Source: Colwellia sp. 75C3
GTDB taxonomy: Bacteria > Pseudomonadota > Gammaproteobacteria > Enterobacterales > Alteromonadaceae
Assembly: GCF_002836255.1 (NCBI RefSeq)
Contig: NZ_PJAU01000059.1
Coordinates: 248,001 to 312,000 of the forward strand
DNA: 64,000 bases
Reading direction: 5' to 3'
Part shown: positions 1-64,000 of the stretch, one piece after another
How positions within the stretch are numbered: the first letter of the stretch is position 1
Layout of the letters: every line of letters begins with the position of its first letter
Notes under the pieces: model-generated
Databases searched by the model: none
Seen by the model: only the letters and a program-made list of their open reading frames with translations
What the model was told of the DNA's origin: nothing
Position numbers and translations under genes: made by a program

Positions 1-632
1 ATTTTGGTAAAACCTTAGTAGCAGAAATGAATAATATTGGTGTAATGGTTGATGTTTCTCACATCTCTGATGATGCCTTTAATGATGTGATGGCAATCAG
101 TAAAGTACCTGTTATTGCTTCGCATTCTTCTGCTCGACACTTTACCCCAGGTTTTGAGCGTAATATGAGTGATGAGATGATAAAAACGTTAGCGAAAAAT
201 GGCGGCGTTATTCAAATAAACTTTGGCTCGAGCTTTATCAATCAAGAAGCCATTGAATACGGTAAAGTACGCAAAGCAGCAATTAAAGTTTTCACTGAAG
301 CAAACAAGCTTGAAAAAGGCAGTGCTGAAATTACAGCATTTAAAGAAGAATATAAAATCAAAAACGCATACCCGTACGCAAGTTTATCGGATGTGCTGGA
401 TCATTATGACCATGTTGTTAAATTAGTGGGTATTGATTATGTAGGTATAGGCTCTGATTATGACGGTGTTGGTGATAGCCTGCCAAGTAACTTAAAAGAT
501 GTGTCTTCTTACCCAAATTTGATTGAAGGCTTGTTGAAGCGTGGTTACAGCGAGCAAGATATTGCCAAGATTCTTTCAGGTAATGTGATGCGTGTTTGGA
601 AAGCCGTTGAGGTTTATGCTGCACAGCATTAG
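1..632 (+). CDS. Membrane dipeptidase (peptidase family M19), 3' part
   Basis: This is the C-terminal part of a zinc dipeptidase of the renal dipeptidase family, which hydrolyses dipeptides. The reading frame is open to the left edge of the window: residues FGKTLVAE precede the first in-window ATG at 27. The true start is therefore outside, and ATG 27 is internal. Visible family motifs are VDVSH and IASHSS, which carry the two C-terminal zinc-ligand histidines of the family, and YVGIGSDYDG with the catalytic-region aspartate. The C-terminus (LSGNVMRVW) is typical. The N-terminal HxD zinc ligands and any signal peptide lie outside the window, so localisation cannot be judged. A strong terminator follows directly. 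Confidence 0.88.
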   Translation, partial: FGKTLVAEMNNIGVMVDVSHISDDAFNDVMAISKVPVIASHSSARHFTPGFERNMSDEMIKTLAKNGGVIQINFGSSFINQEAIEYGKVRKAAIKVFTEANKLEKGSAEITAFKEEYKIKNAYPYASLSDVLDHYDHVVKLVGIDYVGIGSDYDGVGDSLPSNLKDVSSYPNLIEGLLKRGYSEQDIAKILSGNVMRVWKAVEVYAAQH

Positions 633-647
633 GTTTAGATAATAACG

Positions 648-692
648 AGCCCTCATTAACTTAGCTTAACCTGAGTTAATGAGGGCTTTTTT
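648..692 (+). terminator. Rho-independent terminator after the M19 dipeptidase gene
   Basis: A perfect 14-bp stem (648-661 with 674-687) closes a 12-nt loop and is followed by a run of T to 692. It begins 16 bp after the stop codon. It points rightward and faces the convergent gene at 814-1395. Confidence 0.9.
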
Positions 693-813
693 GAACATGA
701 AAAATTGCCCATTATCTTGCTTATGAAGCATTGAACTTGGCAATTTCGTTATATTTAAAAATATTAGGTCGAGTGTTTTACTTCGGACTTTAAGCTAATA
801 CTCTAGGCCATTG

Positions 814-1395
814 TTAAGATGAAAATTCAATAGAACGTACTTGTAGAATAGCTTCGCCACCGTCTTTATCTGTCATGCTTGGTGTTAAATAAATAGCGTT
901 AATATGCTCAGGTAATAAGCCTAGGTCTTTTGAACTGGCAGGTGTCCATTCTGGTCGATAGAAGTCTTTCAAATCAACTTCTTTTGTCGACCATTGGTTT
1001 GTTGCCGGTAATTTTATTTGGTAATGGGCATAACTCTGATCGCCATTTTTGCCATATTCGAGCTGTGATAACTTAATAATCAAGGGAATATCACATTGGT
1101 AAGTTAAGCGTATTTTCTGGTTACCTGCTAATGAAGCTGTAGGAAGTTTATGAATAAGTTCAATCCATGAATTACGCTTTTCATCAACACGAGGTACACG
1201 TTTGAATTTGATCCAAATACCGCCATGCCTGATCAGTTTTTCGTTAATAATGGCTTCACTACCATAGGGGTCAGTATCATAACTCCATTGGTGTTTATCT
1301 AATGGCGTTTGAGTGCTAGCTGCATTGGCCGGTACGGTAAATAGAAGCAATAAACTAGCAAGACCAGCAAGTAATAGTGTTTTGAAAAAGTGCAT
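814..1395 (-). CDS. Secreted protein of unknown function, possible jelly-roll sugar-binding fold
   Basis: I do not recognise this 193-aa protein. It has a clear Sec signal peptide: a hydrophobic stretch at about residues 5-21, with cleavage likely after PANA at residue 25. The mature part is about 168 aa of alternating polar/hydrophobic beta-like sequence. Segments such as KIRLTYQCDIPLIIKLSQ and a late VDLKDFYRPEW-type stretch resemble CIA30/carbohydrate-binding galactose-binding-like sandwiches. That fold guess is weak inference. The gene stands alone, convergent with the dipeptidase gene and upstream of no other leftward gene. It would be periplasmic or extracellular. Confidence 0.6.
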   Translation of the reverse strand: MHFFKTLLLAGLASLLLLFTVPANAASTQTPLDKHQWSYDTDPYGSEAIINEKLIRHGGIWIKFKRVPRVDEKRNSWIELIHKLPTASLAGNQKIRLTYQCDIPLIIKLSQLEYGKNGDQSYAHYQIKLPATNQWSTKEVDLKDFYRPEWTPASSKDLGLLPEHINAIYLTPSMTDKDGGEAILQVRSIEFSS

Positions 1396-1587
1396 TTATA
1401 TCCTTTAAATCGAAGTTTCACATAACTTAACTGCAAATAATAAATCAAGGGAGCCTTACAAGATAGCTCTTAAAGTCATTAAGGTACTTATTACGAAACG
1501 CATGATAAGGGATTATTCGCTATTTCATTGCGGTCAAAACAAAACAAAACAAAAGAGAATGGTTAATGACCTGCTGCAATCCACAGT

Positions 1588-1615
1588 TTGAATGATAACG
1601 GGTATAACCCCGTTA
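1588..1615. repeat. Palindromic intergenic repeat (member 1 of a dispersed family)
   Basis: The segment 1588-1606 matches 50692-50710 at 17 of 19 positions (core taacgggtata). It also contains a 7-bp inverted repeat, 1596-1602 with 1609-1615. It lies just past the cusA stop codon on the leftward strand, so it may act as a weak 3' hairpin for the copper operon. There is no convincing T-tract. Confidence 0.5.
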
Positions 1616-1632
1616 CCTTCATTCTGCTGGAG

Positions 1633-4600
1633 CTAGGTATTATTAGTTTTTGGTAGGCCAGTAGATCGCCACAAATAATAGAGCGCAGGCAATACCAGTA
1701 AGGTTAATAACATAGCACTTGCCATACCACCCACCATAGGCGCAGCAATACGGCTCATGACTTCTGAACCCGTGCCAGTACCATATAATATTGGTAATAA
1801 ACCAACAATCACAGTTCCTCCGGTCATCATAATAGGCCTTACTCTTAATCCTGCACCATGAAGCACAGCCTCCAATAGGTCGGCTTTACTTGTAGCTTTT
1901 CCTTGTTTAGTATTTTGTTTCAACAAAGCGTAGTAGGCTTGATTTAAATACACCAGCATAATTACGCCAATTTCAACAGCGACCCCTGCAAGAGCAATAA
2001 AACCAACACCTACCGCAACAGAGAAGTTAAAGCCTTGTAAATACATTAGCCAAATACTACCTACCATAGCTAATGGCAACGTACCTAAAATTATTGCTAC
2101 TTCAACTACATTTTTAAAGCTTAAATACAATAATATGATGATGATAGCTAAGGTTAACGGTACAACATAAGTGAGTTTAGCTTTTGCACGTTGCATATAT
2201 TCATACTGACCTGCCCATGCAATAGAATAGCCCGCAGGTAACTTCAATTGTTCATCTACTACTTTTTGTGCATTATCAACATAAGTACCAACATCGACAC
2301 CTTCAATATCAATAAAAGCCCAACCATTTAAGCGCGCATTTTCAGATTTAATACCTGGTGGCCCATCTTCAATAAATATATTGGCAACATCTCCTAAAGA
2401 GATACGTTGACCATTTGGCGTGACAATAGGAAGTAATGAAAGCTGCTCTGGCGAATTACGATAATCCTGAGGATAACGTAAACTCACAGGATATCGCTCT
2501 AACCCTTCTACTGTATTAGTCACATTCATACCACCAATGGCAGTAGCCACAACTTGCTGGATATCACTAATATTTAAGCCATAACGAGCTGCCTTACCAC
2601 GTTGAATGTCCACTTTAATATAGCGACCACCTGCGACACGTTCAGAATAGACAGAGGCAGTACCTGGTACGTCAGCTAAGATAGTTTCTAATTGCTGTCC
2701 TATTTCTTGAATAACCTCAAGTTTAGGTCCTGCTATTTTGATACCTACCGGCGTTTTAATACCGGTTGCTAACATATCGATACGTGTTTTTATTGGCATA
2801 ACCCAAGCATTGGTGACCCCTGGTAATTTCACTAAGTCATCAAGTTCTTTTTTCAAGCTAGCGGTAGTAACGCCTTCGCGCCATTCACTTTTTGGCTTTA
2901 ACTGAATGAAGGTTTCTATCATGGTTAATGGGGCAGGATCGGTTGCCGTTTCTGCACGACCCACTTTACCAAATACCGTTTTAACTTCAGGTACCGTTTT
3001 AATTAGCTTATCGGTTTGCTGCAATAACTGCCTTGCTTGGCCAATAGAAATACCCGGATAGGTTGTCGGCATATACATTAAATCGCCTTCATCAAGTGGT
3101 GGTATAAACTCACTGCCTATTTTATCTAACGGATATAAACCTATGATAAGTACCACTACAGCCGCAGCTAAGGTTGTTTTGGGGAAATTCAATACGGTTT
3201 TTAGCGCCGGCATATATAACGCCGTTAAAAACTTATTTACCGGATTTTTATGTTCAGCTAAAACCTTACCACGAATAAAGTAACCCATAAGAACGGGCAC
3301 TAAAGTAATAGCTAAAGCTGCTGAGGCCGCCATGGCATAAGTTTTGGTGTAAGCCAGTGGCGAAAACATCCGACCTTCTTGTGCTTCAAGGGTAAATACC
3401 GGTACGAAACTAACGGTGATAATCAGTAAACTAAAAAACAGGGCTGGCCCCACTTCACAGGCGGCATCAGTGACAATTTGCCAGCGATTTTCATTACTCA
3501 GCGGTTTATCTTGAGGTAATCGTTCCATATGTTTGTGCATATTTTCAATCATAACAATGGCGCCATCCACCATAGCGCCAATGGCAATAGCAATACCACC
3601 GAGCGACATGATGTTAGCGTTTAAACCTTGAGCATGCATAACGATAAAGGCCGTTAAAATACCGACCGGTATGCTAATGATCACCACTAAAGACGAGCGT
3701 AAATGGAACAGAAAAATAACACAGACTAAGGCAACAACCGCAAACTCTTCTAACAGTTTCATCGCGAGATTTTTTACTGCGCGCTCAATAAGCGATGATC
3801 GGTCATAAACAGTGACAATCTCTACACCATCAGGCAGACCTTTTTTCAACTGTTCAAGTTTTGCTTTCACGCCTTTAATGACTTCTTGGGCATTTTCACC
3901 AAAGCGCATCACCACAATACCGCCGACGGCTTCACCTTCACCATTAAGCTCAGCAATGCCACGGCGCATTTGTGGACCAGTGCCAATTTCAGCGACATCT
4001 TTTAATAATAAAGGTGTGCCATTTTCATTGACGCCGAGCGGGATGTTTTCAAGGTCTTCAACACTCTTGATGTAACCGGTGGCCCGTACCATATACTCGG
4101 CTTCGGCCATTTCCACCACCGAAGCACCAATTTCTTGGTTACCTTGTTTTATTGCTGTTTGAATCAACGATAAAGGAATGCCAAAGGCGCGTAATTTATC
4201 GGGATCAATTTGTACTTGATATTGCTTAACCATGCCGCCGAGTGCGGTAACTTCAGACACCCCTTTTACGGTTTGTAGTTCAAACTTTAAAAACCAATCT
4301 TGCAAACTACGCAGTTGACTTAGATCATGTTGACCAGTTTTATCAACCAAGGCATAGAGATATACCCAACCGACACCCGTAGCATCAGGGCCTAATTGTG
4401 GTTTAGCATCACTTGGTAAGTTTGGGGCTACTTGACTTAAATACTCTAAAACTCGCGAACGAGCCCAATAAAGGTCGGTATCTTCGTCGAAAATAACATA
4501 AACATAAGAGTCGCCAAAAAAGGAATAACCACGTACGGTCACTGCGCCAGGTACCGATAACATAGCAGTGGTTAATGGATAAGTTACTTGATCTTCAACC

Positions 4601-4779
4601 ACCTGAGGTGCTTGTCCTGGGTAACTCGTTTTAATAATCACTTGTACATCAGATAGATCCGGCAGGGCATCAACCGGGGTATTTTTGACTGAATATAAAC
4701 CGACACCCACGAGTATCATGGTGGCGAGAATAACGAAGAAGCGGTTGCCTATTGACCACCGAATAATGGCAGCAATCAT
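1633..4779 (-). CDS. cusA: Copper/silver efflux RND pump, CusA-type inner-membrane transporter
   Basis: This 1048-aa RND pump of the heavy-metal (HME) class is almost the same length as E. coli CusA (1047 aa). It would export Cu(I)/Ag(I) by proton antiport through a CusCBA tripartite complex. An N-terminal membrane helix is followed by the first periplasmic domain, then a membrane block with the proton-relay motif GAMVDGAIVMIEN. A second periplasmic domain and a C-terminal membrane block (GVAVEIGVIMLVYL) follow. The three methionines that bind metal in E. coli CusA are all conserved in context (LMYMP, LTMIE, RIDML), so monovalent copper or silver is favoured over Zn/Co/Cd. The gene is last in a leftward operon and its ATG overlaps the cusB stop as TAATG. 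Confidence 0.95.
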   Translation of the reverse strand: MIAAIIRWSIGNRFFVILATMILVGVGLYSVKNTPVDALPDLSDVQVIIKTSYPGQAPQVVEDQVTYPLTTAMLSVPGAVTVRGYSFFGDSYVYVIFDEDTDLYWARSRVLEYLSQVAPNLPSDAKPQLGPDATGVGWVYLYALVDKTGQHDLSQLRSLQDWFLKFELQTVKGVSEVTALGGMVKQYQVQIDPDKLRAFGIPLSLIQTAIKQGNQEIGASVVEMAEAEYMVRATGYIKSVEDLENIPLGVNENGTPLLLKDVAEIGTGPQMRRGIAELNGEGEAVGGIVVMRFGENAQEVIKGVKAKLEQLKKGLPDGVEIVTVYDRSSLIERAVKNLAMKLLEEFAVVALVCVIFLFHLRSSLVVIISIPVGILTAFIVMHAQGLNANIMSLGGIAIAIGAMVDGAIVMIENMHKHMERLPQDKPLSNENRWQIVTDAACEVGPALFFSLLIITVSFVPVFTLEAQEGRMFSPLAYTKTYAMAASAALAITLVPVLMGYFIRGKVLAEHKNPVNKFLTALYMPALKTVLNFPKTTLAAAVVVLIIGLYPLDKIGSEFIPPLDEGDLMYMPTTYPGISIGQARQLLQQTDKLIKTVPEVKTVFGKVGRAETATDPAPLTMIETFIQLKPKSEWREGVTTASLKKELDDLVKLPGVTNAWVMPIKTRIDMLATGIKTPVGIKIAGPKLEVIQEIGQQLETILADVPGTASVYSERVAGGRYIKVDIQRGKAARYGLNISDIQQVVATAIGGMNVTNTVEGLERYPVSLRYPQDYRNSPEQLSLLPIVTPNGQRISLGDVANIFIEDGPPGIKSENARLNGWAFIDIEGVDVGTYVDNAQKVVDEQLKLPAGYSIAWAGQYEYMQRAKAKLTYVVPLTLAIIIILLYLSFKNVVEVAIILGTLPLAMVGSIWLMYLQGFNFSVAVGVGFIALAGVAVEIGVIMLVYLNQAYYALLKQNTKQGKATSKADLLEAVLHGAGLRVRPIMMTGGTVIVGLLPILYGTGTGSEVMSRIAAPMVGGMASAMLLTLLVLPALYYLWRSTGLPKTNNT

Positions 4780-6497
4780 TACATCTCTCCCTTCATTGCC
4801 ATAGCACTAACAATGATGAACTCGCCACCTTGAATTTCGAAGGTAAACATTAAATAAGCATCGACTGTAAAAAGTGACATATCAACACTTTCTGCGACCA
4901 TGAAGTCAACAGTGGCAGGTTCACGGCCCCATTTTTCAATGGCTTCGCGGTCGATAGTGACCATGCGGTGATCGGTCATCACCGATGTTACGGTGCCGTT
5001 TACTGTGGCATTGCTGACCGGCTTTTCACCATTTTTCTCAATATTGATAATGCGGTAATCACTGTCGCTGACTTTTTCAATTTCAACACGGATAATCATC
5101 TCTGCTGTTAGTTGGGAAAAATCCACTGAGTCTAAGGCAGTAAAGTCCATCGTCATTTCTGGCCAGTCCCATGCAGGAATGGCATCATGGGCTAAGGTTA
5201 GCATTTTGTGATCTGCCATTAGGCTAACTATACTAGCATCGACCCAGACGGTACTAGGTATTGGATCATGGCTCATACGTTTGAAATCTGAGGTTTTGCT
5301 CGATTCAGAGTCGAGTAAAAATTGTGCCGAACTAACGATTTTTTCACCGGCGCTTAAGCCAGATAATATCTCGACATTCTCACTATCAAAACGACCAACA
5401 CTCACGGCGACAGATTTAAAGTTTCCTTCACCTAAGGCTAAGACCACGCGGTCTTGATTACCGGTGCGAATTAGTGCCTCTTTGGGAATGAGCAGGGTTT
5501 TTTCATCACTGCTGGTATGAATGATGATTTGGGCAAACATGTTCGGTTTAAATTCACCATTTTCATTGTTAAAGCGTAACCTTACTTTTACCGTACGGGT
5601 TGTCGGATCTAATATCGGGTAAACATAATCTATTTTTCCTTGCCAGGTTTTACCGGGTAAATAATCTAGACTCATGGTTACCGCTGTACCTTGTACCACC
5701 TGATTTGCTTGGCGTTCGAATACTTCAGCGACCACCCAAACTTGTGATAAGTCACCGATAGACATTAAGGTTGAACCGGGTTTAACAAAAAATCCTTCAC
5801 GAATATTTAGGTTTTCAACAACGCCATTTTGTGGTGCAAAAAAGGCAATGTTTTGTTGCACTTGACGCGTTTTTTTAAGGTTACGAATGATTGATTTAGG
5901 TAATTGCAGTGCCACCAAGCGGTTTTCTGCGGCAGTTATTAAACGACTATTCTTTCTGTCTAGGGCAAGTAAATATTCTTCTTGCGCATTGACGAGTTCA
6001 GGTGAATAAATATTGTATAACGGCTGGCCTTTTTTAACGGGATCGCCAATAGCTTTTACATAGAGCTTTTCAATCCAACCTTCTACTCTAGGATGAATAT
6101 GGACTAATCTATCCTCATCATAGGTCACATAACCGACGGTATTTATTTGGGTATGCAGTGTTTTAACTTCGGCCTTAACGGTTCGAACACCAAGATTATT
6201 AATAACATTCGCTGAAATACGAATAGTACCAGCCCCCTCATCAGGCCCTGCACCATCACCACCATAATAGGCTACTAAATCCATACCCATAGGGGACTTT
6301 CCGGGTTTATCACGACGATAGTTAGCATCCATAGGGGCAACCCAATAGAGTGGCTGCTTTTCACTGCTAGCGTTATTGTTTGTATTTTTTGTGCCATCTG
6401 TTGGCATTAAAATGGAGTAAGCCAGAAAGGTAAGGGCTGAACCAGTGATTAAGCCAATTAGGCTGGCTTTAAGTGTTGAAGATTTCGTTGCTGTCAT
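4779..6497 (-). CDS. cusB: CusB-type periplasmic adaptor with two fused C-terminal CusF-like domains
   Basis: This 572-aa membrane-fusion protein links the CusA pump to the CusC outer-membrane channel. It has an N-terminal membrane anchor at about residues 10-30. A heavy-metal-binding motif follows at about 51-78 (YWVAPMDANYRRDKPGKSPM), then the usual lipoyl, beta-barrel and membrane-proximal adaptor regions to about 400. The C-terminus carries two consecutive CusF-like OB domains. The first, about 415-495, has H437, W445, M448 and M450 with exactly the spacing of the CusF copper site. The second, about 496-572, aligns with it but has R517, R525, A528 and V530 at those positions, so metal binding there is probably lost. 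Both junctions with cusC and cusA are TAATG overlaps, suggesting coupled translation. Confidence 0.93.
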   Translation of the reverse strand: MTATKSSTLKASLIGLITGSALTFLAYSILMPTDGTKNTNNNASSEKQPLYWVAPMDANYRRDKPGKSPMGMDLVAYYGGDGAGPDEGAGTIRISANVINNLGVRTVKAEVKTLHTQINTVGYVTYDEDRLVHIHPRVEGWIEKLYVKAIGDPVKKGQPLYNIYSPELVNAQEEYLLALDRKNSRLITAAENRLVALQLPKSIIRNLKKTRQVQQNIAFFAPQNGVVENLNIREGFFVKPGSTLMSIGDLSQVWVVAEVFERQANQVVQGTAVTMSLDYLPGKTWQGKIDYVYPILDPTTRTVKVRLRFNNENGEFKPNMFAQIIIHTSSDEKTLLIPKEALIRTGNQDRVVLALGEGNFKSVAVSVGRFDSENVEILSGLSAGEKIVSSAQFLLDSESSKTSDFKRMSHDPIPSTVWVDASIVSLMADHKMLTLAHDAIPAWDWPEMTMDFTALDSVDFSQLTAEMIIRVEIEKVSDSDYRIINIEKNGEKPVSNATVNGTVTSVMTDHRMVTIDREAIEKWGREPATVDFMVAESVDMSLFTVDAYLMFTFEIQGGEFIIVSAMAMKGEM

Positions 6498-7903
6498 TAT
6501 TTTTCTCCAGCTGTGCTATTGGCGGTACTTAACGAGCCAACAAATAAGTAATTTAATTCCAAGATGATCTTTTGCTCTGCTACCTGAATGACTAAATCGT
6601 CAATTTGCGCATTGAGCACGGCAATGCGTGAACGCACAACTTCAGCAAAATCACCATCGTCATTGGTGTAAGCCGTTAATGACGCTTCTGCTTGGTCATG
6701 AACTTGTGGTAATAATCGCGTTTTGTAGAGTGACTTTCGCTCTTCTAAGCGCAATAAACGGCCTTTAGCACTTGAATAGGCTCCGAGTAGTTGACGTAAT
6801 AACAGTATTTTTTCGGTTTTAATCGCTTCCGTTTTTGAAATGGCGGACTTTACTGCCATATCTTGACGGTTTGCAGTAAATAACGGTAAATCGAAGGTCA
6901 CTCCGACAGAGAATAAGTCTGCGCGACTGTTGCCCATAGGATCATCATCACGGTAACCATAACTGGCATTTACTCCCCATTCGGGTTGGTATTGTTGCTC
7001 GGCTAAGTTAATACCTGTTTTAGTCGCAGATATTTTTTTATCTATGGCAAATACAGCGGGATGATTAGCAAAGTGCTTAGCTAATACCTCAACGGACAAC
7101 CAAGTTTTGCTATAGACCAGTTTATTATTGAATAAATCAAGTTGTGGCAATTCTTTTGCCAATTGCATGTTGTGTAATTGACTGATAGCGCTGATGGCAT
7201 CTTGCTCACTATCGACGGTAAAAACCGTCGATAGCCATTGTGATAGCATGCCTAAATAGGCATTTTGCTGTTGCGCTAATATATCTAATCTATCATCAAG
7301 GCGAGTTAACTCAAGTTGTGCACGGACGATATCTTGTTGGCGGGTCTTTCCTAAAGCGGAAGAATAACTGGCTTGAGCAACATCGGCTAATTGTTCGAAC
7401 AAGGAGCGATTTTGTTCAATAAGAGCAATACTTTGCTGAACTCTGTAGGCATCAAGCCATAAACTACCGACAGTAACGGCGACTTTAGCTTTCCTATCGG
7501 CGCGCTGAAATGGATAAGCTTCACTTTCAATGCGTAATTGTTGATTTTTAATGGCAAGCGTATCGCCACGTGGAAACATTTGGGTAATGCCTACCTTTAA
7601 TTGGGTCATACCTTCTTGAGAAAAATCAAAACCATCGGTGGGTAAATTGGCCAGGCCAACGGACATTTTAGGATCTGGCATAGTGGCTGCGGCATGACTT
7701 AATGCTTCAACGGCTTGTTGCTGATGTTTATTTCCTGTTAGCCAAGGATCATTTTTTTGGGCTGTTTTTACTGCGCTATTAAAGGACCAAATACGTTCAT
7801 TGTTAGCCGCTGGACTCGTTTGGCTAAAGGCTAAAAGTAAACTCAATGTTATGACACTGGCAACTGAACTTTTCTTAATCTGACTTAGTTTGTTGGTGAT
7901 CAT
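6497..7903 (-). CDS. cusC: TolC-family outer-membrane channel, CusC-like
   Basis: This 468-aa outer-membrane efflux protein has a signal sequence (hydrophobic core at about residues 14-27, cleavage near TSPA). Two long alpha-helical, heptad-rich halves are typical of TolC/CusC proteins, for example the segments around residues 120-215 and 340-455. It would form the outer-membrane exit duct of the copper pump with the adjacent CusB and CusA. No lipobox cysteine is visible, unlike E. coli CusC. It is second in the operon: its ATG overlaps the stop of the DUF411 gene by one base (TAATG), and its own stop overlaps the cusB start in the same way. The gene symbol is by context and family. Confidence 0.88.
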   Translation of the reverse strand: MITNKLSQIKKSSVASVITLSLLLAFSQTSPAANNERIWSFNSAVKTAQKNDPWLTGNKHQQQAVEALSHAAATMPDPKMSVGLANLPTDGFDFSQEGMTQLKVGITQMFPRGDTLAIKNQQLRIESEAYPFQRADRKAKVAVTVGSLWLDAYRVQQSIALIEQNRSLFEQLADVAQASYSSALGKTRQQDIVRAQLELTRLDDRLDILAQQQNAYLGMLSQWLSTVFTVDSEQDAISAISQLHNMQLAKELPQLDLFNNKLVYSKTWLSVEVLAKHFANHPAVFAIDKKISATKTGINLAEQQYQPEWGVNASYGYRDDDPMGNSRADLFSVGVTFDLPLFTANRQDMAVKSAISKTEAIKTEKILLLRQLLGAYSSAKGRLLRLEERKSLYKTRLLPQVHDQAEASLTAYTNDDGDFAEVVRSRIAVLNAQIDDLVIQVAEQKIILELNYLFVGSLSTANSTAGEK

Positions 7904-8478
7904 TAGAATTGCTCCTGATAGTTATTCAGCTTGGCGTAAATGTCATAACTACCATCAGATTTTAGCAAAATGATTTGGTATGGCATAAATTTGTCACCTA
8001 CTTCCATACCTGGAGTACCAATTGGCATAGCTGGCACAGACAAGCCGATTGAATTTTTTGGTGGGTTTGCTAAAAATTGATGAATAAATTTTGCAGGTAC
8101 ATGGCCTTCAAAAACATAACCATCTTTTGATACCGCGGTATGACAAGAGCGATATTGTGGGGCTATGCCTTTATTGCTCTTAAACGCTGACAAATCAGTT
8201 TGATTGTATGCTTTCGAACTAAAGCCATGTTGGTCAATATGTGCAATCCACTTCTCACAACAACTACAGGTTGGGCTTTTATAAATGGCTAGCAATGGTA
8301 ATACTGTACTGGCTTGTTGAAGCGGCTTTTCTTGTTTTATAGGTGAAATATGAGGTTTTTTTTCTGCTGTAACAGAGGCTTCTAGCTTACTCTGTTCGGT
8401 ACAGGCGCTAAGTAATAATAAGCTTGTGAATAGAGTCATCGCGATAGTAATTTTGACAGGAAAAGAAAATGAAAACAT
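7903..8478 (-). CDS. DUF411 metal-binding lipoprotein, first gene of the cus operon
   Basis: This 191-aa lipoprotein has the lipobox LSAC, with the acylated cysteine at residue 26. A DUF411 domain spans about residues 63-185. It shows the family's cysteine cluster (SPTCSCCEKW), a further YRSCHTA motif, and the MPIGTPGME segment. DUF411 proteins are small periplasmic proteins commonly found beside copper-export genes; a copper-binding or delivery role is inferred. The start is supported by an excellent Shine-Dalgarno (TTAGGAGGGAG) just upstream. The gene heads the leftward operon DUF411-cusC-cusB-cusA. I could not identify a CueR or CusR operator in 8479-8648. Confidence 0.9.
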   Translation of the reverse strand: MFSFSFPVKITIAMTLFTSLLLLSACTEQSKLEASVTAEKKPHISPIKQEKPLQQASTVLPLLAIYKSPTCSCCEKWIAHIDQHGFSSKAYNQTDLSAFKSNKGIAPQYRSCHTAVSKDGYVFEGHVPAKFIHQFLANPPKNSIGLSVPAMPIGTPGMEVGDKFMPYQIILLKSDGSYDIYAKLNNYQEQF

Positions 8479-8648
8479 AACTCCCTCCTAAGGGAAATTG
8501 TACGGAAATAAATATTTTGTTAACTAAGTCACTAGAAATTTATTCTTTTTAAATTAACAAGTAACTAGATGGTTTTTGCTGCGTCGAATGTTTCAAATTA
8601 TCTATGATAAGAGTAAAACGGCAAAATTTAGACGCAAAGAGGCTGAGT

Positions 8649-9035
8649 TCAGCTAAGTATAGGGGGTCTATATAGGGATGTGAGTGTTTGACTAGCGGTT
8701 AATGAATTAGGGGACGTTATCTTATTTTCGATGGCAAAAGCTGGGGGATAAGTCATGCTGGTTGAGAATGCCGAAACGGTTGAACAGCCGCTTGTTGAGC
8801 AGTCACACTCTTGTGCACAGCAATCTTCAGTAGACATAGTACTCATGTCATGGGCTGAGCCGTCAGCTTCTTCCATCATATGATGCATACCTTTCATCGA
8901 TGACATTCCTGCCATAGATTGCATAGCAGTCATATTATAAAACATAGATATAGATGCCATTGATTGACCAATAAAGATCAAACAAAGCAATAACACCATC
9001 ATTGTTTTATTTATAAAAGTAGGCACAAGCAACAC
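8649..9035 (-). CDS. Small secreted Met/His/Cys-rich protein, CopL-like, paralogue 1
   Basis: This 128-aa protein has a signal peptide (MVLLLCLIFIGQSMAS). A Met/His-rich stretch follows (MAGMSSMKGMHHMMEE), then a cysteine cluster of the form DCCAQECDCSTSGCS, and a conserved tail ending TSLYRPP. It is clearly related to the protein at 10874-11248. The layout resembles the CopL family of metal-binding regulatory proteins seen beside copper-resistance operons; that name is inference from pattern. The start is uncertain: GTG at 9035 is used here, but GTG 9026 or ATG 9002 are possible, and alignment with the paralogue favours 9026. It lies upstream of the cus operon with a 170-bp gap. Confidence 0.7.
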   Translation of the reverse strand: MLLVPTFINKTMMVLLLCLIFIGQSMASISMFYNMTAMQSMAGMSSMKGMHHMMEEADGSAHDMSTMSTEDCCAQECDCSTSGCSTVSAFSTSMTYPPAFAIENKITSPNSLTASQTLTSLYRPPILS

Positions 9036-9306
9036 TTAAATTATGAGTTAGGTACTATTAGCTAATTACAAACTTGGTCTTAGTTGATAATTACATAATA
9101 GGAAGTATTTTAATTTTAGCATTATTAAAAAGAAGATAGCAATAATAGTAACTCTATTAAATTCATTCATATCTCAGGGCTATATTAGAGATTTAAAAAT
9201 TTTAGTTTATCCAAACTGTAGGGGAATTTCCTAAACTTTGATTAATCAAAAATCTTCTGCTAAAAACAGTAGATAGCATTTATTATATATTTTAGGGGGA
9301 AAGGTA

Positions 9307-10068
9307 ATGAAATTTATAAAAATATTTTTATGTTATTTTCCTTGTCTTATAGCAAATGCAAATCAAAAAATTATTATTAATGATATTCAATGGCCACCTT
9401 ATTTCATGATTAATGCCGAGCAAGAGGGAGCAGGCTTGGGGAAAGATATCATCAATTTATGCGTACAACGGGGAGGGTATCAAGTTGAATACCATGAACT
9501 TCCTATTAAGAGAACCCATCATTTTATGGAGGTGGGGGAAGTTGATATCACCGTTTATTCTTATAAAGAAAAACGAAAAGAGATCCTTTATTACGGGAAA
9601 GAAGCGTTATTCAATTCAGAATATGGATTTATGGTTAGAAGAAATAGTGATATTAAAATAGATAAGCTAGCCGATTTAGAGCCTTATGTTATCGGACATT
9701 TGGCGGGGTTAAGTTATACACCGGAACTAAAAAAAATTATTAATGATAAAGATGAAATCGGCGAAGTTGTTACCGGTTACTCTTTAAAAGCAATGTTTTC
9801 ACAATTACTTGCTAAGACTCCAAGATTTGAAATTATGGCAGATTCAAAAATAACATTTCACTGGCAAGCTAAAAAGTTAGGTGTTGCCGATAAAATAAAA
9901 GTATTAGACTATAACATTAAGAACAAAGCTTATTACATCACCGTATCGAAACGTTCAAAGAACATTAAAAACCCTAAAGATTTTCTGAATAAAATCGATA
10001 TTTGTTTACGTGATATAAAGCAAAGTGGCGAGTTCAAAGCAATTTTAGCTCGCTATGGGATTTATTAA
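9307..10068 (+). CDS. Orphan periplasmic solute-binding protein (SBP_bac_3-like)
   Basis: This 253-aa protein has a signal peptide (about residues 1-19, ending IANA). A bilobed amino-acid-type solute-binding domain follows: IIINDIQWPPYF at the start of lobe 1, GLGKDIINLC, a DITVYSYKEKR hinge-region motif and the ending SGEFKAILARYGIY. No ABC permease or ATPase is nearby, so it may be an orphan receptor or the periplasmic sensing type common in Alteromonadales. A good ribosome-binding site (GGGGGAAAGG) precedes the ATG. The gene's A+T content looks higher than its neighbours' and it splits the copper island, which hints at later insertion. Ligand unknown. Confidence 0.75.
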   Translation: MKFIKIFLCYFPCLIANANQKIIINDIQWPPYFMINAEQEGAGLGKDIINLCVQRGGYQVEYHELPIKRTHHFMEVGEVDITVYSYKEKRKEILYYGKEALFNSEYGFMVRRNSDIKIDKLADLEPYVIGHLAGLSYTPELKKIINDKDEIGEVVTGYSLKAMFSQLLAKTPRFEIMADSKITFHWQAKKLGVADKIKVLDYNIKNKAYYITVSKRSKNIKNPKDFLNKIDICLRDIKQSGEFKAILARYGIY

Positions 10069-10255
10069 CTATTTATCTCTGATAGAATTTTTATAAGTAA
10101 TCGAACCCCTCTCCTCACTCTATGCTGCAAGAGCTTGGCTTAGTCAATAAAGAATCAGGTACATTATGTAGTTTGTATCTTTATCATTTATATTTTAGCT
10201 GAGGTAAAGTAGAGATCAACGAAATGAGCACTAACAAATTATAAAGGTTGATTTT

Positions 10256-10678
10256 ATGCGTGGAGCAGGTGGTACGTCAGGTGGTTTAGGACAATTTTTC
10301 ATTGGATTAATTATGATGTGCGGTGGTTTTTATTTACTACTTAATGCCATTACAGTTAGTTCTAGTTTTGGTATGGGCATGCGACTTTATGGTTTTTCTG
10401 CTATGGGTGGCAGTTATAGCGTCACTAGCGGTATGGTGATGATCCCGTTTATGTTTGGTGTAGGTCTGATTTTTTATAACAGTAAGAATCCTATTGGCTG
10501 GGTACTCGCACTAGGTTCTATTACTGGTTTAATTTTCGGGGTGATTTCTTCGATTCGTTTTAGCATGAGAACAATGACATCATTTGATTTAATTGTCATC
10601 TTAGTGTTGTCAATGGGTGGTTTAGGCTTGTTTTTACGCTCGTTGAAGAAAATTGATTCGGCTATTCCTGCTGAGTAA
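10256..10678 (+). CDS. Small polytopic membrane protein of unknown function
   Basis: This 140-aa, glycine- and methionine-rich protein has about four predicted membrane segments: roughly residues 10-33, 52-75, 80-100 and 112-130. The N-terminus (MRGAGGTSGGLGQFF) is cytoplasmic-looking and glycine-rich. I do not recognise a named family, though the sequence looks like a conserved, well-formed inner-membrane protein rather than a chance ORF. It sits inside the copper island between an orphan binding protein and the second CopL-like gene. No evidence ties it directly to metals. Confidence 0.6.
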   Translation: MRGAGGTSGGLGQFFIGLIMMCGGFYLLLNAITVSSSFGMGMRLYGFSAMGGSYSVTSGMVMIPFMFGVGLIFYNSKNPIGWVLALGSITGLIFGVISSIRFSMRTMTSFDLIVILVLSMGGLGLFLRSLKKIDSAIPAE

Positions 10679-10873
10679 TGTCGATTAATTAAGGAGTATT
10701 TTTTAGTGCGATATAAGAACAGTTTACCTGCTATTTTGATTAGCTTTAACTATATTTGAGCTTTAATAAATTAATATTTATCACCCTTCAATTAACTTAT
10801 AGCAGAAAAAGTTTATTGAATGGTGTCATTTTATGTGTAACATAAAGACGATTCTTATTTTTCGTGAGCTTGC

Positions 10874-11248
10874 ATGTTCCCTTCTATCACTAAAGCCTTA
10901 ATGGTGTTGCTACTGTGTTTGACCTTTATCGGTCAAGTCATGGCGTCTACCCTTATGCCTTATCAGATGATGAGTATGAATGCCGAGAGTATGCAGGAGC
11001 AACCTCATGATATGGCTATGATGGATCACAGTGCCCATCAAATGGCGAGTGGTGGTGATAATCCTATTATGGATTGTTGCGAAAATGACTGTGCTTGTTT
11101 TATTGGTGGTTGTTCCACATTAGCCGTATTGTCCACAATTTCACAAACAGAGCCTAATCTACCTTCTTCCTTGAAGATACAGTCCGTTACCAGCTTAATG
11201 CTTAGTCAATATTTAACTTCCCTATACCGACCACCGATATTTAGCTAA
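10874..11248 (+). CDS. Small secreted Met/His/Cys-rich protein, CopL-like, paralogue 2
   Basis: This 124-aa protein has a signal peptide (LMVLLLCLTFIGQVMAS). The mature part is rich in Met and His (MAMMDHSAHQM), followed by the cysteine cluster DCCENDCACFIGGCS and a tail ending TSLYRPPIFS. Signal peptide, cysteine spacing and C-terminus match the protein at 8649-9035, so the two arose by duplication. It lies upstream of copC and copD in the same orientation. By analogy with the CopL family, a copper-responsive periplasmic metal-binding or regulatory role is inferred. Confidence 0.72.
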   Translation: MFPSITKALMVLLLCLTFIGQVMASTLMPYQMMSMNAESMQEQPHDMAMMDHSAHQMASGGDNPIMDCCENDCACFIGGCSTLAVLSTISQTEPNLPSSLKIQSVTSLMLSQYLTSLYRPPIFS

Positions 11249-11469
11249 ATAGAGCATAAATGTGTCCAAAATTTGGTGCATTTACTGCGTGCTAGCTTGT
11301 ATCAGTCACCTTGACTGCTAAGTCTCTTCATATCTGTTGGCAAGCAAACTTGTTAACAGCCTTGTCGTAATGCTTGCTGCTCTTTAAATCAATATTAGTA
11401 CTAAAATCACCTATAAACTGCACGTTTTGGCAGTATCTTTAATCTATTAAGCAACACCTAGGAACACAC

Positions 11470-11862
11470 ATGAATAAAATTTTAATATTACTTACGGTTA
11501 CTTTATTAACTATTTCGTCATCGGTATTAGCCCACGCTGGCTTAAAAACCTCATTACCAAAAGATGGTGCTATGTTAATGGCAAGTCCAACAGTATTACA
11601 GTTAGCATTTACTAAAGAGGTACGTTTAGTAAAACTTACCCTTGGCGATAAAAACGGCACTCTTATCCCTATTGAATTTAAACCTTCGGCAACAGCATCA
11701 GCTAGTTATAGCTTAGCTTTACCCACGTTACCTAGTAGCAACTACCAAGTTAACTGGACCATTATGGGAAAAGATGCTCATAAAATGAAAGGTAAGTTTA
11801 CTTTTATGGTTCACGGAGCTGCTCAGTCAAAAGCAATGAAACATGAACAGCATAGTCATTAG
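11470..11862 (+). CDS. copC: Periplasmic copper-binding protein CopC
   Basis: This 130-aa protein has a Sec signal peptide cleaved after A21, so that H22 becomes the mature N-terminus. The CopC beta-sandwich is recognised from HAGLKTSLPKDGA, LQLAFTKEV and GKDAHKMKGKFTF. D102 and H104 (mature 81 and 83), together with the N-terminal His, match the Cu(II) site described for CopC proteins. A His/Met-rich tail (KAMKHEQHSH) could bind more metal. copD follows 11 bp downstream, so the pair is co-transcribed and probably moves or buffers copper between periplasm and inner membrane. Confidence 0.92.
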   Translation: MNKILILLTVTLLTISSSVLAHAGLKTSLPKDGAMLMASPTVLQLAFTKEVRLVKLTLGDKNGTLIPIEFKPSATASASYSLALPTLPSSNYQVNWTIMGKDAHKMKGKFTFMVHGAAQSKAMKHEQHSH

Positions 11863-11873
11863 GAGTTTCTAAG

Positions 11874-12752
11874 ATGGAAATATCACCTTGGGACATCGCA
11901 ATTATTCTCAGTAAAATGATGATATACATTGGTATATCTGGCTCTATTGGTGGTGTTTTCATCTATTGGCTAGTTATTAAAAGAGCTTACCAATTCAATT
12001 TACGCCAGCACTGTCAGCTGATGTTATTTATTGGCGTTGTCGGCACACTGTTGAATTTTTTTATACAAGTCGGTGCTTTTGCCGAGTCAGGTGTAGCAGG
12101 TCTTTTTGACCCTTTTTATAACTCATTATTGTGGCAATCTAATGCTGGTGATGCACTTTTATATCGCCTTGCTGGTTTTATATTGGTATTAATTTCAGTG
12201 ACTAAGGTAATGGCAATTGGGCAATATCGGCGCTTATTTTTAGTTACTTTTGTCTTAAGTACCTTACTGCTTGTGCGTTCGTTCAGTGTTATTGGACATA
12301 CCGCAGAGATGAATTTGACTAGCCAATTGTTGCTTAATTTACATGTGTTGCTGGTTTTCTGGTGGTTAGGTTCACTTTGGCCACTCTGGAAAGCATGTGG
12401 GTTTTTATCTGCACCTGTTTTACATACTGTTATGCAGCAGTTTGGCTATTATGCTAGCTATATCGTTTCGCTATTAATACTTTGTGGCTTAATAGTGGCT
12501 TACCAGCTTATTGGTTCGATAGAAGGTTTATTTTTAAGCTCTTATGGGCAAAGTTTTTTATTAAAACTTATTTTAGTCATTGGCATATTACTTATTGCTG
12601 CGAATCATAAATTAAACTTGGTGGCTAAGTTACTAACAAACGACCAGGGTAAAAAAGCCCTAGCTCGCTCTATTCAGTGGGAGATGGTTTTAGCCTTGTT
12701 GATTTTATTGATAACAACTTGGCTTACTACTGTCGTGGGACCTGAGCATTAA
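11874..12752 (+). CDS. copD: Copper resistance/uptake inner-membrane protein CopD
   Basis: This 292-aa polytopic membrane protein has about eight hydrophobic segments, which is the size and pattern of stand-alone CopD proteins. Family-like features include the N-terminal DIAIILSKMMIYIG segment, VIGHTAEM with a conserved membrane histidine, LLNLHVLLVFWWLGSLWPL and the closing LLITTWLTT. CopD acts with CopC in copper handling at the inner membrane. An AGGAG ribosome-binding site lies just before the ATG and the gap to copC is 11 bp. A short tandem heptamer repeat follows its stop codon. Confidence 0.9.
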   Translation: MEISPWDIAIILSKMMIYIGISGSIGGVFIYWLVIKRAYQFNLRQHCQLMLFIGVVGTLLNFFIQVGAFAESGVAGLFDPFYNSLLWQSNAGDALLYRLAGFILVLISVTKVMAIGQYRRLFLVTFVLSTLLLVRSFSVIGHTAEMNLTSQLLLNLHVLLVFWWLGSLWPLWKACGFLSAPVLHTVMQQFGYYASYIVSLLILCGLIVAYQLIGSIEGLFLSSYGQSFLLKLILVIGILLIAANHKLNLVAKLLTNDQGKKALARSIQWEMVLALLILLITTWLTTVVGPEH

Positions 12753-12753
12753 A

Positions 12754-12781
12754 CCAACAACCAACAACCAACAACCAACAA
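12754..12781. repeat. Four tandem copies of the heptamer ccaacaa
   Basis: Four exact 7-bp units lie directly after the copD stop codon and before the ribosome-binding site of the NTF2-like gene. Seven-base units are prone to slippage, so copy number may vary between strains and change the spacing between these two genes. Confidence 0.9.
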
Positions 12782-12810
12782 TCAAAAAATTACAAACGAG
12801 AGATAATCGA

Positions 12811-13290
12811 ATGAAGAACTTTAAATTATTATGTATTACCGTACTATTTTCAGCCCTTGTACCAACAACGTATGCCCATGAAGATGCGAAAAAGGCAGAG
12901 GTCAACTCGAGTCTATTTACCGGTGTCGACTCTATGGCGGCTAAGGTCGTTAAGCGTTTTCATCATGCACTCAAAACAAGTGATAAAGTCACTGCTCGTC
13001 AGTTACTAGCCGATGAGGTACAAATATTTGAAGGCGGCGGCGTAGAGCGCTCCGCTGATGAATATGCCAGCCATCATATGTTGTCGGATATGAAATATCT
13101 TGCCGCGGTAAATAATAAAACGTTAGAGCATAATGTAAAAGTGATGGGTAACAGCGCGGTCTCTATGTCTCGTAGTCAAACTACCGGAACATACAAAGGC
13201 AAAGAGCAGAATTACCAAAGTATGGAAACTATAGTGCTAGAAAAGCAACAGGGTGAGTGGAAAATCGTCCGTATCCATTGGTCTAATTAA
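12811..13290 (+). CDS. Secreted NTF2-like (SnoaL/DUF4440-type) protein
   Basis: This 159-aa protein has a signal peptide ending near TTYA (residue 22). A single alpha+beta cone domain of the NTF2-like superfamily follows: VVKRFHHALKTSD, then LLADEVQIFEGG, MSRSQTTGTYKG and the terminal EGEWKIV-type strand (here GEWKIVRIHW). Such proteins may be small enzymes or ligand-binding proteins, and no catalytic residues can be assigned. It is 58 bp downstream of copD in the same direction and probably in the same operon. A role in periplasmic copper response is inferred from position only. Confidence 0.75.
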   Translation: MKNFKLLCITVLFSALVPTTYAHEDAKKAEVNSSLFTGVDSMAAKVVKRFHHALKTSDKVTARQLLADEVQIFEGGGVERSADEYASHHMLSDMKYLAAVNNKTLEHNVKVMGNSAVSMSRSQTTGTYKGKEQNYQSMETIVLEKQQGEWKIVRIHWSN

Positions 13291-13353
13291 ATACCTTGAA
13301 CCGTGAGCTTAAAGTGCTGTATTAGTTATTATATCGACTAAGTGCTGCATTTA

Positions 13354-13388
13354 ATTCCCAGGCAATACACTAGCTATTGTCTGGGAAT
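13354..13388. terminator. Hairpin between the convergent NTF2-like gene and ilvA
   Basis: A 14-bp stem with one G-T wobble (13354-13367 with 13375-13388) and a 7-nt loop lies between converging genes. T-tracts are poor on both sides, so it could be a terminator for either strand or only a stabilising 3' hairpin. Confidence 0.5.
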
Positions 13389-13454
13389 CTATCTTGAGTT
13401 AAGTAACCTGAACCCAAGTTAAGTCCAGCTATCAAACTTTCGATAGTCGGCTAT

Positions 13455-15005
13455 TTAATTCAAAAAGGTTTGATAAGCGAGATTTTCGGTTTCTTCTTGC
13501 CACTGATAACCAAGATCATTAAGGTGTTGGAAGAAGTCGTTTTGCTGACTTTTATCCAGATCGAAACCAGCAAGTACCTGACCAAATGCTGCGCCATGGT
13601 TACGGTAATGAAATAAGGTGATATTCCAATGCTCTCCCATTGCATCTAAGAACTTTTCTAATGCGCCAGGGTGCTCAGGAAATTCGAAACTAAATAATCG
13701 TTCATCATTCTTATTTGCTGAATTAGGACTTTTACCGCCGATCATGTAGCGAACATGCAGCTTTGCAAGTTCATTATCGGTGAAATCTCTCACTTGATAG
13801 TTTGCGCTTACTAGTCCTTGCAGTAACTGTTGACGTTCTTGCACACTGCCACCAAGGCGAACACCGACAAAAATTTCAGCACTCGGCTTACCAGAGAATC
13901 GATAGTTAAACTCGGTAATGGCACGGTTACCTATGGATTGGCAAAAACGTTTAAAGCTGCCTTTTTCTTCTGGAATAGTAACCGCTAATATTGCTTCTTT
14001 CTTTTCACCTAATTCACAGCGTTCTGATACATAACGCAAAGTATGAAAGTTCATGTTTGCGCCTGAAAGTACCGCTGCTAATGACTCATTACCTTTGCTA
14101 GTTTGGGTGTACTTTTGTAAACCGGCTAATGATAATGCGCCAGCAGGCTCAGCAATAACACGCGTTTCTTCGAAAATATCTTTAATGGATGCACAAATTT
14201 CATCAGTTGTTACGGTGATCACCTCATCGCAAAACTGTTGAATCAAACCGAAAGTATTTTCTCCAATACGTTTAACCGCAACGCCATCGGCAAACAAACC
14301 TACTTGCGCTAAATCGACAGGTTTCCCCGCCTCAAGTGCCGCTTTTAAGCAGGCTGAATCTTCAGCTTCGACACCGATAATTTTAGTACTAGGGCTCAGT
14401 TGTTTTAAATAAACTGACATACCCGCGAGTAAACCGCCGCCGCCAACAGGAATAAAAACAACATCGGCATGGGGTAATTGTTGTAAAAGTTCTTTTGCGA
14501 CAGTACCTTGGCCAATAATGACTTCAATATCATCAAACGGGTGAATAAGGGTTTTGTTTTCTTCTTTGGCATATTCAACTGAAGCTGCTTGTGCTTCATT
14601 GAAACTATTACCAACTAAACGTACTTCACCACCAAAACGTCTGACATTATCTACTTTGATGTCTGGTGTGGTTTTTGGCATCACTATTGTTGCTTTGATA
14701 CCTAGTTTACTCGCCGCTAATGCCAAACCTTGCGCATGGTTTCCTGCTGAGGCAGCGATAACACCATGAATGCACTGAGCTTCAGTTAAACTATTGAGTT
14801 TGTTATAAGCGCCACGTAATTTAAAAGAATGCACGGGCTGCTGATCTTCACGTTTTAAATAAATTTGGTTATTTAACCGAGAAGATAATTTGTTCAAGGT
14901 CGTCAGTTCAGTTTCAACCGCTAGGTCATAAATAGGCGCGAGTAGAATACGGCGTAAGTAATCTAATGGTGTTTGTGCTGAGGCTTGTTTGAGAGTTTCT
15001 GTCAT
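13455..15005 (-). CDS. ilvA: Threonine ammonia-lyase, biosynthetic
   Basis: This 516-aa PLP enzyme deaminates threonine to 2-oxobutanoate, the first committed step to isoleucine. The catalytic lysine is K62 in SFKLRGAYN. The glycine-rich phosphate-binding loop is PVGGGGLLAG. The catalytic domain runs to about residue 325. Two C-terminal ACT-like regulatory domains follow (CELGEKKEAILAV onward and RLFSFEFPEHPGALEKF), marking the isoleucine-inhibited biosynthetic type. It is the last gene of the leftward ilvLGMEDA operon, 96 bp after ilvD. Confidence 0.96.
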   Translation of the reverse strand: MTETLKQASAQTPLDYLRRILLAPIYDLAVETELTTLNKLSSRLNNQIYLKREDQQPVHSFKLRGAYNKLNSLTEAQCIHGVIAASAGNHAQGLALAASKLGIKATIVMPKTTPDIKVDNVRRFGGEVRLVGNSFNEAQAASVEYAKEENKTLIHPFDDIEVIIGQGTVAKELLQQLPHADVVFIPVGGGGLLAGMSVYLKQLSPSTKIIGVEAEDSACLKAALEAGKPVDLAQVGLFADGVAVKRIGENTFGLIQQFCDEVITVTTDEICASIKDIFEETRVIAEPAGALSLAGLQKYTQTSKGNESLAAVLSGANMNFHTLRYVSERCELGEKKEAILAVTIPEEKGSFKRFCQSIGNRAITEFNYRFSGKPSAEIFVGVRLGGSVQERQQLLQGLVSANYQVRDFTDNELAKLHVRYMIGGKSPNSANKNDERLFSFEFPEHPGALEKFLDAMGEHWNITLFHYRNHGAAFGQVLAGFDLDKSQQNDFFQHLNDLGYQWQEETENLAYQTFLN

Positions 15006-15101
15006 TAGATTTACCTAGGAATTAGATTGAGCTATTTGCATGTTTTTTTTAACATTCTTTAAGTTGAACGCGACAAAAGTGCGTTCAACTCTTTTACTTT
15101 A

Positions 15102-16961
15102 TTAGTCAACTAAACCATCAAGTAAGGCACGGTTACGTACAGCGCCTTTATCAGCACTCGTTGCCAACATAGCGTAGTTTTTAAGTGCATAGCTAATTGG
15201 ACGAACACGATCAGCAGGTTTCCAAGCCTTTTTACCTTTAGCTTCCATCGCAGCACGACGTTCTTCAAGGACTTCTTCAGAGACTTGTAAAGTAATCTCA
15301 CGAGTAGGAATATCAATGTGAATGATATCGCCTTGTTCAACTAAGGCGATTGTGCCGCCGTCAGCTGCTTCTGGTGATACGTGACCAATAGATAATCCTG
15401 AAGTACCGCCAGAGAAACGACCGTCGGTTAATAACGCACAGGCTTTACCTAGACCCATAGACTTTAAGTAAGTCGTTGGATAAAGCATTTCTTGCATGCC
15501 TGGACCGCCTTTAGGACCTTCGTAACGAATAACGACGACTTCACCAGCAACAACTTTTTTGTCAAGAATGGCAGCAACTGCTTCGTCTTGGCTTTCAAAT
15601 ATGTGTGCAGGGCCTGTGAATACTAAGTTATCGTCCTCTACACCCGCCGTTTTAACAACACAGCCATCAGGTGCAATATTACCTGAAAGTACTGCTAAGC
15701 CACCTTCTAATGAGAATGCGTTTTCAAGACTACGAATACAACCATTGGCACGGTCATCGTCTAAGGTATCCCAACGACAATCTTGGCTAAAGGCTTTAAC
15801 TGTACGAATACCTGCTGGGCCAGCACGGTAGAATTTTTTAACATCTTCATCATCTGTTAAGGTAATGTCATATTTAGCGATAACATCTGCTAACGTGGTA
15901 CCTAAAACATTCGGCACATCAGTATGTAATAAACCAGCACGATCTAATTCACCTAAAATACTAATAACACCACCAGCGCGATGCACATCTTCCATGTGGT
16001 ACTCAGGTGTTGATGGCGCAACTTTACATAACTGTGGTACGCGACGAGATAATTCATCCATGTCTTTCATGGTGTAATCAATTTCAGCTTCTTGTGCCGT
16101 TGCCAGTAAATGCAAAATAGTGTTGGTTGAACCACCCATAGCAATATCTAAACACATAGCATTGTGTAATGCTTCTTTACAGGCAATATTACGTGGCAGT
16201 GCAGACTCATCGTTATCTTGGTAATAACGTTTAGTCAATTTAACGATTTCTTTACCCGCCTTTAAGAATAATTGTTCTCTATCAGCATGAGTGGCCAACA
16301 TAGAACCGTTACCCGGTAAGGCAAGACCTAATGCTTCAGCTAAACAGTTCATTGAGTTGGCAGTGAACATACCAGAACATGAACCACAGGTTGGACAGGC
16401 AGAACGTTCAATCTTATCGCTATCTTCATCACTTACTGTTGGATCTGCACCTTTAATCATGGCATCAACTAAATCAAGCTTAATGATTTGATCACTCAAT
16501 TTCGTTTTACCGGCTTCCATTGGACCACCAGAAACAAAAATCACTGGGATGTTTAAGCGCATTGCCGCCATCATCATGCCAGGAGTGATTTTGTCACAGT
16601 TTGAAATACAAACCATGGCATCAGCACAATGGGCATTTACCATGTATTCAACAGAGTCGGCAATTAAATCACGAGAAGGTAAGCTATACAGCATCCCTGA
16701 ATGACCCATGGCGATACCGTCATCAACAGCGATAGTATTGAATTCTTTAGCAACACCGCCAGCTTCTTCAATTGCACCAGCAACTAATTGGCCCATGTCT
16801 TTTAAATGCACATGACCAGGTACAAATTGTGTGAAAGAGTTCACTACCGCAATAATTGGTTTTCCAAAATCGCCATCTGTCATGCCTGTAGCACGCCAAA
16901 GTGCACGAGCACCAGCCATATTACGGCCTTGAGTAGAAGTTGCAGATCTTAATTTAGGCAT
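15102..16961 (-). CDS. ilvD: Dihydroxy-acid dehydratase
   Basis: This 619-aa enzyme converts dihydroxy acids to 2-oxo acids in isoleucine and valine synthesis. Iron-sulfur cluster cysteines are visible in [10 protein letters not shown] and [11 protein letters not shown]. The [11 protein letters not shown] and [11 protein letters not shown] motifs near the C-terminus are diagnostic for IlvD/Edd. Length matches the E. coli protein (616 aa). It lies between ilvE and ilvA in the operon. The 192-bp gap to ilvE contains a large palindromic element that may separate expression of ilvLGME from ilvDA. Confidence 0.97.
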
Positions 16962-17069
16962 GATGTTTACATTCCAATTGGTGAGTTTGAGAAAGGCTTA
17001 TTTTGAAAATTCACTAACTTTTATCGCGTAAATGAACTTTAAAAATAATTTTCTATAAAGAAAATTGAA

Positions 17070-17147
17070 TTTTGACTCTAGATCAAGGCAGGAGCACGGA
17101 GCCTATGAACATAGGTGAGTACTCCTAACGAGGAACTAGAGTCAAAA
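17070..17147. repeat. 78-bp nested palindrome between ilvE and ilvD
   Basis: Three nested stems share one axis. The outer 12 bp is perfect (17070-17081 with 17136-17147). The middle 8 bp has one G-T wobble (17090-17097 with 17119-17126). The inner 6 bp is perfect (17102-17107 with 17110-17115). In the ilv transcript this would fold into a long hairpin just before the ilvD leader. The form resembles ERIC-type intergenic repeats. A shared core gcacggagc also occurs at 18155-18163 between ilvM and ilvE, which may be a decayed relative. Confidence 0.8.
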
Positions 17148-17153
17148 GGTGTT

Positions 17154-18080
17154 TTATTCTACTGGTTCTAACCAGCTTTCTGGCACTTCAGTAGTACCAT
17201 CAAAAATACCAAAAAAGGCTTCTTGAAGTGCTTTAGTGATTGGTCCACGAGAACCAGTACCTACAGGTAAACCATCTACTGATTTAACAGGTACAACTTC
17301 AGTAGCTGTTCCACACATAAAGAATTCATCGCAAAGGTATAAAGCTTCACGTGCAATAGACTCTTCACGTACTTCATAGCCTAACTGCTTAGCCAAGTAG
17401 AATACGGCATCACGTGTTAAGCCTTGTAAAATAGAGGCAGTTCCTGGTGGTGTATATATGACACCATTACGTACTAAAAATAAGTTTTGACCCGCGCCTT
17501 CACTTACCATGTTATTTACATCTAGCGCTACACCTTCGGCATAACCATGGCGAGCAGCTTCAGTAGAGATAAGTTGTGAAGACAAATAGTTACCACCTGC
17601 TTTTGCTGCAGTAGGCATTGTATTTGGTGCTAAACGGTTCCAACTAGAAACGCCTACTTCAACACCGTTCTCAACAGCGTCAGCGCCTAAGTATGCTTCC
17701 CAGCTAAAAGCGGCAATCATAAGGTCAGCTTTAGCATCAATAGGTGGACGAAGACCCATACCAATATCACCTAAAAAGGCTAATGGGCGAAGATATGCTG
17801 ATTTTAAATCGTTTTTTACGACAGCATCTTTACAGGCTTGCACAACTTCTGCTTGCGTGTATGGAATATTCATACGGTAAATTTTTGCTGAATCAAATAA
17901 ACGCTTGATGTGTTCTTCTAAACGAAAAATACACGTGCCTTTATGTGTTTCATAAGCACGAATGCCTTCAAAAACTGATGAACCGTAATGAAGAGCATGG
18001 CTCATTACGTGAACTGTAGCATTTTGCCACGGCATGATTTCACCATTGAACCAAATATAATCTGCGTTTACTTTAGCCAT
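17154..18080 (-). CDS. ilvE: Branched-chain amino acid aminotransferase
   Basis: This 308-aa class IV PLP aminotransferase catalyses the last step of isoleucine, valine and leucine synthesis. Recognisable elements are the N-terminal YIWFNGEIMPW, HALHYGSSVFEGIRAY, the PLP-lysine segment PTAAKAGGNY, the substrate-loop SEGAGQNLF and the C-terminal FMCGTATEVVPV. Length equals the E. coli enzyme (309 aa). It is third structural gene of the operon, 123 bp after ilvM and followed by the palindromic element before ilvD. Confidence 0.97.
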   Translation of the reverse strand: MAKVNADYIWFNGEIMPWQNATVHVMSHALHYGSSVFEGIRAYETHKGTCIFRLEEHIKRLFDSAKIYRMNIPYTQAEVVQACKDAVVKNDLKSAYLRPLAFLGDIGMGLRPPIDAKADLMIAAFSWEAYLGADAVENGVEVGVSSWNRLAPNTMPTAAKAGGNYLSSQLISTEAARHGYAEGVALDVNNMVSEGAGQNLFLVRNGVIYTPPGTASILQGLTRDAVFYLAKQLGYEVREESIAREALYLCDEFFMCGTATEVVPVKSVDGLPVGTGSRGPITKALQEAFFGIFDGTTEVPESWLEPVE

Positions 18081-18203
18081 TTTCTTTTCCTAATTTTTGT
18101 TGCTCTTGGGTAATTCACAAACCCCGACGATGATGTCAGAGTCATGTAAATTAGCACGGAGCGAATTTTTATTTTATTATGGGTAAATAATATTACTTGT
18201 TGT

Positions 18204-18482
18204 TTAAGCGCTGTATTGCTTTATTTGCACTTCACTATTGTCTACTTTGACACCCTTGATGTCGATCAATTTGTTGATTTGATCAACAAGCAAAGAAATA
18301 GGGCGCTCACTACTGACAGACATAGTGATTGTGGCAACATTATTACCAGTATTAACCTCGGCATTCATTCCGTTGATTAGAAAACCGCGATAACGAGTGA
18401 CTTGTAAGATTCGCTCTAGCACCACTTGTTTATCATCAGCCATAATAATTAATTGATACTTATTTAGCGTTACAGGATTCAT
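18204..18482 (-). CDS. ilvM: Acetolactate synthase II small (regulatory) subunit
   Basis: This 92-aa ACT-domain subunit of acetohydroxyacid synthase II spans YQLIIMADDKQVVLERILQVTRYRGF and the TITMSVSSERP strand. The start at ATG 18482 is chosen because GGAGGG at 18491-18496 gives an ideal 8-nt spacing to it. The longer reading from GTG 18491 would overlap both that ribosome-binding site and the end of ilvG. With ATG 18482 the gene begins one base after the ilvG stop, so translation is coupled. It is needed for full activity of the IlvG catalytic subunit. Confidence 0.92.
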   Translation of the reverse strand: MNPVTLNKYQLIIMADDKQVVLERILQVTRYRGFLINGMNAEVNTGNNVATITMSVSSERPISLLVDQINKLIDIKGVKVDNSEVQIKQYSA

Positions 18483-18483
18483 C

Positions 18484-20148
18484 TTAAACACCCTCCATCA
18501 TTTTATCGTTTGCTGTGTTTGGCGGAACTAACGGCCAAACATTTTCAGTTGAATCTATTTTTACTTGTAATAAGTAAGGGCCATCATGGTCTAACATCTC
18601 TTTAACGGCAGCGTCGACTTCACTCTTTTTAGTGATTAGTTTTGCTTTAATATCAAATGCTGTTGCTAACATGACAAAATCAGGATTATCTGACAAATCA
18701 GTTTCGCTTAATCGACCATCAAAAAACAGGTCTTGCCATTGGCGAACCATACCGAGTTTAGCGTTATCAATAAGTACAACTTTTACCGGAATTTGGTAAC
18801 GTTTAATGGTCGCTAATTCTTGTACATTCATCATAATTGAGCCATCACCTGATACGGCAATAACAGTATCATGTGGACGTGAAATTTGTGCACCAATCGC
18901 TGCTGGTAGACCAAAGCCCATAGTGCCCATGCCGCCACTAGTTAAGAAGTTACTTGGATCATCAAAACTCATATGTTGCGCAGCCCACATTTGATGTTGA
19001 CCAACATCTGTCGTGATACAAGTATTGCTTGGCATCAAATCACTCACCGTTTTTAATACCGCGGGAGCAAAAATGTTCTCGCCTGGGTGATCATATCGCC
19101 ACGCAAAGTCCGTGTTCATTTGTTGTAATCTTTGTTGCCAATTTTCGATGTCTAAATCAGTTGTTAATAAAGGTAAGTTGCCCTTTAAATCGCCTAAAAT
19201 AGCGGCGTCAGCTTCACGACGTTTGTTAATTTCAGCGGTATCAATATCAAAATGAATCACTTTAGCATTCGGCGCAAATTCATCTAGCTTGCCAGTCACT
19301 CGGTCATCAAAACGAGCGCCAACAACGACTAATAAATCACATTCCTGAACAGCAATATTGGCTGTTTTTGTGCCGTGCATACCTAACATACCAAGGTAGT
19401 TTTTATTGTCCGGATTAATTGCACCGAGGCCTTTCAATGTTGAAACACTAGGCATGCCTGTTTTTTCAGCAAAATCACGTACTTCTTCTACGGCATTCGC
19501 CATACCAACACCACCACCAACATACAAAATAGGTTGTTTAGCATGGGTCAGTAAATCAAGCGCTTTACTGATATCCGCAAGAGGTAATTGTACTTTATTT
19601 TTTAAGTGAGACAGTTTATCTAAGCGTTGAGTAACTTCCGCTAACTGTATGTCTTTTGGAATATCAACAAGTACAGGACCATGACGACCTTCTAAAGCAA
19701 TTTCAAAGGCTTGATGTAATACTTTTTCAAGTTCATTAATATCAGTTACTTGGAAAGAGTGCTTAGTACAAGCAAGTGATAAACCAAAAATATCAATTTC
19801 TTGGAAAGCATCACTACCCATTGCAGCAGTAGGAACTTGCCCGGTAATTGCCACAACAGGTATTGAATCTGCTAACGCATCGGCAAGACCTGTGATCAAG
19901 TTTGTTGCCCCAGGTCCTGAGGTCGCTAAACAAACACCAACGGTGCCAGCGGCACGCGCATAACCAACAGCAGAAAATGCTGCTCCTTGCTCGTGACGGC
20001 ATAGATAGTGTTTTACGTCACTGTCATATAAAGCGTCATAAATCGGCATTATTGCGCCACCCGGGTAGCCAAAAACGTGTTGTACGCCGTGTTCTTGTAG
20101 CACTTCAAATAATAATGCGCCGCCTGTTAGCGTTTTACTCTTGGTCAT
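18484..20148 (-). CDS. ilvG: Acetolactate synthase II large (catalytic) subunit
   Basis: This 554-aa thiamine-diphosphate enzyme makes acetolactate and acetohydroxybutanoate. The N-terminal ThDP pyrimidine-binding region has [14 protein letters not shown] and the catalytic glutamate in [18 protein letters not shown]-binding middle motifs follow, including [12 protein letters not shown]. The ThDP diphosphate-binding motif is [15 protein letters not shown] with the closing DNAKLG. The frame is intact, unlike the frameshifted ilvG of E. coli K-12. It is the first structural gene after the ilvL leader and attenuator, which predicts control by charged branched-chain tRNAs. Confidence 0.97.
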
Positions 20149-20238
20149 GATGATTCCAATTGTTATCTTGTTAATGTCTATTTCTTCAGCATTTTTACCT
20201 TTATTAGAAAAGCTAATAAAAAATTAATAAAAATGGCT

Positions 20239-20275
20239 AAAAAGAAAACCCTCGGTTCTTGCGAAGCGAGGGTTT
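20239..20275 (-). terminator. Attenuator terminator of the ilvGMEDA operon
   Basis: On the leftward transcript a perfect 9-bp stem (20267-20275 with 20246-20254) encloses a 12-nt loop and is followed by the T-rich tract TTTTCTTTTT-like run to 20239. The 5' arm, 20267-20275, can instead pair perfectly over 9 bp with 20310-20318 inside the leader peptide coding sequence. This gives the mutually exclusive antiterminator/terminator pair of classical attenuation. It ends about 90 bp before the ilvG start. Confidence 0.9.
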
Positions 20276-20303
20276 GTATTTGTTTGAATGCTTTTTCTTT
20301 AGC

Positions 20304-20378
20304 TCAACAAAACCCTCGAGATGATTTAATAATCACCACGACGAGAAGGTTTATAATAATTGAGTTCAATTTATGCAT
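20304..20378 (-). CDS. ilvL: ilv operon leader peptide
   Basis: This 24-codon ORF begins at ATG 20378 and ends at TGA 20304. Its centre reads SIIINLLVVVIIK: eight of eleven consecutive codons from the first Ile are branched-chain codons, and the run holds five Ile, two Leu and three Val. This is the hallmark of ilvGMEDA leader peptides, whose ribosome stalls when charged Ile, Leu or Val tRNA is scarce. The last codons overlap the antiterminator arm 20310-20318. A purine-rich AAGAGA lies before the ATG. The gene is too short for ordinary gene calling. Confidence 0.92.
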   Translation of the reverse strand: MHKLNSIIINLLVVVIIKSSRGFC

Positions 20379-20453
20379 TTTATCTCTTAGCTTGTTTTGT
20401 TGTGCGTTGACTGCTTATTGTTTATTTATTGCTAGTCCCGCTTCCTTATTAAA

Positions 20454-20483
20454 TTAGTACCATAGCTCTAATCCCATGTGCAA
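20454..20483 (-). promoter_or_regulatory. Possible promoter of the ilvLGMEDA operon
   Basis: On the leftward strand TTGCAC (20478-20483) and TACTAA (20454-20459) are separated by 18 bp, a plausible sigma-70 -35/-10 pair. This would place the transcript start some 65-70 bases before ilvL. It is a weak match in A+T-rich DNA; other -10-like sequences are nearby. Confidence 0.35.
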
Positions 20484-20591
20484 GTTATTTTATTATAGTT
20501 TTTTTGTCTAATAAGCAATATTAGGTAATAACCGCAGCTAATAAAATTTGAACTACACTGGAAACAAGGAACTTAAAAAAATGGAATTTTT

Positions 20592-22121
20592 ATGTCGCTT
20601 TCATGCATATTTAGTCGTGCTCGGGTTGGGCTTGATTCACCGTTAGTTACCGTCGAAGTTCACCTTGCTAATGGTTTACCTGCATTCAACATCGTTGGCT
20701 TACCAGAAGCTTCAGTAAAAGAATCAAAAGATAGGGTGCGTAGCGCAATAATCAATTGTGGTTATGAATTTCCGGCTAAACGCATTACTGTCAATTTGGC
20801 ACCTGCGGATTTACCTAAGGAGGGAGGACGGTTTGATTTACCTATTGCAGTGGGTATTCTGGCCGCCTCTGAACAACTCCCTCCTGTTGATTTATCGCAA
20901 TATGAATTTGCTGGAGAACTAGCATTATCCGGAGAGCTAAGAGCAATTGTTGGCGAAATACCTGTTGCCATGGCAAGTAGTCAAAGTAAGCGGACCTTGA
21001 TCATCCCCACCCAAAACATCGAACAGGCCAGTTGGGTTAAACAAGCGAAAATTCACGCTATCAGTCATTTAACACAACTGTTTCCTCATTTCGCCGGACA
21101 ACAGGTTTTACCGTTTGTTACTGAACAAATCATGGCAGAAGAATCAACCGAGCAAGATAAAACCTTGGATATGAGCGATGTGATGGGGCAACCCTTGGCC
21201 AAGCGTGCGTTGGAAATTGCTGCTAGTGGCGGTCATAATTTATTATTCATCGGCCCACCAGGTACGGGTAAAACCATGTTAGCTAGCCGTTTAGCCGGAA
21301 TTTTACCGCCAATGACAGAGGAAGAAGCGCTGCAAGTTGCCGCCATTCAATCAATTAGTCATCAAGGTATTACCCGTAAATCGTGGTTTACTCGACCTTT
21401 TCGAGCACCGCACCATACGGCTTCATCAGCGGCTTTGGTGGGCGGAGGTAGTCAACCAAAGCCAGGCGAAATCACGCTAGCGCACAACGGCGTGTTATTT
21501 TTAGATGAATTACCTGAGTTTGAGCGCAAGGTCTTAGACGTATTACGTGAGCCAATGGAATCGGGTGAAGTGACTATATCTCGAGCGTTGCACAAGCAAT
21601 GCTTTCCGGCACGTTTTCAATTGATTGCTGCGATGAATCCCAGTCCAACAGGCTTTTACAATGACCAACGTAGTACGCCAGAGCAAGTATTGCGTTATTT
21701 GAATCGTTTATCAGGACCCTTTCTGGACCGGATTGATATTCAAGTTGAAGTGGCACGCTTGCCTAGAGGTACTTGGGCGCAGAGTAGTCAAAAAAACGAA
21801 TCAAGCGCACAAGTACAACAACGAGTGCAAGCTTGTCGGATTATTCAATTACAAAGGCAGGGCAAAGCCAATGCGCATATCAGCAGTAGTGAATTGAAAA
21901 GTTTTTGTGTGTTAAGTTCTGATGAAAATGAGTTTTTAGAAGTTGCAGTGGAAAAATTAGGTCTGTCAACTCGGGCACATCACAAGATTCTGAAAATTGC
22001 ACGCACGCTTGCTGATATGGAAAACACACCAAATATTTGCCATAAACATTTGGTGGAGGCTTTATCTTACCGAGCTATGGATCGGTTGTTACGTCATTTA
22101 ATGAGTGCGGTTTCGGTCTGA
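20592..22121 (+). CDS. comM: YifB/ComM family Mg-chelatase-like AAA ATPase
   Basis: This 509-aa AAA+ ATPase has an N-terminal S5-like domain (SRARVGLDSPLVTVEVHL, GLPAFNIVGLPE). The Mg-chelatase-type ATPase core holds Walker A GPPGTGKTM, RPFRAPHHTAS and the Walker B region VLFLDELPEF, with AAMNPSPTGF. A C-terminal Mg_chelatase_C domain begins near STRAHHKILKIARTLADM. In naturally competent bacteria ComM is a helicase that promotes branch migration during integration of incoming DNA. It is divergent from the ilv operon, which matches the E. coli arrangement of yifB beside ilvL. Confidence 0.92.
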   Translation: MSLSCIFSRARVGLDSPLVTVEVHLANGLPAFNIVGLPEASVKESKDRVRSAIINCGYEFPAKRITVNLAPADLPKEGGRFDLPIAVGILAASEQLPPVDLSQYEFAGELALSGELRAIVGEIPVAMASSQSKRTLIIPTQNIEQASWVKQAKIHAISHLTQLFPHFAGQQVLPFVTEQIMAEESTEQDKTLDMSDVMGQPLAKRALEIAASGGHNLLFIGPPGTGKTMLASRLAGILPPMTEEEALQVAAIQSISHQGITRKSWFTRPFRAPHHTASSAALVGGGSQPKPGEITLAHNGVLFLDELPEFERKVLDVLREPMESGEVTISRALHKQCFPARFQLIAAMNPSPTGFYNDQRSTPEQVLRYLNRLSGPFLDRIDIQVEVARLPRGTWAQSSQKNESSAQVQQRVQACRIIQLQRQGKANAHISSSELKSFCVLSSDENEFLEVAVEKLGLSTRAHHKILKIARTLADMENTPNICHKHLVEALSYRAMDRLLRHLMSAVSV

Positions 22122-22133
22122 GGAACAGTAAAA

Positions 22134-23012
22134 TTAACCAATTGACGAAAAAAAAGCTTTAATCAGCGGTTGTGCTTTTGATTGATTCAAACAGCAGACA
22201 CCCAACTCGAACGGTTCAATATCACCAATGTTTTCGAGGTTGCTAACCCTGTCTTTCACGGGACTATTATCTACCACCACTTGCGGCACTATGCCAACCC
22301 CACAACCTAAAGCCACCATACTTACCAAGGCTTCGTGACCAGAAACCGTGGCGTAGATATTAGGTTTTCCTTGCTGTTTTTTACGATACCAAAGCTCAAA
22401 TCGTTTTCGAGCAGCACCATGCTCAGGCAATATTATGGGGATTTCAGACCAACTTAACACCTTTTGGTTTAACTGCTGCTGAACCTTGCAGGTCATTGTC
22501 GGCGCGATCACCGATAGTGAAATAGTATCAAGGTGATGAAAATAGACACTGCGGGGTAGATGCTCTGGCGCTGCTGCAATGGCAAAATCAACAGATTTAT
22601 TTTGCACTTGCTCAAGGGCATCGGCGGCATCACCTGTGGTCAGCATAATTTCGACTAAAGGATGGAGCACACGAAACCTTTCCAACAAAGGCGGTAAGTG
22701 ACTGTATGCAGCAGTAACTGAGCAGTAAACGTGGAGCTTTCCGGTTAATTCGGCCTGTGTTTCATCAAGTGATAGTTTGAAATTATGCCATTGTTCAAGT
22801 TGCTGTTCGGCGTAGGCTTTAAATTTTTTACCCACGTCGGTAAGCACCACCGTTCGATTATCACGATGTAATAACTCACTACCCACTTCATCTTCGAGTC
22901 GTTGAATGGCTCTACTCAGTGTTGACGGACTGATGTGATGTGCTTGCGCCGTTTTGCCAAAATGTAAACTTTGGCTCAAGTGGGAAAACATCGACAGTGC
23001 TTTTTGATCCAT
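22134..23012 (-). CDS. ilvY: LysR-type activator of ilvC
   Basis: This 292-aa LysR-family regulator has an N-terminal winged helix-turn-helix at about residues 3-60 (FGKTAQAHHISPSTLSRAIQ, RLEDEVGSELLHR). A periplasmic-binding-like co-inducer domain spans about 90-290. It is transcribed divergently from ilvC across a 198-bp region. That is the conserved ilvY-ilvC layout, in which IlvY activates ilvC in response to acetolactate-type substrates. The identity comes mainly from this context plus the LysR family match. It ends 12 bp from the convergent comM stop. Confidence 0.92.
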   Translation of the reverse strand: MDQKALSMFSHLSQSLHFGKTAQAHHISPSTLSRAIQRLEDEVGSELLHRDNRTVVLTDVGKKFKAYAEQQLEQWHNFKLSLDETQAELTGKLHVYCSVTAAYSHLPPLLERFRVLHPLVEIMLTTGDAADALEQVQNKSVDFAIAAAPEHLPRSVYFHHLDTISLSVIAPTMTCKVQQQLNQKVLSWSEIPIILPEHGAARKRFELWYRKKQQGKPNIYATVSGHEALVSMVALGCGVGIVPQVVVDNSPVKDRVSNLENIGDIEPFELGVCCLNQSKAQPLIKAFFSSIG

Positions 23013-23063
23013 AACTTTTTCCGTAGGCGGGATTTTAATCGCGCTGGTAGATTAATATCGTGA

Positions 23064-23115
23064 TTGCAAAAAACGCAACGTTACAGTGCGAATATATCAC
23101 TTTTTGCAACGTAAT
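23064..23115. promoter_or_regulatory. Candidate IlvY operator region between ilvY and ilvC
   Basis: TTGC-N7-GCAA at 23064-23078 is a dyad containing the LysR T-N11-A signature (23065-23077). Its right half continues as GCAACGT (23075-23081), and the same heptamer recurs at 23106-23112, 31 bp or about three helical turns downstream, again with an upstream TTGC-like half. Two spaced sites in an ilvY-ilvC divergent region fit the known two-operator arrangement. Binding itself is not shown. Confidence 0.55.
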
Positions 23116-23210
23116 ATCTAGGGTATGGTGTTTACATTGAAAAAAGCATTGTTAAAAAGAACAGTCAGCAAGCTGACTCAACTAATACTCCAGAAATTAT
23201 AGGAAAGTCC

Positions 23211-24692
23211 ATGAGCAACTATTTTAATACTTTAAGTTTACGTGAAAAATTAGGCCAATTAGGTCAATGTCGTTTTATGAAACGTGAAGAGTTCAGCGAT
23301 GGCTGTAACTTCATTAAAGATTGGAACATTGTTATCGTTGGTTGTGGTGCGCAAGGTTTAAACCAAGGTTTGAACATGCGTGATTCTGGTTTAAATATTT
23401 CTTATGCGTTACGTGACGGCGCAATTAGCGAGAAGCGTCAATCATGGCAGTGGGCTACAGAAAATGGTTTTACTGTTGGTAACTATGCTGAATTAATTCC
23501 TCAAGCTGATTTAGTTTTAAACTTAACGCCTGATAAGCAACATACTTCAGCTGTTACAGCGGTAATGCCATTGATGAAGCAAGGCGCTACGCTTTCTTAC
23601 TCACATGGTTTCAATATCGTTGAAGAAGGTATGCAAGTTCGTCCTGATATTACAGTTGTTATGGTTGCACCTAAGTGTCCAGGTACTGAAGTACGTGAAG
23701 AATACAAACGTGGTTTTGGTGTTCCAACACTAATCGCGGTTCACCCAGAAAATGATCCACAAGGTAATGGTTTAGCCATTGCTAAAGCTTACGCTAGTGC
23801 AACAGGTGGTGATAGAGCGGGTGTTTTACAGTCTTCTTTCATCGCTGAAGTTAAGTCTGACTTAATGGGTGAGCAAACGATTCTTTGTGGCATGTTGCAA
23901 ACGGCTGCTGTTTTGGGTCATAAGCAATTAATCGCTCAAGGTATGGACGCTGCTTACGCACGTAAATTATTACAATACGGCTTAGAGACAACTACTGAAG
24001 GTCTTAAGCATGGCGGCATCACTAACATGATGGACCGTTTATCAAACCCAGCGAAAATTAAAGCGTTTGATATGTCTGAAGAATTGAAAGTGATTTTACG
24101 TCCATTATTTGAAAAACATATGGATGACATCATTGAAGGTCGCTTCTCTGAAACTATGATGGCTGATTGGGCAAATGATGATATTAACTTATTAACATGG
24201 CGCGCAGAAACAGCTGAAACATCATTTGAATTAGCAGCTGATTGCGAAACTGAAATTACAGAACAAGAATATTACGATAAAGGCATCTTTGTTGTTGCTA
24301 TGATTAAAGCAGGTGTTGAATTAGCCTTTGAAGCTATGGTTGCTGCAGGCATCATTGAAGAGTCTGCTTATTATGAGTCACTTCATGAAACGCCATTAAT
24401 TGCTAACTGTATTGCACGTAACAAGCTTTACGAAATGAATGTAGTAATTTCTGATACTGCAGAGTACGGTAACTACTTATTTACTCACGCTGCTGTGCCA
24501 CTACTTGCAGATTACACGGCTAACTTATCGTTAGAACAGTTAGGCGAAGGTTTTAAAGAAAGTTCAAATAACGTTGATAACGCGCGTTTAATTGAAGTTA
24601 ATGAAGCAATTCGCAGCCATGGTGTTGAAGTGATTGGTAAAGAACTTCGTGGTTATATGACTGACATGAAAAAGATTGCTAGCGCAACTTAG
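23211..24692 (+). CDS. ilvC: Ketol-acid reductoisomerase (NADP+), class II
   Basis: This 493-aa enzyme performs the isomerisation-reduction step in valine and isoleucine synthesis. The Rossmann motif is [18 protein letters not shown]. The length, with a duplicated C-terminal knotted helical domain, marks the long class II form typical of enterobacteria (E. coli 491 aa). Metal-binding segments are [11 protein letters not shown] and the later [11 protein letters not shown] and E-rich helices. It is activated by the divergent ilvY and followed by a strong terminator. It supplies substrate to IlvD of the operon 6 kb away. Confidence 0.97.
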
Positions 24693-24723
24693 TACTCATC
24701 TCTTGAAGTAGAGATAGTTAATT

Positions 24724-24758
24724 AAACGGCATTCGAGTCTAATTCAATGCCGTTTTTT
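24724..24758 (+). terminator. Rho-independent terminator after ilvC
   Basis: A perfect 10-bp stem (24724-24733 with 24746-24755) with a 12-nt loop is followed by six T residues through 24758, starting 31 bp after the stop codon. Confidence 0.92.
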
Positions 24759-24815
24759 ATTGCCAGAACTTTCTCTCTATTTTAACCCTTATGAAATTTT
24801 AACAAGGAAGACTCA

Positions 24816-25130
24816 ATGTCTGATTTTAAAGAAGTAACTATTAACAGAGCAGCCAATGTATATTTTGATGGCAAGGTAACTAGCCGTACTATTACATTTA
24901 ACGATGGCTCCTTCAAAACACTTGGTATTATGCAAGCAGGTGATTACACCTTTGGTACCAAGGAAAAAGAATTAATGGAAATTACAGCGGGTGAATGTGA
25001 AATTTTACTTGCGGGCTCTACAGAATGGCAAACAATCGTTGGTGGTCAATCATTCCACGTTGACGCCGATAGCTCTTTTGATGTTAAAGCCAAAACTATC
25101 ATTGATTACTGTTGTACTTATATAAGCTAA
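24816..25130 (+). CDS. ppnP: Pyrimidine/purine nucleoside phosphorylase (DUF1255)
   Basis: This 104-aa cupin-fold protein matches the PpnP (formerly YaiE) family across its whole length. Features are VTINRAANVYFDGKVTSRT, the GIMQAGDYTFGTKEKELMEIT segment, WQTIVGGQSFHVDADSSFDVK and the conserved cysteine-bearing end DYCCTYIS. PpnP cleaves nucleosides to base and ribose-1-phosphate. A purine-rich AAGGAAG site precedes the ATG. It is a single gene bounded by terminators on both sides. Confidence 0.95.
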   Translation: MSDFKEVTINRAANVYFDGKVTSRTITFNDGSFKTLGIMQAGDYTFGTKEKELMEITAGECEILLAGSTEWQTIVGGQSFHVDADSSFDVKAKTIIDYCCTYIS

Positions 25131-25180
25131 TACAACTAGCGTATGCTGTTCGGCTTTACTGTTGAGTTATAAGTAATAAT

Positions 25181-25220
25181 ACCAATGACATTCATGAAGA
25201 TTGTATGTCATTGGTTTTTT
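25181..25220 (+). terminator. Terminator after ppnP
   Basis: A perfect 11-bp stem (25181-25191 with 25205-25215), a 13-nt loop and a T6 run ending at 25220. It sits seven bases before the end of the convergent kinase gene; the opposite strand lacks a good T-tract. Confidence 0.9.
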
Positions 25221-25226
25221 ACCCCT

Positions 25227-26621
25227 TTACAGATTTTGTGGTAACGAAAGACGAATGCTTAATCCTGGTGATAACGATGTTAACAGCAGCTTACCACTAT
25301 GAAGTTCAGCGATAGCTTTTACAATAGAAAGACCTAAGCCAAAGCCACCTTCCTGTCGGCTTGCATCTAAACGATATAAACGTTTAAAAACCGCCTCATG
25401 TTGTGCTTCGGGAATACCCGGGCCGTTATCGATGACAGAAATATCAACGCCAATCTCACTATAGTTTACCGCTAAGCTAATAACGCCTTGTATTTGAGTA
25501 TACTTAATCGCATTCTCGACAATATTATATACTGCTCTAAAGAGTAAATTGGCATCGGCAAAAATGGGCTTGCCCAGTTCATTTTGGTGAGTATTATCAA
25601 CGAAAGTAAAACGCTGGTTTTTATCTTCAGCCAAAGGCTCTGCTAACTCAAACACATCCTGACAGAGCGTACTGATATTAACGCTACTACTAGGTTTATT
25701 TTGGACACCTTTCTCTAATCTTGATAATTCCAACATGGCATTGAAGGTATGAATGACATTATCAATTTCATCGAGCAAATTTTCTTTCCATTGATCACTT
25801 TGATAAATAGCACTATCGTTATCGATACTATCTTCAACTGATATACGAATGCGAGATAATGGCGTTCTAAGATCATGGGCGATGTTATCTGTTACCTGTG
25901 AAACTGAGCCAATCAAATCATCAATCTCATCTAACATTTGATTAATTTGCTCAGCAATCATGTCAAATTCATCTTGCTTAGTGCTAATAGGTAATCTTGA
26001 TTTCAACCGGCCTGCTTTTACATGCGCTGTAAGCTCAGCTATTTGTTTCACTCTAGACAGTACTCGTCGGTTTAACAAAAACCCCGAGATAAGTGTAAGC
26101 ACTAAGGCGAGTATTAACGCAACAATACTTGCTGTGATGAAGTTCTTTTCAAGTACTTGATAATTATTGTCAAACAATCCAATGGATAAATCGCCAAAGC
26201 GAGTTTGTAGATTGGTGCCTAAAAGTATTTCAACGGTGGTATCACCTAAATGGTCAACAACCGCGATGGGGAAATGGCGTAAGGTAGGAAATTCAGGTAA
26301 CTCTTGTGGCAAGCTGTTTAAGTTACCGATAACTTGAGCATCATGCGACAGTACTAAGACCACAGCATTACTTCTTTTTATACGCTGCTGTATGGCCGTT
26401 TTAAAGTCTTTGGCCGTCATACTTGAGCTCTCAGAAAGATCAGCAAAACCTTGTGCAGTAATGGTGACTTGTTGAGCTATTTGGCGTTTCTGTTCACCGA
26501 CCGTGAATTGATAAACAAGCGCCAAAATACTGGTACAGATAAGTAACACAATCAAAGTAAATATTAAGGTAAACCGCCATATAGAGGTTCGAGTAAAAAC
26601 CTTAAAGCGTTCTGACCACAT
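25227..26621 (-). CDS. Sensor histidine kinase of a PepSY-linked two-component system
   Basis: This 464-aa membrane kinase has a first membrane helix at about residues 14-36. A periplasmic sensor region of some 120 aa is followed by a second helix near 160-185 and a HAMP linker. The HisKA helix carries the phospho-acceptor in NIAHDLRTPLSRIR. The ATP-binding lobe has NIVENAIKYT, DNGPGIP and GGFGLGLSIVKAIAELHSG. Its start overlaps the end of the response-regulator gene by 20 bp, so they are co-transcribed. The stimulus is unknown; a membrane-stress or cation signal is a guess from similar PepSY-linked systems. Confidence 0.92.
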   Translation of the reverse strand: MWSERFKVFTRTSIWRFTLIFTLIVLLICTSILALVYQFTVGEQKRQIAQQVTITAQGFADLSESSSMTAKDFKTAIQQRIKRSNAVVLVLSHDAQVIGNLNSLPQELPEFPTLRHFPIAVVDHLGDTTVEILLGTNLQTRFGDLSIGLFDNNYQVLEKNFITASIVALILALVLTLISGFLLNRRVLSRVKQIAELTAHVKAGRLKSRLPISTKQDEFDMIAEQINQMLDEIDDLIGSVSQVTDNIAHDLRTPLSRIRISVEDSIDNDSAIYQSDQWKENLLDEIDNVIHTFNAMLELSRLEKGVQNKPSSSVNISTLCQDVFELAEPLAEDKNQRFTFVDNTHQNELGKPIFADANLLFRAVYNIVENAIKYTQIQGVISLAVNYSEIGVDISVIDNGPGIPEAQHEAVFKRLYRLDASRQEGGFGLGLSIVKAIAELHSGKLLLTSLSPGLSIRLSLPQNL

Positions 26622-27288
26622 ACCCAGCTCCTCGTACCGTATGAATAAGTGGTGCTTGGCCGTTTTCTTCTAATTTCTTTCTTAATTTTGCTACGTGCAC
26701 ATCGATTACATTAGTTTTCGGGTCAAAATGATAATCCCAAACCGACTCAAACAATAACGTTCTGGATATCACCTGGTCTTGGTGTTCTAACAGGTAACGT
26801 AATAATTGAAATTCTTTCGGTTGAATGGTGAGCTCTTTACCGGCTCTAAGTACTTTATGTCCAACTAGGTCCATCACTAAGTCATCAATTGATAACTCTG
26901 TGGCTGGGCCATTGTCTTGGGGGGATGCGCTATACCTTTCAACGAGTATGCTTGCTCGGATATAAAGTTCTTGAAAAGAAAAAGGTTTAGCTAAATAGTC
27001 ATCGCCGCCCGCTTTTAAGCCTTTAATTCGCTCATCGACATGACCTAAAGCACTTAAAATGATAACGGGCGTCTTAATAGTGGCAGCACGCATGGCGGCT
27101 AATAATGCTAAACCATCCATTTTTGGTAACATACGATCAAGCACTACTAGATCATAACTATTACTTGTGGCAAAGAATAAGCCGTCAGGCCCATTTTCTG
27201 CAGTATCAACAATATGCCCTTGTTCGACAAAGCCCTTTTTTATGTAGGCTAATGTTGTCGCATCATCTTCAATAACAAGTAATTTCAT
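26602..27288 (-). CDS. OmpR/PhoB-family response regulator
   Basis: This 228-aa regulator has a receiver domain (acidic pair in VIEDDATT, phospho-acceptor Asp in VVLDRMLPKMDGL, switch Ser/Thr and Lys in LSALGHV and LAKPFSF). A C-terminal winged-helix DNA-binding domain follows (TIQPKEFQLLRYLLEH, VDVHVAKLRKKLE, HTVRGAGYVVR). It lies 9 bp after the PepSY gene and overlaps the kinase gene. All three form a leftward operon. Confidence 0.95.
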   Translation of the reverse strand: MKLLVIEDDATTLAYIKKGFVEQGHIVDTAENGPDGLFFATSNSYDLVVLDRMLPKMDGLALLAAMRAATIKTPVIILSALGHVDERIKGLKAGGDDYLAKPFSFQELYIRASILVERYSASPQDNGPATELSIDDLVMDLVGHKVLRAGKELTIQPKEFQLLRYLLEHQDQVISRTLLFESVWDYHFDPKTNVIDVHVAKLRKKLEENGQAPLIHTVRGAGYVVRTL

Positions 27289-27297
27289 CAGTGTTCA

Positions 27298-27882
27298 CTA
27301 TTTTTTAAATACGGGTATTAGTTGGTTGTTATTTATATCAACAAGCCAGTCTTTTTTACCTTTTGCGCTAATTGTCTCTAGCTCAAAAAATAGAATGCCT
27401 TGCTTGTCTTCAACTTCGATTTCGGTAAGCAGTGAGGACAAATCAAGATTAATGGCGTCAATAGCATTAAGCATAGAGTAATCCATTTTTGCCAATTTTT
27501 TTGCCGTGACAATACGATCATCTTCAGAAAACCATGAGAATAGACGGCTTTTTTCTTCATTAACAATTGAGCCATCTTGAATTGAAATAGTCAGCTTAAT
27601 TTTTTTATCGGCTTCAATATCAATTAATTTTACTTCGTGATAATAAACGCCTTCTTCATCGTCAAGCTCATAACTATAAATAATGCCATTATAATCTTGC
27701 TGCACTTGTTTGATAGTGTGTTGAGCGGTTATACCTGATTTTTCAATAATCGATTTGGTTATCGCTAATTCTTGTTTGTTAGAACCCGCCCAGCTCGCTG
27801 ATATGGTACCGACGGTGAGTAAAGTAACTAAGGCAACTGATTTAAGTGAAGAAAGTGAAGTAAGTAAATTTAAACGTTTCAT
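27298..27882 (-). CDS. Periplasmic protein with two PepSY-type domains
   Basis: This 194-aa protein has a signal peptide ending near SASWAG (about residue 33). Two PepSY-like repeats follow: the first at about 38-110 (AITKSIIEKSG with KQVQQDYNGIIYSYEL and KLTISIQDGSIV), the second at about 125-194 (ELETISAKGKKDWLVDINNNQLI). PepSY domains are small periplasmic modules thought to bind or inhibit proteases, and are often encoded with two-component systems. It is first in an operon with the regulator and kinase downstream, so it may feed a periplasmic signal to that kinase. Confidence 0.8.
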   Translation of the reverse strand: MKRLNLLTSLSSLKSVALVTLLTVGTISASWAGSNKQELAITKSIIEKSGITAQHTIKQVQQDYNGIIYSYELDDEEGVYYHEVKLIDIEADKKIKLTISIQDGSIVNEEKSRLFSWFSEDDRIVTAKKLAKMDYSMLNAIDAINLDLSSLLTEIEVEDKQGILFFELETISAKGKKDWLVDINNNQLIPVFKK

Positions 27883-28010
27883 AATATTGTCCTCTAATAA
27901 GAATAGTATCAGTTTACTTTGTCCTTAATAAAGCCAAGATGTGCAGAACATTAATTATTGTTAATGAATGGCGGAGGGAGCTTAGCGCTTACTTTTACTA
28001 ATAATGATCA

Positions 28011-28050
28011 ATAAAGAAGTTATTAGCAAAATAGCTAATAACTTCTTTAT
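28011..28050 (-). terminator. 17-bp palindrome downstream of the metallophosphatase gene
   Basis: A perfect 17-bp stem (28011-28027 with 28034-28050) has a 6-nt AT loop. It lies 38 bp past the phosphatase stop on the leftward strand. The hairpin is long and A+T-rich but no clean T-tract follows, so it may terminate or just protect the transcript end. Confidence 0.55.
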
Positions 28051-28061
28051 TGGGGAAACGC

Positions 28062-28085
28062 TTAGTTAGTTAGTTAGTTAGTTAG
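28062..28085. repeat. Six tandem copies of ttag
   Basis: Six exact TTAG tetramers lie two bases beyond the stop codon of the phosphatase gene. Tetramer repeats of this length can change copy number by slippage. Here a change would alter only the 3' untranslated spacing, as the stop codon lies before the repeat on the coding strand. Confidence 0.9.
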
Positions 28086-28087
28086 CT

Positions 28088-29458
28088 TTATTTCACTTCA
28101 TTTAAAGCGTTAACTATTGATGAACGTCTTTGGTATTGATAGCTGTAATCTAATTTTACCTCACCAGTACCACTGTTTGGCGTGGTATGCATAGTGATTT
28201 CAGCATTGTCATCAGTTAGTTGTATATGGGAGAAGCCCCAAATCATACCTTTAGCATAGAGTGCGGTATTATCTTTATATGTCTTGTCTTGATAAGCTTT
28301 AAACTTGCTGTGAACGCCACGCTGCTTTGCTGCTGCACCAGAAATAACTTGTAAAAGTGGTGGCGCATTATGGTTCTCACCAAAAACAGCATCACAACTA
28401 TCTTCATGTAACTCTAAAGAATGTTCATGACCAGCAAAGTAAACATCAGCATATTTACACAATGAAGGTAATATTAGTTTTCTCAATGAACGTGCTTGCT
28501 CAAATTTAGTGCCTCCCGTTGACCAAATTGGGTGATGACCAATAACAAGCTTCCACTTAGCTGTAGAGTTTTTAAGCCCTTGCTCTAACCACTTTGCCAT
28601 GTTTTTTTCTGCATGGTTAATCGGCTTAGTCCAAGCATCAGGTTGATCAATTTCATCAACTTTCATTTCGCTACCATCTGGGTTTAGTTCTGCTTCCATT
28701 ACGGTCGTACCACCAAGCATCACTTCAGTATCGATAACAAAGATCTCAACATCACCATTTCCGGCAGCTGGTTTTACGCTATAAAAAATACCATCCATAT
28801 AAAATGGTTTAGTATTTTCCATAAAGTCTACTTGTGCCATTGCTCCTGCTCTTGAGGTATTCCAATCATGGTTACCTAGCGCGGTATAGATGCGGTAATC
28901 TGGATTACCTTCACCCAAGTTACCAAAAGGTTTGGTAAATATATCATCAAAACGTGTGCTGTCATCTTTACCATCAATGCCCATTGTTGCGCCATCAGGG
29001 TAAATATTATCACCAAGCATTACTGAAAATTCACAAGAGGCCCCATGGCAGTAATCCGTCATAGCTTTAGCTACAGGGTACATGCCACTTGTTTCAATCA
29101 TGCTGCCTACCTCTGATATATATTCACTCGGTGGCGGGGTAAATTCACTCATAACACGGCCATCTTCAAACCAGTCATTTTTTTCGAACGCAACGAACTC
29201 TTGTAAGTCTTTTCTAGCGGGCGTGAATTGTTTCTTCTTCAGGTAATCGGTGTGGTAACCGCTGTCGCCAAACGCAATAAAACCAAAATCGATATTTTGT
29301 TGCTGAGCTGCCTGCGGGGAGGCAGCTTCCGGTTTGCTTTCTGAATTGATACAACCGGCTAATGTAACGCTGGCGAGTAATGGTAGCGTTAACCAGAGAC
29401 TCAATTTAGCTGCATTCTTAACTCGTGGTTTAACTTGTAGCATGGTGTTGTTATTCAT
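28088..29458 (-). CDS. Lipoprotein metallophosphoesterase, purple acid phosphatase-like
   Basis: This 456-aa calcineurin-like phosphoesterase has a lipobox (TLAGC, cysteine at about residue 35). The metal-binding blocks appear in order: FGDSGYH, LGDNIYPDG, LGNHDWN, IGHHPIWSTGG and FAGHEHSLE. This series resembles mammalian-type tartrate-resistant acid phosphatases. It would act at the cell surface or in the periplasm and release phosphate from organic esters. It is 83 bp downstream of a TonB-dependent receptor in the same direction, and a phytase is encoded divergently. The group looks like a phosphate-scavenging cluster. A hairpin precedes the gene, so expression may be reduced relative to the receptor. 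Confidence 0.88.
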   Translation of the reverse strand: MNNNTMLQVKPRVKNAAKLSLWLTLPLLASVTLAGCINSESKPEAASPQAAQQQNIDFGFIAFGDSGYHTDYLKKKQFTPARKDLQEFVAFEKNDWFEDGRVMSEFTPPPSEYISEVGSMIETSGMYPVAKAMTDYCHGASCEFSVMLGDNIYPDGATMGIDGKDDSTRFDDIFTKPFGNLGEGNPDYRIYTALGNHDWNTSRAGAMAQVDFMENTKPFYMDGIFYSVKPAAGNGDVEIFVIDTEVMLGGTTVMEAELNPDGSEMKVDEIDQPDAWTKPINHAEKNMAKWLEQGLKNSTAKWKLVIGHHPIWSTGGTKFEQARSLRKLILPSLCKYADVYFAGHEHSLELHEDSCDAVFGENHNAPPLLQVISGAAAKQRGVHSKFKAYQDKTYKDNTALYAKGMIWGFSHIQLTDDNAEITMHTTPNSGTGEVKLDYSYQYQRRSSIVNALNEVK

Positions 29459-29489
29459 TGTTGTACCTATATTTAATCTTTTATTACGG

Positions 29490-29523
29490 GAAAAATTGAA
29501 GGAAAGAGAAACTTTCCTTCAAT
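29490..29523 (-). terminator. Hairpin between the TonB-dependent receptor and the phosphatase gene
   Basis: A perfect 12-bp stem (29512-29523 with 29495-29506) with a 5-nt loop is followed on the leftward strand by a TTTTT run. It looks like an intrinsic terminator within a probable operon, so partial readthrough into the phosphatase gene is likely. Confidence 0.75.
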
Positions 29524-29541
29524 ATAATGAGAACGCTGTTA

Positions 29542-31791
29542 TTAAAATGATTTACGTAACGTTAAGGTAATCATTCTGCCAGAGCTTTCATCTTCATGTT
29601 CAAATTCATCAACATTGCCTCGAGTATGGTTGTCGATTACTTCTTGTGTGCTATCACCATCATATTTGGTAAATTTTTCAACTTTATGGGCATCTAATAA
29701 GTTAGTGCCACTTAAGCGTAATACGTAACCATCAGCAAATCTTTTTTCAATAAATACCTCAAGGTTCGCGTCATAACTAAGTTCTACTTCTCTGTTAAAA
29801 TCAACAGATAAACTGTCACCTTGTTTTTGATAACTAAAGCCAAAACTAGCATCCAATTGAGGAATGTTATGCGTTATACCAAAGTTATAAATATAGTCTG
29901 GTTGGTCTCTAAAGTTTCTTTCGACTCCGGTAAATTGGTCGTCAATTTTTGAATCGAGTAAGGTCAGGTTAGCAAAGAATCCGGTGTCATCACCTAAAGG
30001 GGCACTAAGATCCATTTCTAAACCCCAAGTACTACCATTACCAGCGTTATTGTAGGAATAAAGCGTGCCACCCGCTTCAGATTCACCCACACCCGCTTCT
30101 TCGATAACGTCGGTAATATCACGGTAAAAGGCATTAAAGCCAATGATTCCACTACCTGCGAAGGTATACTCATACCCTACATCGATACCCATTGAGACTT
30201 CATCTTCTAAAAATGGGTTACCTTGCTTAGTATCGCCATCTTCAGGTGCATCGTGCTCTGTAATTGGCGCAAGTTGCTTGAAGTTAGGTCGTTTTACCGT
30301 TTGCGCTAAACTCATTCTAAAGGTGCTATCTTCATTCAACTTAGATGAAAAATGCAGTGAGGGATTAACATGAGTAGAGCTAGCATCATAAGCAATGCCT
30401 TCAGCATTGATGGTACGCGCAGTATGTTCGACGCGTAAACCAAGCTCTAAAAAGCTATCGGTGAATATTTCTTTTTTACCTAAGAAGTAACCATCAATGC
30501 GATCTTCTTGTACGTCATAAGTTTGGTCTAAATCGATGTCTTCAATGATGCCAGTTTCGCTATCGACGTTATATTCGATGATGGATTCATCACGGTCTTT
30601 CATCGATAAATCCATGCCAGATTTAAAGGTTAATTCATTTTCAAATATATGCTCATAAAAGCCCGCGAATATAATCTCAGTGTCTTTGGTATCTTCGAGT
30701 TCTCTCGCGTCATACTCCCAAATGTTTTCAGGATCATCACGTTCAAATTTCGTTATATTTTCTACATCGGTTGCGTCAGAATAACTAGCCGATAATTCGA
30801 AATTATTATCGTTTGCTAAATCTTTACTATAAATAGCTGAGAGATTGATAGACTCTTCATCAATGAAAACATCGTCACGAGCATATTCGTATTCATCATC
30901 ATCCACGTCATACATATCTTCGGTCTGTAATTCGCTGCGATCTGTATTTAAGTAGTTAATTTGGAGATCAAGCACTGAAGTATCATCCAAATCATATGAT
31001 ATGCCGGCACTTAATGAGATATCTTCACTATCTCTGATATCTTCTTCTAGCTCATCTTTTTTAAGATCCCCGGGAACAAAACCATTTTCCAAATCGCCAT
31101 CAGCGGCAAAAACCTGTTCAGTTTTAGTTTTATTGACATAACGTTGTTGGAAGATTGCGGACAGTGTCCAAGACATATCATTGGTATTGCCGCCATAACC
31201 AAATGAAGCATTACCTTTAGTGGTACCGTCATCAGCGCTTAAACCACCGATTTTTACAGTACCGCCATCAAAACTGGCGCCATCTTTTAGGATGATATTA
31301 ATAGTGCCACCAACACCTTGGCTATCTTGGTCGGCACTTGGGCTACGTATTATTTGGATACGGTCAACCATTTCAGCGGGAATACGGTCAACGAAAATAG
31401 CTCTATCTGAACTACTACCTGGAACTTTTTTACCGTTGATTAATACTTGGGTATAACCTTCACCCAAACCGCGCATTTGTGGAGCATCATATTCACCAAC
31501 ATCACTACTAAATGAAACACCGGGAGTACGTTTTAACATATCGCCCACTGATGTTGGTTCAAACTGTTCAAAAAACAAGCCGCCGTATTCTAGCTGCGGA
31601 GATACAGACTCTGTTCTGTTACGAAAGACAGGAGATCCTGTAACAACAATTTTTTCAACGTCTTTTTCTGCACTGTTTTGCGTATCTTGCGCTAATAGTG
31701 GTGTACTAATCGTTGATAATATCGCGATAGAAATACAACTATATAAGCTCGATAAATAGTATGTCTTACTCTTGCTTTTGATGTTTTTCAC
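29542..31791 (-). CDS. TonB-dependent outer-membrane receptor linked to phytase
   Basis: This 749-aa receptor has a signal peptide ending near LLAQ (about residue 35). A TonB-box-like EKIVVTGSP and a plug domain follow at about 60-180 (SVGDMLKRTPGV, MRGLGEGYTQVLINGK, RIQIIRSPSA, GVGGTINIILK). A 22-strand type beta-barrel ends in the expected terminal phenylalanine (LTLRKSF). Extracellular loops are unusually acidic. Position opposite a phytase, upstream of a phosphatase and behind tandem Pho boxes suggests uptake of phytate, its breakdown products or a metal-organophosphate complex. The substrate is inference. Confidence 0.93.
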   Translation of the reverse strand: MKNIKSKSKTYYLSSLYSCISIAILSTISTPLLAQDTQNSAEKDVEKIVVTGSPVFRNRTESVSPQLEYGGLFFEQFEPTSVGDMLKRTPGVSFSSDVGEYDAPQMRGLGEGYTQVLINGKKVPGSSSDRAIFVDRIPAEMVDRIQIIRSPSADQDSQGVGGTINIILKDGASFDGGTVKIGGLSADDGTTKGNASFGYGGNTNDMSWTLSAIFQQRYVNKTKTEQVFAADGDLENGFVPGDLKKDELEEDIRDSEDISLSAGISYDLDDTSVLDLQINYLNTDRSELQTEDMYDVDDDEYEYARDDVFIDEESINLSAIYSKDLANDNNFELSASYSDATDVENITKFERDDPENIWEYDARELEDTKDTEIIFAGFYEHIFENELTFKSGMDLSMKDRDESIIEYNVDSETGIIEDIDLDQTYDVQEDRIDGYFLGKKEIFTDSFLELGLRVEHTARTINAEGIAYDASSTHVNPSLHFSSKLNEDSTFRMSLAQTVKRPNFKQLAPITEHDAPEDGDTKQGNPFLEDEVSMGIDVGYEYTFAGSGIIGFNAFYRDITDVIEEAGVGESEAGGTLYSYNNAGNGSTWGLEMDLSAPLGDDTGFFANLTLLDSKIDDQFTGVERNFRDQPDYIYNFGITHNIPQLDASFGFSYQKQGDSLSVDFNREVELSYDANLEVFIEKRFADGYVLRLSGTNLLDAHKVEKFTKYDGDSTQEVIDNHTRGNVDEFEHEDESSGRMITLTLRKSF

Positions 31792-31871
31792 AATGATTGA
31801 TCTCGGTTAAATTTTATGGAAATATATCTAAATAGACAGTCACTTCGTATTAATGGCGCCACTTTAACTAA

Positions 31872-31915
31872 GATTTATGACGCTTTTATGACTAACTTAA
31901 GACAGATTTTTGACA
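31872..31915 (-). promoter_or_regulatory. Tandem Pho boxes upstream of the TonB-dependent receptor gene
   Basis: Read leftward, four consecutive 11-bp units occur: TGTCAAAAATC (31915-31905), TGTCTTAAGTT (31904-31894), AGTCATAAAAG (31893-31883) and CGTCATAAATC (31882-31872). A Pho box is two 7-bp CTGTCAT-like repeats separated by 4 A/T-rich bases, so this is exactly two adjacent Pho boxes in phase. They end 80 bp before the receptor start, suitable for PhoB activation of the leftward operon. They could also influence the divergent phytase gene. Confidence 0.82.
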
Positions 31916-31963
31916 TAATGATTTATTGATAAGGTTGTTGTTTTTATAAGCTTTTATTAACAT

Positions 31964-31977
31964 CACATGTACATGTG
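31964..31977. promoter_or_regulatory. 14-bp perfect palindrome in the receptor/phytase intergenic region
   Basis: CACATGTACATGTG is self-complementary over 14 bp and lies midway between the divergent receptor and phytase genes, 220 bp before the phytase start. It looks like a dimeric regulator site, but I cannot name the regulator. The rest of 31916-32196 contains a weak CTGTCCA half-site near 32001 and no further clear element. Confidence 0.4.
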
Positions 31978-32196
31978 AATACGATTAGTTACATTGTTCT
32001 GTCCAAATTTTGGCTGGGTGAAATTGAACGGAACGCCAATATGAGAAATAAAGGTAAGAATGCGGCCACTGAGCATGATTATTCAGCGGCTGAAATATCT
32101 GAGCATCAATTATTAACAAAAGTTAATCTTTAATTAACCTTCTCGTTATTGTCTGTTCGATAAACTAATGCCCAGTTAATAATTGGAGAGACAAAA

Positions 32197-33594
32197 ATGA
32201 CAGCGACTACAATGAGAAAAAGAAATTTAATTCAGATTGCATTAACCTTAGCCCTAACATCAACGTGTAGTATTGCTTATAGCGTTGAAGACAATACAGC
32301 AAGTAAAGTGAATAAGATCGAGACAGTGACTGCCTCAGTAGAAACGAGACCTCACTACAAAGATGCCAAAGGGAACTTCACTGATGTTGACGACCCAGCC
32401 ATCTGGGTAAATCCAACTGACAAAAGCAAAAGCCTAGTGGTTACTACATTAAAAAAGGGGGGCATTGATGTTTATAACTTACAAGGAGAGCTGTTACAGT
32501 TTATCCCGTCAGCATTAGCGCCGAGTTGCAGTGACTCTACGGTAAAGTGTGATAATAAAGCGGGCCGAACCAATAATGCCGATATCATTTATAATTTTGA
32601 TTTCAACGGTAACAAAGAGGATGTGGTCGTGGTGTCAGATCGCGGTCTAGATAAAATGACCATTTATGTCATTAACCCGAATGCAGTCAGTCTATTGCAA
32701 AACGTCACCTCAGCAGCTGCACCGTTAATATTTGCCAAAAACCAACAAGACATTAACGAAGGTCGCACCGCTTACGGCTTAGCAACAGTAAAAACGGATA
32801 AAGCAATGGCCTTTGTTAGTCAAAATAGTGAAACGCGCGTTGCACAATTAGAAATATTTGATAACGGCGACGGCACGATAAGTTATAAAAACATTGCCAA
32901 TATAGATTTTCCTAAACAATTTACTTTACCCGACAAGATCAGCTGGACCCCGTGTTCAGATGATAATAATGAGCGCCCTCACTTAGAAGGTATCGTGGCT
33001 GACGCCAAAAACGACTCACTATTTCTAGCTCAGGAAGATGTTGGCATTTGGAAAGTAAAACTCAGTGAACCGAACAACATCAAACATTGGCAGTTAATTG
33101 CTAAGGTTAAAGAATACGGCATACCCTATACACGCACTTGGGATAAAACTGAGCAAGAATATATTTGTCAGTTAAATAATGAACAAGACAAGAGCTTTGG
33201 TAGCAAGCATCTCACCGCAGATGCTGAAGGGTTAACACTTTATGATGGCGGTAATGGTCAAGGTTATTTGTTAGCTTCAAGCCAAGGTAATAACACCATC
33301 GCTTTATTTAATCGCGAAGCACCACATCAATATATCAACTCTTTTACCGTAAACGGCGGTAACATTGATGGCGTAAAAGAAACGGATGGCATGATGGTGG
33401 TTAACGCAGACTTAGGTAAAGGATTTAGTCAGGGTGTATTAGTTATGCAAGATGGCGACAATAAAACAGTAAAAAACTCATCTTCCACATCAGGTAAAAA
33501 AAGAGAAAGTACCAACTTTAAATATGTTTCATGGGGTGAGGTTGCTAAAAAATTAGATTTACCGATTAACACTGAATTTAATAGAAACAAGTAG
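32197..33594 (+). CDS. Secreted beta-propeller phytase
   Basis: This 465-aa protein has a signal peptide (hydrophobic core at about residues 10-27). A beta-propeller phytase domain spans most of the rest. Family motifs are DDPAIWVNPTDKSKSLVVTTLKKGGIDVYNLQGE, split here as DDPAIWVNPTDKSKS and KKGGIDVYNLQGE. Others are NADIIYNF, the VVSDRGLDKMTIY segment, HLEGIVADAKNDSLFLAQEDVGIW and LTADAEGLTLYDGG. Acidic residues in these motifs form the calcium-dependent active site of the family. It hydrolyses inositol hexakisphosphate to release phosphate. GGAGAGA precedes the ATG. The divergent receptor and the phosphatase beyond it suggest a joint phytate-use pathway. Confidence 0.93.
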   Translation: MTATTMRKRNLIQIALTLALTSTCSIAYSVEDNTASKVNKIETVTASVETRPHYKDAKGNFTDVDDPAIWVNPTDKSKSLVVTTLKKGGIDVYNLQGELLQFIPSALAPSCSDSTVKCDNKAGRTNNADIIYNFDFNGNKEDVVVVSDRGLDKMTIYVINPNAVSLLQNVTSAAAPLIFAKNQQDINEGRTAYGLATVKTDKAMAFVSQNSETRVAQLEIFDNGDGTISYKNIANIDFPKQFTLPDKISWTPCSDDNNERPHLEGIVADAKNDSLFLAQEDVGIWKVKLSEPNNIKHWQLIAKVKEYGIPYTRTWDKTEQEYICQLNNEQDKSFGSKHLTADAEGLTLYDGGNGQGYLLASSQGNNTIALFNREAPHQYINSFTVNGGNIDGVKETDGMMVVNADLGKGFSQGVLVMQDGDNKTVKNSSSTSGKKRESTNFKYVSWGEVAKKLDLPINTEFNRNK

Positions 33595-33634
33595 CACCTA
33601 CTTAAATTACAAATATTGTTAGTAACAACTCATG

Positions 33635-33658
33635 AGCATCAGTTTCTACTGGTGCTTT
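33635..33658 (+). terminator. Weak hairpin after the phytase gene
   Basis: A 9-bp stem with one wobble pair (33635-33643 region with 33648-33656) and a 4-nt loop is followed by only three T residues. It is a marginal terminator candidate. The remaining sequence to 33888 is A+T-rich without further recognisable elements. Confidence 0.35.
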
Positions 33659-33888
33659 AGGCATTGTCTTTACTCAAATAGAATAACTTGAGAAGTCATG
33701 TTCTTCTACTTAGGTGTACAAGTGTTATTTTAACTTGTTGTAATTATTGATTTAATAAAATTTAATATGAGAGTAATTCATCTTTAATATTATTTAATTA
33801 GTAAGTACAGCGGTTAGGTGTTCCATTGGTGGTCAGAACAATAACTACTTACTACAACAACCGTTATCCTGACAGGAATAAAATAATA

Positions 33889-34821
33889 ATGAAGTTCTTT
33901 ACTACAAAAGCCAGTTTATTTATTGGCGCTATCTCTTTAATGACTAGTTCAGTTATTCAAGCAAACCCTGAACTCGCTAATAATAGTAAAATTATGTTTG
34001 ATGATTTTAGCTATAAAACCCTCACTGACGCACAAAATAATGGCTGGGTACCTAGAACGCAGGTAGGCCATCCCGGTATAAAAAATGCGACGTGGTGGTC
34101 AGCAGGTATTAGCTTTCACCCTGATCAAAGTAATGCCAATAATACCGTGATGCGCTTAACCTCAAAAACTGATGGCAGCCCAGAAAATACTCGCCACACG
34201 CAAATTTGTCATCAGCGTAAGTACCTAGAAGGTACCTATGCCGCTCGTTTATTTTTTAATGATCAACCTGACTTTGGTCCTGACGGTGATGGCATTGTCG
34301 AAACCTTCTACACTATCAGTCCACTAGAAGCGCCAATGGATAAAAATTACAGCGAAATGGATTTTGAATACCTGGCCAACGGTGGTTGGGGCGAAAAAGA
34401 GAATGTATTATTTTCAACTTCTTGGGAAACTTTCCAACTTGAGCCTTGGACAAAAGTGAATGCTTTTGATACTTATGTAAAAAGCCTGCAAGGCTGGAAT
34501 ACCGTAGTATTACAGGTGTTTGATAATGAGGTGAAATATTATATAAACGGGCATTTATTTTCACAACACGGCAGTGATGTGTATCCAGAAGTAGCTATGT
34601 CGGTTAATTTCAATTTATGGTTTATACCAGAGCAAATAGTAGAAAGCACTGAGATGCGTCAATATCATCAAGAGATTGATTGGGTGTATTTTAATGCCGA
34701 TCAGAATTTGTCCCATAAAGAAGTGGTAAACGAAGTCGCAAGATTACGTAAAAGTAATGTTAAACAACAAGATAATGTGCCACATTGGCAACCTGAGTTA
34801 GATAGCTATTGCGGTTTGTAA
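33889..34821 (+). CDS. Secreted GH16-like glycoside hydrolase or concanavalin-fold protein
   Basis: This 310-aa protein is read from ATG 33889, which follows an AGGAA site and begins a proper signal peptide (MKFFTTKASLFIGAIS, cleavage near IQA). An upstream in-frame start at 33826 adds only a non-signal-like extension and is rejected. The core contains YSEMDFEYLANGGWG, an E-x-D-x-E motif like the catalytic motif of GH16 enzymes in the xyloglucanase-type form. Other jelly-roll strands are WNTVVLQVFDNEVKYYINGHLF and EIDWVYFN. A C-terminal cysteine pair partner is possible (CHQRK, SYCGL). Substrate unknown, presumably a beta-glucan or galactan. Confidence 0.68.
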   Translation: MKFFTTKASLFIGAISLMTSSVIQANPELANNSKIMFDDFSYKTLTDAQNNGWVPRTQVGHPGIKNATWWSAGISFHPDQSNANNTVMRLTSKTDGSPENTRHTQICHQRKYLEGTYAARLFFNDQPDFGPDGDGIVETFYTISPLEAPMDKNYSEMDFEYLANGGWGEKENVLFSTSWETFQLEPWTKVNAFDTYVKSLQGWNTVVLQVFDNEVKYYINGHLFSQHGSDVYPEVAMSVNFNLWFIPEQIVESTEMRQYHQEIDWVYFNADQNLSHKEVVNEVARLRKSNVKQQDNVPHWQPELDSYCGL

Positions 34822-34844
34822 TAGGTTCATAAAGATATAAAAAA

Positions 34845-34879
34845 AAATCATGATTGAGCTGTTAGCTTCATCATGATTT
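34845..34879. terminator. Hairpin between the GH16-like gene and the oxidoreductase gene
   Basis: A perfect 10-bp stem (34845-34854 with 34870-34879) and a 15-nt loop. Rightward it is followed by a poor T-tract (catcctttt). Leftward it has a strong T8 run but no gene to terminate. It may partly separate the two rightward genes. Confidence 0.5.
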
Positions 34880-34921
34880 CATCCTTTTAGGATATGAATA
34901 AACAACTGTAATGGATAAGTT

Positions 34922-35905
34922 ATGACAGATACAGATAAGGTAATTCGTTGGGGCATTATTGGCTGTGGCGCGGTAACTGAAGTCAAGAGCGGGCCTGCCT
35001 ATCAAAAAACAGCAGGTTTTGAATTAACAGCAGTAATGCGCCGAGATCTAAAGCTTGCTAGAAGTTATGCCCAACGACATAACGTCGCTAAATTTAGTGA
35101 TAATGCGGCTGATATTATTAATGATACCAATATTGATGCCATCTATATTGCTACTCCACCGGATAGTCATAAACATTATGCTTTAATGGTGGCTGAAGCA
35201 GGTAAACCTTGTTGCATTGAAAAGCCTTTAGCATCGAGTTATCAAGAAAGCCTAGCGATTGAGCAGGCTTTTAAAAAAGCGAATGTACCACTGTTTGTCG
35301 CTTATTATCGCCGCTCTTTACCGCGATTTAATAAGGTGAAAAATTTACTAGAAAGCAAAGCTATCGGGCAAGTACGGCATATTAGCTGGCAGTTAAGTAA
35401 GCCGGCCAATACGATTGATTTATCGGGGCAATATAATTGGCGTACAGATAAAAGTATTGCCGCAGGAGGTTATTTCGACGACTTAGCTAGCCACGGTTTA
35501 GATTTATTTTCTTTTCTACTGGGGGACTTTCAGCAAGTCAGCGGCATAGCGACAAATCAGCAGGGCCTATACTCTGCCTTTGATGCGGTTACTGCCTGTT
35601 GGCAACATGAAAGTGGTGTTACCGGTATCGGCAGTTGGAACTTTGGTGGTGCAGCAAGGCAAGATAGCGTGACCATAGTGGGTAGTGAAGGGGAGTTAAA
35701 TTTCTCCGTATTCGATGAAGTACCCATAGTGTTAACTCAAGGTAATAGTCGCGAAATATTTACCATTGAAAACCCTAAAAACATTCAATTATATCATGTT
35801 GGAAATATCTATCAGCAACTTATAAATGGGCAACAACACCCATCAAATGGCTCTTCTGCGCTACATACTAGTTGGGTTATGGATAAAATTTTAGCCGTTA
35901 ACTAA
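34922..35905 (+). CDS. Gfo/Idh/MocA-family NAD(P)-dependent oxidoreductase
   Basis: This 327-aa dehydrogenase has an N-terminal Rossmann fold: IRWGIIGCGAVTEVKSGPAY with GxGxxA-type nucleotide loop, IYIATPPDSHKHYAL and the family EKP motif in CIEKPLASSYQES. The C-terminal alpha/beta domain has GGYFDDLASHGLDLFSFLLG, where the histidine region corresponds to the family's catalytic residues. Members oxidise or reduce sugars, inositols and related compounds. Given the phytase next door, an inositol- or sugar-related substrate is tempting. The gene is equally linked to the GH16-like gene, and the sequence alone does not decide. Confidence 0.88.
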   Translation: MTDTDKVIRWGIIGCGAVTEVKSGPAYQKTAGFELTAVMRRDLKLARSYAQRHNVAKFSDNAADIINDTNIDAIYIATPPDSHKHYALMVAEAGKPCCIEKPLASSYQESLAIEQAFKKANVPLFVAYYRRSLPRFNKVKNLLESKAIGQVRHISWQLSKPANTIDLSGQYNWRTDKSIAAGGYFDDLASHGLDLFSFLLGDFQQVSGIATNQQGLYSAFDAVTACWQHESGVTGIGSWNFGGAARQDSVTIVGSEGELNFSVFDEVPIVLTQGNSREIFTIENPKNIQLYHVGNIYQQLINGQQHPSNGSSALHTSWVMDKILAVN

Positions 35906-35942
35906 TATTCACTTTTATCGAATGAATCGGTCAGCAATCAGC

Positions 35943-37595
35943 TTAATTGACTTGGTAGGTTTTGTTATCATCCTGCCAAGCGCTTACCTTCGCGATTAAC
36001 ACGTTATTTTTAGCTTTTATTGCAATGCTCTTAGCTTGAGCTGCATAAGCTTGAGCTTGAGCTTGAACTGTTTTTTCGGCGTTTAGGGCAACTTGAGCTT
36101 GCGCTAACAAAATAGCCACTTTATTCGTTGCCACACCATCTTTATTGGCGATAGTGGTTGCTTGGGTAAAATAAGTGCGACCCAGTTCGATTTTATCTTG
36201 TGCATAGGCTATTAGCGCTAACTCTATAAGTGCGCGTGTTTGCCCGTAACTACCTTCAAAATCTTTATGGTATTGCATAGCTGTTTCTAATAAAGGAATT
36301 GCTTCGAGATATTGATGTTGTAGGCGCTTTATTTTAGCTAACTCTTCATGGGCATAAGCAATAAATAGTGCATCATGATAGTGCTCTGCCAGTTTTTTGG
36401 TTAATAAGATATAACGTTCAGCTTTAGATAAATCATGGTGAGTTAGTGAGTCTTTTTCATATTGATGAATAAGTAATACCCCTATCATCAAATGACTACG
36501 AATCTCTTCTCTGTGCATTTTCTTTTGACGCGCTTGCGCTATGTTTTCTTTCATTAAGATAATGCCTTGCTCGGTATCACCACTGTTAATATAGCTGGCG
36601 GCTAAAAATCGACGAGCGGCTAATAGGTCATTATTGCTTTGCAGCGCAGAAGAGAAAAAGGTAGTTGCTTGTACATAATCTCTTTGTAAATAAAGTGCTA
36701 TACCACGAGCAAAAGCTTCATTACTAAAGTCGCTAATATATGGCAGGGACGTTTGTGTGGCGTGTGGAGCAAAACGTAGTGTTATTTTTTGCACTAATTG
36801 CTCTAGGGCGTCCGGAATACTAGCGGCTAAGATAACCCCTTGTTCAACTCGCTGAGCAAGGTAGAAACTATAATCTAGCTGGAAATCTTGCGGATAACCT
36901 CGAAGTGTAGTTTGTACCAATAAATCGACGTTTAACGTTTGAGCAAGCGCTCTTAACTCGTTAGGGTCGGGATTTATTGAATTTTGTAATTTTTCTTGTT
37001 TAGATAATTGAATTGACTGAAGCAACTGTGTGCTAGCAATCAGTTGTAATGGCGTGTTTTTTGTTAAGCTTTCCCTTATATAGTCCATACCTTGTAAAGG
37101 AACCCAGTCGTGAATATCATCAGGCATATCATTAATGACTGGTAATAAAGCAACAGTGAAGCGTTCTTTTGTCGGGTTTTGGTGATTACTTTGGGAAGAG
37201 TGATAAATAAGTAAGCCGATGAAGGTGACAAAGGTCAATGCAGCAATTAGTACTAGATAGGTTGTATTGACGGATTTTCCTAAAAAACTACTTTTATTGG
37301 TGATTTCACTGAGCTCAGCCGTCCATTGATAGCCTTGGCGTGGATAAGTTTTAATGACATGGCTGCCAAGTAAATCACGAATCTCTTTTATCGATTGTAC
37401 CAATACTTGTTCTTGTACAACGACATCGTGCCAGACAGAGTCTAATACTTCCTGTTTAGTAACTATTTTAGTTTGATGAGCGATTAAGTATTTTAAGACT
37501 AATAACGTTTTTGCCCTGATACTAATTGTTTGACCATCTTTGATCAACACGCCAGCAGTTAAGTTGAGCTCAATATCATTAAAAGTAAATCGCAT
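35943..37595 (-). CDS. CadC/ToxR-like membrane transcription regulator with TPR-like C-terminus
   Basis: This 550-aa protein begins with an OmpR-type winged-helix domain at about residues 1-95 (FTFNDIELNLTAG, KQEVLDSVWHDVVVQEQVLVQSIKEIRDLLG, HVIKTYPRQGYQW). A single membrane helix follows at about 113-132 (LVLIAALTFVTFIGLLIY). The periplasmic part of about 415 aa is rich in TPR-like helical repeats. No receiver domain is present, so sensing is probably direct through the periplasmic part. An Ala-Gln run near the C-terminus (AQAQAQAYAAQAK) is encoded by repeats of agcttg at about 36048-36065. It faces away from the SPFH gene. Targets unknown. Confidence 0.85.
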   Translation of the reverse strand: MRFTFNDIELNLTAGVLIKDGQTISIRAKTLLVLKYLIAHQTKIVTKQEVLDSVWHDVVVQEQVLVQSIKEIRDLLGSHVIKTYPRQGYQWTAELSEITNKSSFLGKSVNTTYLVLIAALTFVTFIGLLIYHSSQSNHQNPTKERFTVALLPVINDMPDDIHDWVPLQGMDYIRESLTKNTPLQLIASTQLLQSIQLSKQEKLQNSINPDPNELRALAQTLNVDLLVQTTLRGYPQDFQLDYSFYLAQRVEQGVILAASIPDALEQLVQKITLRFAPHATQTSLPYISDFSNEAFARGIALYLQRDYVQATTFFSSALQSNNDLLAARRFLAASYINSGDTEQGIILMKENIAQARQKKMHREEIRSHLMIGVLLIHQYEKDSLTHHDLSKAERYILLTKKLAEHYHDALFIAYAHEELAKIKRLQHQYLEAIPLLETAMQYHKDFEGSYGQTRALIELALIAYAQDKIELGRTYFTQATTIANKDGVATNKVAILLAQAQVALNAEKTVQAQAQAYAAQAKSIAIKAKNNVLIAKVSAWQDDNKTYQVN

Positions 37596-37909
37596 AAAAG
37601 AACAGTTACAGCTTAGTTAGAGGGAAATTATTATAAATGAGCGGCTATGTTGGCTTAAATTAAATCTGAGTGCAACCAGCAGATGTTTTGCTTACTGATA
37701 AAGTGAAACAGAGTCGACTTTATTCATGCCCTAGTGCGACAGTGAGTGTTTGTTTAAATAGGAAGTTCTTGGCGTGCTACAAGCAACAGTTAGGGTTAAA
37801 TAGCTTGCTTTGCTCATAACAGTCTATTAACGTATTATTAAAAATAATTCTCAATTGAATTTAGATTTCACTTCGAACTTAAATTCAAATAAACAAGGAA
37901 AAAATATTT
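37596..37909. other. 314-bp divergent intergenic region
   Basis: This region separates the leftward CadC-like regulator and the rightward SPFH gene and must hold both promoters. It is A+T-rich near the SPFH gene. I see no convincing operator, RNA gene or hairpin with a T-tract. A CAAGGAAAA ribosome-binding site for the SPFH gene ends the region. Confidence 0.5.
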
Positions 37910-38887
37910 ATGGAAAATTTTGTTGAAGGTATTCTTACTAGTCCTGTTGTATGGATTACTATTGTTATTTTATACACGCTAAAAAAGGGCATTTATTTTG
38001 TCCCACAAAACCGAGGTTATGTTATTTATACCTTAGGTAAGTACAGCAAAACGCTTTCTGCGGGTTTAAATTTTATCATCCCTTACGTGCAATCAGTTGC
38101 TGCTGATCGTAATTTAAAAGAACAGTCATTAGAGATTATTTCACAACCTGCAATAACTAAAGATAACATTACTTTAGATATTGACGGTATTTTGTTTATG
38201 AAAGTCACTGATGCTTCAGCAGCGACCAATAACATCACCGATTATAAAATGTCGGTAGTACAACTTGCTATGACGAGTATGCGTAATGCTATTGGCTCAA
38301 TGGAGTTAGATGATTGTTTTCAAAACCGTGATGCCATTAATGCACAAATCTTAAACTCAATGACAGAAGCCACAGCACCTTGGGGTGTAATGGTTACTCG
38401 TTATGAAATAAAAGATATTACGCCACCACAGACTATCCGCGAAGATATGGAAAAACAAATGACCGCAGAGCGTGAAAAACGTTCAGTGATATTAACCGCC
38501 GAAGGGGTTAAAGTCGCAGCGATCACAGAAGCTGAAGGTCAGAAACAAGCGAGAGTTTTAGATGCTGAAGCAGCAAAAGCTGAGCAAGTACTTGCAGCAG
38601 AGGCATCAAAAGAGTCACAAATACTTGAAGCAACAGGTAAAGCGGAAGCGATACGCTTAGTTGCAGATGCAGACGCTAATGCCTTAGAAGTGGTAGGTAA
38701 TGCGGCAAATACTGAACAAGGTCATGCGGCGGTAATGCTAACACTAGCACAAGATGCAATTACAGCGCATCAAGCTATTGCGAACGAAAGTACAGTAGTA
38801 CTAACAGATGGCAAAACAGGTGAAAACATTGCTAATACAGTTGCGCAAGCGATTGCTGTTTCAAGTAGTTTGAAGTTGTCTAACTAG
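37910..38887 (+). CDS. SPFH/Band 7 (stomatin/paraslipin-like) membrane protein
   Basis: This 325-aa protein has an N-terminal hydrophobic segment (SPVVWITIVILYTL, about residues 11-25) and the SPFH domain at about 30-200. Paraslipin/QmcA-like motifs include VPQNRGYVIYTLGKYSKTLSAGLNFIIPY, AITKDNITLDIDG and EREKRSVILTAEG. A long Ala/Glu-rich coiled-coil tail follows (EAEGQKQARVLDAEAAKAEQ). These proteins form large membrane-associated oligomers linked to microdomains and FtsH-type quality control. The next gene is NfeD, the usual partner of this family. Confidence 0.93.
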   Translation: MENFVEGILTSPVVWITIVILYTLKKGIYFVPQNRGYVIYTLGKYSKTLSAGLNFIIPYVQSVAADRNLKEQSLEIISQPAITKDNITLDIDGILFMKVTDASAATNNITDYKMSVVQLAMTSMRNAIGSMELDDCFQNRDAINAQILNSMTEATAPWGVMVTRYEIKDITPPQTIREDMEKQMTAEREKRSVILTAEGVKVAAITEAEGQKQARVLDAEAAKAEQVLAAEASKESQILEATGKAEAIRLVADADANALEVVGNAANTEQGHAAVMLTLAQDAITAHQAIANESTVVLTDGKTGENIANTVAQAIAVSSSLKLSN

Positions 38888-38963
38888 TACTTATTGTAGA
38901 CCTATATATTTGGGTGTAAAGTCAAATAAACTAGGTCTATCTTTCTTTTACCAAAGAGGTTCT

Positions 38964-39431
38964 ATGGAATATTTTTTAGAAAACCCTTCTCATTTATGGT
39001 ATCTAATTGCAGGTATTAGCTTTGTAGTTGAATTGAGTATTATGGGTTTAAGTGGTCCGTTACTCTTTTTTGCTATTGCTAGTTTGACTACGGGTATTTT
39101 AGTGAGTGTTGGTTTTGTTGATGGTTGGCAAGGTGAAATATTAACGGTTGGCCTTTTAACTGCGGTTGTTGCTGCTATTTTATGGAAACCATTAAAGTCA
39201 TTGCAGAATTCAAAAGATAAAACGGATGATTCTAGCGATATGATAGGTTTGCAAGTACCTGCCAGCTCTGAAATTAATGCAACTAGCGGTACCATTCGTT
39301 ATTCAGGTATCGATTGGCAAGCACGTTTAGCTGATGAAGCTAATGGGGCAGCCATTAGTGAGAAGAGTCAGTGTGAAATTGTCGGAATAACGGGTACTAC
39401 TATGTTAGTTAAGGTCTCAGCACTTAAATAA
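38964..39431 (+). CDS. NfeD-family membrane protein
   Basis: This 155-aa protein is read from ATG 38964, preceded by AGAGG. The frame extends upstream to a TTG at 38910, but that extension has no ribosome-binding site and is unlike NfeD N-termini. Two to three membrane segments cover about residues 10-80 (HLWYLIAGISFVVEL, LSGPLLFFAIASLTTGILVSVG, TVGLLTAVVAAILW). The C-terminal soluble OB-fold (about 95-155) has GLQVPASSEI, GTIRYSGIDWQARL and GITGTTMLVK. It is the partner of the SPFH protein encoded 76 bp upstream. Confidence 0.93.
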   Translation: MEYFLENPSHLWYLIAGISFVVELSIMGLSGPLLFFAIASLTTGILVSVGFVDGWQGEILTVGLLTAVVAAILWKPLKSLQNSKDKTDDSSDMIGLQVPASSEINATSGTIRYSGIDWQARLADEANGAAISEKSQCEIVGITGTTMLVKVSALK

Positions 39432-39463
39432 ATTGTAACGCTGAGATATCAGAAGTCCCAAAT

Positions 39464-39490
39464 AAAACGACGCACTAGCGTCGTTTTTTT
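39464..39490 (+). terminator. Terminator after the SPFH-NfeD operon
   Basis: A perfect 10-bp stem (39464-39473 with 39478-39487) with a tetraloop acta runs straight into a T7 tract. It lies between converging genes. Confidence 0.93.
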
Positions 39491-39493
39491 GCT

Positions 39494-40366
39494 TTATTTT
39501 AGCTTAATCCACAGGCGTTCATCGGTTAACAGTGCTTTGGTTTTATCAGATAATAAAGGGTTACGTAGGGGAAATGAGGTGCGATTATTGACGTTAGCTT
39601 TAGATAAAATACCTGAAGTGATTCTATGATTCAGAAAAAATTGTTCAAATTGACCTGATTCAAGTAACAGCGCCAAGCCAAAAGATAAACGTTGTTGTAA
39701 TCGTTCATTATGTTTATTAACAAAAAAGAATGTCGGGGCAGGGTATTGCAGCATTAAATATTTTTCAACGGTAAGGCCTTCGTCATCAGAAATTTCTAAC
39801 CAAGGTTCATGTAGCGCTCGTGGAAAATAACTGAATCGTCCTTTTTTTAACATTTTAATTAAAGAAACATCATTGCCTTTAACAACTTGAAAGTTGTTGG
39901 CCAACAAAATATCACTATCGGCCCAATTATGTCCTTGACCAAGATCTATTTTTTTTAGATCAGCTAACGATGTCTTTTTATTAAAAAGGTGTTGTTTATT
40001 TTTAGGAATAATAAAGATTCGATAGCCCATTAGTCCCTTTAATATAGGAAAATAAATGGCCTGAAGTTTATTTTCTAATGTTTGGGAGGTCATTCGCCAA
40101 GTTAAATCAATATACTCTTCACGTTGCAACATCATCGATGTTCTAGCTTGAGCCATTTCAATATTGACGGGCTGTAATTTGTAGTCGCCATAACGGGATT
40201 TACTGACCTCAAGTGCCAGTGTTAATAAGTCAACAAAATAGCTTTGTTTAAGGTCGGGGTATTTCTTTGACTCGACATAACGAACCAGATCTATTTCAGT
40301 AGCAAAGCTAAAGTTACTGATTAATGCCATGGTGATTAATAGTTGGCGGATGTTACTTAGAACCAT
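39494..40366 (-). CDS. Orphan periplasmic solute-binding-like protein
   Basis: This 290-aa protein has a signal peptide ending near FSFA (about residue 22). The rest is weakly like the amino-acid-type solute-binding fold: YFVDLLTLALEVSK in lobe 1, YRIFIIPKNKQHLF, KTSLADLKKIDLGQGHNWAD, KGNDVSLIKMLKKGRFSYFPRALHE and the helical end LLLESGQFEQFFLNH. No transport partners are adjacent. Proteins of this type are frequent in Alteromonadales and may be sensors rather than transporters. Its stop codon falls only three bases from the facing terminator. Confidence 0.68.
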   Translation of the reverse strand: MVLSNIRQLLITMALISNFSFATEIDLVRYVESKKYPDLKQSYFVDLLTLALEVSKSRYGDYKLQPVNIEMAQARTSMMLQREEYIDLTWRMTSQTLENKLQAIYFPILKGLMGYRIFIIPKNKQHLFNKKTSLADLKKIDLGQGHNWADSDILLANNFQVVKGNDVSLIKMLKKGRFSYFPRALHEPWLEISDDEGLTVEKYLMLQYPAPTFFFVNKHNERLQQRLSFGLALLLESGQFEQFFLNHRITSGILSKANVNNRTSFPLRNPLLSDKTKALLTDERLWIKLK

Positions 40367-40465
40367 GAATCACATTGCAGTTATTGGCTAATAATGAATA
40401 TTATTATAGCCTAAATTATTTAAGCTGCGAGGAGAATTTCGCAGCTTAAATAAAGACTTATATGT

Positions 40466-41827
40466 CTATTTATATATCTTCTCAGCCCAACGCGCTAAAC
40501 CTGAAGTTACGCTGCCAAAATGATCACCCACAACGATAGGGATGTTTGGCATTTGCTGTTGTAAAAACTCACTCAATACAGGTGATTTTGCTGTACCACC
40601 GGTGACAAAAATCACTTCTGGTTGACACTGAGCTTGCTCTACAGCAGATTTCATTATATCGGCAATACTTTCTAGGGTGCGCTTATTAGCAGTGCGTAAT
40701 GTCTCTTTGGTAACGTCTGCATAAAGATCATCGCTAATATCTGTTAGGTCGATTGTTTGCTCATTTTGCTCTGAGAGAGCAATTTTTGCTTGCTCAGCGG
40801 CATTGACTAATTGATAGCTAAGTTTGTGATCGTGTACAGCCACTAAGCGTTCAATTATTGCTGTTTCTTTGGCATCACGTGATAACTGAAGTAAATCACG
40901 TCTATTTTTAGCACTGTAAAATTCTGTTTGTTCATTAATGTTATTAATCGCGAGTGCTTGATAAAAGCTACTCGTTGGCATCGGTTTACCTGTCTTTAAT
41001 AAACTATTCATACCTAAACTTGGCATGATGCCTTGTAAGGCCAATTGAATATCAAAGTCATTACCTGCAACGCGTAGACCCGCATGAGCGAGTAGATGAT
41101 CGTTACGATTATCGTTATCGGTGAAATTCGGGCTCATGAGTAACATTGAACAATCACTAGTACCTCCACCAATATCTACCACTAATACGCGTGTTTCTTT
41201 AGTTAATGATGATTCAAATTCAAAACCAGCCGCGACAGGCTCATATTGAAATTCAACATCTTTAAAACCAACACGTTTTGCTGCATTAGTTAATACGGCT
41301 ATGGCTTGTCGGTTACTTTCTTCACCGTGCAACCCTTGGAAATTAATCGGACGTCCAATTACTGTTTGAGTGACTTCTTTTTGTAATGCTTGCTCAGTAA
41401 GGCTTTTCACATTACTCATCATACAAGCGACAATATCTTCAAAAAATTGAATTTGTGCTGGTGCTAAACCGCCCGCGCCAAGAAATGATTTAGGTGATTT
41501 GATGTAATAACCTTCTTCGGGATCCTCAAGGTATTGCTCTAATGCGGTTTTACCAAAGAGTAAATCACTTGATATGCCATCAAACTTTAACTCACGCAGA
41601 GCCGATTGACCTTTTTGCAACTGATTTTTACGATCAGTGAGAAACGTCGCCTGTTGTGTGGCCGGTAACTGTTGAGACAGCCAGTTAGTAATAACATCAC
41701 GGCTTGGTGCATATAGATTTGAGGCAATATATGACTCATCACCCAATAAAGGAATAATGTGTGGCTGACCATTGCGCATGGTGGCAACACCACAGTTGGA
41801 TGTACCGTAATCGAAACCTATCATCAT
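40466..41827 (-). CDS. yegD: Hsp70-family protein, YegD-like
   Basis: This 453-aa actin/Hsp70-fold ATPase has phosphate-binding motif 1 in IGFDYGTSNCGVA. Phosphate-binding motif 2 is RVLVVDIGGGTSDCSML, and the adenosine motif is EVIFVTGGTAKSPVLSEFL. It lacks the C-terminal substrate-binding domain of DnaK, as YegD of E. coli (450 aa) does. YegD is a DnaK-related ATPase of unclear cellular role. The length and motif layout agree well with the family. It stands alone with a free-standing leftward transcript. Confidence 0.9.
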   Translation of the reverse strand: MMIGFDYGTSNCGVATMRNGQPHIIPLLGDESYIASNLYAPSRDVITNWLSQQLPATQQATFLTDRKNQLQKGQSALRELKFDGISSDLLFGKTALEQYLEDPEEGYYIKSPKSFLGAGGLAPAQIQFFEDIVACMMSNVKSLTEQALQKEVTQTVIGRPINFQGLHGEESNRQAIAVLTNAAKRVGFKDVEFQYEPVAAGFEFESSLTKETRVLVVDIGGGTSDCSMLLMSPNFTDNDNRNDHLLAHAGLRVAGNDFDIQLALQGIMPSLGMNSLLKTGKPMPTSSFYQALAINNINEQTEFYSAKNRRDLLQLSRDAKETAIIERLVAVHDHKLSYQLVNAAEQAKIALSEQNEQTIDLTDISDDLYADVTKETLRTANKRTLESIADIMKSAVEQAQCQPEVIFVTGGTAKSPVLSEFLQQQMPNIPIVVGDHFGSVTSGLARWAEKIYK

Positions 41828-42036
41828 TAATACCTAAGAGAATGCCTACTAGAAAAAGGCCGCGTAGCATACTCAGTAACTAAGATAATCTCAAGGCCTA
41901 GGGATAATTAATTTGTAAATGGTTGATCTTCAGCGTTAAGTTTTGAATTTAAGCCGAGCTGAAGATATAGCTTACGTCACTTGGTTGTGTTCGCTTTTCT
42001 AGGCAGTTAAAATAGCGAAAATTGTGTTGAGAGCTA

Positions 42037-42429
42037 ATGATGAAATTAAGTAAAACGAATCAAAAAATTGATAATAACGTCTGTAAAGCGTTGACCATTG
42101 CCTGTGAATCATCTTTGCATGAGGTTGCTGGTTTTGTTTGGTTAACCCATAGAGCGAATTATACTAATTTTCCTGCTAGCTTAGTCATTACCTGTGTATT
42201 TAGCACCAATGAAGAAGTTACCGCGATGAAAGCGCAACAACAAGATGAAGTTTTGCGCTTGAGTATTCAAAAACAATTAGTAAAAGTGGGCGTAGTTGCT
42301 AAAAATATCAAACAATGTGTTCATTTTGATAGTGAACAGGCTTGTCAGGCGCAACATAGTGGGGATTGGGAAGCGCGTTTAGCATTGCGCATTGTAAAAC
42401 AAAAAACTATGTCTCGACGTACTCACTAA
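42037..42429 (+). CDS. Conserved hypothetical protein
   Basis: I do not recognise a named domain in this 130-aa soluble protein. It has KIDNNVCKALTIACE, HEVAGFVWLTHRANYTNFPASLVITCVF and a C-terminal IKQCVHFDSEQACQAQHSGDWEARL. It contains no signal peptide or membrane segment and reads like a small conserved cytoplasmic alpha/beta protein of marine gammaproteobacteria. Similar proteins in related genomes are, as far as I recall, annotated only as hypothetical. The bidirectional terminator after it separates it from proA. Confidence 0.65.
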   Translation: MMKLSKTNQKIDNNVCKALTIACESSLHEVAGFVWLTHRANYTNFPASLVITCVFSTNEEVTAMKAQQQDEVLRLSIQKQLVKVGVVAKNIKQCVHFDSEQACQAQHSGDWEARLALRIVKQKTMSRRTH

Positions 42430-42441
42430 TAAGTTTGTATA

Positions 42442-42472
42442 AAACGAAGCCCAGATTTTAGGCTTCGTTTAT
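42442..42472. terminator. Bidirectional terminator between the hypothetical gene and proA
   Basis: A perfect 10-bp stem (42442-42451 with 42461-42470) and a 9-nt loop lie between converging genes. T-runs flank it on both strands (gttta rightward, TTTTAT leftward). Confidence 0.8.
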
Positions 42473-42484
42473 TCAGTGCTTATT

Positions 42485-43741
42485 TTACAGTCGAACTTGA
42501 CCATCACCAAAAACAACAAATTTCTCTGTCGTTAAAGCCTCTAGGCCCATCGGCCCGTAAGCATGTAATTTACTGGTTGAGATACCTATTTCTGAGCCTA
42601 AACCTAATTGGTTACCATCTGAAAAACGTGACGATGCATTAACCATTACAACCGAAGAGTTTATTTGGCGGACAAATTGTTGGCTGCGTGAAATATCTTG
42701 GCTGATAATGACTTCAGTATGATCAGAAGTAAATTCATTGATATGACTAATAGCTTTGTTAAAACTATTCACTACCTTTACTGCAATTTCCTGCGCTAAG
42801 TACTCAGCTTGGTAATCTGCTTCGGTTGCTAATTCAGCGTTGGCAAAATAACCAATACTGTCTTTACAGGCATGTATTTTCACTTGTGCAGCATCATTAA
42901 GTGCTTTAGCTGCTAAAGGTAAGAAACTAGCGCTAATATCGCCGTGCACTAAAACTGTCTCAAAGGCATTACAAGCACTAGGTTTTTGGGTTTTACCATT
43001 AACCAAAATATCGACAGCTTTATCTAAATCAGCGTACTTATCTATGTATAAGTGACAAACACCCTTGTAGTGTTGAATAACCGGAATACGACTGTTTTCA
43101 CTGACATAACGGATTAAACCTTCACCACCACGTGGAATAACTAAATCGATAGTATCACTCTGTTGTAGTAAGTCTTCAATAACGCTGCGACTCGTATCAG
43201 GTACTACGCTGACAATATTTTCATCAACATTATGTGTGGTTAATACTTGATGCAAACATTGCGCGATTGCTAAGTTAGAGTAAATAGCTTCAGAGCCACC
43301 ACGTAGAATGACTGCATTGCCTGATTTAATACATAAGGCAGCGGCTTCAGCGGTAACATTAGGTCGAGCTTCGTAAATCATGGCAATTACACCAAGAGGA
43401 ATACGCATTTTACCGACTTGAATGCCATTTGGACGTAATGATAATTTATCAATATCGCCAATAGGATCCGCTAAGGCGACAATTTCACGAATAGCGGCAC
43501 TAATTTCTTTAATGCCTTTATCGTTTAGTACTAATCTATCTAACATGGCTTGCGATAAACCTTTCTCACGGCCCGCAGTTATATCTTTATTGTTTTCTTC
43601 AATGATCATGTCGCTGTTATCTTCAACCGCAGTGGCGATAGCATTTAACAGGGTGTTTTTTTCAGTACTGTTCAGTTGTGCTGCCACTCTGCTGGCTGCT
43701 TTAGCTTTTTTTGCCATCGTGGCGATATTAAAATTGGTCAT
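42485..43741 (-). CDS. proA: Gamma-glutamyl phosphate reductase
   Basis: This 418-aa aldehyde-dehydrogenase-fold enzyme catalyses the second step of proline synthesis. Motifs are IPLGVIAMIYEARPNVTAEA, LRGGSEAIYSN, DLVIPRGGEGLI, the catalytic cysteine in KPSACNAFETVLVH, and LGSEIGISTSKLHAYGPMGLEAL near the C-terminus. Length matches E. coli ProA (417 aa). It is 44 bp downstream of proB in one leftward operon. Confidence 0.97.
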   Translation of the reverse strand: MTNFNIATMAKKAKAASRVAAQLNSTEKNTLLNAIATAVEDNSDMIIEENNKDITAGREKGLSQAMLDRLVLNDKGIKEISAAIREIVALADPIGDIDKLSLRPNGIQVGKMRIPLGVIAMIYEARPNVTAEAAALCIKSGNAVILRGGSEAIYSNLAIAQCLHQVLTTHNVDENIVSVVPDTSRSVIEDLLQQSDTIDLVIPRGGEGLIRYVSENSRIPVIQHYKGVCHLYIDKYADLDKAVDILVNGKTQKPSACNAFETVLVHGDISASFLPLAAKALNDAAQVKIHACKDSIGYFANAELATEADYQAEYLAQEIAVKVVNSFNKAISHINEFTSDHTEVIISQDISRSQQFVRQINSSVVMVNASSRFSDGNQLGLGSEIGISTSKLHAYGPMGLEALTTEKFVVFGDGQVRL

Positions 43742-43785
43742 TTTGTTACTCTTATCGAAAAATTTTTAAGTTGCTATACGCTAAA

Positions 43786-44883
43786 TTAGAAAATAACCAT
43801 ATCATCGCGATGTACGACAACTTCACCATAATCATGGCCTAAAATAGCGATAATATCATTACTGTGTTTGCCCATAATTCTTTTCAAATCATAGTGACTA
43901 TATAAGGTAATGCCTTTGCCGATCACTGTATTGTTTTGAGCATCGATAAGATCGATAGCATCGCCAGCTTCAAACCTTTTTGTTACCGATTTTATACCTG
44001 CGGGTAATAGAGACGCGCCTTTATTAACAACAGCATTAACGGCGCCTGGATCGAGTTTTATTTTACCTCGGCTTTTTAATGTGTGTTTTAACCAGTGCTT
44101 TTTAGCGGTAATAATATTTTTATCTGCAGCAAAACGTGTACCGGGGTTCACTTGTGCGATAAGAGAGCTAAAAACCTCACTTTTAGTACCGTTGACAATA
44201 TAGGTATTTATCCCATGTTCAACGGCTTTTTCAGCGGCTTCTATTTTGGTTTTCATACCTCCCATGGCTAGAGGATTACGACTTGTGCCAGCCATGGCAT
44301 ATATTTCATCAGTGATCTTATCAATATTAGGGATTAATACGGCATCATCATTGATATTTGGGTCTTTGGTGAATACACCATCAATATCACTTAATATGAA
44401 TAAACTGTCTGCCTCACAGGCTTGGGCAACTAACGCGGCAAGGTTGTCATTATCACCGATGGAGAGTTCTTTGGTGGTGACGGTGTCATTCTCATTAACG
44501 ATAGGTAGCACGCCATTGGCTAACTGAATTTTAATCGTTTCTTGAATGCTGATAAAACGTTCTCTATCAGCTAAATCATTTTGGGTGATGAGTATTTGGC
44601 TACAAGGGACATCAAAAAAACGTTGCCAGTTAGCCATCATTTGCATCTGACCTACGCTAGACATGGCTTTTTTAGTGGATATTGATAGCTTTGGTGAGCC
44701 ATGCTGAATGACCGTTCGGCCAGCTGCGACACCACCAGAGGAAACTAAGATTATCTCTTTGCCTTGCTGTTGGCATGTGGTGATAAATTGTGCGATTGCT
44801 AATATGTATTGGCCGCTACAACCATCGCTAGTAGGCGCTACTAAGGCACTACCAACTTTGATCACAGCTCTATTAAAATTCAT
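43786..44883 (-). CDS. proB: Glutamate 5-kinase
   Basis: This 365-aa kinase makes gamma-glutamyl phosphate, the first step of proline synthesis. The amino-acid-kinase domain covers about residues 1-255 (VIKVGSALVAP, VSSGGVAAGR, NENDTVTTKE, LSDIDGVFTKDPN, GGMKTKIEAAEKAVEHG). A C-terminal PUA domain covers about 275-355 (GKIKLDPGAVNAVVNKGASLLPAGIKSV). The kinase domain is subject to proline feedback in this family. It is the first gene of proBA. Confidence 0.96.
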   Translation of the reverse strand: MNFNRAVIKVGSALVAPTSDGCSGQYILAIAQFITTCQQQGKEIILVSSGGVAAGRTVIQHGSPKLSISTKKAMSSVGQMQMMANWQRFFDVPCSQILITQNDLADRERFISIQETIKIQLANGVLPIVNENDTVTTKELSIGDNDNLAALVAQACEADSLFILSDIDGVFTKDPNINDDAVLIPNIDKITDEIYAMAGTSRNPLAMGGMKTKIEAAEKAVEHGINTYIVNGTKSEVFSSLIAQVNPGTRFAADKNIITAKKHWLKHTLKSRGKIKLDPGAVNAVVNKGASLLPAGIKSVTKRFEAGDAIDLIDAQNNTVIGKGITLYSHYDLKRIMGKHSNDIIAILGHDYGEVVVHRDDMVIF

Positions 44884-45230
44884 TTTATCTCCTTTGTTAA
44901 GCTGTCTTCAGTATGCAGTAAACTGAGTAAAAACTCAATTGATTACATTTTTATTCACTATGACACAATATGAAACGTATGTTTTTAGCCCTTTTAGAAA
45001 GTATCTGCGACGAACGATGCTTTTTACATGACTAGATTAGCCAAAAAGCTTCAATTACTTTGGTATAAAAAAAAAGTGATCGCTTTTTGTCCATTTTAAA
45101 TTTCTATTGATAATGTGATTATGAAAAGGGATGCTCAGTGAGCAGGCAATAAAAAAATATAATTATTAGCTAAATCATGATTAAATAACGTTATCCGTAT
45201 TACTTATCTATTATTAGTTATTAGCAAGAT
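44884..45230. other. 347-bp divergent intergenic region
   Basis: This A+T-rich region between proB (leftward) and the acyltransferase gene (rightward) holds both promoters. CTCCTTTG just after 44884 is the proB ribosome-binding site on the other strand. A 23-codon ORF at 45028-45099 is noted but not supported. No crl gene, RNA gene or clear operator is visible. Confidence 0.5.
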
Positions 45231-46142
45231 ATGTTAAATTTTTTACCTGCCAAATTGATCGGTTTTTTATCCTTCTCCCTTTATATCCTTAATACACTAT
45301 TTTGGCTGATGCCTATTTTAGTGTTTTCTCTATTTAAAGCTTTAATTCCATTAAACTTCTCTAAAAAGATCTTTAGTTACTTACTTGATTTGATGGCAAG
45401 TAATTGGGTGGCTACCAATAGCCTGATTCAAAAAATATTCACCAAAACCACTATTGTGGTGACCGGATTAGAAGCGCTTAAAATTAACGACTGGTATTTA
45501 GTGTTAGCAAATCACCAAAGCTGGGTTGATATAGTGGTATTACAACGAGCTTTACATGGAAATATTCCGTTTTTAAAATTCTTCCTAAAAAAAGAACTGA
45601 TTTATGTACCGCTGCTGGGCTTGGCTTGGTGGGCACTCGATTTTCCTTTTATGAAGCGATACAGCCAAGCTTTTTTGAAGAAAAACCCTCACTTACGTGG
45701 CAAAGATTTAGAAACAACCCGAAATGCCTGTGCTAAGTTTAAGCACAAGCCCGTTAGTGTGATGAATTTTATTGAAGGCACACGTTTTACGCAAAAAAAG
45801 CATGACCAACAAGATTCTCCTTTCCAACATATGTTGAAGCCTAAATCAGGTGGAATTTCTTTTGTGTTGGATGCCATGGGTGAGCATTTAACTAAAATTG
45901 TTGATGTGACTATTTATTATCCGGACGGTATCCCAAACTTTAGTGATTTTGTTTATGGGCAAGTGGAAAGGGTACACATTGATATTCAAACCTTCGATAT
46001 TGCCAGTGAACTGGGTCATATCGATTTTTTAGATCGTAATGATAGAGTTGCTTTTCAAAAATGGTTAACCCAATTTTGGCATGATAAAGATGCCCGACTT
46101 GAAAAAATGAGATTGCAACATACTATTCCAAATGAGAAATAA
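45231..46142 (+). CDS. PlsC-family acyltransferase, YihG-like
   Basis: This 303-aa membrane acyltransferase has an N-terminal hydrophobic region at about residues 10-45. The HX4D catalytic motif is in ANHQSWVDIVVLQ, the substrate-binding FLKKELIYVPLLGLAWWALDFPFMKR segment follows (acceptor block), then the MNFIEGTRFT glycerophosphate block and a PKSGGISFVLDAMGE block. E. coli YihG (310 aa) has the same layout. It likely transfers a fatty acyl chain to the sn-2 position of lysophosphatidate or a related acceptor. It is first of a three-gene rightward group with the channel and Mpo1-like genes. Confidence 0.9.
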   Translation: MLNFLPAKLIGFLSFSLYILNTLFWLMPILVFSLFKALIPLNFSKKIFSYLLDLMASNWVATNSLIQKIFTKTTIVVTGLEALKINDWYLVLANHQSWVDIVVLQRALHGNIPFLKFFLKKELIYVPLLGLAWWALDFPFMKRYSQAFLKKNPHLRGKDLETTRNACAKFKHKPVSVMNFIEGTRFTQKKHDQQDSPFQHMLKPKSGGISFVLDAMGEHLTKIVDVTIYYPDGIPNFSDFVYGQVERVHIDIQTFDIASELGHIDFLDRNDRVAFQKWLTQFWHDKDARLEKMRLQHTIPNEK

Positions 46143-46202
46143 TCGTTAACATTGGAAGTTACTAAGTTAACTCGCTTGCCGATAAGATGACAGGAGAACT
46201 AT

Positions 46203-47456
46203 ATGAATGAACTGATCAGTATTTGGTTAAGCGAACAAGGTCTTAAATCGCAATATATAGCTAGTAGCGCTATTGCAATTGGTGTAAGTTTAATCTTTTT
46301 GATTGCCAGCCTAAGTTATTACCTAGCTAAACATCAACTGTTAAACTTGATGAACAAGCTTATTATTAATAGCAAAAACACCTGGGATGATGCGTTGATG
46401 GAGCATAGCGTGCTCAGTCGAATGACCTTGTTATTACCCTTTGTTTTAATACTCTTTTTAACACCCCTTATGTTAGAAACCAGTAGTATCTCAAGTACTC
46501 TACTTATTCTAGTAAGTAAGGTACTGCTTACCTTTCAAATTTCACGTTGCATCAGCGCCTTACTTAACGTGAGTAGAAGCATATATCACGAAAGTGCCCA
46601 ACAACGATTTTTACCCTTAAACGCTATTATTCAAATCTTTAAATTAGCATTGTATTTAGTGGCTGGTATTGTCATCGTTTCGCTTATTATTAATCGTTCA
46701 CCTGTTTATCTATTAAGTGGTTTAGGTGCCTTGACCGCGGTTTTATTGTTGGTTTTTCAAGATACCATTAAAGGCTTGGTCGCTAGTATTCAAATTTCAG
46801 CGAATAGGATGGTCGTTGCTGGCGATTGGGTTGAGTTACCTAAATATGGTGCTGATGGTGATGTGCTAGAAATAGGGTTAAGTACGGTAAAAATTGAGAA
46901 TTTTGATAAAACTATTACTACGGTGCCCACTTATGCACTGATTAGTGATTCTTTCAAAAACTGGCGCAATATGTACCATACGGGTGCGCGACGTATTAAA
47001 CGGACAATTATTATTGATATTGCCAGTATTGACTTTTACAGTGCTGAAAAAATAAACCAGCTCACTAACGCGCACTTATTACAAGATTACCTCAGTGAGA
47101 AAAAACAACAGCTCGCGATAAACGATCAAGATGAAAGCAGCGATGAAGCAGCTCAAACATTTAAATCGATGAATAGCCGACAACTGACTAATATAGGTAC
47201 GTTTCGTGCTTATATAACTAAGTACCTAAAACAAAACCCGCTAATTCGTGATGATTTAACCTGTATGGTTAGGCAACTAACAGCCACTCAGACCGGTTTA
47301 CCACTTGAAATATACTGCTTTGCCAATACTACTGATTGGTTAGCTTATGAGGCTATTCAAGCGGATATATTTGATCATCTTTTTGCTATTGCGCCACAGT
47401 TTGATTTACGTGTTTTTCAACATCCAAGCGGCCACGATTGGCAACAACATTCATAA
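46203..47456 (+). CDS. Mechanosensitive channel of the MscS/YbdG family
   Basis: This 417-aa inner-membrane channel has about five membrane segments in the first 180 residues. The MscS pore/beta-domain region follows: LLSGLGALTAVLLLVFQDTIKGLVASIQISANRM, with VVAGDWVELP. The segment YGADGDVLEIGLSTVKIENFDKTITTVPTYAL with FKNWRNM is characteristic of YbdG-type channels (MscM), which have a longer C-terminal soluble domain. It opens under membrane tension to release solutes. An AGGAGAA ribosome-binding site precedes the ATG, 60 bp after the acyltransferase gene. Confidence 0.92.
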   Translation: MNELISIWLSEQGLKSQYIASSAIAIGVSLIFLIASLSYYLAKHQLLNLMNKLIINSKNTWDDALMEHSVLSRMTLLLPFVLILFLTPLMLETSSISSTLLILVSKVLLTFQISRCISALLNVSRSIYHESAQQRFLPLNAIIQIFKLALYLVAGIVIVSLIINRSPVYLLSGLGALTAVLLLVFQDTIKGLVASIQISANRMVVAGDWVELPKYGADGDVLEIGLSTVKIENFDKTITTVPTYALISDSFKNWRNMYHTGARRIKRTIIIDIASIDFYSAEKINQLTNAHLLQDYLSEKKQQLAINDQDESSDEAAQTFKSMNSRQLTNIGTFRAYITKYLKQNPLIRDDLTCMVRQLTATQTGLPLEIYCFANTTDWLAYEAIQADIFDHLFAIAPQFDLRVFQHPSGHDWQQHS

Positions 47457-47470
47457 CAAAGAGTATTAAA

Positions 47471-48022
47471 ATGAAGTCAATTGAAGAACAATTAGCACGA
47501 TATAAAAGTGTGCACTTAAATCAAAAAAATATTAATACCCATTTTATTGGCGTGCCTTTAATCGTATTTGCGGTAACGCTGATGTTGAGTACTATTGCTT
47601 TTGAAATAATGATGGATGACATATTTAGTACGCCATTTATGCTGCATTTCACTTTAGCCATGATCATTTTTGCCGTCATAGCGATTTATTATATCGCTTT
47701 GCATCGCTTATTAGCGTTGGGCATGCTGGCTTATATCTTAGTTAATTTGTTTGCCGCACAATTATTTAGTGACACAGCTGGCGTGATGTATATCGCGGTA
47801 GGAATATTTATCATTGGCTGGATTATTCAGTTTATTGGTCATTATTATGAAAAAGCTAAACCTGCTTTTGTCGATGATTTAAGCCAGTTTCTCATTGGGC
47901 CATTATTCTTAATGGCTGAGATATACTTTATGTTAGGTTTAGAGCCGGTATTAAAAGCGCGTGTTACCTCGCTAGCGGTAGAAAAGCGTAAAGCATTGGA
48001 AAAGAGAAATCGATCTAGATAG
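47471..48022 (+). CDS. DUF962/Mpo1-like membrane protein
   Basis: This 183-aa protein is read from ATG 47471, with AAAGAG upstream. A longer frame from TTG 47438 would overlap the channel gene and has no ribosome-binding site. It has four to five membrane helices and the DUF962 signature YKSVHLNQKNINTHFIGVPLIV near the N-terminus, plus GWIIQFIGHYYEKAKPAF with conserved histidine. The yeast family member Mpo1 is an iron-dependent dioxygenase of 2-hydroxy fatty acid alpha-oxidation. Conserved histidines fit such a role, but function here is inference. It lies 14 bp after the channel gene. Confidence 0.88.
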   Translation: MKSIEEQLARYKSVHLNQKNINTHFIGVPLIVFAVTLMLSTIAFEIMMDDIFSTPFMLHFTLAMIIFAVIAIYYIALHRLLALGMLAYILVNLFAAQLFSDTAGVMYIAVGIFIIGWIIQFIGHYYEKAKPAFVDDLSQFLIGPLFLMAEIYFMLGLEPVLKARVTSLAVEKRKALEKRNRSR

Positions 48023-48035
48023 CCTTCATTAGCTA

Positions 48036-48070
48036 CTATAAAAATATGGCTAACAATTTGTAGCCATATT
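48036..48070 (-). terminator. Terminator of tesB, between convergent genes
   Basis: A perfect 10-bp stem (48061-48070 with 48043-48052) and an 8-nt loop is followed leftward by TTTTATAG. Rightward the tract is poor, so it mainly serves tesB. Confidence 0.75.
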
Positions 48071-48083
48071 ACTAATACCCAAC

Positions 48084-48941
48084 TTATCTTTGTCTAATCA
48101 CGCCTTCTTGCATGGTTGAAGCGACTAATTGACCTTGTCGATCATATATTTGTCCTCTAACTAACCCTCGACCATTACTTGCAGATGGACTGTCCATACA
48201 ATAAAGCAACCAATCATCGAAGCGGAATGGACGATGAAACCACATGGCGTGATCTATAGTGGCAATTTGAAAGTTTGGTTGCCAATGACTGGCGCCATGA
48301 GGTAATAATGCGGTCGGTAAAAAATGGAAATCCGACGTATAAGCTAACATATAGGTGTGTATGCCCAGATCGTCAGGTAAATCACCGTTGGCTTTAATCC
48401 ACATTTGGCTAGCGGAATTGGTTGGTGCCGGCTTTAACCAGTTATATTGTTGCACCGGTCGTATATCAATTGGCATTTCGGCTAAAAATTTCTCACGCAA
48501 TGGCTCAGGTATATACTGTTGGTTAGCTTTTATATAATCAGTAAATGATGGTAGATCTTCTGGAGAAGCGACATCAGGCATGGTGTCTTGATGATCAAAA
48601 CCTGCTTCGGCATGTTGAAAAGATGCCGTCATGTAGAAAATAGCTTTGCCTTTTTGTACTGCTTGCACTCTGCGAGTACTGAAACTAGAGCCATCACGAA
48701 TCACTTCCACTTCATAAACAACGGGTAAGCTGGCATCACCGGGTCGTAAAAAATAAGAATGCAATGAATGAACAAAGCGATTAGCTGCTATTGTCTCTTG
48801 AGCAGCGGAAAGAGCTTGTCCCATAACTTGGCCGCCAAAAAGCGCTTTATAACCTAAATCTTGGCTTTGGCCTCGGTAGATACCTTGTTCAATAACTTCT
48901 AATTTCAATAACGCTGATAATTCATCCAATACACGTGACAT
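48084..48941 (-). CDS. tesB: Acyl-CoA thioesterase II
   Basis: This 285-aa double-hotdog thioesterase has LEVIEQGIYRGQSQDLGYKALFGGQVMGQAL at the start, split as GIYRGQSQD and FGGQVMGQAL. HSYFLRPGD and the second hotdog with LAYTSDFHFL, IDHAMWFHRPFRFDDWLLY and SASNGRGLVRGQIYDRQGQLVAS follow. The Asp, Thr/Ser and Gln positions of the TesB active site are in these blocks. It hydrolyses medium- and long-chain acyl-CoA. Length equals E. coli TesB (286 aa). Confidence 0.95.
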   Translation of the reverse strand: MSRVLDELSALLKLEVIEQGIYRGQSQDLGYKALFGGQVMGQALSAAQETIAANRFVHSLHSYFLRPGDASLPVVYEVEVIRDGSSFSTRRVQAVQKGKAIFYMTASFQHAEAGFDHQDTMPDVASPEDLPSFTDYIKANQQYIPEPLREKFLAEMPIDIRPVQQYNWLKPAPTNSASQMWIKANGDLPDDLGIHTYMLAYTSDFHFLPTALLPHGASHWQPNFQIATIDHAMWFHRPFRFDDWLLYCMDSPSASNGRGLVRGQIYDRQGQLVASTMQEGVIRQR

Positions 48942-49115
48942 TTTTTACCTTACTTATCAAAGACTATTTGGCTAAACACTGCTTAATTCGAAGAGGTTAG
49001 TGTAATCCCTATTGATGTTACATGCAAAGTAGGTTAAGTTTTGTTCAAAATAATATTAATAATAAAAACAATAAATATTTAAACCAAATCATAATTGGAT
49101 GGGGAAGTTAAAATT

Positions 49116-49373
49116 ATGGCTATAGCAATGCTAAGAGAAGATCTGCTGGAACGGCGAATGCCAACTCAGGGGAACTACGATGATTTATGGGAAGAGCTAA
49201 CGTTGGCACAGAAATTTGCGGCGAGTAGCTTAACGCAATTTGGTTATGAACTTAATTTTATTAGAGATTTCCATGATACTCATATAGCAGTATTAACCTG
49301 TAATGAGAATATCGCAGTGATCTCTAAAGGTGGAGAAATCAATACTCATCCAAATATTGAAATTCGACTTTAA
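49116..49373 (+). CDS. Small conserved hypothetical protein
   Basis: I recognise no domain in this 85-aa protein. ATG 49116 is chosen because GGGGAAG lies 8 nt upstream; the seven-codon extension to a TTG at 49095 would contain that site. The sequence has MLREDLLERRMPTQGNYDDLWEEL, LTQFGYELNFIRDFHDTHIAVLT and a basic end, and it looks like a compact alpha/beta cytoplasmic protein. It is followed by its own terminator, so it is a monocistronic gene ahead of yihI. Confidence 0.65.
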   Translation: MAIAMLREDLLERRMPTQGNYDDLWEELTLAQKFAASSLTQFGYELNFIRDFHDTHIAVLTCNENIAVISKGGEINTHPNIEIRL

Positions 49374-49387
49374 GCTAACAAGTTTGG

Positions 49388-49413
49388 AAAAAGCGTCTAT
49401 AGGCGCTTTTTTT
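49388..49413 (+). terminator. Terminator after the 85-aa hypothetical gene
   Basis: An 8-10 bp stem (49388-49397 with 49102-equivalent arm 49402-49411, one wobble) with a 4-nt loop flows into a T7 run ending at 49413. Confidence 0.88.
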
Positions 49414-49498
49414 GTGTCTTTTTTCTGCTTTTTAAGGTTTTTCACCTATTAATAACGTAAAATAGCCGCCATTAATTAGTAAAAAAGTAATTGTAACT

Positions 49499-50149
49499 AT
49501 GTCTCGTTCAAAAAAATCTAGAAAACCAGGTGGAGCACCGACAGCTAAGCCTAAGTTAAGTAAGCAAGAATTAGAAAAAGTTGAGAAGCGCTCCCGTAAA
49601 ACAACGGGTAAAGTGGCGGGAAATCGTCAAAAAGAAGCCCAGCCAGATCAAACTGAGAATAATCAGAAAAACGCTAATAAAGATCCGCGTCTTGGTAATA
49701 AAACACCTATCGTTTTAGGTAAATTAATTACTAAAGCTGAAAAAGATAAAGCAGAAAAAGCAAAACAAGTTAAAGCGAAACAAAAGAGCCTGAAATCAGC
49801 GCCTATTGCCGGTGTCCGTTTCGTTGAAAATACTGACGTTGAGTTATCTGAAAAACAAGAAATTTCTCCAGCAGCATTAACGCCAGAGCAAGAATTAGAT
49901 GCAATTGAGCAAGATGAAGCGTTGCAAACAATTTTAGCGAAGCAAGAAGACGATATCGCTTTAACTGAAGAAGAAGTTAACTACTACAATGACATGATGG
50001 ATCGTCATCAAGCATTATCAGCTGAATTAGGTCTTGATGACGAAGACGAATCTGATGAGAGTGATGAATCAAAAGACAGTGGCAGCGAAGATGACTTATG
50101 GGATAAGTTAGATGGTCATGACTTTTCAGATTTTGAAGATAAAGAGTAA
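49499..50149 (+). CDS. yihI: Der GTPase-activating protein YihI
   Basis: This 216-aa protein is highly charged with a basic, disordered N-terminus (MSRSKKSRKPGGAP) and the family core KDPRLGNKTPIVLG. The C-terminal helical part (PEQELDAIEQDEALQTILAKQ, YYNDMMDRHQALSAELGLDD) ends in a very acidic tail. YihI stimulates GTP hydrolysis by the ribosome-assembly GTPase Der. It is longer than the E. coli protein (169 aa), mainly through the Lys/Ala-rich middle and acidic tail. It forms an operon with the DUF2489 gene, 5 bp downstream, next to hemN, as in Vibrio and Shewanella. Confidence 0.92.
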   Translation: MSRSKKSRKPGGAPTAKPKLSKQELEKVEKRSRKTTGKVAGNRQKEAQPDQTENNQKNANKDPRLGNKTPIVLGKLITKAEKDKAEKAKQVKAKQKSLKSAPIAGVRFVENTDVELSEKQEISPAALTPEQELDAIEQDEALQTILAKQEDDIALTEEEVNYYNDMMDRHQALSAELGLDDEDESDESDESKDSGSEDDLWDKLDGHDFSDFEDKE

Positions 50150-50154
50150 TTTCA

Positions 50155-50649
50155 ATGAGTGATTTTTGGCTTTATGCTTTGTTGTTTGGCGGTATTATTG
50201 TACTGGCGCTAGCATTTTATGCCGGCAAGCTTTTAAAGCAAGTAGCACAGCAAAAAGATCAACAGGAAAAAGCTCAGATAGCCCAGCAACAAGCATTAAA
50301 TAAGCACGACAAAAAAATCTTCGATAGCGTGTTATTAATTACACGCGCTATGCAGCAAGAGCAATGTGAATTTGATGAAGGCTGCTGGCGCCTATCGGTA
50401 TTGTTGTCTTCATTGAAAACGTTGACGGAATTACCTGCGAAATTTCCGGGTATTTTTGGCTTATACGATGCGATTAAAGATCTTGCCATTCTAGATGGAC
50501 GTAAAACGCTAAGCAAAAAAGAACGTATGCGTGAAGATTATCAACGCATGACGGCGTTAAATAAAATGCATGATGAGATTGTTACTGACTTAGGTGAGCT
50601 TTATCAGTTTACTACAGAGCAACTTAGTAGCCTTACTACCCCTGCTTAA
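50155..50649 (+). CDS. DUF2489 membrane-anchored protein
   Basis: This 164-aa protein has one N-terminal membrane helix (about residues 5-25, LYALLFGGIIVLALAFYAGK). A Gln/Lys-rich coiled-coil follows, then the DUF2489 soluble domain: AMQQEQCEFDEGCWRLSVLLSSLK, FPGIFGLYDAIKDLAI and RKTLSKKERMREDYQRM. Function unknown. It is translated five bases after yihI. The association yihI-DUF2489-hemN is conserved in related genera and is part of why this family was recognised. Confidence 0.9.
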   Translation: MSDFWLYALLFGGIIVLALAFYAGKLLKQVAQQKDQQEKAQIAQQQALNKHDKKIFDSVLLITRAMQQEQCEFDEGCWRLSVLLSSLKTLTELPAKFPGIFGLYDAIKDLAILDGRKTLSKKERMREDYQRMTALNKMHDEIVTDLGELYQFTTEQLSSLTTPA

Positions 50650-50652
50650 ACT

Positions 50653-50710
50653 TATACCCATTACCATTCAAAGTGCTCTGAAACATGCATCTTGAATAGT
50701 AACGGGTATA
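50653..50710. repeat. Palindromic intergenic repeat (member 2 of a dispersed family)
   Basis: Two arms of about 20 bp (50653-50672 and 50691-50710) are imperfect inverted repeats with cores tataccc and gggtata around an 18-nt centre. The right arm matches 1588-1606 at 17 of 19 positions. It lies just after the DUF2489 stop and could act as a 3' hairpin. Confidence 0.65.
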
Positions 50711-50816
50711 TAATCCAATAACAGCGTTAATCGACTCTGTTATTGCGCTTGATCAATACCCTCAAATTGCAAAAGACTATAATGTTTTCGTTCACTAAAT
50801 AAAACGGTACGAAAAC

Positions 50817-52187
50817 ATGAAAGTAAGTCAATTTTTCGATAATAAGCTATTAAATAAATATAACACCAGCGGACCAAGATATACGTCTTATCCAACAGCG
50901 TTAGAATTTCATGATGATTTTAAACATGATGATTTTATTCAAGCGATAGAAAACTCGCAAAACCGCGAATTGTCACTTTACGTGCATATCCCATTTTGTC
51001 ACACGCTTTGTTATTACTGTGGTTGTAATAAAGTCGTTACTCGCCATCGTGACAAAGCAGATACTTACCTTGAATATTTAGCACAAGAAATTGCTCTACA
51101 AGCACCATTATTTGAAGAATACACCGTTAAGCAATTACATTGGGGTGGTGGTACACCAAGCTTTTTAACGCACCCACAAATCACAAAACTTGTTTCTTTA
51201 TTAAAAGAGAAATTTAATTTTTCTGATGAATTGGAAATGAGCATTGAAATAGACCCTCGTGAAATTGAGATGGACTTGGCTGAGCATTTATATTCACTCG
51301 GTTTCAATCGTTTGAGCTTAGGTGTTCAAGACCTTGATTTGAAAGTACAACAGGCTATTAACCGTGTCCAGTCTACAGAATTCATTGGTGACTTTATTCA
51401 GCATGCGAAAGCGGTTGGTTTTAAGTCTATTAATATTGATTTGATTTATGGTTTACCTCATCAAACACTTGAGAACTTTACTAAAACGTTAGTAAAAGCA
51501 CATGAGTGGGATGTTGACCGTATCTCTCTATTTAGCTACGCGCATATACCAAGCCGTTTTGCTGCACAACGAAAATTGCGCGATGAATGGTTACCTAATA
51601 CCGAAGAAAAATTCGCTTTAATGAAATTAGCGGTAGAAACGCTTTGTAACTTTGGTTACGACTTTATTGGTATGGATCATTTTGCGAAACCTAATGATGA
51701 GTTAGCGATAGCGCAAAGTGATGGTACTTTACATCGTAACTTCCAAGGTTACACCACTAAAGGCGGCTGTGATTTATTGGGACTAGGCGTATCATCAATT
51801 AGCTCTATTGGTAATAGCTTTAGCCAAAATATAAAAGATTTAAAAGAGTATTACCAAGCGATAACAGAAAAGCAGCATGCACAAATAAAAGGCGTAAGTT
51901 TATCTGAAGATGACATCTTACGTGGTGAAGTTATTCAGGAATTGATGTGTAATTTGTATCTAGACAAACAAATGATTAATACAAAATTTAGCATTAATTT
52001 TGATGACTATTTTGCTGAAGATTTACCGTTGTTAACGACGTTTATTGATGATGGTTTATTAGAAAACACAGAAAATTATATTAAAGTAGGTCAATCAGCT
52101 CGTTTATTGATCCGTATTATTTGTATGAGCTTTGATGCTTATATGAAGAAGCATATCAACCAGCAACGCTTTTCTAGAGTCATTTAA
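50817..52187 (+). CDS. hemN: Oxygen-independent coproporphyrinogen III oxidase
   Basis: This 456-aa radical-SAM enzyme converts coproporphyrinogen III to protoporphyrinogen IX without oxygen. Key features are the N-terminal KYNTSGPRYTSYPTA, the 4Fe-4S/SAM motif HIPFCHTLCYYCGCNK (CxxxCxxC), WGGGTPSFL, EIDPREIEMD and the C-terminal HemN domain from about residue 345. Length equals E. coli HemN (457 aa). The product supplies heme under low oxygen; the PrrBA-type redox regulators 2.5 kb downstream could be related functionally. Confidence 0.96.
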   Translation: MKVSQFFDNKLLNKYNTSGPRYTSYPTALEFHDDFKHDDFIQAIENSQNRELSLYVHIPFCHTLCYYCGCNKVVTRHRDKADTYLEYLAQEIALQAPLFEEYTVKQLHWGGGTPSFLTHPQITKLVSLLKEKFNFSDELEMSIEIDPREIEMDLAEHLYSLGFNRLSLGVQDLDLKVQQAINRVQSTEFIGDFIQHAKAVGFKSINIDLIYGLPHQTLENFTKTLVKAHEWDVDRISLFSYAHIPSRFAAQRKLRDEWLPNTEEKFALMKLAVETLCNFGYDFIGMDHFAKPNDELAIAQSDGTLHRNFQGYTTKGGCDLLGLGVSSISSIGNSFSQNIKDLKEYYQAITEKQHAQIKGVSLSEDDILRGEVIQELMCNLYLDKQMINTKFSINFDDYFAEDLPLLTTFIDDGLLENTENYIKVGQSARLLIRIICMSFDAYMKKHINQQRFSRVI

Positions 52188-52248
52188 TTAATCGTTAATT
52201 TTTTATATGACGCTTAATTTATTAGGTTAGCTTGTTAATGGTATTTAT

Positions 52249-52270
52249 CCCCGAATGTTCAAGTTCGGGG
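52249..52270. terminator. GC-rich hairpin between convergent hemN and rmf
   Basis: A perfect 7-bp stem (52249-52255 with 52264-52270), four pairs being G-C, encloses an 8-nt loop. It lies 61 bp after hemN and 22 bp after the rmf stop. Neither side has a full T-tract, so it may serve as a 3' stabilising or weak bidirectional terminator. Confidence 0.6.
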
Positions 52271-52291
52271 GTTAAAACAGCTTGATAATTG

Positions 52292-52465
52292 CTATCTAAA
52301 TAGTCCTAAATTTCTATCACCGATGGCCTCTCGCCAACCGCCCAACCACTCTGACTTAGCATCAGTATTTTGATAAGGGCACTGTTCCTTAGTTTTACCA
52401 CCAAGGCCAGCTTGATATCCATTAGAATGCGCTCTACCCAATTTATCTCTTTTTTGTCTTTTCAT
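52292..52465 (-). CDS. rmf: Ribosome modulation factor
   Basis: This 57-aa basic protein is found by translating the leftward strand from ATG 52465 to TAG 52292. It matches the RMF family end to end: MKRQKRDKLGRAHSNGYQAG, then KEQCPYQ and SEWLGGWREAIGDR. E. coli RMF is 55 aa with the same blocks. RMF binds the 30S/70S ribosome near the anti-Shine-Dalgarno region and pairs ribosomes into inactive 100S dimers in stationary phase. A strong ribosome-binding site (GAGGTGGAG) precedes the ATG. The gene is below the length limit of many ORF screens. Confidence 0.95.
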   Translation of the reverse strand: MKRQKRDKLGRAHSNGYQAGLGGKTKEQCPYQNTDAKSEWLGGWREAIGDRNLGLFR

Positions 52466-52896
52466 TTACTCCACCTCATAAACACCTCGTAATTGTCTTA
52501 TAAATCAATTAATAAACAAAATTAGAATCACTCGTTTAACTTAGATCATCTTATTACTTAATACTACAGAGTGGTCGATTCTCGAATTTTACATTAATTT
52601 TTATGGTATGAAATTTCATCAATCGACGAGTCATTTAAGAGGATTTATTGAGGTGATGCAAGGGAAAAAATGTAATTTTAAAGAGGATATAATATTCCGG
52701 AAAAAGGATAACCTGTGGACAAATTTTAACCGTAAAAGTTTTTTTTGGCAAAACAACTTGTTAGCATTAAATTAACGTAAAATGTTATTGCTAGAGGTAA
52801 TAACTATGCTGGTTTTATAGACAAATTAGTTCTAAAGAAAGAACGTGCCACTGCGGGGGAAATGTTAATTACAAACGTTAGTTGAGAACTCAGTAA
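52466..52896. other. 431-bp intergenic region upstream of rmf
   Basis: This A+T-rich region must hold the rmf promoter on the leftward strand. It contains a 55-codon rightward ORF at 52608-52775 with no ribosome-binding site and no recognisable family, which I do not call as a gene. The end of the region overlaps the 3' side of the DUF3820 gene. No RNA gene or clear hairpin was seen. Confidence 0.5.
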
Positions 52897-53115
52897 TTAA
52901 CTCTGCAATAAAGGTTGTAGCATACCTTCTAAACCATTTAGTTTTACCTCATACATTAAGGCTAACTGTTGTCCTAATTTGCCTTCGGGAAAACCTTTGC
53001 TGTGAAACCATACCAAATAAGGTTCAGGCAGCTGTAATAGTTTTCTTCCTGCATATTTACCAAAAGGCATGGTTTGATTAATTGCTTCAATAAGTGCTTG
53101 TTGATCGTTTAACAA
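52897..53115 (-). CDS. DUF3820 family protein
   Basis: This 72-aa protein matches DUF3820 over most of its length: MPFGKYAGRKLLQLPEPYLVWFHSKGFPEGKLGQ is the family signature (here read as MPFGKYAGRKLL and PEPYLVWFHSKGFPEGK), followed by LNGLEGMLQPL. These small proteins are also found fused to the C-terminus of exonucleases, where they may contact DNA, but their own function is not known. It is a single leftward gene. Confidence 0.9.
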   Translation of the reverse strand: MLNDQQALIEAINQTMPFGKYAGRKLLQLPEPYLVWFHSKGFPEGKLGQQLALMYEVKLNGLEGMLQPLLQS

Positions 53116-53245
53116 ATTAAGTCCGTGCTTGTCATATTAGTGACATATTTACGTCACAAAATCTTCATTAGTGCTCATTATACTGCTCCTATCTTAAAAG
53201 GTTAACAACTCAGTGTTAATCGCGTTAATAAATTTAGGGATGAAT

Positions 53246-54358
53246 ATGTCAATTATTAGAAAACGAAGTGCCGCTCACAAGGCTTACTTACCTGGTAATG
53301 TTCGTGATAATCAATATATTTTGGCCGAATTTAGTTTGACCGATGAGCTATTTCAGCAGTTTTCAGGAAAATATAGCGACTTAAAACCGCAGCCATTTTA
53401 TGATTTTTACCAGCAGCTAGCAGATATATTCTTTAAATTAACAGATGAATTTGAGTTAGAGAATTGTCAGTTTATTGCTAATGATAAATTGGCTAGAGTC
53501 AGATACAGCCAAGAAATGCACCAATGGCAAACCAATCAACAAATTCTCTTTTATTACAATCCGGAAAGTCACCACCTTAAAAAGTCTTTTTTTGATGGCA
53601 GTAAACGAGCGAAAAAAATCTGTTTACTCTTTTTGGCTACCGGTAATGAGATCCGCGTTAATGCGGCCTGTTTTCATAGTAAAGTAAGTCAACTTGTCGA
53701 AAAATTTTGTCAAACAATTAAGTTAGATAAAAGCGATGTACGTTTGAGAGATCACCAGCACCTTACTTACGATTTGTTTGCTAAGAATAAGGGCTGTACC
53801 ACTAGCCAAACACATAAATTACGTGAAATTAAAAAACGTTATGCTAGCCAAGACGTGATTGTACCGGCTTATCATAGTGCAATGAATTATGCGGTTGTTA
53901 CGTTAAATATCAGCAATGAATTATTGAAACAGGTAGAAATAGATAGTCACTCAAAAGACACTTATAACCCATTGTATACTTACCTAACGGATGTATTCAC
54001 CATGGCAGCAAAACGCTATAATTTAAACAATGGTGCGCTGATTGCCAATGGTTTAGTACCCATTGTTCGATACAGTATTCATGAGATTGTTTCTCGAGTA
54101 GGTGAGTTGCAAATGTTAGGTTACAACCCTGAACAAAGTCCATGCGGTATGGTTAGTAAATGGAGTGCAGGTGAATTAACAGATAGCGTACAGCTAATTT
54201 TTGTCGCCACCCCAGAAAATAACAGTGAACATGGTTTTGGTCGTTTTTTAAACCAAATTGAACAAGCAATGCAATTGATGGCGGTAGAGCTTGAAATTGA
54301 GCCAACTAAAGAAGAAATGGTGGTTAGATTTCATCAACACCTAGCCTATAACTATTAA
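53246..54358 (+). CDS. Internally duplicated protein, probable DUF3083 family
   Basis: This 370-aa soluble protein is read from ATG 53246, which has AGGGA five bases upstream. ATG 53240 and GTG 53213 are less likely. I think it is DUF3083, a family known from Alteromonadales with no function, but that is recall. It consists of two similar halves. Residues about 24-176 and about 215-370 share an opening strand (YILAEFSLTDELF and YAVVTLNISNELL). They also share an IANDKLARVRYS/IANGLVPIVRYS block, YNPE, LLFLATGNE/LIFVATPEN and the closing HQHLTYDL/HQHLAYNY. A basic linker joins them. No catalytic motif or membrane segment is visible. Confidence 0.72.
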   Translation: MSIIRKRSAAHKAYLPGNVRDNQYILAEFSLTDELFQQFSGKYSDLKPQPFYDFYQQLADIFFKLTDEFELENCQFIANDKLARVRYSQEMHQWQTNQQILFYYNPESHHLKKSFFDGSKRAKKICLLFLATGNEIRVNAACFHSKVSQLVEKFCQTIKLDKSDVRLRDHQHLTYDLFAKNKGCTTSQTHKLREIKKRYASQDVIVPAYHSAMNYAVVTLNISNELLKQVEIDSHSKDTYNPLYTYLTDVFTMAAKRYNLNNGALIANGLVPIVRYSIHEIVSRVGELQMLGYNPEQSPCGMVSKWSAGELTDSVQLIFVATPENNSEHGFGRFLNQIEQAMQLMAVELEIEPTKEEMVVRFHQHLAYNY

Positions 54359-54401
54359 AAGCTGATTACGTTCGTTTTAAGTTATTTTTAAGTGGGTGTT
54401 T

Positions 54402-54962
54402 TTAGGCAGATTGAGGGTGCTTTTGTAATTTACGTTGTAGCGTTCTTCTGTGCATTGCAAGCTGTCGAGCGGTAGCTGAAATATTACCCTGATTAGCCTT
54501 TAATACCTGTTGAATATGTTGCCATTCAACCTGCTCGGCAGATAAGGTTTGTTCGCTGGTTTTATCTACTTCGATGGTTTCGGCTTTACTGCCTTTGAGT
54601 GTTGCGAGTAGTGTTTGACTATCGACAGGTTTAGATAAATAATCATCAGCACCAAGCTTTATCGCGTCAACTGCGGTCGCAATACTGGCAAAGCCGGTAA
54701 GTAATATAATCCGGCTTTGTGGGCGCAGTTTACGCAGTGGTGTGATGATCGATAAGGTGTTTTCTTCTGCTAACTTCATATCGAGTAAAATATAATCGGG
54801 TGTGTGCCGATGGCAGGCAAGTAAGGCATCATTATTATTATCTACTTGTACACAATCAAAGCCATATTTAGTCAAGCGTCGGTTAAGGGTATTGGCAAAA
54901 ATAATATCATCTTCAACGATTAATAATTTCGACGAGGCTGGTGCCATTGCTGTGTTAGGCAT
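54402..54962 (-). CDS. PrrA/RegA-type response regulator
   Basis: This 186-aa regulator has a receiver domain at about residues 12-125 (LLIVEDDIIFA, phospho-Asp in YILLDMKLAEENTL, LLTGFAS, LSKPVD). A short linker and a Fis-type helix-turn-helix follow at the end (QQVLKANQGNISATARQLAMHRRTLQRKL, quoted here as NISATARQLAMHRRTLQRKL). This layout is that of PrrA/RegA/ActR redox response regulators. Its start overlaps the kinase gene end by 8 bp. It likely controls respiratory or redox genes, and hemN lies nearby. Confidence 0.92.
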   Translation of the reverse strand: MPNTAMAPASSKLLIVEDDIIFANTLNRRLTKYGFDCVQVDNNNDALLACHRHTPDYILLDMKLAEENTLSIITPLRKLRPQSRIILLTGFASIATAVDAIKLGADDYLSKPVDSQTLLATLKGSKAETIEVDKTSEQTLSAEQVEWQHIQQVLKANQGNISATARQLAMHRRTLQRKLQKHPQSA

Positions 54963-56244
54963 AACTAATTTCCTTATGGTTAACGGTTTTACTTTGCTGA
55001 GATGAAATAGGCATACTTAAGGTGACAAGTGCGCCGCCATCTTGATGATTTGTTAAGGCTAATTTACCACCAAGGCGCTCTAAACTAGCATGACTTAAAA
55101 AAACAGCCATGCCAAAACCTTGTTCACTATTAACCGGTTTAACGCCTAATTCATTGAGTTTTTTCAAGGTAAAACCTTTACCATAATCACGAATAGTAAA
55201 TTGCCAGTTACCTTCAATAACTTGGCTAGTTAGACTGAGGGTTTTGCTATTATTGGCTTTGCTTGCTCTTATTGCATTATTAATTAAATTGATGATAGCG
55301 GGTAATAAGCTGGCATCAGCTTTAATGGTAACTGCTTCGGTTAAGTTACAGCCGGTATTATTTTGCAATTGTAAGTTTATTTCGGGATTATTGAATCGTA
55401 CGTTAACCGTTATTTCATCAAATAAATCTTGGCAATTAATCTCCTTAATCACCTGTTCTTTTATCTCAAAAACCATAGCACGAAATTCAGATAAGCTGTC
55501 TCTGCAGCGAGTAAGCTGACTTTGCATATCCGCAACAATTTCGTTATCAGGTAAATCCTCACTTAATTCATCAGCCAGTAGTTGTACCGTTGCTATGGGG
55601 GTCGCCAACTGATGAGTCACCTGAGCGGAAGCAACACCTAATGAAGTCACTTGTTCTTGTTTTAATAAGTTCTCACGATAATTGGCAATGGCCAGTTCCT
55701 GCTGATTAATGCTACGTGCCATTTTACCCACAACAATGGCAACTACCAATGCTGAAAATAAAAAGTTGATACCCATACCAATAAAGTGACCTTGCATATT
55801 ACCGTGCATCACACTCATGGGTAATGACCATAATAAAATACTGTAAGATGAAATAGCGAGGGAGGCGACTATCGCCAGTAATAAAGGTGTTAGGGTAACT
55901 GCTGCTATGGCAATAGGAATGAGCAATAAAGAAACAAAGGCATTAGTAGCGCCACCACTGAAAAATAGCAGTAACGAGAGAAAGATTATGTCCGCGCATA
56001 TTTGTACCAGTATTGCTTTTTGGCTGGCTTTTTTTTCACTTAAATGATTATGACGATAATAAATATAACTGCTTAAGGTAAATAGTATCTCTAAACTAAT
56101 AACACTGACCAGTGGCGTCCAGGGGAGTTGGTACGCTAAGCCTAAATTAACAAACATAATTAACAGTAATTGAATGATAATTGCAGTACTGCGCAGTGCA
56201 ATTATTACCTGGATTTTACTCGTTCTTTTGAAATATTTTGGCAT
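54955..56244 (-). CDS. PrrB/RegB-type sensor histidine kinase
   Basis: This 429-aa kinase has six hydrophobic segments in the first 185 residues, as in RegB/PrrB. The acceptor histidine lies in SAQVTHQLATPIATVQLLADE. The kinase domain has INNAIRASKAN (N box), RDYGKGF and QGFGMAVFLSHASLERLGG. RegB proteins sense quinone redox state and use a conserved redox cysteine; I cannot place that cysteine with confidence here. First gene of the two-gene leftward operon, preceded by msrA in divergent orientation. Confidence 0.9.
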   Translation of the reverse strand: MPKYFKRTSKIQVIIALRSTAIIIQLLLIMFVNLGLAYQLPWTPLVSVISLEILFTLSSYIYYRHNHLSEKKASQKAILVQICADIIFLSLLLFFSGGATNAFVSLLLIPIAIAAVTLTPLLLAIVASLAISSYSILLWSLPMSVMHGNMQGHFIGMGINFLFSALVVAIVVGKMARSINQQELAIANYRENLLKQEQVTSLGVASAQVTHQLATPIATVQLLADELSEDLPDNEIVADMQSQLTRCRDSLSEFRAMVFEIKEQVIKEINCQDLFDEITVNVRFNNPEINLQLQNNTGCNLTEAVTIKADASLLPAIINLINNAIRASKANNSKTLSLTSQVIEGNWQFTIRDYGKGFTLKKLNELGVKPVNSEQGFGMAVFLSHASLERLGGKLALTNHQDGGALVTLSMPISSQQSKTVNHKEISYA

Positions 56245-56371
56245 ATATTATGGTCTAGATAGGGGTATAATGTGAATATTCACAAAATTAACAAAGACAT
56301 CTTAGCTTATTTATTAATAGAAAAGACTGAGATAAATCATTAAAGAAGCATTGAATAAGGCTGCACGATAA

Positions 56372-56926
56372 ATGACTGAACAACTCAACGACAAAGCACT
56401 ACAAACTGCAACTCTAGGTGGAGGTTGCTTTTGGTGTATCGAAAGTGCGCTTAATATGGTTAAGGGCATTATTACGGCAAAACCGGGTTATATGGGCGGG
56501 CAAAGTGAAGCGCCAACCTATAACGCAGTGTGTACTGGCAATACTGGCCATGCTGAAGTCGTGCAATTAGCGTTTGATAGTCAGGTGATTAGTTTTAGAG
56601 AAATTTTAGAGATATTTTTCACCTTACACAATCCCACGCAGTTAAACCGCCAAGGCAATGATGTAGGTACACAGTATCGCTCTGAAATTTTTACTCATGA
56701 TGCCGAGCAACACGAAATAGCAGAACAAATAATTAAAGAAATGAGTCAAGAGCAGTTGTTTGATGATCCTATCGTTACCCAAGTGAGTCCAGCGGTGACT
56801 TTTCATTGTGGTGAAGATTATCATATGAATTATTTTAACAATAATCCAGAAAATCAATATTGCCAAGCTGTTGTTTCACCTAAACTTGCTAAGTTTAGAA
56901 AAACCTTCGTTGCTAAATTGAAATAA
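56372..56926 (+). CDS. msrA: Peptide-methionine (S)-S-oxide reductase
   Basis: This 184-aa MsrA repairs oxidised methionine. The catalytic motif is GGGCFWCIES. GYMGGQSEAPTYNAVCTGNTGHAEVVQ and DVGTQYRSEIF follow, and a C-terminal YCQAVVSPKLAKFRK contains the resolving cysteine. It has no signal peptide, so it is cytoplasmic. It is divergent from the PrrB-like kinase gene, 127 bp apart. Confidence 0.96.
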   Translation: MTEQLNDKALQTATLGGGCFWCIESALNMVKGIITAKPGYMGGQSEAPTYNAVCTGNTGHAEVVQLAFDSQVISFREILEIFFTLHNPTQLNRQGNDVGTQYRSEIFTHDAEQHEIAEQIIKEMSQEQLFDDPIVTQVSPAVTFHCGEDYHMNYFNNNPENQYCQAVVSPKLAKFRKTFVAKLK

Positions 56927-57021
56927 GCAGTCACTTTATCAGCGTAATATCTTCTACCGGCTAAAATGATTTCCACTATACTTTTTATATATGTGGAGAG
57001 CATTTTTTCGGTGGTGTTATT

Positions 57022-59208
57022 ATGCAAAAGAAAAAATTAATATTATCTACACTCGCTCTATTTGCCGTACTTGTATGGTTATATCCTTCTGAGCAACCCT
57101 ATAAGTTCCGGCAAGTTAAGCGATTGGCTACCGCCGAAGATAATTATTTACTACCAATCTCTCCGCATATTAGCCAAGTTGGGCGTCCCAAAGAAGTCTT
57201 TCACTTTCCTATCAAGTTAGGCGATGTTGGGCCAAGTAATTCGCTATATTCAGGTCCGAAACAATACCCATTTTATTGTATGACCATAGACTCACACATT
57301 GGCCAGCCTTTGGTCGATAACCAAGAGGGCTTTGGTGTACCTGTATATGAAAATTTAGCACTGCGTAGCAAAGTTATTGGTTATTCAAAAGACTGCTTAT
57401 TTAAAAGTCATTTGCAGTTTTATTATCTTAATCAGGATGAAAAGTTGTCGAAGCTCGCTGCTGATAAGTTCTCCCAATTATCGACTTTAAGAGACGCCAA
57501 AGCCCCTTTACAATTGTTTCGTGCGGAACAAGGCAGTATTAATCGTTTCATTTACACGATAGCCATGGCAATCACGCCTGAAGAACTAGGTACACGTACT
57601 GAGAGCTCTTTGTGGAATAAGAAGCTTATCTATCAATTTAATGGCGGCTCAGGTATAGGTTTTAGGCAAGGAAGGCAAAAAGCAGTTCGTACGATAACCC
57701 GACGTTTAATTGAAGTTCAGAAAGGCTACGCTATTATAAGCTCGAGCGGAAATCGCACTAGTTATACTTATAATATGTTACTAGCAGAAGATACTGCACG
57801 TAGGGTAAAGCTGAACTTTGTTCGTTTATTTGGTGAGCCAATATATACGGTTGGCATAGGCGGCTCAGGTGGTGGTTTAGCGCAATACCTTATTGGCCAA
57901 AATAGCACGGGCATTCTTGATGGCTTAATTCCTCAATACTCTTACCCCGATATGATCAGCCAAACAATTTATACTTTAGATTGTGATTTATTTAATAATT
58001 ATTTTACCTTTCGAGCCAAAGATAATAGCCGCTGGCAGCAATGGGACCAGCGACAATTACTCGAGGGCATGAACACTTTGCAAGATTTTCCACAAAAAAT
58101 AGCGTTCTTACAACCGGTTGCACAACTAATGGCAGGCATGGTACCTAGTTTCCCAGAAGGAAATAGTGAATGTATTAATGGCTACTTTGGTTTATCGACC
58201 TTTATTCATAATCCTAGACAAGGCTTCTTGCGACATTTTTATAGTGAGGATGTGGTTGATAAGACCAATTGGAACTATTGGGAAGATATGGCGTGGTTAT
58301 TCAGCCGTGATAAGCATGGGCTAGTAGAAAGTACTTGGGATAATGACGGTGTTCAATATGGTTTGCACGCGTTAAAGCAAAAGCAGATCACACTCGCTGA
58401 GTTTGTTCATATCAATAAAAATATTGGCAGTTGGAAAGAGCAGCACCAAATGACAGCTGAAAAAATTATTATTCCGTTTGGACGTAAAATGCCATTTTGG
58501 GTCTCTTTGTGGGGAAGTGACAATATAACGCAAGTCATTGATAACCAAATGGCGCCTAGGCGAAGCGCTTCACTTGAATCAATAGAACTGGCTTATCGAG
58601 GTGGGCAGGTATTTATTGGCAAACTTGATTTGCCTATTATCGATGTTCGTCATTACTTGGAAGAAAAACTCGATATGCATCATATGTCAGCATCTTTTAG
58701 TACCCGATTACGGTTGCAACAGGCTAACGGTCATTTTGATAATCAGGTTATTTGGGTGGCAAAACGAGACTTTGACCCAACAGATCAAGCTTTTGATGTA
58801 ATGGATTTATGGTTGCTGAAACGTCAACAATTTCCTGAGTTAACTGCAGGGCAAAGTAAGCCAGCACAAATACAAGATACGTGCTTTGATAATAAGGGGG
58901 AAGTGCTGGCACAAGGTAAGGGGGTTTGGCAGGGAAATTGGAGTGATGCTAGCTCTGGCGATAAAAGGATAAAACGAGGGGCATGTGCAAAACATTATGC
59001 CATCTTTTCAAATAGTCGTATACAAGCCGAAGGTCCCTGGCAAGGCAGTATTTTCAAATGTTATAAAATTCCGTTTGAACAGGCGATTAAACAAGGTATG
59101 TACGGGGATATAGAACTTGCTGAGCAGTTACCGTCTTTACGCACAATATTTGCGCAAGGGGTCTGTGATTATAGTCAAGGCGATGTAGGTAGACCTAGCG
59201 ATCTTTAG
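57022..59208 (+). CDS. Large secreted or membrane-anchored hydrolase-like protein (DUF6351-like)
   Basis: This 728-aa protein has an N-terminal hydrophobic segment (about residues 5-20) that is a signal peptide or anchor. A nucleophile-elbow-like motif GIGGSGGGLAQYL occurs at about 285-300, followed by LDGLIPQYSYPDM. Together with ITIDSHIGQPLVD-type N-terminal sequence and the C-terminal end GVCDYSQGDVGRP, this resembles DUF6351, a tannase/alpha-beta-hydrolase-like family. Several cysteines could form disulfides, in line with export. The substrate is unknown. It follows msrA by 95 bp in the same direction. Confidence 0.65.
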   Translation: MQKKKLILSTLALFAVLVWLYPSEQPYKFRQVKRLATAEDNYLLPISPHISQVGRPKEVFHFPIKLGDVGPSNSLYSGPKQYPFYCMTIDSHIGQPLVDNQEGFGVPVYENLALRSKVIGYSKDCLFKSHLQFYYLNQDEKLSKLAADKFSQLSTLRDAKAPLQLFRAEQGSINRFIYTIAMAITPEELGTRTESSLWNKKLIYQFNGGSGIGFRQGRQKAVRTITRRLIEVQKGYAIISSSGNRTSYTYNMLLAEDTARRVKLNFVRLFGEPIYTVGIGGSGGGLAQYLIGQNSTGILDGLIPQYSYPDMISQTIYTLDCDLFNNYFTFRAKDNSRWQQWDQRQLLEGMNTLQDFPQKIAFLQPVAQLMAGMVPSFPEGNSECINGYFGLSTFIHNPRQGFLRHFYSEDVVDKTNWNYWEDMAWLFSRDKHGLVESTWDNDGVQYGLHALKQKQITLAEFVHINKNIGSWKEQHQMTAEKIIIPFGRKMPFWVSLWGSDNITQVIDNQMAPRRSASLESIELAYRGGQVFIGKLDLPIIDVRHYLEEKLDMHHMSASFSTRLRLQQANGHFDNQVIWVAKRDFDPTDQAFDVMDLWLLKRQQFPELTAGQSKPAQIQDTCFDNKGEVLAQGKGVWQGNWSDASSGDKRIKRGACAKHYAIFSNSRIQAEGPWQGSIFKCYKIPFEQAIKQGMYGDIELAEQLPSLRTIFAQGVCDYSQGDVGRPSDL

Positions 59209-59248
59209 ATGAATTTTATTTGGAGTTTAGATTAAAGATAGGTGAAAA

Positions 59249-59280
59249 AAAATGACAAAGGTAATACTTTGTCATTTTAA
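59249..59280. terminator. Bidirectional terminator between DUF6351-like and DUF1232 genes
   Basis: A perfect 12-bp stem (59249-59260 with 59267-59278) with a 6-nt loop is flanked by A-run and T-run on opposite strands, suiting the convergent gene pair. Confidence 0.85.
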
Positions 59281-59315
59281 GGATTAACGGGTTATCGCTT
59301 TATAAATATTTTGTC

Positions 59316-59861
59316 TTAAAAAACTCGACGGAATGATGAGCGACGGCTTCTAGATGAGCGACGACTTTTCATGCGGCTATGCAATTCATGACGTTTTGAT
59401 TCTAACCACTCTTCGCGAGTGATGGTAGTGTCTCCACTACGGCCTTCTTCACGAGTACGATAAGCACAAAACTCTTCAAAAGCTTCAAAGTCATCTTTAA
59501 AGTCTTCTGCAACAAGCTCGATCATAATGGCATCATCTAAAAAGCCTAAGACTGGAATATGATCTGGTACTAAATCTTCAGGGTCACTAAAGTAAGCTAA
59601 AGCACTTAATACTTCGGAGCGCTCTTCACTTGGGATTTGCCATTCATTATCTTCAATCATAGCAACAAAAGTTTCTAATTTTTGAATACGCTCACGTACA
59701 AATTCGGGTACGTTATCTTTAATATTTACACTGACTTTTTTAGCATTAGCTAAAATTTCTTGCTCGCTAAGTTGCTTTGCACCTGTTTGCGCCTTGTGCA
59801 TAACATCGCGAAAATACTCTAAGTCTGATTCGGTTAATTCAAATTTAACTTCAAACGCCAT
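59316..59861 (-). CDS. DUF1232 (YkvA-like) domain protein
   Basis: This 181-aa protein has a helical N-terminal half and a DUF1232 domain at about residues 85-120 (ALAYFSDPEDLVPDHIPVLGFLDDAIMIELV). Its C-terminus is very basic and Ser/Arg-rich (SRMKSRRSSRSRRSSFRRVF), which could bind nucleic acid or membranes. The DUF1232 block is typical of small conserved bacterial proteins with unknown function. ATG at 59861 has GGAGAAT upstream. It is a single leftward gene facing the 59249 terminator. Confidence 0.85.
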   Translation of the reverse strand: MAFEVKFELTESDLEYFRDVMHKAQTGAKQLSEQEILANAKKVSVNIKDNVPEFVRERIQKLETFVAMIEDNEWQIPSEERSEVLSALAYFSDPEDLVPDHIPVLGFLDDAIMIELVAEDFKDDFEAFEEFCAYRTREEGRSGDTTITREEWLESKRHELHSRMKSRRSSRSRRSSFRRVF

Positions 59862-60114
59862 TATAATTCTCCTGATTTTGGCTTTATTATTACAATATAT
59901 ATTGGGTAATTATGCTTAAGCATAGTTGACTAATATTAATTCAGTTAGTTGAAATATATTGATTTGATCAATTATCTTATCAGTCAATCTACCAGAATAA
60001 AGCGTTGACAGCACCCCATAAAGTTAAGTTGAGTTAACTTTTGTATTTAGATTGTAACTTCATGTAGACATGATGGTATGATTTTACTGTTTATAGCTAT
60101 TTTATTGTGTATTT

Positions 60115-60427
60115 ATACCATTCAGTATAAAGAAGTGATCACTTAGAACAGCATGAACGACATTAGAACAATCAAAATATGCGTAGTTATAGTTATTCTA
60201 CATCAAGCATGTTTTGTGAAGTTATCATGGTGTTCATGAGCTCCCAAAGGGCGAGTTTTAAAGGCTTATATACTGCGTTATTGATTTTGATAAGGGCGCT
60301 ACACGGATGTAGCTTATTAGAGAATGCAGGAGCATATTCTCCTGAATAACCATTATCTGCAATCAATGCCTTGCCTATAAGCCTTTAAATTCTCGCTAAG
60401 TGAGCACTTTCTTATACAGATTGGTAT
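60115..60427. mobile_element. 313-bp MITE-like element with ~30-bp terminal inverted repeats
   Basis: The ends 60115-60144 and 60398-60427 are inverted repeats identical at 25 of 30 positions. A second, internal pair of inverted repeats (60251-60270 and 60376-60396) lies inside. The interior contains hairpins at 60298-60313 (gctaca/tgtagc) and around 60325 (caggag/ctcctg). The size and terminal repeats fit a miniature inverted-repeat element, possibly an internally deleted insertion sequence. Its right end is five bases before the start codon of the DUF3667 gene. The flanking 59862-60114 is A+T-rich without other recognisable features. Confidence 0.68.
60193..60384 (-). pseudogene. Possible transposase remnant inside the MITE-like element
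   Basis: A 63-codon open frame without a start codon runs leftward. It contains GKALIADNGYSGEYAPAF, which resembles the second-aspartate region (IADxGY) of DDE transposases. Nothing resembling the rest of a transposase is present. The frame overlaps the internal inverted repeat, so the resemblance could be fortuitous. Confidence 0.35.
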
Positions 60428-60431
60428 TATT

Positions 60432-61715
60432 ATGACAACTACTGAGTTAATCGAGACAGAAACAGCGACTGATGTGGTTAATCCTGCTATTTCAGAAAGT
60501 AAGAAAGAAAGTAAAAGTTGTGAAAATTGCCATCAAGAACTCAATGGTCCTTTTTGCGCGAGTTGTGGCCAATCTTCAGATTCGACATTAAAATATTTCT
60601 GGTTAGTTATCATGCATTTGCTTGATGATATTTTCAGTTTTGATTCTCGTGCTAGTAGAACGATTTGGCCATTAATTACACGACCCGCTTTTCTCACTAA
60701 TGAATATTTTGCCGGCAGGAGAGTGCACTATGTGCCGCCTTTACGATTATATTTATTTATTAGTATTGTTTTCTTCATCACCTTAAAGTTTTTTATTGCT
60801 TCTGATGACGCTAACTCTATAGATATTAATGGTAACCAAGAGGTTGTCACTCAAGTTAAAGCGCATATTAAGCAGCTTAAAACTAAGCAGAATAGCTTGC
60901 AAGAATCCTCTTTAGAAAGTACCCAAACGCTAGATGAAATAACTCGTCTCAATGAAGAGCTAGCGAAGTTTAGCAATTATTTCGCTGACTTAAATCGCGA
61001 ATATACATCAGGGCAGAATAAACAACTCATTAAGATTACTCGTGAGATGGTTGAGTTAGAGTTTGATAAGGCTGATGAAGGCTTGTCATCAAAAAAACAA
61101 GAGCGATTTGAAAGCCTAATAGAAAAACGATTGAAATTGATCAGTGGCGGGATAATCTCTGAAGAGCTCACTATCGCTAATAATGAAGATGGCAGCCTAT
61201 CTTTTGAGTTTTTATCAAAAGAACAAAATAAAAAGCTAAATGAGTTTACCGAAGAGCTAAAAGAAAAAGGTGAAAAAGCGTTTAATTCTGATACAGGTCC
61301 CTTAATGGAGCAAGTGATTGGTAAGCTGCCGCAATTGATGTTTATCTTATTACCACTCTTTGCGGTATTACTGAAAGTGATGTTTATCTTTTCTAAAAGA
61401 CTGTACATGGAGCATTTAACGGTTGCTTTGCATAGTCATAGTTTTATTTTTATCACTGTACTGTTGTTTGAAATGTTAGATCTTTTAGAAGACTATCTTG
61501 CAGAAACGAGTCCTACTATTGCTAGTTTCTCAGGTGTGGTCGCTGGAGGGTTATTAGTCTGGATCCCTATTTACTTATTTTTAATGCAAAAAAGAGTCTA
61601 CAAACAAGGTAAATTTTTTACGTTTGTAAAGTTTAGTATCATCGGTATTTTATATATTCTGATGATAGGGGTAACGGCTATTGTTGCTATGGTATGGGGA
61701 ATAATGGGAACTTAG
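60432..61715 (+). CDS. DUF3667 membrane protein with N-terminal zinc ribbon and coiled coil
   Basis: This 427-aa protein begins with a zinc-ribbon-like CENCHQELNGPFCASCGQ at about residues 30-48. The DUF3667 segment follows (LLDDIFSFDSRASRTIWPLI, RPAFLTNEYFAGRRVHYVPPLRLYLF). Membrane helices occur at about 105-120 and four near 295-425. Between them is a long charged coiled-coil insert of about 165 aa (120-285) with many Glu/Lys/Gln heptads. DUF3667 function is unknown. No ribosome-binding site is visible because the MITE-like element ends just before the ATG, so initiation may be weak or altered. Confidence 0.85.
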   Translation: MTTTELIETETATDVVNPAISESKKESKSCENCHQELNGPFCASCGQSSDSTLKYFWLVIMHLLDDIFSFDSRASRTIWPLITRPAFLTNEYFAGRRVHYVPPLRLYLFISIVFFITLKFFIASDDANSIDINGNQEVVTQVKAHIKQLKTKQNSLQESSLESTQTLDEITRLNEELAKFSNYFADLNREYTSGQNKQLIKITREMVELEFDKADEGLSSKKQERFESLIEKRLKLISGGIISEELTIANNEDGSLSFEFLSKEQNKKLNEFTEELKEKGEKAFNSDTGPLMEQVIGKLPQLMFILLPLFAVLLKVMFIFSKRLYMEHLTVALHSHSFIFITVLLFEMLDLLEDYLAETSPTIASFSGVVAGGLLVWIPIYLFLMQKRVYKQGKFFTFVKFSIIGILYILMIGVTAIVAMVWGIMGT

Positions 61716-61784
61716 CATAGCTGCTCTCTAATTTGCTGAATTCTGTATCTTCATGTTGCGGGATATAGGTTATCGTATTCATAA

Positions 61785-61822
61785 AAAAAGCGGTAAAGCA
61801 TCTATGCTTTACCGCTTTTTAT
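61785..61822. terminator. Bidirectional terminator between DUF3667 and nadC genes
   Basis: A perfect 16-bp stem (61785-61800 with 61805-61820) and tetraloop tcta, with A7 on one side and T5 on the other, serves the converging genes. Confidence 0.93.
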
Positions 61823-61838
61823 TGTTCTTAAGGCTGCG

Positions 61839-63300
<1,462 letters not shown>

Positions 63301-63423
63301 ACTAAGCAGTCTTTGATTAAAGGGAGTACTATTGTATGTTTTATCAAGTAAGCAAGAAAGTACAAAGTGTAACCTTATATGCCAAAATTACGGCACCTAT
63401 CCACACTATAAAATGAGAAACGT

Positions 63424-63993
63424 ATGTTTTCTATTTCTTCTGGCTGGCTAACACAAGCGCAACACTTACCGTCACCGTACTTTGCTCCACGTGAATTAGG
63501 TGAAGAAATTAATTTATTAGTGGTCCATAATATTTCACTACCAGCAGGGCAGTTTGGTGGTCATTACATTAGCGACTTGTTTCTTGGTCAGCTAGATTGT
63601 AACGCGCATCCAAGTTTTAATGATTTAAGAGGTGTTAAGGTTTCAGCCCACTGTCTAGTCCGCCGTGATGGTAGCGTAATCCAGTATGTATCCTTCGACG
63701 ATAAAGCTTGGCATGCAGGGGTTTCATCATTTAATCAGCGAGAACGCTGTAATGATTATTCCATTGGTATTGAATTAGAGGGCACAGATGACATCCCTTA
63801 TACGGCAGAACAATACCAACAATTAATTGCGTTAACGCTTTGTTTGCAAAATCAATTTCCTGCTATTATCATAGGCAATGTTGTTGGTCATTGTGATATT
63901 GCCCCGGTTAGAAAAACCGATCCTGGGCCTGTATTTGACTGGCCATACTTTTATCAGTGTTTGACTGAACAAGCGACAAGGAATATCACCTAA
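63424..63993 (+). CDS. ampD: 1,6-anhydro-N-acetylmuramoyl-L-alanine amidase
   Basis: This 189-aa cytoplasmic zinc amidase recycles peptidoglycan by cutting anhydromuropeptides, which in relatives limits AmpR-mediated beta-lactamase induction. Zinc ligands appear in LLVVHNISLPAG (His), GHCDIAPVRKTDPGP (His and Asp). Core segments are VSAHCLVRRDGSVIQYV, AWHAGVS and DYSIGIELEGTDD. Length is near E. coli AmpD (183 aa). An ATG at 63995 immediately after its stop may begin ampE, but only six bases are visible. Confidence 0.95.
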   Translation: MFSISSGWLTQAQHLPSPYFAPRELGEEINLLVVHNISLPAGQFGGHYISDLFLGQLDCNAHPSFNDLRGVKVSAHCLVRRDGSVIQYVSFDDKAWHAGVSSFNQRERCNDYSIGIELEGTDDIPYTAEQYQQLIALTLCLQNQFPAIIIGNVVGHCDIAPVRKTDPGPVFDWPYFYQCLTEQATRNIT

Positions 63994-64000
63994 CATGAGT

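Follow-up and report, generated by a model that had tools for sequence, protein, structure and literature searches.

A doubled Pho box predicted to control a phytase-linked TonB-dependent receptor gene in Colwellia sp. 75C3

A TonB-dependent receptor gene that stands divergent to a phytase gene in Colwellia sp. 75C3 is preceded by a tandem Pho-box array, and PhoB control of this receptor is well supported by the sequence evidence. The array occupies positions 31873-31916 (minus strand) of the window, i.e., the whole 64-kb stretch of DNA that was analysed, and its four TGTCA-type half-sites recur with an 11-bp period and point to the receptor. Very probably, it is a PhoB-dependent promoter for the receptor gene and, in part, for the phosphatase gene behind it. 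This reading is based on the array and its register, the genome's genes for PhoB, PhoR and PstS, and a like layout at pstS and at related phytase operons; PhoB binding, the phosphate response, the start site and the receptor substrate are what we infer.

Pho boxes are well known from Escherichia coli, where those of pstS, phoA and phoB are composed of 7-bp CTGTCAT-like direct repeats with an 11-bp period that replace the -35 element. A -10 hexamer follows approximately 10 bp downstream, and the boxes at pstS are tandem. The array in the window resembles these promoters in its repeats, period, -10 distance and tandem form, but differs in its target, which is a receptor and a phosphatase beside a phytase. 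When phosphate is scarce, PhoR would phosphorylate PhoB, and PhoB dimers would occupy the two adjacent boxes standing in for a -35 element. RNA polymerase would then start about 6-7 nt past the hexamer TAAAGT and produce receptor mRNA and, to some extent, phosphatase mRNA. The receptor is probably an importer of phytate or of a lower inositol phosphate, from which the phosphatase and the phytase would free phosphate.

Read directly on the minus strand, from 31916 down to 31873, the array is ATGTCAAAAAT CTGTCTTAAGT TAGTCATAAAA GCGTCATAAAT, i.e., four half-sites that, with their spacers (ATGTCAA-AAAT, CTGTCTT-AAGT, TAGTCAT-AAAA and GCGTCAT-AAAT), keep a period of exactly 11 bp. Their 7-mers agree with CTGTCAT at 5, 6, 5 and 5 of 7 positions. 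The initial annotation had described four CTGTCAT-like repeats every 11 bp over 44 bp, and this description holds with the coordinates shifted by one base.

Several statistics were applied to the array. Plain counting of 7-mers discriminates weakly and was rejected as the main statistic: the sum of 21 of 28 tops the 11-bp spacing, but a 9-bp spacing yields an equal sum at one place in the window. A 40-mer pattern, which is post hoc in being derived from the array itself, matched the genome (5,405,604 bases) once exactly and once more with two mismatches; its reversed control also had one match with at most two mismatches. Within the window, at up to three mismatches, the pattern was found in three overlapping registers, all of one array, with 0.02 matches expected. 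The check proposed with the initial annotation, a scan with a PhoB position weight matrix, was more telling. This matrix was built from 29 dimers, 3 from the genome's own phoB and pstS promoters and 26 from relatives, with the window excluded; its independence of the window does not extend to the PhoB literature, because a known consensus was used to pick the training set. The tandem scored 30.4 bits; in a simulated null of 120 strands, the mean was 3.7 and the highest value 13.6. Its two boxes are unequal, with single dimers of 18.4 bits (rank 1 in 64 kb) and, for the upper one, a mere 12.0 bits (rank 6), and even the better dimer is below the single-dimer null maximum of 19.2. The significance of the array rests on the doubled arrangement and the -10 register. 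In favour of a functionless chance run of AT-rich TGTCA-like words, the 7-mer sum is equalled at 9-bp spacing and the reversed pattern finds a match; against it are a tandem score far above the null and a -10 register common to pstS, phoB and related promoters, and we regard it as very improbable.

The predicted -10 hexamer, TAAAGT (31866-31861, minus strand), begins 10 nt past the last 7-mer of the array, GCGTCAT, from which it is separated by AAATCTTAGT; the GTG start of the receptor gene is at 31791. A hexamer occurs at the same distance from the last half-site at the genome's own pstS (TATAGT) and phoB (CACAAT) and at a second receptor gene on contig C55 (CATACT). Of 36 boxed phytase-linked relatives, 28 carry TAnnnT at offset 10, and no more than 5 carry it at any one of the other offsets from 0 to 29. 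We also searched 155,752 bases of the same genome, a set that counts approximately 6.4 kb twice and was partly picked for pho genes or pattern matches, and found four-half-site arrays scoring at least 0.68 in exactly four places, all of which have a -10-like hexamer starting at this same offset of 10.

The genome encodes a single PhoB (362.6 bits), which is the sole protein above the curated cut-off of 296.2. Its receiver and DNA-binding domains match the solved E. coli PhoB (E 3.2e-45 for the DNA-binding domain), and the stretch that we take to be the recognition helix differs from that of E. coli by conservative changes only. The phoB gene is followed by one for PhoR (PF11808) and, approximately 270 bp further on, by one for a PstS-like protein. 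Pho boxes are located upstream of both phoB (L015:15940) and pstS (L015:18269), and the pstS promoter has a second, partly degenerate dimer. On contig C55, a tandem Pho-like array (L017:9763-9806), which is the genome's only other match to the 40-mer pattern (the one with two mismatches), ends approximately 60 bp before another TonB-dependent receptor gene, itself followed by a phosphodiesterase/sulfatase-like gene. The gene divergent from this receptor resembles, by eye, a glycerophosphodiester phosphodiesterase. The earlier proposal of a doubled PhoB operator facing the receptor is supported by the matrix score, the 10-nt spacing to the -10 element, a near-unchanged PhoB helix and the boxed relatives.

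The receptor gene (29542-31791, minus strand) codes for a protein of 749 aa with plug and barrel domains, a GTG start and, by eye, a signal-peptide-like N-terminus. Next on the same strand is the gene for a calcineurin-like or purple-acid-phosphatase-like phosphatase (28088-29458; 456 aa), with a lipobox-like LAGC near the N-terminus, again by eye. In the gap between the two genes, a terminator-like hairpin (29496-29522, minus strand; -15.0 kcal/mol) is followed by TTTTT (a pattern scan did not list it), and a 19-bp hairpin 3' of the phosphatase gene (28009-28052, minus strand) is a possible transcript end. Given these hairpins, the receptor is the surest target of the array, and the phosphatase is a likely, possibly attenuated, one. 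The initial annotation had also predicted that the phosphatase responds to phosphate starvation; this is plausible, but read-through may be partial since the terminator-like hairpin intervenes. Genes for a PepSY protein, a CusR-like response regulator and a histidine kinase (25227-27882, minus strand), which may have a promoter of their own, are kept beside the receptor and phosphatase genes in three relatives. With a GC content of 0.37-0.40, the locus resembles its surroundings (0.37-0.42), so there is no compositional sign of recent import.

OmpR-class proteins bind direct repeats, and the CusR-like regulator (26602-27288), a member of the OmpR/PhoB class, could do so as well. Its gene, the third one downstream from the receptor gene, accompanies the receptor and phosphatase genes in the three relatives, and if it bound the array, the operon would answer another signal. 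However, the regulators of these three relatives are 74-79% identical, and their receptor promoters lack such an array on the coding strand; moreover, the array in the window is like the phoB and pstS boxes in both sequence and -10 spacing. As the relatives keep the regulator without the array, this local regulator was rejected as the main binder, and we consider its role in place of PhoB very unlikely.

We further examined promoters of phytase-linked genes across the order, in which PF02333 phytases occur in 38 of 394 genomes. Of 41 phytase loci, 31 have a receptor gene ahead of the phytase gene in the same orientation, with a phosphatase gene between them in 5 of the 31. The promoter counts covered first genes of operons, which removes the phytases of L027, L028 and L096; left out were receptor-like matches of 600 aa or less, genes with fewer than 350 bases upstream, L106 (on the same contig as L111) and the own-genome stretches L015-L017. 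As controls, we took operon-first genes that had a gap of at least 100 bases and did not match any of the reference proteins. A dimer scoring at least 0.70 was found at 37 of 44 phytase-linked first genes without inositol (iol) neighbours, a set that includes the window's receptor (boxed) and phytase (unboxed), at 1 of 5 with iol neighbours, and at 44 of 215 controls. The corresponding counts are 33, 1 and 37 at a cut-off of 0.72, and 27, 1 and 24 at 0.75. The contrast of no-iol loci with controls had p-values of 7.6e-12 or smaller at all three cut-offs, and that with iol-linked genes weakened from 0.0068 to 0.026 and 0.15 (at 0.70, 0.72 and 0.75). These counts and p-values are descriptive, since many loci are close relatives, with several per genus, and the trials are not independent. 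It counts against the main reading that one control gene in five also reaches 0.70, a number raised by some control genes that share a divergent region with a receptor. When the best dimer had to score at least 0.70 and also to be followed by TAnnnT at offset 10, the genes numbered 28 of 44 without iol neighbours, 0 of 5 with them and 12 of 215 controls; the window's receptor is outside the 28 because the upper dimer is here its best, and the hexamer stands behind the lower dimer. At L068:12265-14153, the gene pair divergent from the receptor-phytase operon encodes a GGDEF protein and an AraC-type regulator. Similar-sized divergent pairs recur in many phytase loci, some with a Pho dimer facing them.

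The phytase gene of the window (32197-33594, plus strand) encodes a single-domain beta-propeller phytase of 465 aa (PF02333, 174.5 bits with a cut-off of 21; E 1.7e-37 to the solved phytase 1poo). It is followed by a gene (33826-34821) whose product has no Pfam or NCBIfam match and resembles, by eye, a secreted GH16-type protein. The initial annotation had suggested that the divergent phytase might also respond to phosphate; in one alternative reading, the array acts as one bidirectional Pho promoter. The array is 280 bp upstream of the phytase start, and co-regulation would make sense given that a receptor precedes the phytase in most loci and that the first genes of these are mostly boxed. 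On the other hand, Pho activation is orientation-dependent, and the best plus-strand dimer in 31901-32200 scores only -0.7 bits. A separate Pho box for the phytase was rejected on this score, and with no phytase-facing box found, this part of the earlier proposal is unsupported. In addition, a separate perfect 16-bp palindrome, TCACATGTACATGTGA (31963-31978), is present nearer to the phytase, for which it is a candidate operator; its 14-bp core was not found in the other loci compared, save in copies of the same place. Bidirectional control is therefore doubtful. The preferred reading is still a PhoB promoter directed at the receptor.

The closest orthologs found of the receptor and the phytase (52-66% identity) are located in myo-inositol catabolic clusters. 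Receptor orthologs at approximately 60% identity occur, besides the window's own genome, in 2 of 295 genomes of the family (G558 and G114) and in a Kangiellaceae MAG; none of the 15 other listed genomes of the genus has it at 1e-80. A search of contigs with the single receptor sequence found no relative, and a profile search found four loci, including one of Aliiglaciecola lipolytica E3; L113 (31%, partial) was left out. All three of these ortholog loci share the gene order RpiR, IolB, IolG, receptor, phosphatase and MFS transporter, which continues (after a ZrgA-like gene in two) with inositol monophosphatase, PepSY, response regulator and kinase. Iol genes also adjoin the receptor gene of Kordiimonas gwangyangensis, whose product matches at 41-42%. 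Few genomes have the orthologous single-domain phytase, which was found in 4 of 147 family genomes at 1e-20 (the own genome and one partial match included) and in 3 of 394 genomes of the order at 1e-100 (the own genome included). In G086, G114 and G452, its gene is part of an operon of iolC/aldolase, iolD, iolE, phytase and aldehyde dehydrogenase. IolB, C, D, E and G of representatives were above NCBIfam cut-offs.

The three closest receptor orthologs (59-61%) have no Pho box on the coding strand, so the array is without direct phylogenetic footprinting. This absence of a conserved box upstream of the orthologs bears on ancestry and is not something that a Pho box requires. On the coding strand, all four iol-linked receptor promoters lack a dimer that reaches 0.70; against this contrast are opposite-strand dimers at two iol-linked loci (0.72 in L105, 0.70 in L111) and a dimer of 0.76, with the hexamer absent, at the Kordiimonas phytase. 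Dimers of at least 0.72 were absent from the L027 and L096 stretches, and the one in L028 is inside a gene. At L097, where the single-domain phytase is less closely related (41-42%), a box scores 0.82, and the 9.8 kb examined contain no iol gene. The three closest receptor orthologs have in common a block (GAA-N7-TTC plus TTCTATA-TGG) approximately 170-235 bp before the receptor, and the consensus of this block finds nothing comparable in the window (26.3 at best, vs 41-43).

Inositol modules controlled by IolR, with the motif GGAA-N6-TTCC, are known (PMC2597717). The closest orthologs found of the window's receptor and phytase reside in modules of this type. In contrast to these, the window carries a Pho array, no GGAA-N6-TTCC and no iol cluster beside the receptor. 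Exact GGAA-N6-TTCC sites are present once each in two of the ortholog loci, L110 and L111, before other genes (RpiR/IolC and a binding-protein gene) and not directly before the receptor. L112 has two such sites (one intragenic), L027 has one (intragenic), and L105, L028 and the 64-kb window have none. The window's genome, with an estimated completeness of 99.99%, had no match to IolB (PF04962) or to DUF2090 (PF09863), which is fused to IolC in relatives; these two families represented the iol cluster in the search, and equal searches found PF09863 in 2 and PF04962 in 6 of 14 control genomes. A Gfo/Idh/MocA protein of the window was considered as IolG and rejected (96.7 bits, cut-off 355).

These comparisons, which cover four iol-linked receptor loci only, suggest that the receptor-phytase module was rewired from inositol or carbon control to phosphate control. 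Because the nearest orthologs were found wired to inositol catabolism without boxes, the Pho box most likely reflects a lineage-specific rewiring, which most likely came with loss of the inositol pathway or with acquisition of the module without it. In the simplest reading, the lineage keeps a phytate module without inositol catabolism, and the receptor has been placed under PhoB. A broader generalization, to which we give even chances, is that phytate-uptake modules with the same receptor, phosphatase and phytase have two regulatory states, with IolR-type control in iol clusters where inositol can be burned and PhoB control otherwise, and that the window would represent a switch in which iol genes were lost and the box was gained.

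Elements of this arrangement are already in print. In Caulobacter crescentus, an alphaproteobacterium, the genes under PhoB control include those for a phytase, for phosphatases and for several TonB-dependent receptors (PMC11208175); neither the receptor family of the window nor its gene arrangement is described in the portion of that report consulted. In Citromicrobium, a receptor gene adjoins a phytase gene as in the window, which was read as pointing to phytic acid as the receptor's substrate, with no Pho box mentioned in the sections seen (PMC3400609). In the open-licence literature, we found no account of inositol-linked versus Pho-linked wiring of one receptor-phytase family, and no paper that brings together phytase, inositol catabolism and TonB. 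The promoter and its neighbours may serve to predict whether phytate is used for phosphorus, under PhoB, or for carbon, under inositol control, and for this group there is now a PhoB matrix whose -10 register is exact.

This matrix already singles out DUF3083, a family of unknown function. Besides the array, two tandems in the window exceed 13.6 bits, and the stronger (32.5 bits) is located upstream of a DUF3083 gene (53246-54358). Here, four half-sites (53129-53168, plus strand) are followed by TAGTGCTCAT and then by TATACT (53179-53184), 10 nt past the last half-site. DUF3083 is present in 87 of 147 family genomes, and 51 loci were sampled: the window, 30 returned by the search, and 20 that were picked, mostly close relatives plus the genome's own second copy. 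Each of the 23 examined loci with an identity of 57% or more, the window among them, has an upstream dimer of 10 bits or higher (several of the 23 are near-copies), compared with 1 of 28 loci whose identity is 49% or less and 24 of 214 controls. In 13 of the 23, TAnnnT lies 10 nt past the dimer. The genome's second copy (47%, L163) has no upstream Pho dimer. By these sequence criteria, DUF3083 is a probable member of the Pho regulon, and we found no mention of it in the open-licence literature. The other tandem is a weaker match of 16.9 bits at 59205-59248 (minus strand), which also exceeds the simulated maximum.
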